The notes under the pieces: generated by a model
Databases searched by the model: none
Told to the model about the DNA's origin: nothing
What the model saw: only the letters and a program-made list of their open reading frames with translations
Translations under genes and position numbers: made by a program
Shown: in pieces, positions 1-42,492 of the stretch
How the letters are laid out: each line of letters starts with the position of its first letter
Position numbering within the stretch: the first letter of the stretch is position 1
Origin: Candidatus Tyrphobacter aquilonaris
GTDB taxonomy: Bacteria > Vulcanimicrobiota > Vulcanimicrobiia > Vulcanimicrobiales > Vulcanimicrobiaceae
Direction: 5' to 3'
Length of the DNA stretch: 42,492 nt
Assembly (NCBI GenBank): GCA_003133745.1
Contig: PKZD01000025.1
Coordinates: 1 to 42,492, forward strand

Positions 1-153
1 CTGATGCGGACATTTAGAAAGGCTGCGTAAGATGCCTCCCGGGTCAGAGTAGGAGCAGATGTTTCCGTCGGGGCCCGGTGTCTGCAAACGGGATCGAAAG
101 CCACCGGGATTGATTTCGTGCTGGACGTCAGTCATTCCTTGAGCCATTGCCAT
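1..153 (-). CDS. possible partial ORF running off the window
   Basis: A minus-strand frame is open from an ATG at 153 (a second ATG lies at 147) to the window edge, giving at least 51 codons. The translation is not low-complexity and contains a Gly/Pro/Asp-rich stretch (TPGPDG, then SYSDPGG). No clear Shine-Dalgarno sequence precedes it. It lies in the same frame as the broken secreted-protein gene at 211-789, from which it is separated by the TGA at 211-213. It could be the start of the next gene or a further piece of a decayed longer one. I do not recognise a family, and the call depends on sequence outside the window. Confidence 0.25.
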   Translation of the reverse strand, partial: MAMAQGMTDVQHEINPGGFRSRLQTPGPDGNICSYSDPGGILRSLSKCPHQ

Positions 154-210
154 GGCGAGTCCGTGTACCCCGACTAACGCGGTATTCGCCTTAAATCCCC
201 ACGGCGAAAC

Positions 211-789
211 TCACGGATGAGGGAGTGGGCTGGAACGTGTCCATTCTCTTAGCTTCACCAATTGGGCGCCGACGAGACTGAAGGTGTGTTCGGCGAAATG
301 AGACGGACAACACATGGCCTCGTCGCCGGAATACACCGACCACTCTACTTGAATCGTGTCTCCCGAGACCCACACTTTAACGCCGCCGCTTTCGGAGTGG
401 ATGTCGGCGACATATTTTATGCGTCCGCTGGTGCTTGCAAACACTAACGCATCAATGACCCCGACATCTTCCCCTGAGTCCAATGGAACGACAATCACTT
501 CCCGGCCGTCACTAAGTCGTCCGTCGCGGAGCCTTCCAGGATCGAGAAAGCCACCCGGAGTAGCGCAACAGACAAAGGCCCCATTCTTCATTATGCTGAC
601 ATACGGCATACCGCGCGCTGGATCGCCCGATCTACTGGAGGGTATGAGTCTTAGCGTCGGCGTCGAGGCAATTAGCGTACGAACGCGTGCCACGAGTCAC
701 GCGCCGGAACTCGTTGCGGGGGCCGCTATCGCTGCGACGAGCCCTAGAGTCCAGAACAGCGAAGCCCAGATCGGCACTCTTCGAATCAT
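211..789 (-). pseudogene. secreted hypothetical protein interrupted by an in-frame TGA
   Basis: An ATG at 787-789 opens a classic signal peptide: RR n-region, hydrophobic core ending LGLVAAIAAPA, then TSSGA. The frame then meets TGA at 697-699 and continues open, in the same frame, for 160 codons to a stop at 211-213. The downstream part has a GTG at 691-693 that could start a leaderless product. It looks like a genuine secreted domain, with a C-terminal CCPS motif preceded by Val/Ile-rich strands. The signal peptide and body fit together as one protein of about 191 residues split by a single stop codon. Other genes here use TGA as a normal stop, so recoding is unlikely. It is either a real nonsense mutation or a sequencing error. 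The family is unknown. Confidence 0.5.
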
Positions 790-917
790 CTTGCGGATCG
801 CTTATCCTTCGGCGGTCAAGAACCTGTCACGCGTCACAGTAGCCTCGATCGCGGGTAGCGCGCCTACGTCTCTGCGCGCTTCGAAGATCGCCGGATTCCA
901 TGCTCCTGTGCGATGAA

Positions 918-2066
918 TCATGTCGGATCGCACGATTCGAGCGTTCTGATCGTGTAGGCTGAGACGCTGCCGTCGCCAGCGTTGGTGACGTACACGAACT
1001 TGCCAGTGGGATCGACGACGATGGCATCCGGCTCGGATCCGGCGGCGAAGGGCGAACCCGTCAGCAGCATGAGCGCGCCGGTCACAGGATTAATCGTATA
1101 GCCGGACACGTTGCCATCGGGATAACTCGTAACGTATGCGAACCGGCCGGTGGGATCGACTGCCGCTGTCGTGGGATTGCCGCCCGTCGCGAAGGGCGAG
1201 CCCTCGACCGGCGTGAGCGCGCCGGTCGAGGCGTTGATCGTATAGGCGGAAACGCTGTTGTCGTCAGCGTTGGGAACGTATACGAATTTCCCGGTGGAAT
1301 CGACCACCACTGCTTCGGGAAGGATGCCCGTCGAGAATGGCGAGCCCGCCACCGGCGTGAGCGCGCCGGTCGCCACATTGATGACGTATGCGTCAACGTC
1401 ATTGTCGATCTGATTGACCACATACGCGAACTTTCCGGTCGGATCGACCGCTACCGAAATGGATCTAGTGCCGGCAGCGAAGGGCGCGCCCGCCAGCGGC
1501 GTGAGCGCGCCGGTCACTGCATTGATCGTGTAGCCGGAAACGTTGCTGGAGCCATCATTGACAACGTACACGAACCGGCCGGTAACCGACACTCCAATGG
1601 GGGAGCTGCCCGTCGCGAATGGCGAGCCCGCCATCGGCGTGAGCGCGCCGGTCGAGGCGTTGATCGCATACGCGGAAACGTTGTTGGAGTCAACGTTGGT
1701 GACGTACGCAAACTTGCTGGTGGGATCGGCCGCTAACATAGAGGGACCCGAGCCCGCCACGAATGGCGAGCCCGCCACCGGCGTGAGCGCGCCGGTCGAC
1801 GCGTTGATGGCGTAGGCGGAAACGGTGCCATCGTGAAAACTCGTAACATAGGCGAACCTGCCGTTAGGAACGATCGCTATCCCGCTGGGATCGTGGCCCG
1901 TCGCGAAGGGTGAACCCGGTACCGGCGAGAGCGCGCCGGGCACGGCGTTAATGGTGTGAGTACAGACGTTCGCGCCTGCAGGTGCGGCCCATGGAACAAT
2001 GGGCGCCGCCAAGAGAAAAACTAAGGCAACAGGGCCGGGCATTCGCTTGCCCGATAAAGCCTTCAA
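918..2066 (-). CDS. secreted YVTN-family beta-propeller protein
   Basis: This 382-residue protein has a signal peptide (basic MKALSGKRM, hydrophobic core, AGA-like cleavage region) followed almost entirely by about seven 46-48-residue repeats. Each repeat carries a YV(T/V)N-like strand, an AYTIN-type strand and a GALTP-GSPF turn. This is the YVTN/lactonase-like beta-propeller pattern, and seven blades would close one ring. The family is usually extracellular or cell-surface and often has a binding or scaffold role, although the related 6-phosphogluconolactonase fold means an enzyme cannot be excluded. No anchor, sorting signal or second domain is present, so it is probably secreted. It stands alone, with no operon partner within 200 bases. 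The function is not assigned. Confidence 0.8.
   Translation of the reverse strand: MKALSGKRMPGPVALVFLLAAPIVPWAAPAGANVCTHTINAVPGALSPVPGSPFATGHDPSGIAIVPNGRFAYVTSFHDGTVSAYAINASTGALTPVAGSPFVAGSGPSMLAADPTSKFAYVTNVDSNNVSAYAINASTGALTPMAGSPFATGSSPIGVSVTGRFVYVVNDGSSNVSGYTINAVTGALTPLAGAPFAAGTRSISVAVDPTGKFAYVVNQIDNDVDAYVINVATGALTPVAGSPFSTGILPEAVVVDSTGKFVYVPNADDNSVSAYTINASTGALTPVEGSPFATGGNPTTAAVDPTGRFAYVTSYPDGNVSGYTINPVTGALMLLTGSPFAAGSEPDAIVVDPTGKFVYVTNAGDGSVSAYTIRTLESCDPT
1066..1941 (-). repeat. intragenic tandem repeats of 138-144 bp
   Basis: The plus-strand string ggcgtgagcgcgccgg, or a close variant, recurs at 1066, 1210, 1354, 1498, 1636, 1780 and 1924. The spacing is 144 bases, except for one 138-base unit. 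Each unit encodes one propeller blade. The high DNA identity suggests recent duplication or gene conversion among blades. Confidence 0.85.
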
Positions 2067-2285
2067 CGGTGACCAGCCATAAATGTTCGGATGCGCTATT
2101 TTTGTGCTCAGGTTTTGCGCCGAGCTGGACCAAACACGCGCGGGAACTCACAGTCTCCGTCCTTCTTGAATCCGCGCCTACAGGTCAGCGCGGAGATCGG
2201 GAGCAGATGGTGCGGGTGACGCGCGAAGGCGCGGTACGCTGGTACTGCCCTAGCTGCACGTAGGTTCATGGACCCGGCGCGGACC

Positions 2286-2723
2286 CTACGGCTGGGTGCC
2301 GCCGGAGTAGTTCAATTGCAGATCGTACGAACAAATATCGAAGTTCGCCGAGGTCGAGTAGTGCTTGTCAACCCACACGACCTTGATGTCCTGCTGGCAG
2401 CCGCCAGGGATGGGGAACGGAGGCGTCGATGCATGGGCCCCGAGAACCTGGCATGTTGGCGAATTGCTGATGGGACACAGTGCCGTTGAGGGCGAGTTCG
2501 AGAGCCAATTATTCCCCCAGTTCGGATCGTTTACGGATGAGATGTAAATGGCCGCGACTGGTTCGCTTCCATTGTTGGTGATCGTAAGCGTGTGGGGTGA
2601 CTCGTGCGGCGGCGTCGATACGTCTAACTTGTTTACTGCTTGGGCGAGCGCCACGGGCATGGCGATCGTTACAGCCGCGAAAAGGAGCATCGCCGCCGAC
2701 AGGGTTATTTGCAGGGACTTCAT
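2286..2723 (-). CDS. small secreted protein of unknown function
   Basis: This 145-residue protein has a clear signal peptide (MKSLQ start, hydrophobic core through about residue 25, ALAQA cleavage region). The mature part has a Thr/Asn-rich strand (TLTITNNG), a WGNNW motif and five cysteines (CPIS, TCQV, GGCQQ, ICSY and one in the leader-proximal part at most), consistent with a disulphide-stabilised extracytoplasmic domain. GAAAGG lies about ten bases upstream of the ATG and supports the start. Both neighbours on this strand are also secreted and lie over 170 bases away, so it is probably transcribed alone. I do not recognise a family. Confidence 0.6.
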   Translation of the reverse strand: MKSLQITLSAAMLLFAAVTIAMPVALAQAVNKLDVSTPPHESPHTLTITNNGSEPVAAIYISSVNDPNWGNNWLSNSPSTALCPISNSPTCQVLGAHASTPPFPIPGGCQQDIKVVWVDKHYSTSANFDICSYDLQLNYSGGTQP

Positions 2724-2898
2724 CGTGTTGACGCCTTTCTTATGGGGACTTGAATATTAGAGTCTCTGAAGGCGCTTTCCCCCGGCTGATGGCCCTCATG
2801 ATGCTAACGTAACGGGCCTGGCGCACCGTTAGTAGGGTCCATTCCTAAGCTGTGATCCTGAGCGTAAGCTGTGCTGCCGACGCTTGGACTTGACGGGT

Positions 2899-4209
2899 TT
2901 ATTTTCCCGGACCGACGCCCGACGGACCACACACCGGGGATGTGGGTAAGCGAGGATTAGGGGTCGGTAAAGGATAGCGTTTACCGGCAGCGCGTTGGAC
3001 GGTTAGGGGTGCGTTTAAGCCTGAGTCGCAATTCAATTCGCCTATCAAGTAGGCCGCTAGCTGATCCAGCGTGTCCCACGTCTGCTCGTCGACCGTCGGT
3101 ACGGACGTAACGGTGCTCGTGTAGGCCAGCGACCCGCTTACGAATCCGGTTGCCAAATTGCCAATTGATGACGCATTCGTCGTGGTTTGGGAGCCCGCGG
3201 TGACCTGCGAAATCATCCCTGTCGGCGGGATCGGTGATCGTATTGGAAACACGCGTAACGATGACGTGCTGCTTGTCCTCGCCGGCGCAAAAATCTCGTA
3301 CGTAGATCCCAGTGTGAGAAGGAGGGCAAGTACCGGGAAAATGGTCAATGTGATCTTATGGCCTTCCCCTTCCCTGACGTTTGAGGCCCAAACATATTCA
3401 GTTCTTCCCTGTGAGTGCGGTTTTTGAACGCATTGTGCATACAGGACGTATCCGTCGACCTCCATCCATGAACGCCTACGGATGGTCTCGTCGTTCGAGC
3501 CGCTTCCCTCGGCGGTTATCCCGGCGATGAGCGCACCGTCCGTGTTCGCGGTGTCCTCGGCGCACTGGGCAACAAACGTTGCCGGCGACCAACTTGGCTC
3601 GGCAATAAGCTTGTCGTCGTTCACCAGGCTATAATCCGCAAAATTCTCTGCCAAAGAGGCGACCAGCTTGTCTCGCATCGGTTCATCCGGCCCGACGCCG
3701 ATGACGAAAATGTAGCGTTGCTCGCCTCGCGCGGGTTTCGTCGGCGTGACCGGGCTGCCCCAAAGTATCGGCACTTCAGTTGACGGCGTCGTAGGCGATC
3801 CACCGACGAGCGATTCGCAGAACGTGAGTTGCTGCCACAGTAGGCGAATGTTGTGCGACTCCGGCACGCATGCGCGTGATGATCTGACGGAGCTAGTGAC
3901 AGCGAAGGTCCTCGAGCACGTCTCGAGGCGGCCGCGCAGAACGTGTGCCAGGTACCTGGAGATGTAGGGAGGGATCGGGATCGGCGTAGGTTTCGGTGCA
4001 GGCGTTGCCAGGTAGCTGACGCCGGAGAGTCCGGCGGTGCTGCAATCCAGGGAAAGTGGCTCTGGGTTTAAGGTCGTCGTTGGGCTTGGAGTCGGCGTCG
4101 AAGTGCCTGGGCTTGCCGTTTGGGCCGATATCTGGGGACAGGTCGTGCTCACGAGCAGCGAGAGAATAGCGCCGCCGACGGCCACAATTCTAAGCGCGTG
4201 TTGCTTCAT
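2899..4209 (-). CDS. exported, membrane-anchored hypothetical protein
   Basis: This 436-residue protein starts with a signal peptide (MKQHALR, then a hydrophobic core) followed by a Thr/Ser/Pro linker of about 25 residues. The central part has mixed alpha/beta character, with a strand reading RYIFVIGVG and several cysteines. A strong hydrophobic segment near residues 288-306 (TIFPVLALLLTLG) is the only internal membrane segment. The C-terminal 110 residues are Ser/Thr/Pro-rich. This suggests a periplasmic or surface domain held by one membrane helix. No catalytic motif is recognised. Base composition is less GC-biased than in the genes after 5,500, as for the rest of this first block. Confidence 0.55.
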   Translation of the reverse strand: MKQHALRIVAVGGAILSLLVSTTCPQISAQTASPGTSTPTPSPTTTLNPEPLSLDCSTAGLSGVSYLATPAPKPTPIPIPPYISRYLAHVLRGRLETCSRTFAVTSSVRSSRACVPESHNIRLLWQQLTFCESLVGGSPTTPSTEVPILWGSPVTPTKPARGEQRYIFVIGVGPDEPMRDKLVASLAENFADYSLVNDDKLIAEPSWSPATFVAQCAEDTANTDGALIAGITAEGSGSNDETIRRRSWMEVDGYVLYAQCVQKPHSQGRTEYVWASNVREGEGHKITLTIFPVLALLLTLGSTYEIFAPARTSSTSSLRVFPIRSPIPPTGMISQVTAGSQTTTNASSIGNLATGFVSGSLAYTSTVTSVPTVDEQTWDTLDQLAAYLIGELNCDSGLNAPLTVQRAAGKRYPLPTPNPRLPTSPVCGPSGVGPGK

Positions 4210-4307
4210 GAACCCGACGCTCCTCTCGTCACGTCCGCCGCTTTACGTATCGCCAGCCGATAGCCTGCTTTGGCCGCTCTCAGATATCGGAAGACGTCAA
4301 GGCGGCG

Positions 4308-4496
4308 ATGGAACGCTACGAACGACTGTATATGAGCGACGACAGCGACGTTGTTCGATCCGCCGCGCATCACGCGCGCATCATCGCTGCGCTACGATCC
4401 GCCGACATCGAGGCCGCTGCCGTGGCGCTCGGCGAGAACTGGACCTACGGTTTCGAGCGCCTCCTGCTGATGAACTTCGATGGCGGGCAGTCTTAA
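4308..4496 (+). pseudogene. possible remnant of a GntR-family (FCD-type) regulator C-terminus
   Basis: The 62-residue frame (open from 4212, with no better start than the ATG at 4308) has the pattern H-H-x-R-I-I-A-A-L-R-x-x-D-I-E-A-A-A. This resembles the last helices of FCD ligand-binding domains, where a His precedes an A-L-R-x-G-D-x-x-x-A segment. The winged-helix DNA-binding half and most of the FCD domain are missing, so any function is probably lost. Its position next to a degenerate tRNA and repeats fits a decayed locus. The match is short, so this is a cautious call; it could instead be a small unrelated ORF. Confidence 0.3.
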
Positions 4497-4567
4497 CCAG
4501 GGTTCCGTAAGCGTTCGAGCGCCTTTACGACGTCGCCGATGAGCACGGGACGTTTGAGCGTGGGGGC

Positions 4568-4777
4568 GTGATTGAGCGGGTGATGGCCGGGCGGGAATGG
4601 TTCGCCTTAAATCGCCACGGCGAGATCAGTGGATGCCATATTTTCGTGCTCAGCCCTTGCGGTTTACGGTTGCTGAACGAACTTCGCGACGCCGTACAGC
4701 GTGGCGCGATCGCGACCGTGGCGCTGTACCGCCAAGTGGAAGCCATTCGTCTTGGCGAGCATTCGACGCAAGCGTAG
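4568..4777 (+). CDS. small hypothetical ORF in a decayed region
   Basis: A 69-codon frame starts at GTG 4568; the same frame is open back to a TAA at 4508-4510 but contains no ATG there. The product has a plausible coding look, with a strand-like segment (HIFVLSPCGL) followed by a helix (LRLLNELRDAVQRG). There is no clear ribosome-binding site, no recognised family and no partner gene. From 4,210 to 5,025 no secure gene is present: the stretch holds the possible regulator remnant, this ORF, the palindromic repeats at 4815-4849 and a broken tRNA. It may be another fragment. Confidence 0.25.
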   Translation: MIERVMAGREWFALNRHGEISGCHIFVLSPCGLRLLNELRDAVQRGAIATVALYRQVEAIRLGEHSTQA

Positions 4778-4814
4778 GGAAGGGCATGCCCTCTCGTGCT
4801 GCCCACCGTTCCCC

Positions 4815-4849
4815 GTTACCAAATCTGGATTTGGTAACATTTTGGTAAC
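4815..4849. repeat. perfect 11-bp inverted repeat plus direct copy, recombinase-site-like
   Basis: GTTACCAAATC (4815-4825), a TG spacer, then GATTTGGTAAC (4828-4838) form a perfect palindrome. A third near-copy, ATTTTGGTAAC, follows directly at 4839-4849. About 18 bases further on there is a 10-bp imperfect tandem repeat, GTACCGGAAC/GTACCGATAC (4867-4886). The cluster sits about 90 bases from a half tRNA-Ser. Paired and tandem short half-sites next to a tRNA are typical of tyrosine-recombinase attachment regions. A regulator operator is the alternative. The hairpin lacks a T-tract, so it is not a standard terminator. Confidence 0.5.
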
Positions 4850-4940
4850 GAAATACGTGTCGACTGGTACCGGAACGTACCGATACGTCGACTAATCGTG
4901 CTCAAACGGGACCTGCGAATGCGCTTCGTGACGGCCGTAG

Positions 4941-4983
4941 GTGGTTTCAAGACCGCCGCATTCAACCGCTCTGCCACCTCTCC
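4941..4983 (-). pseudogene. truncated tRNA-Ser(UGA), 5' half only
   Basis: Read on the minus strand from 4983, the sequence begins GGAGAGGTGGCAGAGCGGTT, continues GAATGC and reaches CTTGAAA, the anticodon loop of tRNA-Ser(UGA). The acceptor 5' strand, D-arm and 5' side of the anticodon stem are standard for bacterial tRNA-Ser. After the loop it fails: the 3' side of the stem mispairs, no T-loop GTTCGAATC follows and no CCTCTCC acceptor partner is present. I saw no matching 3' half on the same strand between 4,000 and 4,941, which argues against a nearby intron. It is best read as a tRNA fragment left by integration, excision or deletion. Confidence 0.6.
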
Positions 4984-5025
4984 ATACGGATGTCGCCCGA
5001 CGATCAGGATATGGCGCGCCTTCGC

Positions 5026-5457
5026 CTAACAGCCGCCCTTGCTCGCCTGAAGGGTAATCTCGGCGCCGGGTTTGTCGGGCGTGTTCGGGTTTCCGGCCGA
5101 TGCCACAGAACCGACGCCGACCGAAGAGTAGTGGTGGTTTTCGCAGCGGCTCCATTGCACCATGCCGCGCGTGATGCCGTTCGCGTCCTTGGACTCCATG
5201 TCGACCATGACCGCAAAGCCCTGCGCTTTGAGGCGGGTGCGATACCAGTCCACCACGTCTTTCATATCATCGCTCACGTCGTATTGCAGACTGTTGTCTC
5301 CCGCCCAGTCGATAACGTGTTGCACGTTCGTCGGGCCGGAGGCGCTCGCATACGTCGGCAGCGGATAGCTAGAGGGCAACGCATCGGCGAGCGCCATGGC
5401 AACGGTGAACGCGAGCGCAGCCGCTACGGCAGTGATAACGGTGAGGCTGGTCTTCAT
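5026..5457 (-). CDS. small secreted hypothetical protein
   Basis: This 143-residue protein has a signal peptide (MKTSLTV, Ala/Val-rich core to about residue 25, ALADA cleavage region). The mature part contains a helix-like segment (DMKDVVDWYRTRLKAQGF) followed by beta-strand-like sequence and a C-terminal ASKGGC. The D-V-V-x-W-Y-R-x-x-L pattern recalls small periplasmic domains in which a helix packs on a sheet, but I do not recognise a named family. It is transcribed away from the DUF4386-like gene, with about 130 bases between them, and ends about 40 bases from the tRNA fragment. Confidence 0.6.
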   Translation of the reverse strand: MKTSLTVITAVAAALAFTVAMALADALPSSYPLPTYASASGPTNVQHVIDWAGDNSLQYDVSDDMKDVVDWYRTRLKAQGFAVMVDMESKDANGITRGMVQWSRCENHHYSSVGVGSVASAGNPNTPDKPGAEITLQASKGGC

Positions 5458-5588
5458 ACGCCGTCCGCTTTGCGGTCTGGAAAGCGATATCCTAGCGATC
5501 TCTGAGGCTTAACTGCGGCCCCCAAGGACCGCCCGAAACAACACGGAGTCGACTCTCGTAGGGCGGTCATCCGGGCGGAGGAAGTGAA

Positions 5589-6167
5589 ATGGCACTCAAC
5601 ATGATCGACGAGTCACAACGCAAAGCTGCAAGAGTCGCGGGCTTCGCTTTCCTGTTCGGAATAGCGATCGTGATCCTTGCGAACTATGGCATCGACTTTC
5701 GGCTCATCGTCCCGGGCAATGCCGCGGACACCGCTCGGAACATCATGACGCACGAAGCGGTGACCGCAATGAACTCGTTCACCGCTCTGCGGCTCTTGGG
5801 TGACGCTGCTTACCTGTCGGTCTTTCACGCAGATCAATTGCAGACGCTGGCGAGACTGCACCTCGCCGCGAACTTCGACGCGTACTACGTTGGCCTGCCG
5901 TTCTGGGGACTGGCCTCCACCGTTTGCGGCTACCTGTGGTTCAAGTCAAGGTATATCCCGAGAGCATTGGCTGCCTTCGGTGTGATCTCGTCTGCATGGT
6001 GCGTGATCTGCGCCTTCGCTTACATCGTTTTCCCGCACGTCGACGCGACGGTGAACTTGTATTGGTTCGACGTACCGATGACGATCTTCGAAATGCTCTT
6101 GGGCGCTTGGCTTCTGTTCAAAGGCTTGAGTCCATCGGGGCAGGCCGGGTCCGATAAAGCAAGCTGA
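5589..6167 (+). CDS. DUF4386-like integral membrane protein
   Basis: This 192-residue membrane protein has hydrophobic segments near residues 17-35, 100-117, 125-148 and 160-178. The pattern GLASTVCGYLWFKSRYIPRALAAFGV, here spread over residues 105-132, matches the DUF4386 hallmark G-Y-L-x-x-x-S-x-Y-I-P-R-x-L. Family members are usually about 220-240 residues with six or more helices. Here the segment after T-A-L-R-L-L-G-D runs straight into H-A-D-Q-L, so a central hydrophobic part seems to be missing. GGAGGAAG at 5577-5584, five bases before the ATG, is a strong ribosome-binding site. The function of the family is not established. The cyclase-STAND gene follows 52 bases downstream on the same strand. 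Confidence 0.7.
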   Translation: MALNMIDESQRKAARVAGFAFLFGIAIVILANYGIDFRLIVPGNAADTARNIMTHEAVTAMNSFTALRLLGDAAYLSVFHADQLQTLARLHLAANFDAYYVGLPFWGLASTVCGYLWFKSRYIPRALAAFGVISSAWCVICAFAYIVFPHVDATVNLYWFDVPMTIFEMLLGAWLLFKGLSPSGQAGSDKAS

Positions 6168-6219
6168 AGCTGCAGCGGCGGGCCGGAGGGGCGCGACCGA
6201 ACCCCGAAAAGCCGTTGGA

Positions 6220-8955
6220 GTGGCGACGAAAAAGAGCCGGGCGTCCCGCGCGGCGTCGCGACCGAGCGGCACCGTCACGTTCCTGTTCTCCGATATCGAG
6301 GGGAGCACGCAGCGCTGGGAGCGTGATCGCGATGCGATGACGATCGCGCTGTCGCGCCACGACGCGCTCATGCGCGACGCCATCGAGCGCCACGGCGGCT
6401 ACGTCTTCAAGACGATTGGCGACGCGTTCTGCGCCGTCTTCACCGCGGCGCCTCACGCGATCGGGGCCGCGATCGACGCGCAGCGCGCACTCGCCGCCGA
6501 AGAGTTCTCCGCCGTCGACGGGATGCGCGTGCGCATGGCAGTGCACACCGGCTCCGCGGACGAGCGGGATCACGACTACTTCGGGCCGGCCGTCAACCGC
6601 GTCGCGCGCCTGCTGGCGATCGGACACGGCGGGCAGGTCCTCGCGTCGGGCACGACCGCCGACCTTGCGAAAGACGAGCTTCCCGCGCAGAGCAACCTGC
6701 GCGATCTCGGAACGCACCAGCTCAAAGACTTGGCGCAGCCCGAACGCGTCTACCAGCTCGTCGTGCCGGACTTGCCGCAAGCGTTTCCGGCGCTACGCTC
6801 GCTCGGCTCGCAGCCGAACAATCTTCCGCGTCAGCTCACGTCGTTCGTCGGCCGCGCCGACGTGTTGCAGCAGGTCGCAGCGCTGCTGAACTCCTCGCCG
6901 CTCGTGACGCTTGTGGGAACGGGCGGCGTCGGCAAAACGCGCGCCGCGATACAGGCGGGCAGCGAGTTGCTCGAAAGCGTTGCCGACGGCGTTTGGCTCG
7001 TCGAGCTGGCGCCGATTTCCGACGCGTCGCTCGTCGGCAACGCCGTCGCCCAAGCCCTGAGCGTGCAGGTTTCACCGAAACGCCCGGTGATCGAAACGCT
7101 CGTCGATGCGCTGAAAAACAAACGCCTGCTGCTCATCCTCGACAACTGCGAGCACGTCATCGACGAAGCGCGCGCCGTCGTCACGACCGTCCTGCACGCT
7201 TGCCCCGACGTGCGCATCTTGGCGACGAGCCGCGAAGCTTTCGGCATCGCCGGCGAAAACGTCTACCGCATGCCATCGCTCGAAGACGATGCCGCCGTGG
7301 CGCTCTTCGCCGAGCGGGCACGCTCGTCGGACGAGCACTTCGCGCTCACCGAAGAAAATGCGCGCGATGTTGCGGAGATCTGCCGTCGGCTCGACGGCAT
7401 TCCCTTGGCGATCGAACTGGCGGCCGCGCGCGCAAAACTGCTCGCGCCGCGCCAGCTTGCGCAGAAACTCGACGAGCGCTTTCGCCTTCTCACCGGAGGC
7501 GACCGCAGCGCGCTGCCACGCCAGCAGACCATGCGCGCGCTCATCGATTGGAGTTACGACCTGCTCTCCGAGCAGGAACGCGCGTTTTTTCGCCGGCTCT
7601 CGGTCTTCGCGGGCAGCTTCACGCTGGAGAGCGCCGCCGCGGTGTGCGAAAGCGACGCGCTCGACGACATCGCCGTACTCGACGTCCTCGCATCGCTCGT
7701 CGACAAATCGCTCGTTTCCGCGGAACTCGGCGATGAGGCGACGCGGTATCGGCTCTTGGAATCGACGCGGCAGTACGCGCGCGAGCGGCTGCTCGAGGAG
7801 GCTGACGCGGAAGTTCGCGACGTCGCCGCGCGGCACGTTCGGTACTACGCCGAGCTCGTCGGCCGACTCGCGCATTTCGTCGATTCGTTGGACGACGAGC
7901 AGTGGCAGCAGGCGCTCGGGCCCGAGCTCGATAACATCCGCGCCGCGCTGGACTGGTCGCTGCTTCGCAGCAACGATGGCGACGCGGGGCTGCGTCTGCT
8001 CGCCCACCTGAGCTGGCCGGACCTGCTGACCTCGCCGCAGGAGGCCATTCGCTGGTTCGATGCCGCCGCGAGCGCTGCGGATGCGGACCAGGCGACGAGA
8101 GCGCGCGTGCTCCGTCACCATTCCCGCTTGCAGTGGCTCGTCGGCCGTCCGACCGCCGAGCGCGAAAAAACCGCGACGGAGGCGCTCGCCGCGGCGCGTG
8201 CGTGCGCGGACCCGGACGACATCGCGCTCGCGCTCACCACGCTGGGCAGTTGTTACCGCGACACCGGACGATTCGGCGACGCGGAGCCGCTCTTCGCCGA
8301 AGCGTACCGCGAACCGCACGCGCTGAAGGCGCCCTCCGTCAACGCGATCTTGCGCAACTGGGCGGTCACGGATCTCCAGCGGGGCGCGATCGATTCGGCA
8401 CGCCTACGCTTTACCGAAGTTGCCGCCCTCGAACGCCCGGGGAGCGAAGCGCATGCGAGCGCGCTGCTCAACCTCGGCGAGCTCGAGTTTGCCGTTGGGA
8501 ACGTCGAAGCCGCGCGCAACGCCGCGCGCGAAGCGAGCGCGATCTTCGCGCGTCTGAACTCCGCACCGCTCGCGCTTGCCGTGTGCAACCTTGCCGCGTA
8601 CGCCTTGGCCGTCGACGACGTCGCGGAGGCGCGCGAGCAGCTCCAAAGGGCGTTGCGGCTCTTACGCCAATCCGGGGCTCGCTGGATGACGACCGCGTTG
8701 GAACATCACGCCGTGCTCGCCGGGCTCGCGGGCGACCACGAGCGCGCGGCGACGCTGCTCGGCTTTACCGAAGCGCAGTACGCCGCCAACGACACGCGCC
8801 AGCGAACCGAGCAACACGGGTACGAGCGGCTCCTCGCCCTCCTCACGCACGCGTACGGCGCCGAGGAACTGTCGCGACGAATGGCGATCGGAGCGAGGCT
8901 CGACGACGAGCAGGCATTGGCGTACGCAGCGGCGATTAGCCAAGATACTCCATAG
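6220..8955 (+). CDS. class III adenylate cyclase fused to a STAND (NB-ARC-like) ATPase and TPR region
   Basis: This 911-residue multidomain signalling protein has no membrane segment. Residues 17-185 form a class III nucleotide cyclase: metal Asp25 (FSDIEGST) and Asp68 (KTIGDAF), substrate Lys64, and Asn126/Arg130 (NRVAR) for transition-state binding. The full active set suggests it makes cAMP. Residues about 205-480 form a STAND ATPase: Walker A GTGGVGKT at 233-240, Walker B LLLILDNCEH at 303-312, a TSR motif near 337 and GIPLAIEL near 393. A winged-helix segment and helical TPR-like repeats fill the rest. STAND proteins act as ligand-triggered switches, so the TPR part may sense a partner and gate cyclase output. 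The start is GTG 6220; no ATG is near and the frame is open upstream, so the start is uncertain. Similar architectures are common in actinobacteria and some soil phyla. Confidence 0.9.
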   Translation: MATKKSRASRAASRPSGTVTFLFSDIEGSTQRWERDRDAMTIALSRHDALMRDAIERHGGYVFKTIGDAFCAVFTAAPHAIGAAIDAQRALAAEEFSAVDGMRVRMAVHTGSADERDHDYFGPAVNRVARLLAIGHGGQVLASGTTADLAKDELPAQSNLRDLGTHQLKDLAQPERVYQLVVPDLPQAFPALRSLGSQPNNLPRQLTSFVGRADVLQQVAALLNSSPLVTLVGTGGVGKTRAAIQAGSELLESVADGVWLVELAPISDASLVGNAVAQALSVQVSPKRPVIETLVDALKNKRLLLILDNCEHVIDEARAVVTTVLHACPDVRILATSREAFGIAGENVYRMPSLEDDAAVALFAERARSSDEHFALTEENARDVAEICRRLDGIPLAIELAAARAKLLAPRQLAQKLDERFRLLTGGDRSALPRQQTMRALIDWSYDLLSEQERAFFRRLSVFAGSFTLESAAAVCESDALDDIAVLDVLASLVDKSLVSAELGDEATRYRLLESTRQYARERLLEEADAEVRDVAARHVRYYAELVGRLAHFVDSLDDEQWQQALGPELDNIRAALDWSLLRSNDGDAGLRLLAHLSWPDLLTSPQEAIRWFDAAASAADADQATRARVLRHHSRLQWLVGRPTAEREKTATEALAAARACADPDDIALALTTLGSCYRDTGRFGDAEPLFAEAYREPHALKAPSVNAILRNWAVTDLQRGAIDSARLRFTEVAALERPGSEAHASALLNLGELEFAVGNVEAARNAAREASAIFARLNSAPLALAVCNLAAYALAVDDVAEAREQLQRALRLLRQSGARWMTTALEHHAVLAGLAGDHERAATLLGFTEAQYAANDTRQRTEQHGYERLLALLTHAYGAEELSRRMAIGARLDDEQALAYAAAISQDTP

Positions 8956-8994
8956 CATCCCGCGGCGACCACCGCCGCAACGAGGAAGACATCT

Positions 8995-9180
8995 ATGCCG
9001 AGCGATTCACAAGCCGAAGCAGCCCGCAGCCTCGATGCGCACGGGCAAGCGATCGACGATCTGCACCGCAAGCTCAGCGCGACGCCCGGCGTCGACAAAG
9101 CGCGCCTGCAACAGGCCGTGGACAAGTACAAGACGGCCCATCAACAGTTTCGCGACGACGCGCTGGGGTGCATGAACTAA
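8995..9180 (+). CDS. small helical hypothetical protein
   Basis: This 61-residue hydrophilic protein is almost entirely predicted helix. It is rich in Ala, Gln, Asp and Lys, with heptad-like spacing in DLHRKL...DKARLQQAVDKYKTAHQQF. GAGGAAG ends seven bases before the ATG and makes the start convincing. It lies 39 bases after the cyclase-STAND gene and is probably co-transcribed with it. Its stop is four bases from the convergent peptidase gene. No family is recognised. A small helical partner or regulator of its neighbour is only a guess. Confidence 0.6.
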   Translation: MPSDSQAEAARSLDAHGQAIDDLHRKLSATPGVDKARLQQAVDKYKTAHQQFRDDALGCMN

Positions 9181-9184
9181 GGCG

Positions 9185-10636
9185 CTACGGCGCTCCTCGC
9201 AGCAGCGCTTCCATCGCCACGCCGTCGGGAACGCCCAGCCCGGTGCGCGGATTCCATCCGGCGCCGGATCGCGCGTAGAGCAGCGGCGCAAACGCGCCGA
9301 TCGCGACGCCGAGCCGCTGATCGATCCGCGCCGCCAGCGCCGCATAGACCGGCGCGACGGCGCTTGTGCCGCCCATCGCCAACTCGACGCCGTCCATGAT
9401 CACGTAATACCCGGGATCTTCTTGCGCGGCAACGTCGGGAACGCCGCGTCCGGGCGGCACGCCGTTCTGCGCTGACAATGCTTTGGCGGCGTCCTGCCAC
9501 GCCGGGATCTCGACGTGCGCGCTGAATCCGCCCCCCGTGTTCTCCCACGGCTGCTCGTCGCCGCCGCCGCTCGGGATCACCGTGGCTCCGCATCCGATCG
9601 CGAACGCACCGGACGCCGGCGCCAGTACGTGAGGCTTGCCCTCGCGATCGAGCTCCGCCCCGTTGTCTCCCGACGAGCAAAAGACGCTGACACCGGCGAG
9701 CGCCGCAACGGTTCCCAACTCGTCGAGAACGTCCAGCGCGGCCGGCGTCCAGAGTTGCTCCGGATATCCGTAGCTGATCGAGAGCACCGAGGGCGCGTAC
9801 GTCTCGTCGAAGAGCGCCTCCCTGACCGCATCGAGAAATCCGCGCTCGTCGTCAGGCGCTTCGTAGACGACGATTCGCGCGCCCGGTGCGAGCGAGCTGA
9901 TGAGCTGCACGTCCAGCGCGGCTTCGAGGTCTTTCGTCGTGGCGATCTCGTGCGCGACGGCCGCATTGTCGACGCGTTTGACGATCGGAGGTGCGGGCGC
10001 GAGCCCTTGCGCGCTCATGCACCGATCGAAATCGCTCTGGTTGAAGACGCCGCGCAACTGCACGACGCCGATGGTTTCGCCCGTACCGTCGGCGTCGGGG
10101 AACCGGTAGCGCGACGCCACGTCGGCGGCGCGCAGGGGCGTCGCGTGGCGCTGCAGCGCTCCCAACTTTCGCGAGCGAGGCCACTGATGCAAACCAAAGA
10201 CGCCGCGAACGAGCGCCGCGACGTGCGCGGGGACGTGCAACGCTTGCGAGCGATGGCGAAACCGCCGCCCGCTCTCGTCTGCGAATATCCCGACGGTTGC
10301 GCCGAAGGCCTCGATGAGCCGATCGATCGGACCGCTGATGACGACCGATCTCCAGTGCGACTCGACGACCTCGATGCCGAACCCCTTGCAGTACGCACGC
10401 AGCACCTCCACGTCCGCCGGGTCCGCGCCCGTCTGCCGTGCGAGCGTTTTCCGATCGGCGTAGGTTCGCTGCAGCGGCGGCGTCGCGGCGAGGGTTCGAG
10501 CGCGCTCGTCATCCAGCTCGCCGCCGCTCATCGGCCGCAGCCATGCGGTCAAGAGAACGTCGCCTCTCGCCGTCAACTCGCCGACGTGGCGGCTTCCCGG
10601 CCATATCGTGCGCCGCGTTCCGGGAATGGGAATCAT
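9185..10636 (-). CDS. S53 family serine-carboxyl peptidase (sedolisin/kumamolisin-like)
   Basis: This 483-residue protein has an N-terminal pro-domain (residues about 1-165) and a catalytic domain. Active-site residues are visible: Glu238 and Asp242 (DLEAALDV), oxyanion Asp324 (SSGDNG) and nucleophile Ser425 (GGTSAVAP). The start was set at ATG 10636 because MIPIPGTRR begins the usual pro-domain and the longer frame would run through the divergent gene at 10725. There is no signal peptide, as in several kumamolisins. Near the C-terminus the Ca-site region keeps TGxGxPDG but the usual D-I-T-x-G is replaced by ARSGAG, so one calcium ligand may be missing. Known members are acid-active endopeptidases that self-process. 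An acidic habitat would fit but is inference. Confidence 0.88.
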   Translation of the reverse strand: MIPIPGTRRTIWPGSRHVGELTARGDVLLTAWLRPMSGGELDDERARTLAATPPLQRTYADRKTLARQTGADPADVEVLRAYCKGFGIEVVESHWRSVVISGPIDRLIEAFGATVGIFADESGRRFRHRSQALHVPAHVAALVRGVFGLHQWPRSRKLGALQRHATPLRAADVASRYRFPDADGTGETIGVVQLRGVFNQSDFDRCMSAQGLAPAPPIVKRVDNAAVAHEIATTKDLEAALDVQLISSLAPGARIVVYEAPDDERGFLDAVREALFDETYAPSVLSISYGYPEQLWTPAALDVLDELGTVAALAGVSVFCSSGDNGAELDREGKPHVLAPASGAFAIGCGATVIPSGGGDEQPWENTGGGFSAHVEIPAWQDAAKALSAQNGVPPGRGVPDVAAQEDPGYYVIMDGVELAMGGTSAVAPVYAALAARIDQRLGVAIGAFAPLLYARSGAGWNPRTGLGVPDGVAMEALLRGAP

Positions 10637-10724
10637 GAACCGCCAGGTGCGCCGGTCCACGCAGCCGGCCCTCTTCCATGTCTCCGCGTAAACGGTAACC
10701 CGCGGCCGTAGCACGAAGCCCGCG

Positions 10725-11240
10725 ATGGTGAACGGCGTTACCGAATGGCTGATCGCGATCGGAACGATGGGGACGTTCGTCGTCATCGGCGCGAGCGCGT
10801 GGGCGGCGCTCGTCCAACTGCGCCACGTCCGCGCCGGCAATCAGCTCGAAGCCATTCTCGCGCTCGAAGAGCACTTCCGCGATCCCGGCCTGCAAGCCGC
10901 GCTCCTGTTCGCGCAGCGCGATCTTGCGGCACGGTTGGAAGACCCGGCGTATCGCGACGAGCTGGCCGGGCGCGGCTACATCGACCCTGCGGCGCACCCC
11001 GAGCTCTTGGTCTGCAACTGGCTGAACAAGATCGGGCTCCTCCTCAAGCGACGCGTCGTCAGCGAAGAGCTCTTCATGGATCTCTACGCGCGGCTGATCG
11101 TCCACTATTGGAAGGTTCTGGAACCCGCGGTCGCGCTGATGCGCCGCCGGCGCGCCGACGCCGAGTACGGGGGATTCGAATATCTGACCGGCCGCGCCGA
11201 GGATTGGCTGCGAACGCACGAAGGCGAAGCGCCGCAATGA
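10725..11240 (+). CDS. membrane-anchored hypothetical protein (DUF4760-like)
   Basis: This 171-residue protein has one N-terminal membrane helix (TEWLIAIGTMGTFVVIGASAWAAL split over residues 6-30) and a cytosolic helical domain rich in Leu, Glu and Arg. It contains VCNWLNKIGLLLKRRVV and a W-containing C-terminal helix. This layout, an anchor followed by a helical F-F/L-N-x-x-x-x-x-G-type domain, resembles DUF4760-like proteins. No catalytic residues are apparent. Its stop overlaps the ATG of the next gene (ATGA), which suggests translational coupling with that membrane protein. It is divergent from the S53 peptidase, with 88 bases between the two starts. Confidence 0.6.
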   Translation: MVNGVTEWLIAIGTMGTFVVIGASAWAALVQLRHVRAGNQLEAILALEEHFRDPGLQAALLFAQRDLAARLEDPAYRDELAGRGYIDPAAHPELLVCNWLNKIGLLLKRRVVSEELFMDLYARLIVHYWKVLEPAVALMRRRRADAEYGGFEYLTGRAEDWLRTHEGEAPQ

Positions 11241-11983
11241 AACACTCTCTCGGGCGTTACCTCTACGGCGTGGCGGCGATTGCTTCCGGTATCTGTACCT
11301 TGGTGTGGCATGACGTGAGCACGCTTGGAAGCGTTCCTCACCGCGAGATTCTCGTGTACGTCGTGGCCGCCGTCGAAATTCTTGGGGGCGTAGCCGTTGC
11401 GTGGCCGAGAACGCCCCGAGCCGGCGCCGTCGCCCTCGGTGCACTCTACTTCATCTTCGCCATGTTGGGCGTACCGCTCATCATTGCGCATCCGCTCGTC
11501 TACAACGGCTTTGGAAACTTCTTCGAACAATTCTCATTCGTCGCGGGGGCCATGATCCTGTATGCGTGTTCGGGTCCACTCGCCCCGGCTCGAACGGCAC
11601 GATTGGCTCAGATCGGGTACTACTCGTTCGGTATTTGCGTTGTCTCGTTCGCACTGGAACAGCTTTTCTATCTCTCTGCAACAGCAAGTCTCGTTCCGAA
11701 ATGGATTCCGCCTGGACAAATGTTCTGGGCGATCGCGACGACCACCGCGTTTGCTCTTGCCGCGATCGCTCTGCTCACGGGGTTCATGGCCCGGCTCGCG
11801 GCTCGATTGACCACGGCGATGATCGTGGGTTTCGGGTTGCTCGTATGGTTGCCGGCGCTCTTTGCCGGTCCTCATAGTTATCCGAACTGGAGCGAAAGCG
11901 TGGAGACGCTCGGGATCGCCGCGACAGCGTGGATTGTCGCGGACTTTCTCGGCCACCGTCGCTCGGCGGACGTTAAGACATGA
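11237..11983 (+). CDS. polytopic membrane protein, DoxX-like size and topology
   Basis: Starting at ATG 11237, which shares ATGA with the upstream stop, this encodes 248 residues. There are about seven hydrophobic segments: YGVAAIASGICTLVW, EILVYVVAAVEILGG, VALGALYFIFAMLGV, AGAMILYACS, YSFGICVVSFAL, AIATTTAFALAAIALL and MIVGFGLLVWLPALF. A conserved-looking GPHSYPNW precedes the last helix. The arrangement resembles DoxX/DUF-type small membrane proteins, but no diagnostic motif is certain. The longer reading frame in this phase, from 10745, is a shadow of the upstream gene and was discarded. The function is unknown; coupling to the anchored protein suggests a two-component membrane complex. 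Confidence 0.65.
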   Translation: MKHSLGRYLYGVAAIASGICTLVWHDVSTLGSVPHREILVYVVAAVEILGGVAVAWPRTPRAGAVALGALYFIFAMLGVPLIIAHPLVYNGFGNFFEQFSFVAGAMILYACSGPLAPARTARLAQIGYYSFGICVVSFALEQLFYLSATASLVPKWIPPGQMFWAIATTTAFALAAIALLTGFMARLAARLTTAMIVGFGLLVWLPALFAGPHSYPNWSESVETLGIAATAWIVADFLGHRRSADVKT

Positions 11984-12551
11984 GCATGCTGGAACTGGCC
12001 GCGCTCTGGGATAAGACATCGTAACGCAGCTTGCCCGTGGCAGCGACTCGTACGCCTAGAGTTGGAACGTGCGGATGGAGTTTTCGGTCGTGCATCAAAT
12101 GCCGAACGTCAACGTCGTGCAGCAACATGGCGGCATCGGATATGAGCCGGCGATGACACCGCCACCACAGCGTTTCCGAGCACATGATTACAGTTCGCGC
12201 ATCGGTCGCGCGTGCCAGCAGTTCGTCCAAGGCAAGCGCGAACTCGTCCGACTCCATGTAATCGGCGTACGCGCGGAAAGCCGGATGACGCAGCGCAACG
12301 TTGCTGCTCTCGGGATTGCGTTTGCGGAACCCGCCTAGAGCGGGCTGCCAAGAATAGACGCTGCCGCTGAGCTGCGGAACCCACCGTTCCATTTCTTCTC
12401 GCCAGAACTGGGGGTGGCGTCGACTCTTCGGTATTGTCCGCACGTCGACGAGCCGTTTAATCTCAGCGTTGCGAATCAGTCCGGCAAGTTCGTCGGCAGT
12501 GGCAGTCCCGTGTCCAAGAGTAATCAGTGGGCTGTTGCATTTTGATGTCAC
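11973..12551 (-). CDS. DUF488 domain protein
   Basis: This 192-residue protein has the DUF488 hallmarks: an N-terminal TLGHGT strand-turn, DVRTIPKSRRHPQF near residue 36, a W/F-rich middle, and MCSETLWWRCHRRLI with a conserved Cys and His near residues 123-136, followed by HLMHD. The fold and conserved Cys/Arg suggest a small nucleic-acid or phosphoester-related enzyme, but the family function is not established. The start is GTG 12551. It overlaps the convergent membrane-protein gene by 11 bases and follows the 83-residue gene by 34 bases on the same strand, so it may be the last gene of the long operon beginning at 25,635. Confidence 0.85.
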   Translation of the reverse strand: MTSKCNSPLITLGHGTATADELAGLIRNAEIKRLVDVRTIPKSRRHPQFWREEMERWVPQLSGSVYSWQPALGGFRKRNPESSNVALRHPAFRAYADYMESDEFALALDELLARATDARTVIMCSETLWWRCHRRLISDAAMLLHDVDVRHLMHDRKLHPHVPTLGVRVAATGKLRYDVLSQSAASSSMLMS

Positions 12552-12585
12552 TCTAAGAACGGCGTGCCGTTTGGGGCCGCACTCG

Positions 12586-12837
12586 CTACGGACGCCGTCG
12601 CTTCGAAAGATCGGACGCTACGTCCCGGTACAGCGTACGGGTAGCTTGAGCCAATATTTCGAGGACGCGGAACAGGCCGTCGCCTGAGATCGTAATAGCT
12701 TGCCATTCGACGGCCGCATGGCGATGGACGAGAGCATATGTATCGCTACCGACATCAAAGATCGCGAACTCATTCGATTCCGCGATCAGTTTAGCATGAT
12801 CGAGGGCTTGGGCATCTATGGCGGTTACAAGCTTCAT
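12586..12837 (-). CDS. small conserved-looking hypothetical protein
   Basis: This 83-residue soluble protein begins MKLVTAIDAQ and has alternating strand/helix character (FAIFDVGSDTYALVH, then AITISGDGLFRVLEILAQ). GGGAG sits eight bases upstream of the ATG, so the start is well supported. It lies 28 bases after the cytochrome b-Moco fusion and 34 bases before the DUF488 gene on the same strand. It is therefore probably part of the same transcript. No family or motif is recognised. Confidence 0.55.
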   Translation of the reverse strand: MKLVTAIDAQALDHAKLIAESNEFAIFDVGSDTYALVHRHAAVEWQAITISGDGLFRVLEILAQATRTLYRDVASDLSKRRRP

Positions 12838-12865
12838 TTGGCGTCTCCCAGGATACCGCGTCTAG

Positions 12866-14545
12866 CTAGATATATGGCAGCAAGTCGAAGTATTCTTCAT
12901 CTTCTTTTGCCCCGCCCTGACCGTCACCTAGGGCCTTCTCGGTCTCGACGAAGCGAATCTCGCGAATCCATTTGACCATCTTGAAGCCGAGCTGATTTTC
13001 GACGCGCAAACGCACCGGCGCACCATGCACCCGCGGAAGCGGCATGCCGTTCATCTCGTAGGCGAGAAGACACTCGGGCTTGACGAGGTCTTCGACCCGT
13101 TGCGTATCGTAGTAGGCTCCGCCGAAGGTCCCTTCGCCGAATGAGATGAACTCGACGACGCTCGCGCCCGGTAGCGGTTTCACCAATCCGATAACGCGCA
13201 CCATCGAGATGCCGCCCCATTGTGCGATTCCACTCCACCCTTGAATGCAGTGATGCAACGACACGTGCTCGTCGCGCGGGAGAGCCCGAAGCTCGTCCAG
13301 ACTCAAGTCAACCGGATTCTCGACGCGACCGCTAACCCGCAAGCGATAACCGTGGAAGTCCTCCGCCGCGAGGCGCTTCCATTCGTCGGAATCCGGCATC
13401 TTGCCGTTCGCCCAAAAGTACGGCGAGATGTCCTTTCGCGTGTAGCGCTCCCTCGGATTCAATCGAGTGGAGGCTCTCATGATACGCTCAAGCGGGAGGA
13501 TCAACATCTCGTGGAAGCGTTGAATCGCACGCGGCGACCTCCATGCGACAACATGCGCGGCGATCCACGAGCCCACGACGAGCGCAAGACCGATGCAGCC
13601 GATGATCAGTCCTAGCGGCCGCGTGTCGTCGGTGCCCATGACAATGTGGTTGAAGTTGCGCTGCGCCCCGGTTAAGAACACGAGGCTGACGTGCATGATG
13701 ACGAATGCAACATATCCGCACAGCAGCATGAAGTGGATTGAGCGGGCGCCCTGGCGCCCACTGAAGATGCGCGGATACCAGGGGAAGGCGTTATCGACTG
13801 CGGGCGACATCGCAATTCCCGTCAAGATGGAGAGTGGCGCCATGATGAAAACGACGGCGAAGTACGCGAGCTGCTGCAGCGCGTTGTACGCATAGAAGCC
13901 ATTCGGCTCAGCCGGAAAGTGAAAGGTCACGTAGTGCACGAAAGTTTCCCATGCGTACGGGACGATCGCCCACGACGTTGGAACCAGGCGCGGCCATTGC
14001 CCGCTAGCGAACAGCATGCCGACGTAGATAATGCCGACGAAAATAAAGCCATAGTCCGTGATGAAATGCCACGACCGGCTCATTCCGATCGTGTGTCGAT
14101 ATCCGGGCAAGGCGATCAGCGGCGAGATGTAACGCGCGTCGTCGTTCGCCGTCCAGATGCGATCCTTCGGGACCTCCAGCGGCGTCAGTCGCAGCCACTC
14201 CGTTCCCGGCGTGCAGCCGTTGTTCCAGTAGAGCCGCGGGTGATCCATAACGATTGATAAACCACTGCGGATCAGGAGAAAGATGAACAGCAGATTCGCA
14301 AAGTGGGTCCAGCGAATCCATACCGGAAAGCCGCGCGGCGCGCCGTTGGGTGCGCCGATGGTGATGCCGGCGACCGGCACCGATGCGGAGTGGATTCCGA
14401 GTACGAGTACCTGCAGCCAGGCGAGCAGGATCGGCACGATGACGATCATCACGAGCAAGATGATGTAGCGCCCCGACAGGATCACGACCATGCGACGATC
14501 GTCCGGCAGGTGAACCTTCCGATGCGCCTCGTCAAACGAAGGCAC
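12866..14545 (-). CDS. cytochrome b561-type membrane domain fused to a sulfite oxidase-fold molybdopterin domain
   Basis: This 559-residue fusion has six predicted membrane helices in residues 20-330 with several helix-borne His residues (WTHFANLL, HFMLLCGY, VIMHVSLV) suited to b-type haem. The C-terminal domain (about 370-559) is of the YedY/sulfite-oxidase type, with LHHCIQGWSG supplying the Mo-ligand Cys433 and EMNGMPLPRVHGAPVR downstream. No Tat signal is present. The GTG start at 14545 was chosen because GGGAG lies six bases upstream and it overlaps the preceding stop by one base (TAGTG); the longer frame only shadows the cyclase gene. Basic residues flank helix 1 and follow helix 6, so both ends, and the Mo domain, should be cytoplasmic. 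The likely role is electron transfer between a substrate and quinone; the substrate is unknown. Confidence 0.85.
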   Translation of the reverse strand: MPSFDEAHRKVHLPDDRRMVVILSGRYIILLVMIVIVPILLAWLQVLVLGIHSASVPVAGITIGAPNGAPRGFPVWIRWTHFANLLFIFLLIRSGLSIVMDHPRLYWNNGCTPGTEWLRLTPLEVPKDRIWTANDDARYISPLIALPGYRHTIGMSRSWHFITDYGFIFVGIIYVGMLFASGQWPRLVPTSWAIVPYAWETFVHYVTFHFPAEPNGFYAYNALQQLAYFAVVFIMAPLSILTGIAMSPAVDNAFPWYPRIFSGRQGARSIHFMLLCGYVAFVIMHVSLVFLTGAQRNFNHIVMGTDDTRPLGLIIGCIGLALVVGSWIAAHVVAWRSPRAIQRFHEMLILPLERIMRASTRLNPRERYTRKDISPYFWANGKMPDSDEWKRLAAEDFHGYRLRVSGRVENPVDLSLDELRALPRDEHVSLHHCIQGWSGIAQWGGISMVRVIGLVKPLPGASVVEFISFGEGTFGGAYYDTQRVEDLVKPECLLAYEMNGMPLPRVHGAPVRLRVENQLGFKMVKWIREIRFVETEKALGDGQGGAKEDEEYFDLLPYI

Positions 14546-15216
14546 TAGAACTCCCAGAGCATGGCACGAGCCCATGCCCCGCTCGCACCCCGTAATCTCA
14601 CCGGCGCGGCTACGAAGAGCCGCTTCTTCCCGTCCATGACTTCGTCGGGGAAGTACAACTCCTCGACGATGACCTTGCCGTTGCCGAGCATTGCTTTGTG
14701 CGCCGGCCCCGATTTGCTTGGATCCTTGTAGCCACCGAGGCTCACGGCGTCGATGCCCACGCCTTTGATGCCGCGGTCGACTAAATACTGTGCTGCCTCG
14801 CCGCCGAGATATACGTACTCCGTGAGGAACTCTTTCGTGTTCGCGCGCTTGTGCCCCCAACCGGTATTAAGAAGAACGAAGTCTCCCTCGGCGATACACT
14901 CGGCAAAGCGCTCGACCTCTGCGCGCACGATCGCGGAGCCGGGCTTCTTCCCGCGCAGATCGAGAATCGTTGCCGGACCGACATAGGTGTCGAGCGGTAT
15001 CCGATCGATCGTCTCGCCGTCCTCGAAGAAATGATACGGTGCGTCGCAATGCGTGCCTGTGTGCGTGCTCATCTCGACAATCTCTTTGTTCACACCTTGC
15101 ACTGCCAGCATATAGAATAGCTGAATCTGCGCGGGGCGCGGATTCTCGTCGGGGTACTGCGGGCAGTTCGTGAAAACCGGTTGGCTTAGGTCGTGAATTC
15201 GCGCCGGCAGATTCAT
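14545..15216 (-). CDS. cyclase family protein (kynurenine formamidase-like metal hydrolase)
   Basis: This 223-residue protein carries the cyclase-family motif H-x-G-T-H-x-D-x-P-x-H: His52, His56, Asp58 and His62 in STHTGTHCDAPYHF. These residues bind the divalent metal in kynurenine formamidase and related enzymes. A later segment, GVGIDAVSLGG, is also typical. The start ATG at 15216 has AGGAG six bases upstream and shares ATGA with the previous gene. Members hydrolyse formylkynurenine, lactams, lactones or isatin. In this carbohydrate-like operon a lactone or other cyclic ester is at least as plausible as formylkynurenine, although a kynA-kynU pair does occur at the other end of the window. 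Confidence 0.85.
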   Translation of the reverse strand: MNLPARIHDLSQPVFTNCPQYPDENPRPAQIQLFYMLAVQGVNKEIVEMSTHTGTHCDAPYHFFEDGETIDRIPLDTYVGPATILDLRGKKPGSAIVRAEVERFAECIAEGDFVLLNTGWGHKRANTKEFLTEYVYLGGEAAQYLVDRGIKGVGIDAVSLGGYKDPSKSGPAHKAMLGNGKVIVEELYFPDEVMDGKKRLFVAAPVRLRGASGAWARAMLWEF

Positions 15217-16070
15217 TCCGCACTCCTCTCCCACACGCGTCCGAATGCGTCGAGGTTCTTATGCAGCGTCGCGTCGAGGTCCGAGCGCCAGATGGAATCG
15301 GGCAGCGACTCGCCCGAGAATATCTCCAAGACGTACGGTCCAGTGTAGCCGGTTTCGCGAATCGTACGCACGATCGCAACGTGGTCGATACTCCCATCGC
15401 CCAGGCTGATCCGATCCGCGCCCGAGCGCGGCCGATGCCAGTCGCTCACCTGCACCAGAAAAATGCGACCGGCGCAGGCGCGAATCACATCGTGGAGATC
15501 GGGGGTTTGAAAGATGTTCCACGTGTCCACGCACAAGCCGAGCGCTTCATGGCCGACGCGTCGAACCAGTTCGAGCGCCTGATCGAGTCCCCAAAGCGCG
15601 GTATCGGTATTGAAAAGTACGGGATTGAGCGGCTCGTAGGCGAGACGCATCTTCTGCTTCGCTGCGAACTCGGCGAGGTCGGCGAACGCTTCGAGCGCCT
15701 TCTCGTAGACCATGGCCGTGTCGCCACCTGGCGCGGCGCCCGTGATGACGACGAAGGGCGTCTTTTCCGGCACATGGGGGGCGATGCGCTCGATGGCCCT
15801 CTTGATGTGCCGAACGCGATCCTCAGGCGCCGTCGGCTGATTCGCCAAACTATCGGGGAAGAGCGAGTGAACCTCCGACTGCACCGAGCTCACCGTCAGG
15901 CCCGTCGCCGCGATCGCTTTGAGTTGCGGTGCATAATCGTTCCGGTCAAGTTTGAACTCGCAGACCTCAATCGCGGTCACGCCGTGCGCGGAGTACCGTT
16001 CCACGTCGCGCTCGAACGACCAGGGCCATGTCGTGAATTCGCTCACGCCGAAAGGAAGCTGCGATCTCAT
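15213..16070 (-). CDS. sugar phosphate isomerase/epimerase-like TIM barrel protein
   Basis: This 285-residue protein has AP-endonuclease-2-like (xylose isomerase-like) TIM barrel features: FGVSEFTTWPW at the start, AYEPLNP with a metal-type Glu near 150, LCVDTWNIF near 190, VQVSDWHRP with Asp/His near 222, and YVLEIFSGE with a final Glu near 260. Glu, Asp, His and Glu in these places normally bind a divalent metal. Two tandem ATGs overlap the previous stop; the second (16070) is preferred because GGAGG lies four bases before it. Relatives include hydroxypyruvate isomerase, inosose dehydratase and 3-keto-sugar epimerases. The substrate is not predictable here; an isomerisation or dehydration step in a sugar pathway is inferred. 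Confidence 0.85.
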   Translation of the reverse strand: MRSQLPFGVSEFTTWPWSFERDVERYSAHGVTAIEVCEFKLDRNDYAPQLKAIAATGLTVSSVQSEVHSLFPDSLANQPTAPEDRVRHIKRAIERIAPHVPEKTPFVVITGAAPGGDTAMVYEKALEAFADLAEFAAKQKMRLAYEPLNPVLFNTDTALWGLDQALELVRRVGHEALGLCVDTWNIFQTPDLHDVIRACAGRIFLVQVSDWHRPRSGADRISLGDGSIDHVAIVRTIRETGYTGPYVLEIFSGESLPDSIWRSDLDATLHKNLDAFGRVWERSAE

Positions 16071-18499
16071 CATGCCTCCGGCCGCAACTCGATGACGCAG
16101 AAGCCTTGTCGGTCGAGTTGCACCGCGCGGCCATCGCGCAATTCGCCGGCGCTGCGCATCCGGCTTTCCGTCCACTCTGCGCTTAAACTATTGTACGAGG
16201 CCACCGCGTAAGAAGTATCCGATTTCAAGTCCAAATACACCGCCGTTGTGATCGTACGATCCATCGTGTTCCCCACGAAAATTGTCACATCGCGACCCCT
16301 GCGTAGCGCTAACACAACCGCCGCATCGACGCTACAGCGCACCTGCGTCGATATGTCCTCGCCGTAGATCTCGCACGGCAGCGTTTGGTCGAAATGAAAG
16401 TTCGAATAGAGTTTGAGACCGGGTGCGCGAACGACGAACCATGTCACGTTCTTACCGGCGAGCGGCACGTTGCGTACACCCATCCACTTCCAATCCGGCG
16501 CGAGGCGCGGAACGAGCTTTGGCGTCCCTTCCGAGAGGTCCAGGCCCGCTGCGCCTTCGATCGCGGCCCATAGGTACTGTGGCGGGAACCACGGCGAAAG
16601 CATCATGCCCTGATTGACGAGGGTCTCGCCGTGCAGCCATTCCGAGAACTGCCCCGGCACCGTGTTGTTGCGGAGCGGATCGCTCGAATAGTGGCGAAAA
16701 CTCGCGGAGAGCGCGTATGCCATGAACTCGGGATTAAAGCGCGCGGCTGCGAAAGCATACCAAAATGTCACGTTGACCCAAATGCCGCCGAGGAGGCCGT
16801 ACCCGTGCGTCGGTCCGTAGTTGATCGCGTTGCGCGGAACAGTACGAATGCCGGCGTCGCTCCAAAATCCCGGCACGGAGAGGCGGCTGATGATGTGCGC
16901 TGCCGCCTGCTCGTCCGCGACGCCGAACATCACCGGAAAAACCAGGTCGGCCGTGACGTCGGTGCGTGGGCGGCCGTTGAGGTCGATGTTGAGATAGTAG
17001 AGGCCGGTCTCCCTGTCGAGCAGGTGCGTGTTAATCGCCTTGCGCAGACTCTTCGCGTGGGCGCGAAACGCCGCGCTCTCCTCAGGCTTCTTTAGAACGC
17101 GCGCCATGTTTCCGATCGTGTTGAGCGCGGCGTAGCACTCCGAATTCACCTCTGTCGTTGCGCCCGAGAGCCGGTAATCCTTGATGACATTGCGCCAGCC
17201 GACGATACCCCAGTCCGAGACTCCGGTCGCGGTGCACCACACCAACCCGCGCTTGTTCCGCTGCGAAAGGATGTAGTTCGCCGCCTTCAGCGCGTACGGG
17301 TAGACCTTCCTAAGAAATATCAGGTCCCCAGTGATCGTATAATGATGCCAGAGGGCGAGAATCAGGAGCGGCGTGTTGTCATTGATGTTGAGGCCGTAGT
17401 CTTCGCTCTTGCCGTTGCGAATGTCGTGGTACTCGACGACCATGCCGCTCTTCTCGAGGTGCGTTGCATACCACAGCAGTGACTCCCGCGAAAACGCCGG
17501 CGTGATGTAGTCCGAGCCGAAGGCGAACCACGCCGTATCGCGGGCGACACTGTTGTTCGTTCGCGTCGGGTCGTTGACGAAGCACCAACCGGTCTTCGCG
17601 AGGACCTGCGTGCGCAGCATATTGGCCTTGGCCCACAGCACGCCACGGTTAACGTCCCGGTCCGGCGTCATGACGATCGCGCGGTCGAGTATATCGCCGT
17701 AGTACTCGTGCGTCGCCTGCAGTGCTCGCTTTGCCGACGGGCAGCGCGCATAGGTACGCATCGCCGAGGCGCGCCCGCGCACCGAGAACGAAAGGGTGAA
17801 ATAGAATGAGGCGCTTTGTCCCGCCTTTAGACGGTGGCGCAAGTGCAGCATGCCGATCGGATCGTCGGCGCGCGCGATGGTTTTGTTACCAAGCCTGCCT
17901 GCAAAAGAGGCCCGGCTCGGCTTCCCGTCGTCGTCGGTCGATTCGTAGCTGCTCGGTTCGACCGAGCATCCGAAGACTCGCACCACGGCGGGATCCGAGG
18001 TATTCCAGGCGACGAGCGCGCGATGCGCCTTGCTGTACGCCGTCGCCACGTCATGCAAAGTGTTGCCCCGCAACTGTGCTGCCGCATACGTGCTGATGAT
18101 CTCTTCTTTGTCGGTATCGTTGGTCAGCGTCACCGCGTAGTACGCCGCAGGCGGATCGACACGATATCCGTGCGGTTTGCCGCTCAGAAGGAAGATGTCT
18201 TCCCGGACCGTCAGGCCATTGGATAGCTGGAAGACGTGCTCCTGATGCTCCGGATGGATGACGAACTTTCCTGGGAATGCCGCTAGTGGTATGCCGTTTC
18301 GGTCGTCGAAGTGATGCAGCACGACGCTGCCGATCAGCGCCTTGCCGACGTCGACTGAGTAAAACTTCTCAATCGCGCCCGTCGCCTTAATGACCAGCGT
18401 TGCTTTCGGGGATCCGAGCGTACTCCCGGCGGCCGTCTCGTGGTCGGAAATCTCGAACCTCGAAGCGCGCTCGCCCGACCCGAAAATTTTCGCGGTCAT
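16070..18499 (-). CDS. six-hairpin (alpha/alpha-barrel) glycoside hydrolase-like protein
   Basis: This 809-residue soluble protein has an N-terminal beta-rich region (about 1-270) and a helical barrel (about 290-680). Barrel features include NVNRGVLWAKANMLR-type repeats, DTAWFAFGSDY, HHYTITGDL, a TGVSDWG motif, EVNSECYAAL with a candidate acid Glu, and a Trp-rich region after residue 600. A C-terminal beta-sandwich follows. This is the layout of amylo-alpha-1,6-glucosidase-like and GH-G clan-like enzymes. No signal peptide is present, so it acts on imported or internal glycosides. The ATG shares ATGA with the upstream SDR stop. I cannot name the glycosidase family with confidence; a phosphorylase or glycoside-binding protein of the same fold is possible. 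Confidence 0.75.
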   Translation of the reverse strand: MTAKIFGSGERASRFEISDHETAAGSTLGSPKATLVIKATGAIEKFYSVDVGKALIGSVVLHHFDDRNGIPLAAFPGKFVIHPEHQEHVFQLSNGLTVREDIFLLSGKPHGYRVDPPAAYYAVTLTNDTDKEEIISTYAAAQLRGNTLHDVATAYSKAHRALVAWNTSDPAVVRVFGCSVEPSSYESTDDDGKPSRASFAGRLGNKTIARADDPIGMLHLRHRLKAGQSASFYFTLSFSVRGRASAMRTYARCPSAKRALQATHEYYGDILDRAIVMTPDRDVNRGVLWAKANMLRTQVLAKTGWCFVNDPTRTNNSVARDTAWFAFGSDYITPAFSRESLLWYATHLEKSGMVVEYHDIRNGKSEDYGLNINDNTPLLILALWHHYTITGDLIFLRKVYPYALKAANYILSQRNKRGLVWCTATGVSDWGIVGWRNVIKDYRLSGATTEVNSECYAALNTIGNMARVLKKPEESAAFRAHAKSLRKAINTHLLDRETGLYYLNIDLNGRPRTDVTADLVFPVMFGVADEQAAAHIISRLSVPGFWSDAGIRTVPRNAINYGPTHGYGLLGGIWVNVTFWYAFAAARFNPEFMAYALSASFRHYSSDPLRNNTVPGQFSEWLHGETLVNQGMMLSPWFPPQYLWAAIEGAAGLDLSEGTPKLVPRLAPDWKWMGVRNVPLAGKNVTWFVVRAPGLKLYSNFHFDQTLPCEIYGEDISTQVRCSVDAAVVLALRRGRDVTIFVGNTMDRTITTAVYLDLKSDTSYAVASYNSLSAEWTESRMRSAGELRDGRAVQLDRQGFCVIELRPEA

Positions 18500-19263
18500 A
18501 GATTACCGGATTTCTGCATCATGCCGCCGTCGATAACATAGGATGAGGCGGTGATGTACGCACCGGCTTCCGAAGCTAGAAAGATGCAGAGTTCTGCGAT
18601 CTCCTCAGGCTTCGCCATACGGTGAAGCGGAATCTCGGAGAGGAGCGCGTCGTATTTCTTCGGGTCTCGCGTGAGGGCGGCGTCCATCGGCGTGTCCACC
18701 GCCCCCGGGCACACGTTGTTGACCGTGATGCCGTGTGGTGCGAGCTCCACGGCGATGGTCCGCATCAACATTCGCACGCCGCCCTTCGAAGCGCAGTACG
18801 GGGCGTTGGTCGGCATCGTCAAATCTTCGTGAACGGACGAGATGTTGATGATTCGCCCGCCGCGCTCTTGCTTTACCATCTGTCTCGCAGCGCGTTGCGA
18901 ACACAGCCAGACGCCCGTCAGGTTGATGTCGACGATCTTCGAATAAACCTCGAACGGCATTTCTAGGAAGGGGGCTTTTTTCTCGACGCCCGCGTTGTTC
19001 ACAAGAATGTCGAGGCGGCCGAAGTGCTTGACGGTCTGCGCGATCAGCGCATCGACCTCGTCCGGATTCGAGACGTCGGCAGCGAACGCAGCCGCCTTAC
19101 CGCTGAAGGTTTCGATCTGTTCGACCAGAGCATGTGCCGGCCCATCGCCACCAACGTAATCGATCATGACGCCGGCGCCTTCGCGCGCCATCTCAAGCGC
19201 AATCGCCTTGCCGATTCCGCTATCGCCGCCGGTTACGAGTGCGATCTTATCTGCGAGGCGCAT
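18496..19263 (-). CDS. short-chain dehydrogenase/reductase (sugar 1-dehydrogenase-like)
   Basis: This 255-residue classical SDR has the cofactor motif TGGDSGIG (residues 11-18), NNAG at 89-92, Asn114, catalytic Ser143, Tyr156 and Lys160 (YCASK), and a C-terminal GGMMQ-type end. Residues GDSGIGKAIA and an acidic/neutral site after strand 2 (MIDYVGGD) leave NAD or NADP open. The overall look is of glucose 1-dehydrogenase or 3-oxoacyl reductase relatives. Its start overlaps the upstream dehydrogenase by 17 bases and its stop overlaps the glycosidase start, so the three are tightly coupled. In context it likely oxidises a sugar hydroxyl released by the glycosidase. Confidence 0.9.
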   Translation of the reverse strand: MRLADKIALVTGGDSGIGKAIALEMAREGAGVMIDYVGGDGPAHALVEQIETFSGKAAAFAADVSNPDEVDALIAQTVKHFGRLDILVNNAGVEKKAPFLEMPFEVYSKIVDINLTGVWLCSQRAARQMVKQERGGRIINISSVHEDLTMPTNAPYCASKGGVRMLMRTIAVELAPHGITVNNVCPGAVDTPMDAALTRDPKKYDALLSEIPLHRMAKPEEIAELCIFLASEAGAYITASSYVIDGGMMQKSGNL

Positions 19264-22243
19264 GGATTGCCATATAGCGCAGTTCCGGGAAAGGGTCGTT
19301 GTGGGCCTCGCCGCGATCGTCGATCGCCATCTTCAGCACTTGGGCCGGGTGCAAGGCAAGGCGGTTCGTTGCCTGCGCGATCTGTTCGCGACAGCTAAAC
19401 CCGTTCGCTACGACAATCGTGCTCTTGTCCGCCTCCCGCACTTTCGGCAGAAGAACGCGTTCGCCGATCGTCATGGACACGCCGTAGTGCTTGGCTTCGA
19501 AGCCGAACGGCCCGGCCATCCCGCAGCAGCCGCTATCCGGAATTTCATAGTCGAGGCCGATCGCATCGAACAACTTGCGCTCACCGGAAGTATCGAGAAT
19601 CGCTTTTTGATGGCAATGCTCTTGGACCAGCGCCTTGCGATGGAGTTGCGGCGGCGCATATTCGGGCGCTTTCTTCGCCAGAAATTCGGTGAACAGGTAC
19701 GTCTGCTCCTTTAAGCGCGCTGCATCCTCATCAGGGCCGAGCAGATTGACCATCTCGTCGCGAAAGACTGAGACGCAACTCGGCTCGAGCCCGATCACGT
19801 ATACGCCCGCACGAATCTGCGGACGAAGTGCCTCAAGCACGTTCTGGAGCATCTTCTCGGCCAAATCGAGCATGCCGAAATCGTAGAGCGGGCGTCCGCA
19901 GCAGAGCTGCATCTTGGGAATCGTGACGCGGAACCCCGCGTCCTCGAGCACCTCAACCGCCGCCTGCGCCGTTGTCGGGTGGAAGTGGTTGTTCCAGGTA
20001 TCCGGCCACAGGATCACATCGCCTTTTGGAGCCGGTTGCGAACGAGGCTCTCTCGCAGCGAACCACGCGCGGAACGTTTGGGGGGCAAAGAGCGGAATCT
20101 TGCGTCGCGGTGCGATCGAAACGACAGCCTTGGCAATATCGCGTAAAATGGGAGCCTGCGTTAGCGCATTCACGAGTCCCGGCGCGAGCGAAGCGAGGCG
20201 CGACCACCAATATATCAAACCAAACGCGTAGGCGGCGATGGGTCGCCGCTTGTGCTCGTAATAGTGTGAAAGGAACTCGGCCTTGTACGTCGCCATGTCG
20301 ACGTTGACCGGACATTCGCCCTTGCATCCCTTGCACGACAGGCACAGGTCGAGCGCGTCCTTGACTGCTTCGTCCTGCCACCCGTTCTCCATTGGGTTGC
20401 CTTCGAGCATCTCAAAGAGCAATCGCGCGCGTCCACGCGTCGAGTATGCCTCTTCCTTCGTTGCCATGTAGCTCGGACACATCGTCCCGCCGTCATGCTT
20501 GCGACACTTGCCCGTGCCGACACAGCGGTTCGCAGCGAAAGCAAAGCTTCCGTGGTCTTCCTCGAACTTGAAATGGGTCTTCGGTTCCCACGGCTGGTAA
20601 TTAATTCCCCACCGCAAGTTCTCATCGAGCTTGTACGGATGCACGACCTTGCCGGGATTCATCTTATGCTGCGGATCCCAGATCGATTTGAACTCCCAAA
20701 ACGCCTGCACGAGTTCGTCGCCGTACATGATCGGCAACAGCTCACCGCGCGATTGTCCGTCGCCGTGTTCGCCCGAAAGCGATCCGCCGTGCTCAACGCA
20801 GATGTGCGCCATCTTCGTGACGAACTCGCGGTATTTGGCAATGCCCTGCGCCGTGAACAGATCGAAGTCGATGCTTACGTGCACGCACGCTTGACCGAAG
20901 TGCCCATAGATCGAGCCCTTATAACCATACTCGTCCAGCATCGCTTCGAACTTGCGCAAATAGTCGCCCAAGCGCTTAGGATCGACCGCCGAATCCTCCC
21001 AACCGGGATAGTAATCCGGTTGATTGGGAATCTTTGACGTTGCGCCGAGCGCGTTATCGCGGAACGTCCAGAGGCGCTCTTGTTGCCCGTGATCTTCGAT
21101 GAGCTTTGTGGTCGGCGGATCGGCCTTCGCCTTGAACGCCTCCATTAGCCGATGGGCACACGCGGACGCCTCTTCGGGAGTCTCGCCTCCGAACTCGCAG
21201 ATGAGCCATCCGTTGCCGTCCGGGAACATCGAACGCCCATTGTCGGATTCGCCTTTTAACTCCATATACCGAAACATCGAATCCGCCATGCCTTCGAGAG
21301 CGATCGGCTTGTATTCATCACAAAACGGCACGTGATCGCCCGCGGTCGCCAAGTCGGAGAATCCGAGCATCAGCAGCACGCGATGGGGCGGGCTGTGCAC
21401 GAGTCGCACCGTGGCTTCGAGCACCGTCACGCACGTGCCCTCAGTACCGACGAGCGCTCGCGCGACGTTGAATCCATTTTCGGGCAAAAGCTCGTTCAGC
21501 GGAAAACCCGAGACGCGCCGTGGAATCTTTGGAAAACGTGCGCGGATTTGATCAGCGTACTTATCCCGCAATGCTCTGAGCTGCGCATAGATCTCGCCCT
21601 GGCGGCCTCCGGCTGCGATGATCCGCTCGATCTCCTCCTCGGAAGTGCGCCCGACGCGCATGCGCGCGCCGTCGTACGTTACAATGTCGAGTTCTTCGAC
21701 GTTTTCTTCCGTCTTGCCGGCCATCTGAGCATGCATCCCGCACGAATTGTTGCCGATCATTCCGCCAAACGTATTGCGATTATGCGTAGCTGGATCCGGG
21801 CCAAACGTGAGATGTCGCTCTTCCGCCTTGTTGCGCAAATCGTCGTTCACGCAGCCCGGTTGAACGCGCGCCCTCTTTCCTTCCCAATCGATCTCGACGA
21901 TGCGGTTCATATACTTGCTGAAGTCCATGACCACGGCCGCATTGCACGTCTCACCGGCAAGGCTGGTGCCGCCGCCACGCGAGAATACGGGCGCGCCAAA
22001 CATGCGGCAGGCAGCAAGCGTCCGTTCCACATCCTGCGCATCCTTGGGAAGGACGAGGCCGATCGGCACCTGTCGGTAATTCGACGCATCCGTCGCATAC
22101 ATCGCGCGCGTTCCAGCGTCGAACCGAACCTCGCCGCGAATAGTCCGACGGAGTTCCGCTTCAAGTCCCTCTGCATCCACGTCCACCTCATTGACCGAGC
22201 CCGGCCTCTGCGTGGGTTTCGGACGCGTACCGTCGCGGCTCAT
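19247..22243 (-). CDS. FAD/4Fe-4S D-2-hydroxyacid dehydrogenase (YdiJ-like)
   Basis: This 998-residue protein combines, in order, a FAD_binding_4 (VAO-type) domain (about 40-230; GGGTSLAGET-like Gly-rich loop), FAD-oxidase C-terminal domain (about 240-500), two 4Fe-4S cysteine clusters (CVGTGKCRKHDGG near 572 and CLSCKGCKGECP near 632), and two CCG domains (LCCGRP near 780; DSGCCGMAG near 900). This is the one-chain GlcD-GlcF arrangement of E. coli YdiJ, known as D-2-hydroxyglutarate dehydrogenase. Related enzymes oxidise D-lactate or glycolate and reduce quinone or a carrier. ATG 22243 was chosen; earlier residues of the open frame shadow the enolase gene. It probably feeds electrons to respiration in this operon. 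Confidence 0.92.
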   Translation of the reverse strand: MSRDGTRPKPTQRPGSVNEVDVDAEGLEAELRRTIRGEVRFDAGTRAMYATDASNYRQVPIGLVLPKDAQDVERTLAACRMFGAPVFSRGGGTSLAGETCNAAVVMDFSKYMNRIVEIDWEGKRARVQPGCVNDDLRNKAEERHLTFGPDPATHNRNTFGGMIGNNSCGMHAQMAGKTEENVEELDIVTYDGARMRVGRTSEEEIERIIAAGGRQGEIYAQLRALRDKYADQIRARFPKIPRRVSGFPLNELLPENGFNVARALVGTEGTCVTVLEATVRLVHSPPHRVLLMLGFSDLATAGDHVPFCDEYKPIALEGMADSMFRYMELKGESDNGRSMFPDGNGWLICEFGGETPEEASACAHRLMEAFKAKADPPTTKLIEDHGQQERLWTFRDNALGATSKIPNQPDYYPGWEDSAVDPKRLGDYLRKFEAMLDEYGYKGSIYGHFGQACVHVSIDFDLFTAQGIAKYREFVTKMAHICVEHGGSLSGEHGDGQSRGELLPIMYGDELVQAFWEFKSIWDPQHKMNPGKVVHPYKLDENLRWGINYQPWEPKTHFKFEEDHGSFAFAANRCVGTGKCRKHDGGTMCPSYMATKEEAYSTRGRARLLFEMLEGNPMENGWQDEAVKDALDLCLSCKGCKGECPVNVDMATYKAEFLSHYYEHKRRPIAAYAFGLIYWWSRLASLAPGLVNALTQAPILRDIAKAVVSIAPRRKIPLFAPQTFRAWFAAREPRSQPAPKGDVILWPDTWNNHFHPTTAQAAVEVLEDAGFRVTIPKMQLCCGRPLYDFGMLDLAEKMLQNVLEALRPQIRAGVYVIGLEPSCVSVFRDEMVNLLGPDEDAARLKEQTYLFTEFLAKKAPEYAPPQLHRKALVQEHCHQKAILDTSGERKLFDAIGLDYEIPDSGCCGMAGPFGFEAKHYGVSMTIGERVLLPKVREADKSTIVVANGFSCREQIAQATNRLALHPAQVLKMAIDDRGEAHNDPFPELRYMAIHAPRR

Positions 22244-22253
22244 GCTGAAGACA

Positions 22254-23345
22254 TCAAAGAGCGTACCGCTCGGCGTCAGCGAGGCGTAGCTCCAAACCGA
22301 TGCCAGGACGCGTGGCATCAGGCGACAGTTCGCCCTTCTCTGGATTCCTGGTACCGTCGAAAAGCATTCGTTCAATTCGAGTGTGGTCGAAAAAATACTC
22401 GATGTGGCGCAGTTGCTTGCATGCCATTGCCGCGTGCAAGTGCAGGTGCGGCGCACAATGGGTCGAGAGCGGTGTCATCGTGCTCTGACACAAACCGTCC
22501 ACGGCGAGCAGCCCGGAAAAACCGCCACATCGCGTGGCGTCGGCTTGCAGAACATCGACGGCTTGCGCTTCGATCATGCGAGCAAACGTGTAGAGGCCGT
22601 ATCCGTACTCCCCCGACGAGATATCCATCCCGGGCGGCGCATGTTCGCGCACGAAACGTGTCCCCGCGTAGTCCTCGCGATAGACCGGCTCTTCGAACCA
22701 TGTTACCTGTTGCTCCGCAAAGCTCTGCGCAAGTCCGATCGCCTGCTGAGCGGAGTACGCGCCGTTTGCGTCGATAAAGAGCTCGGCGTCACGGCCGATT
22801 GCAGCCCGTGCCGCCGCGACGCGTCCGGGATCGGCGCGCGGGTCGCGACCGACCTTCATTTTGACGCGAGGGATGCCTTCGTTCACCCAACCGGCGAGCT
22901 GGTCGCAGAGCTGTTGCTTTGAGTACGCGGTAAATCCGCCACTGCCATAGACCGGGACGCTGCTGCGCGTCGCACCAAACAGCATGTACACCGGAACGCC
23001 GAGAAGCTTTCCTTTCAGGTCCCATAGCGCCACGTCCACTGCGGAAACCGCCATTGATGTAACGCCGCCGCGCCCAAGGTTGCGCGACGTAGCATACATA
23101 TCGCTCCATCGCGCTGCGATTTGGGTCGCGTCCTTCCCGACGATCGCCTCTGACAAGATGGTCTCGATGAACTTCGCCGTTGCAATGTCAGCGTACGTGA
23201 AGCCTATTCCCGTCACGCCGGCAGCGCTTACTTCGACATAGACCAGCGTCGTGGAGTCCCATGTCAACGTGCCGTCCGATTCCGGCGTCGCGGTTGGAAT
23301 CCTATAGGCGCGCACTTTGAGTGCGTCGATCCGCGCATCGGCCAT
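22254..23345 (-). CDS. enolase superfamily, mandelate racemase-type (likely acid sugar dehydratase)
   Basis: This 363-residue enzyme shows the mandelate racemase-subgroup active site. Numbered from the longer GTG-started frame, the base pair is Lys169-x-Lys171 (VKMKVG), metal ligands are Asp199 (FIDANG), Glu225 (WFEEPV) and Glu253 (SSGEYG), and the second base dyad is Asp276 (QADATRCGG) with His303 (STHCAPH). All positions match MR spacing. Most members with this set dehydrate acid sugars such as gluconate, galactonate or fuconate. ATG 23345 is preferred over GTG 23366 because MADARIDALKVRAYRIPT is a normal family start. No strong Shine-Dalgarno sequence is visible. In the operon it would follow the SDR step. 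Confidence 0.9.
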   Translation of the reverse strand: MADARIDALKVRAYRIPTATPESDGTLTWDSTTLVYVEVSAAGVTGIGFTYADIATAKFIETILSEAIVGKDATQIAARWSDMYATSRNLGRGGVTSMAVSAVDVALWDLKGKLLGVPVYMLFGATRSSVPVYGSGGFTAYSKQQLCDQLAGWVNEGIPRVKMKVGRDPRADPGRVAAARAAIGRDAELFIDANGAYSAQQAIGLAQSFAEQQVTWFEEPVYREDYAGTRFVREHAPPGMDISSGEYGYGLYTFARMIEAQAVDVLQADATRCGGFSGLLAVDGLCQSTMTPLSTHCAPHLHLHAAMACKQLRHIEYFFDHTRIERMLFDGTRNPEKGELSPDATRPGIGLELRLADAERYAL

Positions 23346-23369
23346 CACAGCAGCCGTCGGCGACACCGC

Positions 23370-25157
23370 TTACTTGCTCGGGCCGTGTGGCAAGAATCCC
23401 GCAAGCACCTCTTTGATCGACTCTTTGAGCACGCCGACTCTATCGGGGTCGCCTTTGGAAAGTGCCGAGAAAAGGTTGTGTGCCTGCTCGAACGTGATAT
23501 GCGGCGGCAACTGCGAGATATTCGGGTCGACGACCGCGTCGAAGATCACCGGCCGGTCAGAGGCCAAAGCGCGATCCCACGCCGGGCCGACGTCCTCTGA
23601 ACGGTCGACGCGAATGCCGTTGAGGCCGATCTGATCGGCGTATTCTGCATAATTGAAATGCGGCAGATTCTGAGAGGCTTCGTATTTCGGGTTGCCGCTT
23701 TCGATGCGCATCTCCCAGGTGACTTGATTGAGGTCCGAATTGTTCATTACCAGAAAAATGAGTCGCGGGTCTTTCCATCGCTTCCAGTACTTCGCGACGG
23801 TAAGCATCTCGGCGTTGCCGTTCATCTGCATCGCGCCATCGCCGGTGCACGCGATAACGACGCGATTGGGGAACGCAAACTTCGCAGCGATTGCGTACGG
23901 GACTGCAGATCCCATCGTCGCCAACCCCCCGGAGAGTGAGGACTTCATCCCACGCCGCAAGTGGATGTTCCGTGCAAACCAGTTCGTCGCCGTGCCGGCA
24001 TCGCCGCTGAGGATTGCCTCATCGGGGAGCCGCTCGTTCAGCTCCCAAAACACGAGTTGCGGGTTGATCTGCTCACCCTTGACGTGGCAGCGCGCCTCTT
24101 CATCGGCATGCCAAGATGTGAGGCCTTTCGCGATCTTCTGGCGCCACGCGTTCCCCGTTTTCGATTTGAGCAAGGGAAGCAGCGCTGCGAGTGTCTGCCG
24201 GCTGTCACCGATCAAATTCACTTCTGTTGGGAAGCGCAGCCCAACGTTGCGCGCGTCGATGTCGATTTGTACGCCACGAGCCTGCCCTTCTTTGGGCAGG
24301 AACTCCGAATACGGATAGCAGGTACCGACCATGAGCAACGTATCGCACTCATTCATCATATCGGAACTTGGGCGCGTGCCCAGCAGCCCGAGAGTCCCGG
24401 TAACGTATGGTAAATCGTCGGGGACGACATATTTACCCAGCAATGCCGTTGCGATTCCGGCACCCAAGCGGTCGGCAACGGCAAGAACCTCATCGGTTGC
24501 ATTCGCAGCGCCTTGGCCAACCATCATCGCCACACGCTCGCCTGCATTGAGTATATCGGCCGCCCGGTGCAGATCGGGCTGCGCTGGTACCACGATGGGC
24601 GCCGAGTAGCCAACGCTGCTGCGCATCATGTTGTGCGTATGGGGCGGGTATGGAACGGCGTCCTTTTCTTGGACGTCCTTTGGAACGATCACGCACGCGA
24701 CGGCCCGAAAAGCGGCGGCGGTTCGAACGGCCCGATCGACGACGTGACGCATCGCGGCCGGGCTTGAAACGGTGTAAACGTACTCCGTCACATCTTGCAG
24801 AAGCACCTGAAGATCGACTTCTTGCTGATATGAGCCGCCGAGCGCCGAGGTTGCCGCCTGTCCAACGATCGCCACGACCGGCGTATGGTCCATCTTCGCG
24901 TCGTAAAGGCCGTTCAGCAGGTGTACAGCCCCCGGCCCCGATGTCGCAAGGCAGAGACCAACCTCTCCTGTGTACTTCGCGTGCGCGCAGGCCATGAACG
25001 CCGCCATCTCTTCGTGGCGAACTTGGATGAACTCGAGTTTATCGCCGATTCGATCAAGAGCACCCATGATGCCGTTGATACCGTCGCCGGGGTAGCCGTA
25101 GACGCGCTTAAAACCCCACGCCACAAGCCGCTCGAGTAAGAAATCGCTGGTGTTCAC
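23370..25157 (-). CDS. thiamine pyrophosphate-dependent enzyme, pyruvate oxidase/acetolactate synthase-like
   Basis: This 595-residue enzyme has three canonical domains. The N-terminal PYR domain contains YGYPGDGINGI and the cofactor-activating Glu in RHEEMAA. The central domain (about 190-330) has GLLGTRPS and a DIDARNVGLR segment, and the C-terminal PP domain has the ThDP/Mg motif beginning GDGAMQMNGN and ending NNSDL. The closest familiar relatives are PoxB/YdaP-type pyruvate oxidases, which use FAD and quinone. Acetolactate synthase and sulphoacetaldehyde-type enzymes are alternatives. The GTG start at 25157 has AAGGA eight bases upstream and lies one base after the STAS stop. It may handle the pyruvate or 2-oxoacid end product. 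Confidence 0.88.
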   Translation of the reverse strand: MNTSDFLLERLVAWGFKRVYGYPGDGINGIMGALDRIGDKLEFIQVRHEEMAAFMACAHAKYTGEVGLCLATSGPGAVHLLNGLYDAKMDHTPVVAIVGQAATSALGGSYQQEVDLQVLLQDVTEYVYTVSSPAAMRHVVDRAVRTAAAFRAVACVIVPKDVQEKDAVPYPPHTHNMMRSSVGYSAPIVVPAQPDLHRAADILNAGERVAMMVGQGAANATDEVLAVADRLGAGIATALLGKYVVPDDLPYVTGTLGLLGTRPSSDMMNECDTLLMVGTCYPYSEFLPKEGQARGVQIDIDARNVGLRFPTEVNLIGDSRQTLAALLPLLKSKTGNAWRQKIAKGLTSWHADEEARCHVKGEQINPQLVFWELNERLPDEAILSGDAGTATNWFARNIHLRRGMKSSLSGGLATMGSAVPYAIAAKFAFPNRVVIACTGDGAMQMNGNAEMLTVAKYWKRWKDPRLIFLVMNNSDLNQVTWEMRIESGNPKYEASQNLPHFNYAEYADQIGLNGIRVDRSEDVGPAWDRALASDRPVIFDAVVDPNISQLPPHITFEQAHNLFSALSKGDPDRVGVLKESIKEVLAGFLPHGPSK

Positions 25158-25158
25158 G

Positions 25159-25635
25159 CTAGCAATCCTTTACCCCGCGAGGGCCCCATGTAACGATGGA
25201 AGCGGGGGCTAGCTCGGCCGCTTTCGACGATCGCGCAGTGCGTGACAGAGGTGCCGGCCTTCCATGGCGCGATCTCGACCCTCGCTCACGAACCCGGCAC
25301 GATTGTCGTTTCGTGGATGCCGAGAATGCCGATATCTCAACCAACTCGAATAGTGAGTCCAAGCGCGTGAGACGAAAGAGCCACGCAATCTTCGGTCGTA
25401 CGCCGACAAAACGAATTAGCGAGTCCGGATTAATCCGGCACATCGCATTATGCAGGCGCGCAAAGCAGCCAAGAGCGGCGGCATCCACAAGCCGCACGTC
25501 GCTGAGGTCCACGGTGACGCATCCCCACGTCGTGGCGGGCTCCAATCGCGCAAGAAGCGCGTCCCTGTGGAAGAAGTCCAAGTCACCCCGCAAGACGATT
25601 CGGTGGTCCCGGTCGCGGAGCGCAAGTGAACCCAT
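25159..25635 (-). CDS. STAS domain protein lacking the usual phosphorylatable serine
   Basis: This 158-residue protein has an N-terminal STAS domain (about 1-100): LRGDLDFFHRDAL, then CVTVDLSDVRLVDAAALGC at the position of the signature D-L-S-x-V-x-F-x-D-S-S-G-L. The Ser that anti-sigma kinases phosphorylate is Ala here (DAAALG). The last 55 residues are Arg/Ser-rich and likely disordered. GAAAGG about nine bases before the ATG supports the start. It is the first gene of the long operon, one base from the ThDP-enzyme start. Without the serine it may act as a non-switchable binding partner, or follow another control. A 208-base intergenic gap upstream should hold the promoter; I could not define its elements. 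Confidence 0.8.
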   Translation of the reverse strand: MGSLALRDRDHRIVLRGDLDFFHRDALLARLEPATTWGCVTVDLSDVRLVDAAALGCFARLHNAMCRINPDSLIRFVGVRPKIAWLFRLTRLDSLFELVEISAFSASTKRQSCRVRERGSRSRHGRPAPLSRTARSSKAAELAPASIVTWGPRGVKDC

Positions 25636-25843
25636 GCAAGACGCCTTTCTCCGACGGAGCCGCCGGATTCTTACATCGTAGGTCCAGAAGGATGGCGAGC
25701 GCCGTGCGATTCCACACAGGAATGCCTATTTGCGCGTCGCTACGACGACCATCGGCTGGTCATGGGCCCAAACGCACCATGATGCGCCGATACCGTCACT
25801 TACAAGGCCGCTCGGCGGAACGGCGGCATCGGAATGGAGCGCT

Positions 25844-26536
25844 TTAGCGCCAGTACGAGAGGCTGACGTACGGCTCTAAGTAGTTCGAGTTTCCGTCATC
25901 CGGGTCTCTGGAAAACCAACTCTCGTCTTGCACGCCGATCCGAAGGCTCCACGGGCTCACGAGGCTCTTGCGGAAGTTGAGCCCGACGTCGACGCGCGCG
26001 ATTCCGTAGGCATCGGAGCCCGGCTGCGCTCCTCTGACATCGGGATAATACCACACGCTGTAATAGACCGAGCGCGGAACGTAGTAGTTCGCCCAGCGAT
26101 CGATGCCGACGCCGAAACCGGCGATGTTGTAGGTCGTCCAGGGTTCGTACACGTGGTTGTAGTCGTAATAGCCGACGCCGACACCGGTCGGAATCTCCGG
26201 GCGTCCGAGCTCGATGTCGAACTCGTCGTCCCATTCATTGAAGCTATACGGCGCCGTGATCGTCTGGCCGGCGTAGTTGACGGTGTACGCAGACGAGAGG
26301 CGCTCCCAGTGAAATGTGTCGGCGAAGCGCAGGCTCGTACTCGCTTGAAACTCGTATCTGCCTGAAAGCTGCGAGACAAAGCCGTTCCAGTGTCGCCAAC
26401 TCAGCCCCGCTGCCTGGAGGTAACTCTCGTCGGCTTCGATCGTCACGTGATTGGGCTCGGGCGGTGGCGTCTGGTCGGGAACCGCCGCCGGCGTCGGCGT
26501 CACGAGCGCGGCTGCGAGCACTAACGCGGCGAACAT
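25844..26536 (-). CDS. outer-membrane barrel-like protein
   Basis: This 230-residue protein has a signal peptide (MFAALVLAAALVTPTPAA) and then many alternating-residue strands rich in Tyr and Trp, such as FVSQLSGRYEFQAS, GVGVGYYDYNH, VYYSVWYYPD and YLEPYVSLSYWR. The chain ends in aromatic-rich strand sequence, the common outer-membrane barrel pattern. About eight to ten strands can be drawn. AAGGAA six bases before the ATG is a good ribosome-binding site. It is divergent from the cupredoxin, with about 60 bases between starts, so the two may share control. The ligand is unknown. It supports a diderm envelope. Confidence 0.65.
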   Translation of the reverse strand: MFAALVLAAALVTPTPAAVPDQTPPPEPNHVTIEADESYLQAAGLSWRHWNGFVSQLSGRYEFQASTSLRFADTFHWERLSSAYTVNYAGQTITAPYSFNEWDDEFDIELGRPEIPTGVGVGYYDYNHVYEPWTTYNIAGFGVGIDRWANYYVPRSVYYSVWYYPDVRGAQPGSDAYGIARVDVGLNFRKSLVSPWSLRIGVQDESWFSRDPDDGNSNYLEPYVSLSYWR

Positions 26537-26598
26537 GTGATTTCCTTCGATCTCCCTGCGGGGGAATCCGTCGCACTCGTAGGGTAGACCCGAGCATT

Positions 26599-27102
26599 AT
26601 GATCGCGCTGGTTTTCGCGGCACTCCAAATGTTCTCGATCAGCGGCAACGCGTCGCACGCGATCGCCGTTTGGGTCACCGGTCCCGCGCGCGCGCCGGCG
26701 CCGGGCACCTTCGAGATGCACAACGTCAATCGCACGTTCAGGCCGCCGATGATCGTCGTGCCCGTGGGCAGCCAGGTGCGCTTCCCGAACGACGATCCGT
26801 TCGAACACAGCATCTACTCGACCGACAGCGCCAATGGATTCGACATCGGCTACTACGGCACGGGGCCCGGCAAGTACGTGAGCTTCAGCCATGCCGGCGT
26901 GGTCCAAGTGCGCTGCCACATCCACGGGTACATGCACGGCATGATCGTCGTCGCGGGCGGACCGTTCGTTCAGATAACCGGCGGAACGTACGAGATCGCG
27001 AATCTTCCCGCCGGCACGTATACCGTTCACGAAATCACCGATGACGGCATCGACCACACGGTTCGCCTACTAGTAAACGGTAACAAAACGCTGAACTTCT
27101 AG
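26599..27102 (+). CDS. exported cupredoxin-like copper protein
   Basis: This 167-residue protein starts at ATG 26599 with a hydrophobic leader (MIALVFAALQMFSISGNASHA). It has the plastocyanin-like copper set: His in FEHSIYS, then Cys-x-x-His-x-x-Met in VRCHIHGYMHG, the same spacing as C-D-I-H-P-W-M in methylamine-utilisation cupredoxins. A C-terminal NLPAGTYTVHE segment looks like a small carboxypeptidase-regulatory-like beta domain. It should bind type 1 copper in the periplasm and carry electrons. The longer frame back to 26314 only shadows the divergent gene. It overlaps the convergent HD-GYP gene by four bases. Confidence 0.85.
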   Translation: MIALVFAALQMFSISGNASHAIAVWVTGPARAPAPGTFEMHNVNRTFRPPMIVVPVGSQVRFPNDDPFEHSIYSTDSANGFDIGYYGTGPGKYVSFSHAGVVQVRCHIHGYMHGMIVVAGGPFVQITGGTYEIANLPAGTYTVHEITDDGIDHTVRLLVNGNKTLNF

Positions 27103-28394
27103 AGCAGCGCGCCGGGATGCAGGTCGCGCAAGTCGAACTGCTGCCCGAAGAGCCGGGCGAGATCGTCGGTACTTGCGGCGGGCAGCGGCGGCGGCACCTC
27201 GCCCGCATCGATCAACTCCACGAACGCTTGCACGCAGACGGCATCCCATTGCGTACCCGCACCGCGCAGCAACTCTTCGCGAGCCGCTTCCGGCTTCAGC
27301 GCGCGGCGATACGGCCGATCGGTCGTCATCGCGTCGTACGTGTCCGCAACGGCGATGACGCGCGCGCCCAGCGGAATCGCCTCTCCCGCGATCTTGCGCG
27401 GGTAGCCGCGGCCGTCCCAACGCTCATGGTGGTGCAGAACGCACGGCACGATGTCGGCCATTGCTTCGATATTGCCCAGAATGGATCTCGCGATCTCCGG
27501 ATGCTGACCGATGATCGCTCGCTCTCGTTCGTCGAGGTTCGCCGGTTTCAGCAATACGGCGTCGGGTATGCCGATCTTGCCGATGTCGTGGAGGAGCGCC
27601 GAAGCGCTGATCGTCTTGATCTGCGGCGCCTTGAGTTTCATGCGCTTTGCCAACTTCACGGCGTACTCGGAGACCCGCTTTGAGTGGCCGGCCGTGTACG
27701 GATCCCGTTTGTCGACGATTGCCGCAATCCCGTTCATCGTGTGCGTAAACGTTTCGTCGGCTAAGCGCTGACGCCGGTTGAGTTCGCGTTGCGCCGCAAT
27801 CGCGAGCACGAGCAGTGAAATGAAGATGAGCGAACTCGTGATCCACGTCGCCCTGAAGATGAACTGCACGACGCCCTCGTCTTGCGCGTCCAGTGGCGAC
27901 TGCCAAAAATCGATGGCGATAATTGCCGCGATGCCGTTGCCCGTGGGGTTCGCGAACGGCGAATACACCGTAAAGACGGCATCGCCGTCGACGTCATGCG
28001 TCGGACCGGTGATGTATCCGCGTTCGGGTTCCAGTGCCGCGGCTGCGAGCGCCCGCTGCGCAGGAGCGCCCGCCGGATAGATGGCGGTGCCGTCGGTGCG
28101 GTAGAGGCGCAGCGCGCGGTCGTTGAGCGCGAACTGATCGAAGCTTTCGAGTTGTCTTGCCTCGCGGTCGAGCTGCGTTCTCACGCTTGGTGAAATCGGC
28201 CGGTGCATATCGGAGTCGGCGATGATCTGCGTCAGGCCCTCGCTGACGCGGCTCAGCGCCGAATAGACGGCGCTGTTGATCGTGCTCGCCCGCTCCTGCT
28301 CGCTGAAAACGCGAGAGAGGACCAGCGCGCTCGTCAGCGACAGCATCAGTGCGACGACGCCAAAACGGATCAGAAACTCGTAGCGGTGGAGCAT
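27099..28394 (-). CDS. membrane sensor with HD-GYP cyclic-di-GMP phosphodiesterase domain
   Basis: This 431-residue protein has a membrane helix at about 10-28, a periplasmic sensor domain (30-178) and a second helix (183-202). The HD-GYP domain at about 215-385 has HD at 269-270 (LLHDIGKIGIPD), the downstream H-P-E at 298-300, and HHERWDGRGYP at 322-332. All are standard for metal-dependent c-di-GMP hydrolysis. The ligand of the periplasmic part is not identifiable. It is convergent with the cupredoxin and divergent from the OPT transporter. A GGDEF protein at 34,047 could make the second messenger that this one removes. Confidence 0.93.
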   Translation of the reverse strand: MLHRYEFLIRFGVVALMLSLTSALVLSRVFSEQERASTINSAVYSALSRVSEGLTQIIADSDMHRPISPSVRTQLDREARQLESFDQFALNDRALRLYRTDGTAIYPAGAPAQRALAAAALEPERGYITGPTHDVDGDAVFTVYSPFANPTGNGIAAIIAIDFWQSPLDAQDEGVVQFIFRATWITSSLIFISLLVLAIAAQRELNRRQRLADETFTHTMNGIAAIVDKRDPYTAGHSKRVSEYAVKLAKRMKLKAPQIKTISASALLHDIGKIGIPDAVLLKPANLDERERAIIGQHPEIARSILGNIEAMADIVPCVLHHHERWDGRGYPRKIAGEAIPLGARVIAVADTYDAMTTDRPYRRALKPEAAREELLRGAGTQWDAVCVQAFVELIDAGEVPPPLPAASTDDLARLFGQQFDLRDLHPGALL

Positions 28395-28514
28395 GCCCCC
28401 CAGACTATATCACCGCTTACGTTCTGCAGAGATTTGCGCGAATCGCGCCTCGCCATATCTTACAGGAACTTTACATCCCAGGATACCCGCGCCGCAGCAC
28501 TAATAAGCCTCTTC

Positions 28515-30461
28515 GTGCAGGCTTCGCATCTCAAGGAACTGAGCCTCCGCGGTTTGCTCTTGGGCGGCGCGATCACGCTCATCTTTACGGCAGCAAACGT
28601 GTACCTCGGATTGAAGGTCGGATTGACGTTCGCATCGTCGATTCCGGCCGCCGTGATCTCCATGGCGCTGCTCCGCCCGTTTAAGAATGCGACCATCGTC
28701 GAGAACAACATCGTGCAGACTGTTGCATCGGCGGCCGGGACGCTTTCGTCGGTGATCTTCGTGCTGCCGGGGCTCGTCATGATCGGTTGGTGGACCGGTT
28801 TTCCGTTCTGGCAGTCGTTCGCGATCGTCGCGGCCGGAGGCATCCTGGGCGTGATGTACAGCGTGCCGCTTCGCCGCGCGCTCGTGACGAACTCCGATCT
28901 CCCGTATCCCGAAGGCGTCGCGGCCGCGGAAGTCCTGAAAGTCGGCGCCGGCGAGCATCGTGAAGAGGCAGCGGCGGAGAATCGCGCCGGCCTCGCGGCG
29001 CTCGTCGCGAGCAGCATCGTGTCGGCGGCGTTTCAGTTGCTCAGCGCAATGCGTATTTTCGCCGGTGAGTTCGACGCGTACGTTCGCGTCGGCCCCTCCA
29101 CGACCGGTTTCGGAATCGCAGCGTCGCTCGCGTTGATCGGCGCGGGCCATCTCATCGGTTTAACCGTCGGCCTTGCGATCCTTACGGGGCTCGTCATCGC
29201 GTGGGGCATCGCCATGCCGATTCTCACCGCGATGCACCCGATGGCCGGCGCCGCCGCGGATGTCGCGGGATTCATCTGGTCTCACTACGTTCGCTTCATC
29301 GGCGTGGGAGCGATCGGGATCTCCGCGATCTGGACCATCAGCCGGCTCATCGCTCCGGTATGGAACGGCTTGATGTCGGCGATGGCTGCATCGCGCGCAC
29401 GCCGCACGAATCCGAACGAAGCGCTGCCGATCGGCGAGCGCGACATGCCGATCGGAATCGTCGCCCTTGTCAGCGTCGTCTGTTTGATTCCGATCGGCAT
29501 TGCGCTGTGGGCCTTTCTCTCCGGCACCGCATTGGGATCGATGGTCGTACCGCTCGTGGCCGCGGCGATCGTCTACATCGTGATCGCGGGTTTCCTCGTC
29601 GCCGCCGCGTGCGGATACATGGCGGGATTGATCGGGTCGTCGAACAGCCCCGTCTCCGGGCTTGCGATCCTCGCGGTGATCGGTGCGTCGCTCCTACTCG
29701 CGTTGCTCGCGCATTCGGTGGGCGCATCCGCTTCGCAAGCGCTCGTCGCGTACGCCCTCTTCGTAACGGCGGTCCTCATTAACGTTGCGACCATCTCAAA
29801 CGACAATCTTCAGGACCTCAAGACGGGCCAGCTCGTCGGAGCGACGCCGTGGAAGCAGCAAGCGGCCCTCGTCGTCGGCGTGATTTTCGGCGCGCTCGTC
29901 ATTCCTCCGATCCTCGATCTGTTGAATAAGGCGTACGGATTCGGCGGTGCGCACGGCCTGCCCGCGCCGCAAGCGACGCTCATCTCGACGCTCGCAAAGG
30001 GCGTGATTCAGGGACACATCGACTGGCGGCTCATCGGCGTGGGCGTGCTCGTCGGCGCCGTCATCATCGCGATCGACGAGATCGGGCGCATCACGCGCCG
30101 GTTCCGGCTTCCGCCGCTCGCCGTCGGACTGGGCATCTATCTTCCGGCGTCCACGACCGCGCCCGCCGTGATCGGCGCACTCTTCGGGGCCGCGTACAAC
30201 CGCTGGGTCACAAAGCGACCGAACGCACCGGCGGCAAAACGCTTGGGCGTGCTCGTCGCTTCGGGCCTCATCGTCGGCGAGAGTCTCTTCGGCGTGCTCC
30301 TTGCCGGGATCATCGTCGCGAGCGGGAAACCGTCGCCGCTCGCCGTCGTCGGCGATGCGTTTGGAACGTGGGCATCCGTGCTCGGCATCATCGCCTTCGT
30401 CGGCACGCCGTGGCTGCTCTACCGTTGGATCGGCCGGCGGGCCGGGCAACTACGGAGTTAG
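28515..30461 (+). CDS. OPT family oligopeptide/metal-chelate transporter
   Basis: This protein of about 648 residues has some fourteen to sixteen hydrophobic helices and OPT-family motifs: LGLKVGLTFASSIPAAVISM near the N-terminus, NNIVQTVASAAG, YPEGVAAAEVLK and NDNLQDLKTGQLVGATPWKQQ near 430. Prokaryotic OPT transporters take up peptides or iron chelates using ion gradients. The start is placed at GTG 28515, the only GTG in frame between the divergent HD-GYP start and the first helix; TTG codons upstream are alternatives and no Shine-Dalgarno sequence decides. The longer open frame from 28203 is a shadow of the HD-GYP gene. It overlaps the DUF3828-like gene by four bases at its 3' end. Confidence 0.9.
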   Translation: MQASHLKELSLRGLLLGGAITLIFTAANVYLGLKVGLTFASSIPAAVISMALLRPFKNATIVENNIVQTVASAAGTLSSVIFVLPGLVMIGWWTGFPFWQSFAIVAAGGILGVMYSVPLRRALVTNSDLPYPEGVAAAEVLKVGAGEHREEAAAENRAGLAALVASSIVSAAFQLLSAMRIFAGEFDAYVRVGPSTTGFGIAASLALIGAGHLIGLTVGLAILTGLVIAWGIAMPILTAMHPMAGAAADVAGFIWSHYVRFIGVGAIGISAIWTISRLIAPVWNGLMSAMAASRARRTNPNEALPIGERDMPIGIVALVSVVCLIPIGIALWAFLSGTALGSMVVPLVAAAIVYIVIAGFLVAAACGYMAGLIGSSNSPVSGLAILAVIGASLLLALLAHSVGASASQALVAYALFVTAVLINVATISNDNLQDLKTGQLVGATPWKQQAALVVGVIFGALVIPPILDLLNKAYGFGGAHGLPAPQATLISTLAKGVIQGHIDWRLIGVGVLVGAVIIAIDEIGRITRRFRLPPLAVGLGIYLPASTTAPAVIGALFGAAYNRWVTKRPNAPAAKRLGVLVASGLIVGESLFGVLLAGIIVASGKPSPLAVVGDAFGTWASVLGIIAFVGTPWLLYRWIGRRAGQLRS

Positions 30462-30973
30462 TGCCCCGACGATTTCAACGCTTGTTGAAGGAACGAACGG
30501 AAATGGAACGCCGTATAGTCGATGTCGTAGATTCGGTATGATCCGTTCTCGTAACGTAGCATCATCGTGAGGTGCGACGACACGCCATGCCGGCCCTGGA
30601 TCGGCAGCGTAACCGGGACGTACGTCGTCACGCCCCTGACGGTCGCCGTCCCGACCTGAAACGATGCGGCGTAAACCTGTGCGTTGACGAACGGATCGAA
30701 GTCGATGATATCGCTGTGCTCGGCACTCTCGCGCGTTAACGCCGTTTGTACGAGCGTGTAGAGCGTCGGATCGAAGTATGCTTTGGCCTGGGGAAACTGC
30801 GCGCCCCAATACCGATCACGGCGGGTTGTGGTGAAATACCAGTTGTAGAAGTGATCGACGACCGCCGTCGCGCCGGAGGGCGCTGCGTGAGCCGGTCCGG
30901 CGGCCAACGCGAGCAGCGCGCACGCAAGAAGAACGCGCGCGATCAATCGGCTCTTGCTACGAAGACGCGGCAC
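30458..30973 (-). CDS. DUF3828-like secreted protein
   Basis: This protein of about 171 residues is predicted from GTG 30973 (a TTG at 30946 is the alternative). The start has a basic n-region (RLRSKSR), then the core LIARVLLACALLALAAGP and an AHA cleavage site. The mature domain contains VVDHFYNWYF, then IDFDPFVNAQ, which resembles the DUF3828 hallmark D-F-D-P-F-x-N-A-Q, and ends with YRIYDIDY. The family is periplasmic and uncharacterised. It overlaps the HiPIP gene by about 31 bases on the same strand, so the two are likely co-translated and may work together at the membrane. Confidence 0.65.
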   Translation of the reverse strand: MPRLRSKSRLIARVLLACALLALAAGPAHAAPSGATAVVDHFYNWYFTTTRRDRYWGAQFPQAKAYFDPTLYTLVQTALTRESAEHSDIIDFDPFVNAQVYAASFQVGTATVRGVTTYVPVTLPIQGRHGVSSHLTMMLRYENGSYRIYDIDYTAFHFRSFLQQALKSSGH

Positions 30974-31221
30974 CAGCCGTTTGGACTGATCGCCCCCTGC
31001 ACGAGATCGCAGGTTCCCGGCGCCGCCGGGGTCTTGCCGGCGTGAAAGACCCGGCAGTTTGCGCATCGCTGACCGAGATGCGGAGACGATTGGTACGCGA
31101 GGTGCGCCTTCGAGGCTTTCCCACCATCGGTCTTATCCGCGGCAATGCCGGCGAGCGCCGGCAGAACGATAAAACCTACAAGCGCCTTGCGACGGCTGAT
31201 CTTTTCGGGTTCACTCTTCAT
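30943..31221 (-). CDS. high-potential iron-sulfur protein (HiPIP), Tat-exported
   Basis: This 92-residue protein begins with a twin-arginine signal (SRRKALVGF near residue 9, hydrophobic core to about 27). The mature part carries the four HiPIP cysteines Cys53, Cys56, Cys71 and Cys84 (QRCANC, GTCDL, GWCRVF), with the usual C-x2-C-x14-C-x12-C spacing, and the N-G-W-C end. HiPIPs bind one 4Fe-4S cluster and shuttle electrons in the periplasm. Its stop lies inside the DUF3828-like gene. Redox partners are not visible locally except, possibly, the cupredoxin 4 kb away. Confidence 0.88.
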   Translation of the reverse strand: MKSEPEKISRRKALVGFIVLPALAGIAADKTDGGKASKAHLAYQSSPHLGQRCANCRVFHAGKTPAAPGTCDLVQGAISPNGWCRVFVARAD

Positions 31222-31261
31222 ATTCGTCGTCTACGCGAGCGACGGACGCCCCACCTTGCTT

Positions 31262-32758
31262 CTAGGTCCAGAACCCCGCGATTTGCGCGTGAAGGTGGAA
31301 CCGCACGAGGGCTGCGCCGGCGTGAATGCCCCGGATGCGGACCTGCGCCACGCCGTTACGCACCGGAACTGAAGCGGTAGTTCCGCCGGCGGCGAGTTCG
31401 GCCGCACCGCCAACTTCGAAGTACATCGTCCCCGAATCCGACGCGGGCAGCCCGTCGCAGTGCACGGTCAGCGTTTGGACGCTGCCGGTCTCGCTCTCGC
31501 GGATCGGATCCGCGCGCAACGTGACGACGTCCGCCGGAAACGCATTCGACGTCGTCGTTCCGGACTTGATCGAGAACGTGTGCCGTCCGAGCGCCACGCT
31601 ATCGGAAAACCGCCCTACCGTTTCCAGATTCGACGCGGCAACCGTCTGCACGTTCGCCTCGGAGCCGTCCATGAGCACGTGCGTGTTGAACGGATCGGTG
31701 CCGCGCGTCTGCATGTCGACGAGGTTACGGCCGTTCCCGCCGCGTTCGTACGCCGACGAAGCACGCGTGATTGCCGTTCCGGACTGCGGCGCGTCCGTGA
31801 CCGGATCCGCGCTGCTCACGGCGGCGTGCGCGTCGACCGTGCAATGCGCGGCCGCGTCATCGGGCTTCCCGTCCCGCGTAAAGTTCGTGAAGAGCGCGAC
31901 CGTGGCGGCAAGTGCGGGCAAGCGGAAATCGATATGTCCGTCGGGATCAGTGAAGGCTTGGAAGAAATGCGCGTGTCCTTGGTGATCCTGCACCTGGAAC
32001 GTCACCTGATCGACCGTGCCAACCTGGGCGGGATCTTCGACGGTTGCGATCATTTCGGATGACGGCCCCGCTACGCTCGTGAGATAGACCTGCTCGCCGT
32101 CGGCTCCCGATCCGGCTTGCGCCGTGCTCGGCGTGAGCGGAGACGTCATGCCGACGTCTTCCCAATGTTCGTGGAGCCAGTCGTACGTCCGCTCCGTCTT
32201 CTTCGCTTCTTCACCCTTCTTCTGCGTCGTGACGGTTTGATGACCGCCCGTGCGCTCCCAGCGCCCCGTCGGCCCCGCGCCGAAATACGTCTCCTCGGTC
32301 GTGTAGTCGATCTTCGTCGTCACGCCGGTGCTGTTGTTGATGACGACGTTCGTCGACGTGTACGTCCGCGTGCCTTTTATCCAGTCCGTGTGCTGCTTCC
32401 ACTCGAGGGTGCTCCTCGAGAGAACCTTGCCGCCTTTGGCGTCGAGGTTTTCATGGACGTGCGACTGGCTCGAGTCGAGTTCGTGTCCGTTGGGGTCCGT
32501 CGTCGTGGTCGTCGTCGTATGATCCGTTTGATACGTCGCTCCCGGCATGCCGTTCGTCAGCGGACCCGAGACGTCGACGGTCGTCGTCGTCACGGTATTT
32601 CCGTTCCCGTCGGTGGTCGTCGTGACCGTCTGCGTTCCGCTCTCTTCTCCGTCTTGAATCTGCGTCGTCGTCGATTTCTGTGCGGACGCGGGCACGGCGT
32701 TGACGAGGAACGCGAGCGCGATCGCGGCGGAGGCGATTCGAGCGATCGGAAAGGTCAT
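31262..32758 (-). CDS. Thr-rich secreted protein with C-terminal beta domains
   Basis: This 498-residue protein has a signal peptide (MTFPIARIASAAIALAFLVNAVPASA). The N-terminal third is Thr/Asp/Gly-rich with short repeated TVTTTT-type strands, followed by W- and H-containing strands (WLHEHWEDV). The C-terminal half looks like one or two beta-sandwich domains with isolated Cys. ATG 32758 is chosen because GAGGT lies seven bases upstream and the frame before it shadows another gene. No catalytic motif is visible. A cell-surface or adhesion-like role is a guess. Confidence 0.6.
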   Translation of the reverse strand: MTFPIARIASAAIALAFLVNAVPASAQKSTTTQIQDGEESGTQTVTTTTDGNGNTVTTTTVDVSGPLTNGMPGATYQTDHTTTTTTTDPNGHELDSSQSHVHENLDAKGGKVLSRSTLEWKQHTDWIKGTRTYTSTNVVINNSTGVTTKIDYTTEETYFGAGPTGRWERTGGHQTVTTQKKGEEAKKTERTYDWLHEHWEDVGMTSPLTPSTAQAGSGADGEQVYLTSVAGPSSEMIATVEDPAQVGTVDQVTFQVQDHQGHAHFFQAFTDPDGHIDFRLPALAATVALFTNFTRDGKPDDAAAHCTVDAHAAVSSADPVTDAPQSGTAITRASSAYERGGNGRNLVDMQTRGTDPFNTHVLMDGSEANVQTVAASNLETVGRFSDSVALGRHTFSIKSGTTTSNAFPADVVTLRADPIRESETGSVQTLTVHCDGLPASDSGTMYFEVGGAAELAAGGTTASVPVRNGVAQVRIRGIHAGAALVRFHLHAQIAGFWT

Positions 32759-32777
32759 GACGAGTACCTCGTGCGTT

Positions 32778-33731
32778 TTAGTGCAGGGCAATACCCGAAG
32801 GGCAGTCGAGGGTTGTGGCGGCGCCGACGATCTCCTGAGCCGGTGCGACGTTGCCGCTCGCGCCGGGCGCGAAAACATTGATCGCGGGGATGCTCGTGCT
32901 CACCGCGTAGACGTAACCCTTGGCGTCGACTTCGATGCCATAGGGTTCGTTGAGGTTGGCGTTCGAGCCGGAGATCGTGAGGATCGGGGCGACGTTTCCG
33001 GATGAGCCGGCCGCGAACTCGAGGATCGAGCTCGTGTTGTAGTCGGCGATCCAAATGTTGTTCTTCGAATCGAGCGCGATGCCGTATGGACCGTTGAGCG
33101 TCGTGTTTGAACCGGAGATCGTTGCAGTCGGCGTCGCGTTGCCGGTCGCGGTGGTCGCAAACTCGTCGATCGCGCTGGCCCCGTAGTCGACGACGTACGT
33201 GACGCCCGACGAACCCACGGTCACGCCCTCGACGTCGGAAAAACCCGAATACGTGATGCGTCGCGTCGGCGCCACGTTTCCGCTCGCACCTTTTGCAAAG
33301 ATGTCAACGGCGCCCGCCTGATCTGCGACGTACAGGTTGCCGTTCACATCGACTGCGTCGGGGACCGGCTCCAAGAAGGTCGTGTTCGAACCCGCGATGG
33401 TCACGAGCGGCGCAACATTTCCGGTCGCGCTTGCTGCAAACTCCTCCACCGAAGCGTTGGACAAGTTACTCACCCAGAGATCCAAGGATGTCGGGTCGAG
33501 CGCCACGCCGTAGGGGCCGTCGATGCCGGTGGCCCCGCCGGTCACGTCGGTGGTCGGACTGACGTTGCCCGTGCCGAGCGCCGGAAACGACAGCAGCGAG
33601 CTCGAGCACTGATCGCTGACATAGATGGTCGCGGCCCGGTGAACGAGCGAGCCCGGCGGATTGAACGCTGTTCCTGTAGACGTGCACGCGGCAAGTGCCG
33701 CCATAGCAATGAGGACGGCGAATCGGCGCAT
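32778..33731 (-). CDS. NHL/SMP-30-like beta-propeller lipoprotein
   Basis: This 317-residue lipoprotein begins MRRFAVLIAMAALAAC with a lipobox (LAAC) and then about six repeats. Each has a GNVAP strand, a SGSNT turn, a GPYGIALDSKNN strand and an IWIADYN strand, the NHL-type propeller pattern. It is probably anchored to the outer membrane. ATG 33731 is preferred to the M eight codons upstream because it gives a normal signal peptide. The function is unknown; NHL propellers usually bind proteins or glycans. It differs in sequence from the YVTN propeller at 918-2066. Confidence 0.8.
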   Translation of the reverse strand: MRRFAVLIAMAALAACTSTGTAFNPPGSLVHRAATIYVSDQCSSSLLSFPALGTGNVSPTTDVTGGATGIDGPYGVALDPTSLDLWVSNLSNASVEEFAASATGNVAPLVTIAGSNTTFLEPVPDAVDVNGNLYVADQAGAVDIFAKGASGNVAPTRRITYSGFSDVEGVTVGSSGVTYVVDYGASAIDEFATTATGNATPTATISGSNTTLNGPYGIALDSKNNIWIADYNTSSILEFAAGSSGNVAPILTISGSNANLNEPYGIEVDAKGYVYAVSTSIPAINVFAPGASGNVAPAQEIVGAATTLDCPSGIALH

Positions 33732-33781
33732 GACAGCCCGCTTGGGCGCCAAGCCTCCAAGCCCTTCCTGGATGCCTCCCC

Positions 33782-33964
33782 TTAAGGGGTGTCACAGGGA
33801 GGGTGGCCGCACGCGCAGGCGACCTCCTCCTCTCGATCGCTCGCGCGGTAGCACGAGCCGCTGCAATAGCGTCGTTCGGATTCCTCGGTGTCCGCCTCCT
33901 CGAACTCCGCTTCGACGGTGCAGAGGCAGGGCTCGTGCGCGCACTTGATCGTTTCAGTAACCAT
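33782..33964 (-). CDS. bacterial metallothionein-like protein
   Basis: This 60-residue protein has eight cysteines and two His in the order K-C-x-H-x-x-C-x-C, then Y-C-x-x-x-C, then C-x-C-x-H-x-x-C. This is the SmtA/BmtA-type metallothionein pattern, which binds several zinc, cadmium or copper ions in the cytosol. The middle is strongly acidic (EFEEADTEESE). It is divergent from the GAF-GGDEF-STAND gene, with 82 bases between the start codons, so the two may share a control region. No metal-regulator gene or clear operator was found next to it. Confidence 0.82.
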   Translation of the reverse strand: MVTETIKCAHEPCLCTVEAEFEEADTEESERRYCSGSCYRASDREEEVACACGHPPCDTP

Positions 33965-34046
33965 TCAGCCATCTTTCCCAAACTTTGCAGAATCTTAAAG
34001 GCGAAAGCCATTTTCCCGTGCCCATCTCGAACCTGCACGCCGTACA

Positions 34047-37000
34047 ATGGGCGCAATGCCTGAAGCAAGCGCGGCCTCTCCGACGCCCTCGGCTACGCCA
34101 CGTATCGACGTCGGCGAGTTAGTCCGGCAGGTCTCCGAAATTCTCGCGGCAGAGGCGCCGCTCGCGGAGAGCATCACCGAATTGTGCACGCTTTTCGCGC
34201 ACGCCTTCGGCGCACGCTCGGTTTCCATCTTACTCGACGACGCGGGACGCCCGCGCGCCGAACACCGCTACGAGCTTCCGCTCGGACTCGTCGGTGATGT
34301 CGGCGAGTACCCCGCGGAGACGATTCCGTTGCAAATCGGCGCGCAGTCGATCGGCGTCATGACGATGGCGCTGCGCGGGCGCAGCCGGTTGAGCGAGCAG
34401 GATGCGTCAACGCTCGAAACCTGCGCGCGCTACATTGCGGTGGGACTGCGCAACGCACGCCTCGCCCACGCGAACGGCGATCTCGAGCGTCTGATCGAAG
34501 TCGATGCGCTCACCGAGGTCGGGAACCGGCGGCGCTTCGACCTCACGATCGCGAACGAATGGCGGCGCTGCACGAGAAACACGGAGCCGCTCTCGGTCGT
34601 GATGGTCGACGTCGACTACTTCAAAGAGTTCAACGATCGCTACGGTCACCTCGCGGGCGACGCGTGCCTGCAGCAGATCGCAAAGGCGATCTCCGAATCG
34701 ACGATGCGGGCAAGCGATGTCGTGACGCGCTACGGCGGCGAGGAGTTTGCCGTCGTGCTCGCCGAGACCGACTTGGCCGGTGCGGTCGCGGTCGCCGAGA
34801 ACATTCGCATCGCCGTGGAGCGCCTGCAGATTCCGCACGCGGGCACCTCCATCGGCACGGTGAGCATCAGCGCGGGCGTGGCGACGGTGACGCCCACGGT
34901 CGAGCAGGACGCCGGAACGCTCGTCGAGGCGGCCGATCTCGCACTCTATCGCGCAAAATCGGCGGGGCGCAACCGCATCGTCGCAGGCGCATACATTTCC
35001 GAAGGCTTGATCGTCGAGCGCAGTGGAAACAGGGCAGCCGTCAATCTGCCGATTCCGCTCACGACCTTCCTCGGCCGCCGCAACGAAATCGCACAGATCG
35101 AACAACTCTTACATGCGACGCGCATCCTGACGCTCGTCGGGCCGGGCGGCGTCGGCAAGACGCGTCTCGCGCTCGAGGTCGCCGCCTCGCATGCGGGCGA
35201 GCGTTCCGTGACCTTCGTCGATCTCGCGGCGACCGTCGGCGTCGCGAACGTCGCCCCCGCGGTGCTTTCGGCCTTGGGTTTGAACGACGAACCGGCCCGC
35301 AGCATCGAAGATTCGATCTGCAACCGCTTGGAAAAATACGGTGGACTGCTCATCCTCGACAACTGCGAGCACGTCTTAGCCGAATGCGCGCGCCTCGCCG
35401 AGCGATTCCTTCGCATGGCGCCGGGCATCACGGTCATCGCGACGAGCCGCGAGCCGCTCGGGATTCGCGGCGAAGGTCTGTACCGAATTCCCACGCTCGA
35501 CGTGCCGCCGAACGGCCGTACGTTGAGCGCAAAGGAAGCGCTGGACTTCGACGCCGTGCATCTTTTCGTCGACCGCGCGAAGCTCGTCGATCCCACGTTC
35601 GAGTTGACGAACGACAACGTCGACCCGGTCACGTCCATCTGCCGTCGTCTCGACGGCATTCCGCTTGCGATCGAACTTGCGGCGCCGCGCCTGCGCGTGA
35701 TGACGGTCGAGCAAATCGAACGCGCGCTCGACCGGCGTTTCGCCCTGCTCACCGGCGGCAGCCGCACCGCGTTGCCGCGCCAGAAGACGCTCCATGCGCT
35801 CATCCTCTGGGGCTACGATCTGCTTTCACCCGCGGAGCAGCGCGCGCTGCAACGCCTGTCGGTGCTCGTGGGCACGTGGAGCATCGAGGCGGCCGCGGCA
35901 TTGCTCGCCGACGATGCAACCGGCGAAACGGAGGCCCTGGACCTCGTGACGTCGCTCGTCGACAAGTCGCTTCTCATCGCCGAGCCTCGCGGTGATCAGA
36001 TGCGATACCGTTCGCTCGATTCGACGCGTGCCTTTGCGACGGAATGTCTGGAAACGTCGGGAGCGTGCAAGGCGGCGGGGCGCGCACACGCTCAATACTT
36101 CTACGACTTCGTGAAGATGACGCTCAAAGCGCCCGATCGCGACGACGCTCGTGCGTTCAAAGCGATTCGGCGTGAGTACGACAACGTGCAAGCAGCCTTG
36201 CACTGGACCCTCGCCACCTGCGCGGAGGTCGAGCTCGGCATCTCGTTCGTCGGCGTGCTGTGGGACTTTTGGCAAGGCAGCGGCTACTATCGCGATGCGC
36301 AGCGCTGGATCGAACGCGTGCTCGAACTCGGCGTTGACGCGGAGAGCGCACGCAACTTCTCGGTTCGCCTGAGCAAAGCGGTCATGAATCTCGGAGATGC
36401 GACCGGCGCGCTCGAGCTCGCGCTCCCGCTCATCCCGCAATGTTCGCAGGCTCAGGACTGGGCCGGCTTGCACCTCGTGCGCCGCATGGCCGCTTCCGCG
36501 TATCACGAACTAAATGAAATCGAGCAAGCGCGCGAGCAGGTCGAACGCATGTTGGCCGAGCCCTGCGTCGGAATCGAGCAGCGAGCGCTCTCGCTCGGGT
36601 ACCTCGCGTGCATCGAGGTGCGCGACAAAAATGCCGATCGCGCCGTTGCGCTCTGCGAAGAGGCAGCGGCACTCGACGTGACCCACGCGTTGCGTGCGTG
36701 GATCGGTCAGAACCATGCCTTCGCGCTCTTCCTCGCCGGCAAGACCGAACAGGCGATCGAACAAGCAAGAACGGCGCTCGCATACGAAGAGAGCGTTCGC
36801 AACCACTCGCACAGCGCCGTCATCTCGCTCCTGCTCACCTGGTGTCGGATCGCCGGTGACGAGTTCGGGCCCGCGCGTCTGGCGTTACGTCGCGCGTTCC
36901 GGGAACCGTCTCTCGCGACGCGCCCCGATCTTTACTGCGATTGCTTCGACGCCTTCGCCGTCATCGCCGAAGCGCGCGGTGAAACCGCGCGTGCGGCAAC

Positions 37001-37193
37001 GCTCTTCGGTTTCGCGGACGCCGAACGTCGGCGTCGTCGCGTCGACGAGCGCTACGAGCGCATTGCGCGAATCTCCGAAACGGCGCGTCGGCGCACCGAG
37101 GAAGCACTTGGGAAAGCGACATTCGAGGCCACGGTCGCACGCGGTGCATGGCTCTCGACCGAGGGCGCGACGGCCGAAGCCCTTTCGCTCTAG
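34047..37193 (+). CDS. GAF-GGDEF diguanylate cyclase fused to a STAND ATPase and TPR region
   Basis: This 1048-residue soluble signalling protein has a GAF-like sensor domain (about 40-137), a GGDEF domain (about 150-315) with DALTEVGNRRRF, DVDYFKEFNDRYGH and active-site GGEEF at 230-234, and an intact inhibitory I-site RASD at 221-224. A STAND ATPase follows: Walker A GPGGVGKT at 365-372, Walker B LLILDNCEH at 434-442, a TSREPLG motif and GIPLAIELA, then a winged-helix and TPR-like C-terminus. All GGDEF residues look active, so it should make c-di-GMP, with product inhibition. The STAND half is a clear relative of the one at 6220-8955. It overlaps the convergent MFS-acyltransferase by four bases. 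Confidence 0.93.
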   Translation: MGAMPEASAASPTPSATPRIDVGELVRQVSEILAAEAPLAESITELCTLFAHAFGARSVSILLDDAGRPRAEHRYELPLGLVGDVGEYPAETIPLQIGAQSIGVMTMALRGRSRLSEQDASTLETCARYIAVGLRNARLAHANGDLERLIEVDALTEVGNRRRFDLTIANEWRRCTRNTEPLSVVMVDVDYFKEFNDRYGHLAGDACLQQIAKAISESTMRASDVVTRYGGEEFAVVLAETDLAGAVAVAENIRIAVERLQIPHAGTSIGTVSISAGVATVTPTVEQDAGTLVEAADLALYRAKSAGRNRIVAGAYISEGLIVERSGNRAAVNLPIPLTTFLGRRNEIAQIEQLLHATRILTLVGPGGVGKTRLALEVAASHAGERSVTFVDLAATVGVANVAPAVLSALGLNDEPARSIEDSICNRLEKYGGLLILDNCEHVLAECARLAERFLRMAPGITVIATSREPLGIRGEGLYRIPTLDVPPNGRTLSAKEALDFDAVHLFVDRAKLVDPTFELTNDNVDPVTSICRRLDGIPLAIELAAPRLRVMTVEQIERALDRRFALLTGGSRTALPRQKTLHALILWGYDLLSPAEQRALQRLSVLVGTWSIEAAAALLADDATGETEALDLVTSLVDKSLLIAEPRGDQMRYRSLDSTRAFATECLETSGACKAAGRAHAQYFYDFVKMTLKAPDRDDARAFKAIRREYDNVQAALHWTLATCAEVELGISFVGVLWDFWQGSGYYRDAQRWIERVLELGVDAESARNFSVRLSKAVMNLGDATGALELALPLIPQCSQAQDWAGLHLVRRMAASAYHELNEIEQAREQVERMLAEPCVGIEQRALSLGYLACIEVRDKNADRAVALCEEAAALDVTHALRAWIGQNHAFALFLAGKTEQAIEQARTALAYEESVRNHSHSAVISLLLTWCRIAGDEFGPARLALRRAFREPSLATRPDLYCDCFDAFAVIAEARGETARAATLFGFADAERRRRRVDERYERIARISETARRRTEEALGKATFEATVARGAWLSTEGATAEALSL

Positions 37194-39505
37194 ACTGAAG
37201 GTTCGCGCAGGGCCGCTGCCCCGGCGAGCGTCTCGGCGAAAAACGTTGCCTGATACGCGATCATATCGGCGACGCCCGGAAACTGCGGGTGACGCTTGCC
37301 GTCGCGCAATGCGCGAACTCCCGCGAGCGCGAGGCGCGCCATGCGCTGCGGGCTGCGACGGAGTTCGGGATCGACGAACAGTTCTTGCGGTAACTCGCGC
37401 AAGCGCCGCTCGACCTCGGCGATCGCTTCCTCCTCTTCGAGCGGCATGCCACGCTCTCTGATCGAGGCGGCCAAGAGTTGACTCACCGTCACCGGCCGAA
37501 CCGCCGCAAGCGTATCGCGGAGCAACTCGCGCCGTTCGAGCCGCACGATGTGATAGAGCATCGAAAGGCGGCGACCGACGAAGACATCGTAACTGATGCC
37601 GATGACGTACAGCTGCGCTATCGGCGCGAGATGATCGATGATGCCGTGCATCGGCAAGAGCGCGCCGGTCGTCGTGTACTGGCCTTCGGGAGTAAGCAAA
37701 AACGTCGCTCCCGCCTTCACGACGTCGACCATGCGCGCGAAATCGTTGTCGAGCGTCGTGCGCGTTGCGTCGAGCTCTTCGCGCCGGTACGGCTCGCGCA
37801 GCGTCGTCAGACGGACGTACTCCTGATTCCGTTGAAAATTCGCGGCCGACCAGAGATCGCCCGTCGTCGTTCCCGGAGCGAATCGCGAGGCAACGCGCTC
37901 CTCGAACAGCTCCGAGAGCGGCAGTTTACCGTGGCGCCGCCCTGCGGACCACGCGAAGCTGCCGATGGTTCGCGAGCTCAACTGGTTCTCAATCGGAAGA
38001 AGACCGATCCCGAAGAAGAGCAGGCTCGTGCTGTAGCGTAGCAAGAACCTCATCCGCAGCCGAACCGCGAGGAATCCGGGCTCGTACATGCGCCGCGACC
38101 CCGCGGCGAAGATCGGGTCTCGCCACGCGCAGCGCGTCACCGAGAGCGTCGTGACGAGCGCAGGCGACTCGAGGTCGTGCTGGTGATTTGCAAGCAAAAG
38201 CGTCGGCCCGCGTTTGATCGGAATGGTTCCCCAGCCCCGCATTCTGTAGGCGATGTGCACGTATGCCGATTCGCTGATCATGACCGCGAAGCGCAGCGGA
38301 ACCGTCCAAAGCGGCGAGAGCGTCTTCTTCCCGATGCGCAGTACCACGAGCGCCGTCAGCGCAAAGCTCAGGCCGGCGAGCCCGAAGACAATCTGGTAGC
38401 CGAGTCGCGAGCCCGCGAATGCGGCGAGAATGGCTCCGCCGACGAGCGGCGCGAGGACGTTGGGGAGATGCGTTGCGATGCCCCAGATTCCTAAATCGCG
38501 CGCGACGTCGCGCAACTCCGGCACGCTGTCCATCGCGAGCGCCCATCCCGTGGAGAGCACGCCGCCGAGTCCCACGCCGAAGAGCGCGGCAAACGGCAGC
38601 ATCCAATTTGGGTTCGGCGCGAAGGCAAAACCGAGCGCCGCGATGGCCATAGGCACGCCTGCAAGTGAGACGACGATGCGCCGCGGCACGCGATCGGAGA
38701 GAAAGCCCAGCCAAATCGCCGAGACGAGCGCGCCGACGAGCGAGCAGAGTCCGACGAGTCCCGTTCCGGCCGATGGGTTGCTCACATGCAGCACGTCGTG
38801 AAAGAACGTGAGCACGAACGTCATGAGCAGCGTCAACCCGAAGAAAACGCCGGCGCGCGCCGCGAACACGATGCGAAAATCGTGCCAGTCGCGCACGTGC
38901 GCGTGCTCGGGATCTTTCCATGCTCCCTCGTCGATGCCGAAGAGCGAGAACGAGAAGAGCGCGAGGATCGCCGCGGTCGCGAGAAACGTCGTGCTCGGAT
39001 TGGGCAACTCCCCCGCGATGCTCAGGCCGAGGACGGCGCCGATCAACGCCGCCGCTCCTCGAATGCCCGAGACGACGCCCCATTGCGAACGCGGCACGAT
39101 CTCCGGAAGGAGCGCCTGATACGCGGCCAGGCCGATGTTCGCGCCGATGATCGCGACGACGAGGAAGAACGCGAAGAACCCGAGGTCTCTCGAAAACGCG
39201 AGGCCGATCAATGCGACGACGTCGATTCCGATTCCGAGCGCGACGAAGCTGCGACGAGAATTTCCGCCGCGCCGCAGACGATCGGAGAGCCAGCCGGCAA
39301 ACGGCGGAACGAGCATCGCGGCAAACGACGAGCCGGAGGAGAGCGCGGCGAGCACCGTGCGGTACGTCTCCGGTACGAGATGCAACAGCGCCGCGGGCAC
39401 GGCGATCGCAAGCAACGCCGCATCCTGAAAGGCGAGCGGAATCCAAAGCGCGTTGAGCAACGCCCACGAATAGATCTCTTTGGCGCGCCCGCTCTTTTCG
39501 TTCAA
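37190..39505 (-). CDS. MFS-type transporter fused to a PlsC-like acyltransferase
   Basis: This 771-residue protein has an N-terminal MFS-type domain (about 1-415, twelve helices, with motif A-like GWLSDRLRRG near 70 and FLSDRVPRR near 265). A C-terminal acyltransferase-like domain (about 420-700) has motif I ANHQHDLES near 437 and motif III TPEGQYTTTG near 603, with a longer insert between them than usual. In motif I the second acidic residue of H-x4-D is Glu. The arrangement recalls LplT-Aas lysophospholipid flippase-acyltransferases, so a role in phospholipid salvage is likely but not proven. Its ATG overlaps the PKD gene stop (ATGA), within the envelope operon beginning at 41,217. Confidence 0.82.
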   Translation of the reverse strand: MNEKSGRAKEIYSWALLNALWIPLAFQDAALLAIAVPAALLHLVPETYRTVLAALSSGSSFAAMLVPPFAGWLSDRLRRGGNSRRSFVALGIGIDVVALIGLAFSRDLGFFAFFLVVAIIGANIGLAAYQALLPEIVPRSQWGVVSGIRGAAALIGAVLGLSIAGELPNPSTTFLATAAILALFSFSLFGIDEGAWKDPEHAHVRDWHDFRIVFAARAGVFFGLTLLMTFVLTFFHDVLHVSNPSAGTGLVGLCSLVGALVSAIWLGFLSDRVPRRIVVSLAGVPMAIAALGFAFAPNPNWMLPFAALFGVGLGGVLSTGWALAMDSVPELRDVARDLGIWGIATHLPNVLAPLVGGAILAAFAGSRLGYQIVFGLAGLSFALTALVVLRIGKKTLSPLWTVPLRFAVMISESAYVHIAYRMRGWGTIPIKRGPTLLLANHQHDLESPALVTTLSVTRCAWRDPIFAAGSRRMYEPGFLAVRLRMRFLLRYSTSLLFFGIGLLPIENQLSSRTIGSFAWSAGRRHGKLPLSELFEERVASRFAPGTTTGDLWSAANFQRNQEYVRLTTLREPYRREELDATRTTLDNDFARMVDVVKAGATFLLTPEGQYTTTGALLPMHGIIDHLAPIAQLYVIGISYDVFVGRRLSMLYHIVRLERRELLRDTLAAVRPVTVSQLLAASIRERGMPLEEEEAIAEVERRLRELPQELFVDPELRRSPQRMARLALAGVRALRDGKRHPQFPGVADMIAYQATFFAETLAGAAALREPSV

Positions 39506-39822
39506 ATGCTAATCGGGCTGACTTCGACGTGGACCGAAGTCGTGCACGTGTCCGTGCCGGTGCGCTCGCTCAGGCGGACGGTGATCGTCATCGTTTGCCT
39601 CGTCCGATTCACGTAGACATGCGTCGCAGTCTTCGCACTTGGTTGCGTGCTCGTCGCGACGGTGCCGTCGCCGAAGGTCCACGTGCGTGAAACGAAGTGT
39701 GTCGTCGGCGAGATGATCGTTCCGTCGGTCAGCGTGACCGTCTGACCGCTCAGCACGGCGCCCATCGGCACCTGCGTGATCGCGGCGATGCAACCGGGGG
39801 CGCCTGCGTCTAATGGAAACAT
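39502..39822 (-). CDS. small PKD-domain protein
   Basis: Starting at ATG 39822, this encodes about 106 residues. It includes one PKD-like immunoglobulin fold, seen as RTWTFGDGT (the W-x-F-G-D-G hallmark), a HVY strand and a Thr/Val-rich last strand. PKD domains are usually extracellular and mediate protein or glycan contacts. There is no strong signal peptide with this start; the longer ATG at 39852 lies inside the upstream gene. It is coupled (ATGA) to the MFS-acyltransferase, so it may be a small partner protein of the envelope operon. Confidence 0.6.
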   Translation of the reverse strand: MFPLDAGAPGCIAAITQVPMGAVLSGQTVTLTDGTIISPTTHFVSRTWTFGDGTVATSTQPSAKTATHVYVNRTRQTMTITVRLSERTGTDTCTTSVHVEVSPISI

Positions 39823-39827
39823 GATCG

Positions 39828-40556
39828 TCAACGCGTGAGAAGCGCGCGCCACTCGGCAAGCAGGCCAAATCCCGCATTGCGGTCAGCGGGCGCGCCCGTC
39901 GCAGTGAAGTGCGCGGCGAAGTTGATGGCACGAAGGCCGAGGAGCAGTTCGGAGCGCTCGTGGTGGATGCCGAACGCCAGCGAGTAGTCGATCTCCGACG
40001 CACGCTCGTCCTCGTCGACGGCGGGCGCAGGAATGCTGTACGTATAGATGTCCCTGCCGTAGAGCGCCGGAGCCGCGCCGATCTGCGCTTCGATGAAACG
40101 CGGACCTCCGAGCGGAGCGCGATAGCCGAGTTCGTAGCGGACGCCCGCGAGGCGCGAGGCAACGACTTGGTCGAGGTTCGGCAACGGCGTATGCTGGTTG
40201 ATGACGTCGGCGCCGAGTCCGAAGAAGAGCCGGCTCGCCGGATCGAGTGCGATCCGTACTGCCCCGTCGACGATGCCGACGGCCGGCGTCGCTTGGCCGT
40301 AGAACGTCGAGGCACGTTGCGGCGCACTGACGACGGGAACGCCCTCGACGTGCAAGCGCAGTCGCCGACCGCCGATCGAAAGCTCGATGAAGCCTCCGCC
40401 CGCGACGCCGCGCTGCGAGCCCGCCGCATCCTGGTGAACGCCGGTGAGCGCGAGTGCCTGCACGCCGACATAGGTCCACGGCGAATCGGCGCGAGCCGTC
40501 GCCGTGAGCGCGATCCCGAGCGCGACGGCGCAAACGAAGATGCGGCTATCGCGCAT
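39828..40556 (-). CDS. secreted outer-membrane barrel-like protein
   Basis: This 242-residue protein has a signal peptide (MRDSRIFVCAVALGIALTATARA) and then multiple amphipathic strands such as GFIELSIGGRRLRLHVEG, LAGVRYELGYRAPL, FIEAQIGAAPAL and LLLGLRAINFAAHF. The chain ends in strand sequence (GFGLLAEWRALL), consistent with an outer-membrane barrel or related lipid-binding barrel. The function is not recognised. It overlaps the upstream lipoprotein gene by 11 bases and is followed five bases later by the PKD gene, all on one strand. Confidence 0.65.
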   Translation of the reverse strand: MRDSRIFVCAVALGIALTATARADSPWTYVGVQALALTGVHQDAAGSQRGVAGGGFIELSIGGRRLRLHVEGVPVVSAPQRASTFYGQATPAVGIVDGAVRIALDPASRLFFGLGADVINQHTPLPNLDQVVASRLAGVRYELGYRAPLGGPRFIEAQIGAAPALYGRDIYTYSIPAPAVDEDERASEIDYSLAFGIHHERSELLLGLRAINFAAHFTATGAPADRNAGFGLLAEWRALLTR

Positions 40557-41217
40557 CGGCGGGCCTCGCGTCGATGAAGATCACGCCGCGCGCGTGCGTG
40601 TCCTGGAGGCGCCCGAGCGCATCGACGGCGGCACCGATCGGCGTCGTCGGATCCGTCGCATCGCTGATGCTGAAGCCCGTTTGCGCACGCGCTTGCGCGT
40701 CGATTGGAGCGCGCAAGAACGCCGGCAAGTTGTGAAACTTGTCGAGAAGCGAAAGCATGATGCCGGCCTTTCGTTGCAAGAGGTCGGGGTCGACGGTGAC
40801 AACGAGCACGTCGTGCGTGACCCCGCGTTCGTTGCGGTCGAAGACTCCAAAGTCAACGCCGATGTTGCGCGCGCGCTCCCGCGCTTCGTCGATCCCGCTG
40901 CCCCACACGGTCACCTGGTATCCGTCGGGCGGATGTTCGTCGAGATCGCGCAGCCACTCGGTCACGTCGTCGAAAGAGGAGCCGGTTGCGGTCACGACTT
41001 CGTACCCGCTGTACGCTTCGTTGCCCGAGCCGACGATGCCGAGCGCGGAGCGTTCGCCGGGGGAGAGCGTGTGGTGCCAATCGCGCACGGAGAGCACGGC
41101 GCTGCCGCGGTACAGCGGAAAGTCGACGGGACTCGTCGGCGGCGGAGCGGCCTGGTGGGCGCACCCGGCGAGCGTCACGGCGACGCAGCAGATAGAGAGC
41201 CGTTCGATTAGGGACAC
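40546..41217 (-). CDS. lipoprotein of unknown function, first gene of an envelope operon
   Basis: From GTG 41217 this encodes about 223 residues with a lipoprotein signal (LIERLSICCVAVTLAGC, lipobox LAGC). The mature domain is alpha/beta, with VLVVTVDPDLLQRKAGI and helices near LLDKFHNLP. No catalytic motif is recognised. A nearby GTG at 41223 is an alternative start; neither has a clear Shine-Dalgarno sequence. It opens the set lipoprotein, barrel protein, PKD protein, MFS-acyltransferase, which together suggest an outer-membrane or phospholipid maintenance function. It is divergent from the tryptophan dioxygenase gene. Confidence 0.6.
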   Translation of the reverse strand: MSLIERLSICCVAVTLAGCAHQAAPPPTSPVDFPLYRGSAVLSVRDWHHTLSPGERSALGIVGSGNEAYSGYEVVTATGSSFDDVTEWLRDLDEHPPDGYQVTVWGSGIDEARERARNIGVDFGVFDRNERGVTHDVLVVTVDPDLLQRKAGIMLSLLDKFHNLPAFLRAPIDAQARAQTGFSISDATDPTTPIGAAVDALGRLQDTHARGVIFIDARPADAR

Positions 41218-41327
41218 GCGCACGGGAGGTCGCTTCGAGGAGAAGCCCCACGGGCCCCGTAAGCCCCAAGGAACATGCCGCTCGAGGACGCCGGAATCGG
41301 CTTGGTCGCCGGTCCGGAGACTTTCCG

Positions 41328-42098
41328 CTGAAGCTAACATACGGGAAGTACCTCGCGGTCGACGAGTTGCTCGGCCTGCAGCGGCCGCTTTCGAACCCCG
41401 CCCATCACGACGAGATGCTCTTCATCGTCATCCACCAAGTCTACGAGCTGTGGTTCAAGCAACTGTTGCACGAACTCGTCGCGACGATCGAGGCGCTCGA
41501 CGCCGACGATCTGCTGCGCGTCGCGAAGTTCTTCCGCCGAATCCACACGATCCAGCGCCTCCTCGAACAGCAGGTCGACATCCTTGAAACGATGACGCCG
41601 CAGGAGTTCAACGCGTTCCGAGACCACTTGAACCCGGCGAGCGGCTTTCAATCGGTGCAGTTCCGTGAGATGGAGTTTCTCTGCGGAGTCGGCAACGCGG
41701 AGACGCTGCAGCACATCGTGCTCGAGGACGAGCAGCGCGCGCGGCTGGAACGGCGGCTGCGCGAGCCGTCGCTCTACGATCACGTCAAGTCGTTGCTCGT
41801 CCGTCGCGGTTTCGTCGCCGGAACCTCCGCCGAGATCGTGGAGTCCTTTCGGCGCATCTACACCGACGCCGAGCATCACTACGACTTGTATCTTCTTCTC
41901 GAAGACCTCATCGAGTTCGACGAGCGACTCTTGCTCTGGCGCGGTCGTCACATCAAGATGGTCGAGCGCATGATCGGGCAGAAGCACGGCACCGGCGGCT
42001 CTCCGGGCGTGAAGTATCTCGAGGGCACGCTACGCAAGCAACTCTTCCCCGAACTGTGGGAGGTGCGCACGCACTTGGGCACGGGAAGCTACGCGTGA
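41328..42098 (+). CDS. kynA: tryptophan 2,3-dioxygenase
   Basis: This protein of about 256 residues is a clear tryptophan 2,3-dioxygenase: LTYGKYL at the start, HDEMLFIVIHQVYELWFKQ (active-site His), PASGFQSVQFRE (substrate Arg), and RHIKMVERMIGQKHGTGGS (haem His and substrate loop). It opens the kynurenine pathway by forming N-formylkynurenine. No ATG is in frame. The CTG at 41328 has GGAG eight bases upstream and keeps the conserved LTYGKYL; a TTG at 41367 would remove it. An ATG at 41275 is in another frame and ends at 41331, so a small frameshift is the alternative. Its stop overlaps the kynureninase GTG (GTGA). Confidence 0.92.
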   Translation: MKLTYGKYLAVDELLGLQRPLSNPAHHDEMLFIVIHQVYELWFKQLLHELVATIEALDADDLLRVAKFFRRIHTIQRLLEQQVDILETMTPQEFNAFRDHLNPASGFQSVQFREMEFLCGVGNAETLQHIVLEDEQRARLERRLREPSLYDHVKSLLVRRGFVAGTSAEIVESFRRIYTDAEHHYDLYLLLEDLIEFDERLLLWRGRHIKMVERMIGQKHGTGGSPGVKYLEGTLRKQLFPELWEVRTHLGTGSYA

Positions 42099-42492
42099 GC
42101 GAAGCGCGACAACGCGAAGAGTTTCCCATCCTCGAGAGTTCGACGTACCTCGTCAGCCATTCGATGGGCGCGGCACCGCTCGGCGCGCGGCGCGCGCTCG
42201 ATGCGTACTGGAAGGAATGGGCGCAGGATGGTCCCGAGGCTTGGGAGCGTTGGCTCCCGCTCATCGGCGAGATCGCGGACGGCATCGGCGCGATCGTCGG
42301 GGCACCCGCGGGCAGCCTCTTCTTGGGTCCGAACGTCTCGGTCTTGCAGGCCTCGCTCGCATCGTGCTTCGATTTCCGGCGCGGCCGCAGCGAGGTCGTC
42401 TACGAAGCGCTGCAGTTTCCGTCGGTAACCTATCTTTGGAACGAGTGGGAGCGCTTCGGCGCGCGCGTGCGCGTCGTAGCTTCCGACGACGG
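42095..42492 (+). CDS. kynU: kynureninase, N-terminal part (cut by window end)
   Basis: From GTG 42095, overlapping the kynA stop, the frame is open to the window edge (132 codons). The start has YLVSHSMGAAPLGARRAL, then W-rich helices, GAPAGSLFLGPNVSVL and FPSVTYLWNEW. These match the N-terminal region of PLP-dependent kynureninases and class V aminotransferase-fold relatives; the PLP lysine lies outside the window. With tryptophan dioxygenase directly upstream, cleavage of kynurenine to anthranilate and alanine is the likely role. Another class V enzyme remains possible. Confidence 0.8.
   Translation, partial: MSEARQREEFPILESSTYLVSHSMGAAPLGARRALDAYWKEWAQDGPEAWERWLPLIGEIADGIGAIVGAPAGSLFLGPNVSVLQASLASCFDFRRGRSEVVYEALQFPSVTYLWNEWERFGARVRVVASDD

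Follow-up and report, generated by a model that had tools for sequence, protein, structure and literature searches.

A cytochrome b fused to a YedY-like molybdenum domain that is predicted to face the cytoplasm in Candidatus Tyrphobacter aquilonaris and relatives

Overview

The window, a stretch of 42,492 nucleotides from Candidatus Tyrphobacter aquilonaris, contains a gene that joins a cytochrome b to a molybdenum (Mo) domain. From its sequence, the product is predicted to be a quinone-linked membrane molybdoenzyme whose single chain combines a two-haem cytochrome b of the FdnI/HyaC type (TM2-TM5) with a YedY-like Mo domain. It is quite probable that this Mo domain is cytoplasmic and that the cytochrome core is inverted compared with a two-gene version of the enzyme. 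The reversal of loop charges between the fused unit and its two-gene relatives is what leads to this reading. In the open-licence literature, no description of this fusion was found.

The fusion gene and its domains

The gene starts with a GTG codon that has one base in common with the stop codon of the cyclase gene upstream (TAGTG; Table 1). Its product scores above the Pfam cut-off for Ni_hydr_CYTB over residues 73-292 (51.3 bits against 30.1) and above the curated cut-off for Oxidored_molyb over residues 396-537 (110.7 bits against 24). The first match, to FdnI/HyaC-type cytochromes b, is accompanied by four haem histidines including an HX13H pair, and the second, to the sulfite oxidase fold, by the Mo-ligand Cys433. 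The initial annotation, which had proposed a sulfite oxidase-fold domain with Cys433 as Mo ligand, is thereby borne out by Pfam and by the alignment with the YedY cysteine. Its Mo domain belongs to the short, YedY-type form, since YedY is the top sequence match in the PDB and the chain stops shortly past the domain. At the level of NCBIfam equivalogs, the protein stays below the cut-offs for MsrP (67.8 bits against 207), SorA (54 against 600), SorT (33 against 570) and SoxC (33 against 420). The fusion is not a product of chance, because the open frame and the domain order are kept in proteins with 62-83% identity from other Eremiobacterota and 36-57% identity from other bacteria and archaea.

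Table 1. Coordinates of the fusion gene, its parts and neighbouring or related genes (positions in the window unless a locus is named; residues are those of the fused protein)
Feature	Coordinates	Strand	Basis or remark
DUF488 gene	11973..12551	-	found repeatedly beside the fusion gene in several phyla; order and orientation differ
Cytochrome b-Moco fusion gene	12866..14545	-	559 aa; open reading frame, with two Pfam matches that exceed their cut-offs
Oxidored_molyb (YedY-like Mo) domain, residues 396-537	12935..13360	-	Pfam, 111 bits; genome scan gave identical coordinates
Cys433 codon, predicted Mo ligand	13247..13249	-	aligns with the YedY Cys in CVEAW
Basic linker past TM6, residues 332-370	13436..13552	-	9 Lys/Arg, 3 Asp/Glu
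TM6, residues 310-331, cytochrome-to-Mo link	13553..13618	-	hydropathy, model; no preceding twin arginine
TM5, residues 271-291, haem ligands His271 and His285 (HX13H)	13673..13735	-	conservation of the HX13H pair
TM4, residues 224-245	13811..13876	-	hydropathy and model
Loop TM3-TM4, residues 180-223	13877..14008	-	poor in Lys/Arg (1); start of the YNALQQ quinone-site-like motif (220-225); predicted outside
TM3, residues 160-179, haem ligand His160	14009..14068	-	invariant in A1; aligns with FdnI His57
TM2, residues 80-99, haem ligand His81	14249..14308	-	invariant in A1; aligns with FdnI His18
TM1, residues 27-48	14402..14467	-	hydropathy 2.95, model helix 25-49; extra helix missing in haloarchaeal and Corynebacterium members (alignment)
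Basic N-terminal tail, residues 1-26, with Arg17-Arg18	14468..14545	-	5 Lys/Arg; predicted inside
Cyclase/arylformamidase-like gene	14545..15207	-	upstream, one-base overlap with the fusion gene; Pfam Cyclase
TDT-family (SLAC1-type) anion-channel genes, haloarchaeal plasmids	L052 7600-8817; L057 4653-5684; L084 5572-6684		

Membrane helices and haem ligands

Six membrane helices had been annotated ahead of the Mo domain, and the same number was obtained from hydropathy and an AlphaFold model (25-49, 75-100, 156-181, 215-245, 264-291 and 310-336). A further helix after TM6 (338-357) looks amphipathic in the model and by hydropathy. The model, built on an alignment of 14 sequences, reached a mean pLDDT of only 57 and was used for the helix count and fold matches only; with such a value, its placement of the Mo domain relative to the haems was dropped.

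Foldseek alone matched the Mo domain only, and the cytochrome core appeared after structural re-alignment (VIA), which paired residues 65-308 with FdnI (Z 10.0) and residues 74-296 with HyaC (Z 9.4). The HX13H pair is kept in 31 of the 32 fused proteins and in all 14 split cytochromes. YNALQQ of the fused protein aligns with FdnI Y109-K114 (YNAGQK), a region that is part of the quinone-inhibitor site of FdnI, and the YNxxQ motif is probably a quinone motif. FdnI and HyaC (PF01292) thus share with the fused protein the four-helix core, the positions of the haem ligands and the FdnI Y109-Q113 motif. They differ from it by an N-in core with 7 Lys/Arg in a cytoplasmic loop, by having no fused domain and by their partners, which are a periplasmic formate dehydrogenase or hydrogenase.

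The two-gene version

Contig C69 of this genome, like most genomes of the phylum, encodes a two-gene version, with a gene for a four-helix cytochrome b followed by a gene for a Mo protein. The N-terminus of the Mo protein is MKRQLFIATSISAALAGC in the genome under study and MKRRIFLAS or MRRRLFIASS in others, and the rhizobial and Variovorax proteins carry canonical Tat motifs with a lipobox, for instance TRRRFLIGGTLGASALTLSGC. The subunit from the genome under study is a lipoprotein with a Tat-like signal, and it is from such signals that the Mo domain of the two-gene version is predicted to face outside. In Microvirga ossetica (L078 3935-6930), the two-gene version is directly followed by msrA and msrB.

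This version resembles nSor of Acetobacteraceae, a similar two-gene enzyme for which quinone reduction was suggested by its authors (PMC10715153), and the YedY-like group treated in a review that considers the enzymes of group 1 (YedY) to be reductases (PMC7759655). Such enzymes, one copy of which lies in the genome itself, have in common with the fused protein a cytochrome core with four histidines, HX13H and YNxxQ, as well as a short Mo domain. However, they consist of two proteins, with a signal and a lipobox on the Mo subunit, while the fused protein is a single chain; their core helices 2 and 3 are joined by a basic loop, a Glu comes after the Mo cysteine, and their predicted orientation is opposite. 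A separate exported Mo subunit, as in the nSor/YedY-like enzymes, is lacking in the fused protein, and it is the paralogue in the genome that has the signal.

Loop charges and predicted orientation

The loop TM3-TM4, situated between core helices 2 and 3, contains 1-3 Lys/Arg in 31 fused proteins (net charge -3 to +1) against 7-10 in the equivalent loop of 14 split cytochromes (net +1 to +6), with no overlap between the two sets. FdnI and HyaC have 7 in the equivalent loop, which is cytoplasmic in their known structures. With 1 Lys/Arg against these 7, the basic cytoplasmic loop that goes with an N-in core in Ni_hydr_CYTB proteins is missing from the Tyrphobacter protein. In the fused set, the flanks before TM2 and after TM5 are also poor in basic residues, whereas the N-tail, the loop TM4-TM5 and the linker after TM6, on the opposite side, are rich in them.

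Topology was scored by a simple Lys/Arg likelihood with assumed inside and outside frequencies of 0.16 and 0.065 and helix ends set by hand, the 60-residue loop TM2-TM3 being excluded because the positive-inside rule is weak for long loops. A Mo side inside received +5.5 to +12.7 nats in all 27 fused proteins scored, with +8.8 for the Tyrphobacter protein, against -4.1 to -8.8 nats in the 14 split proteins, and the signs were unchanged with frequencies of 0.14 and 0.08. Members with five helices gave +5.5 to +7.6, which would mean an N-out/C-in arrangement. An inverted core would be unusual, as the PF01292 proteins of known structure are, to our knowledge, all N-in.

The cytosol-facing Mo domain put forward in the initial annotation is therefore supported, and on firmer grounds than those offered there, by the reversal of loop charges against the exported two-gene version. 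The accompanying argument, that basic residues at both ends favour N-in/C-in, holds as far as the N-tail and the linker are indeed basic, but it is weakened by the fact that a patch of this kind past the last helix also occurs in the Tat-exported Sco3746 type.

Tat signals and the Sco3746 type

The absence of a Tat signal, also claimed at the outset, is true of the position before TM6, where the Tyrphobacter protein has no twin arginine, but there is one at residues 17-18. This Arg17-Arg18 (DDRRMVVIL) precedes TM1 and is common to only part of the family. Six-helix proteins are not known to us to begin with a Tat signal, and we therefore read it as part of the basic inner tail.

Sco3746 is a fused haem-Mo protein whose last helix is inserted by Tat by means of the twin arginine that immediately precedes this helix, and positive charges follow (PMC5449189). 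Sco3746 thus provides an established example of a fusion with its Mo domain outside (PMC5449189), and since Sco3746 has a basic patch with that end outside, the patch after TM6 is no proof of a cytoplasmic Mo domain. As described, Sco3746 is likewise one chain with cytochrome helices, then a Mo domain, and basic residues past the last helix, but it differs by its five helices, the twin arginine before the last of them and the outside position of its Mo side (PMC5449189). Its haem histidines are described in TMD2-4, which does not match the fused cytochrome. The twin arginine directly before the last helix, which marks the Sec/Tat family of Sco3746, is absent from the Tyrphobacter protein. Matches on Streptomyces and Deinococcus plasmids were considered as Sco3746 homologues and rejected, as they are ordinary Mo proteins with a Tat signal.

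By analogy, the fused cytochrome could be N-in as usual, with the N-tail outside and TM1 running out-to-in, and TM6 could take the Mo domain to the periplasm from Sec to Tat as in Sco3746. Such a topology would agree with an established kind of protein, basic patch included (PMC5449189), with the N-in cores of the FdnI/HyaC type, with the outside Mo domain of the two-gene relatives and with the TatC that the genome encodes. We regard it nevertheless as quite improbable. A twin arginine before TM6, as exports Sco3746, is present in only 1 of 28 aligned members, and the basic N-tail would lie outside and the loop TM3-TM4, with its 1-3 Lys/Arg, inside, contrary to all two-gene relatives. When fusion-bearing organisms were searched for cases without TatC, 19 of 21 had it and the remaining two were incomplete MAGs.

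Electron direction and substrate

If the Mo domain is cytoplasmic, the N-tail would be inside and TM1 would set the cytochrome core in its inverted orientation; in five-helix members, a short outside N-tail would set it instead. The outer face of the membrane would then have the YNxxQ quinone site and the His81/His285 haem, and the inner face the His160/His271 haem and the Mo domain, with electrons exchanged between the quinone pool and a substrate in the cytoplasm. Tat export would not be required for the Mo domain. So arranged, the enzyme would build proton-motive force by oxidising quinol outside and reducing its substrate inside, and would spend it in the reverse direction. The energetically favoured direction would be the oxidation of quinol outside and the reduction at Mo of a cytoplasmic S-oxide, N-oxide or oxyanion, a reductase being favoured because group 1 enzymes are considered reductases (PMC7759655). 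That the enzyme is a quinol-linked reductase comparable to NarGHI appears evenly balanced. The likeness to NarGHI concerns the working only, with the quinol side outside and the Mo side inside as we infer for the fused protein; NarGHI belongs to another Mo family with another cytochrome, and no homology is claimed.

Two residues past the Mo cysteine, Gln is found in all 31 fused sequences covering the region, five of which were chosen by a Gln-requiring pattern and are not independent for this count, against Glu in 14 of 14 split proteins. This Glu-to-Gln replacement suggests a different active site. For the substrate and the direction of electrons, which we infer, it is the sole support found.

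With the same cytoplasmic topology, the enzyme could instead oxidise a substrate in the cytoplasm, such as sulfite, and deliver the electrons to quinone. The fold is that of sulfite oxidase, and in the 3 of 3 haloarchaeal loci read, the fused gene adjoins a gene annotated as a TDT transporter (SLAC1 in the one tested), the SLAC1/TDT anion-channel family being one that includes sulfite exporters. Quinone reduction is moreover what the nSor authors suggest for the two-gene form (PMC10715153). An oxidase is nonetheless doubtful, for electrons would move outward in the inverted geometry at the expense of proton-motive force, the YedY enzymes of group 1 are regarded as reductases (PMC7759655) and the scores are far under the SorA, SorT and SoxC cut-offs.

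Another candidate function is methionine sulfoxide reduction of the MsrP kind, on cytoplasmic proteins or free methionine sulfoxide, in an oxidative-stress response. MsrQ belongs to another cytochrome family than the fused cytochrome. MsrP/MsrQ (YedY/YedZ) shares the fold of the Mo domain and the ligand cysteine, and MsrP is the nearest characterised Mo enzyme, but its Mo protein is separate and Tat-exported and the fused protein scores far under the MsrP cut-off (68 against 207 bits). The msr genes after the Microvirga two-gene relative and the proximity of rhizobial fused loci to DUF488 and DUF2945 genes would fit such a role; the replacement of Glu by Gln in every fused protein covering the region does not, and no msr gene was seen beside the fused genes examined. 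We therefore judge this function unlikely.

Distribution of the fusion

Within the phylum, 13 genomes including the present one encode a fused protein. Beyond it, relatives occur in an Armatimonadetes-labelled MAG with two relatives (53-57% identity), in Ferruginibacter and related Bacteroidota (50-55%), in rhizobia, Burkholderiales, a Deltaproteobacteria-labelled MAG with one relative and Actinomycetota (about 44-47%), and in Corynebacterium marinum and haloarchaea (about 37%). Outside the phylum, the samples taken showed the fusion in few genomes (2-3 of about 240-250), a pattern that suggests horizontal spread.

TM1 is present in most fused members, while those of haloarchaea and Corynebacterium begin at TM2 and have five helices. 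In an unrooted tree of the cytochrome core and Mo domain, all fused and all split proteins are parted by a 100/100 branch. We lean slightly towards a single flip in evolution between an outward, Tat-exported form and an inward one, through fusion and a change in helix number, with subsequent spread across phyla and haloarchaea.

Several related genes depart from the common form. An Arthrobacter plasmid gene (L082 1055-1981) encodes a fused-type cytochrome through TM6 and has no Mo domain. The Methylocystis fused gene (L086 2981-5482) sits within a frame of about 830 residues that is annotated as a 'tetratricopeptide repeat protein', which possibly reflects an extra domain or an annotation error. 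A cytochrome-Mo match over residues 213-552 with five in-frame stops (L032, G041:C129:10973-12013) may represent a fusion in decay or the reading-through of a two-gene pair. YedY-like genes similar to the fused Mo domain (about 27% identity) are present on Escherichia, Shigella and Klebsiella plasmids.

Gene neighbourhood

The fusion has a DUF488 gene at a distance of no more than 5 kb on the contig under study, in other Eremiobacterota, in Bacteroidota and in a relative of the Armatimonadetes-labelled MAG, and also in rhizobia, Methylocystis and Variovorax. In 8 of the 17 genomes searched, one of the 1-4 DUF488 copies is found at this distance, when by rough estimate well under one would be expected by chance. 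DUF488 may be the best handle on the pathway; a solved structure for this neighbour was looked for and none was found. Small cupin genes adjoin the fusion in Ferruginibacter, a Chitinophagales MAG, an Armatimonadetes MAG and Rhodococcus.

In the window, positions 16070-25157 hold a run of carbohydrate genes on the minus strand, the last gene of which is the fusion. Its members include a glycoside hydrolase, an SDR, a FAD/Fe-S dehydrogenase, an enolase-superfamily dehydratase and a TPP enzyme, and the run is partly common to one close relative (L002). As this context is common to that relative only, the cyclase and the sugar-gene operon were dropped as a clue to the substrate.

Significance

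The orientation of such an enzyme in the membrane sets the side of its reaction and whether proton-motive force is generated or consumed by its electron transfer. If the predicted orientation is true, the fused protein would be a membrane-bound member of the sulfite oxidase family that is linked to quinone and faces inward, a kind of enzyme of which we know no characterised example. A cytochrome b and Mo domain pair would then exist in opposite orientations, often in one genome, which would allow direct tests of the positive-inside rule and of how respiratory topology evolved.
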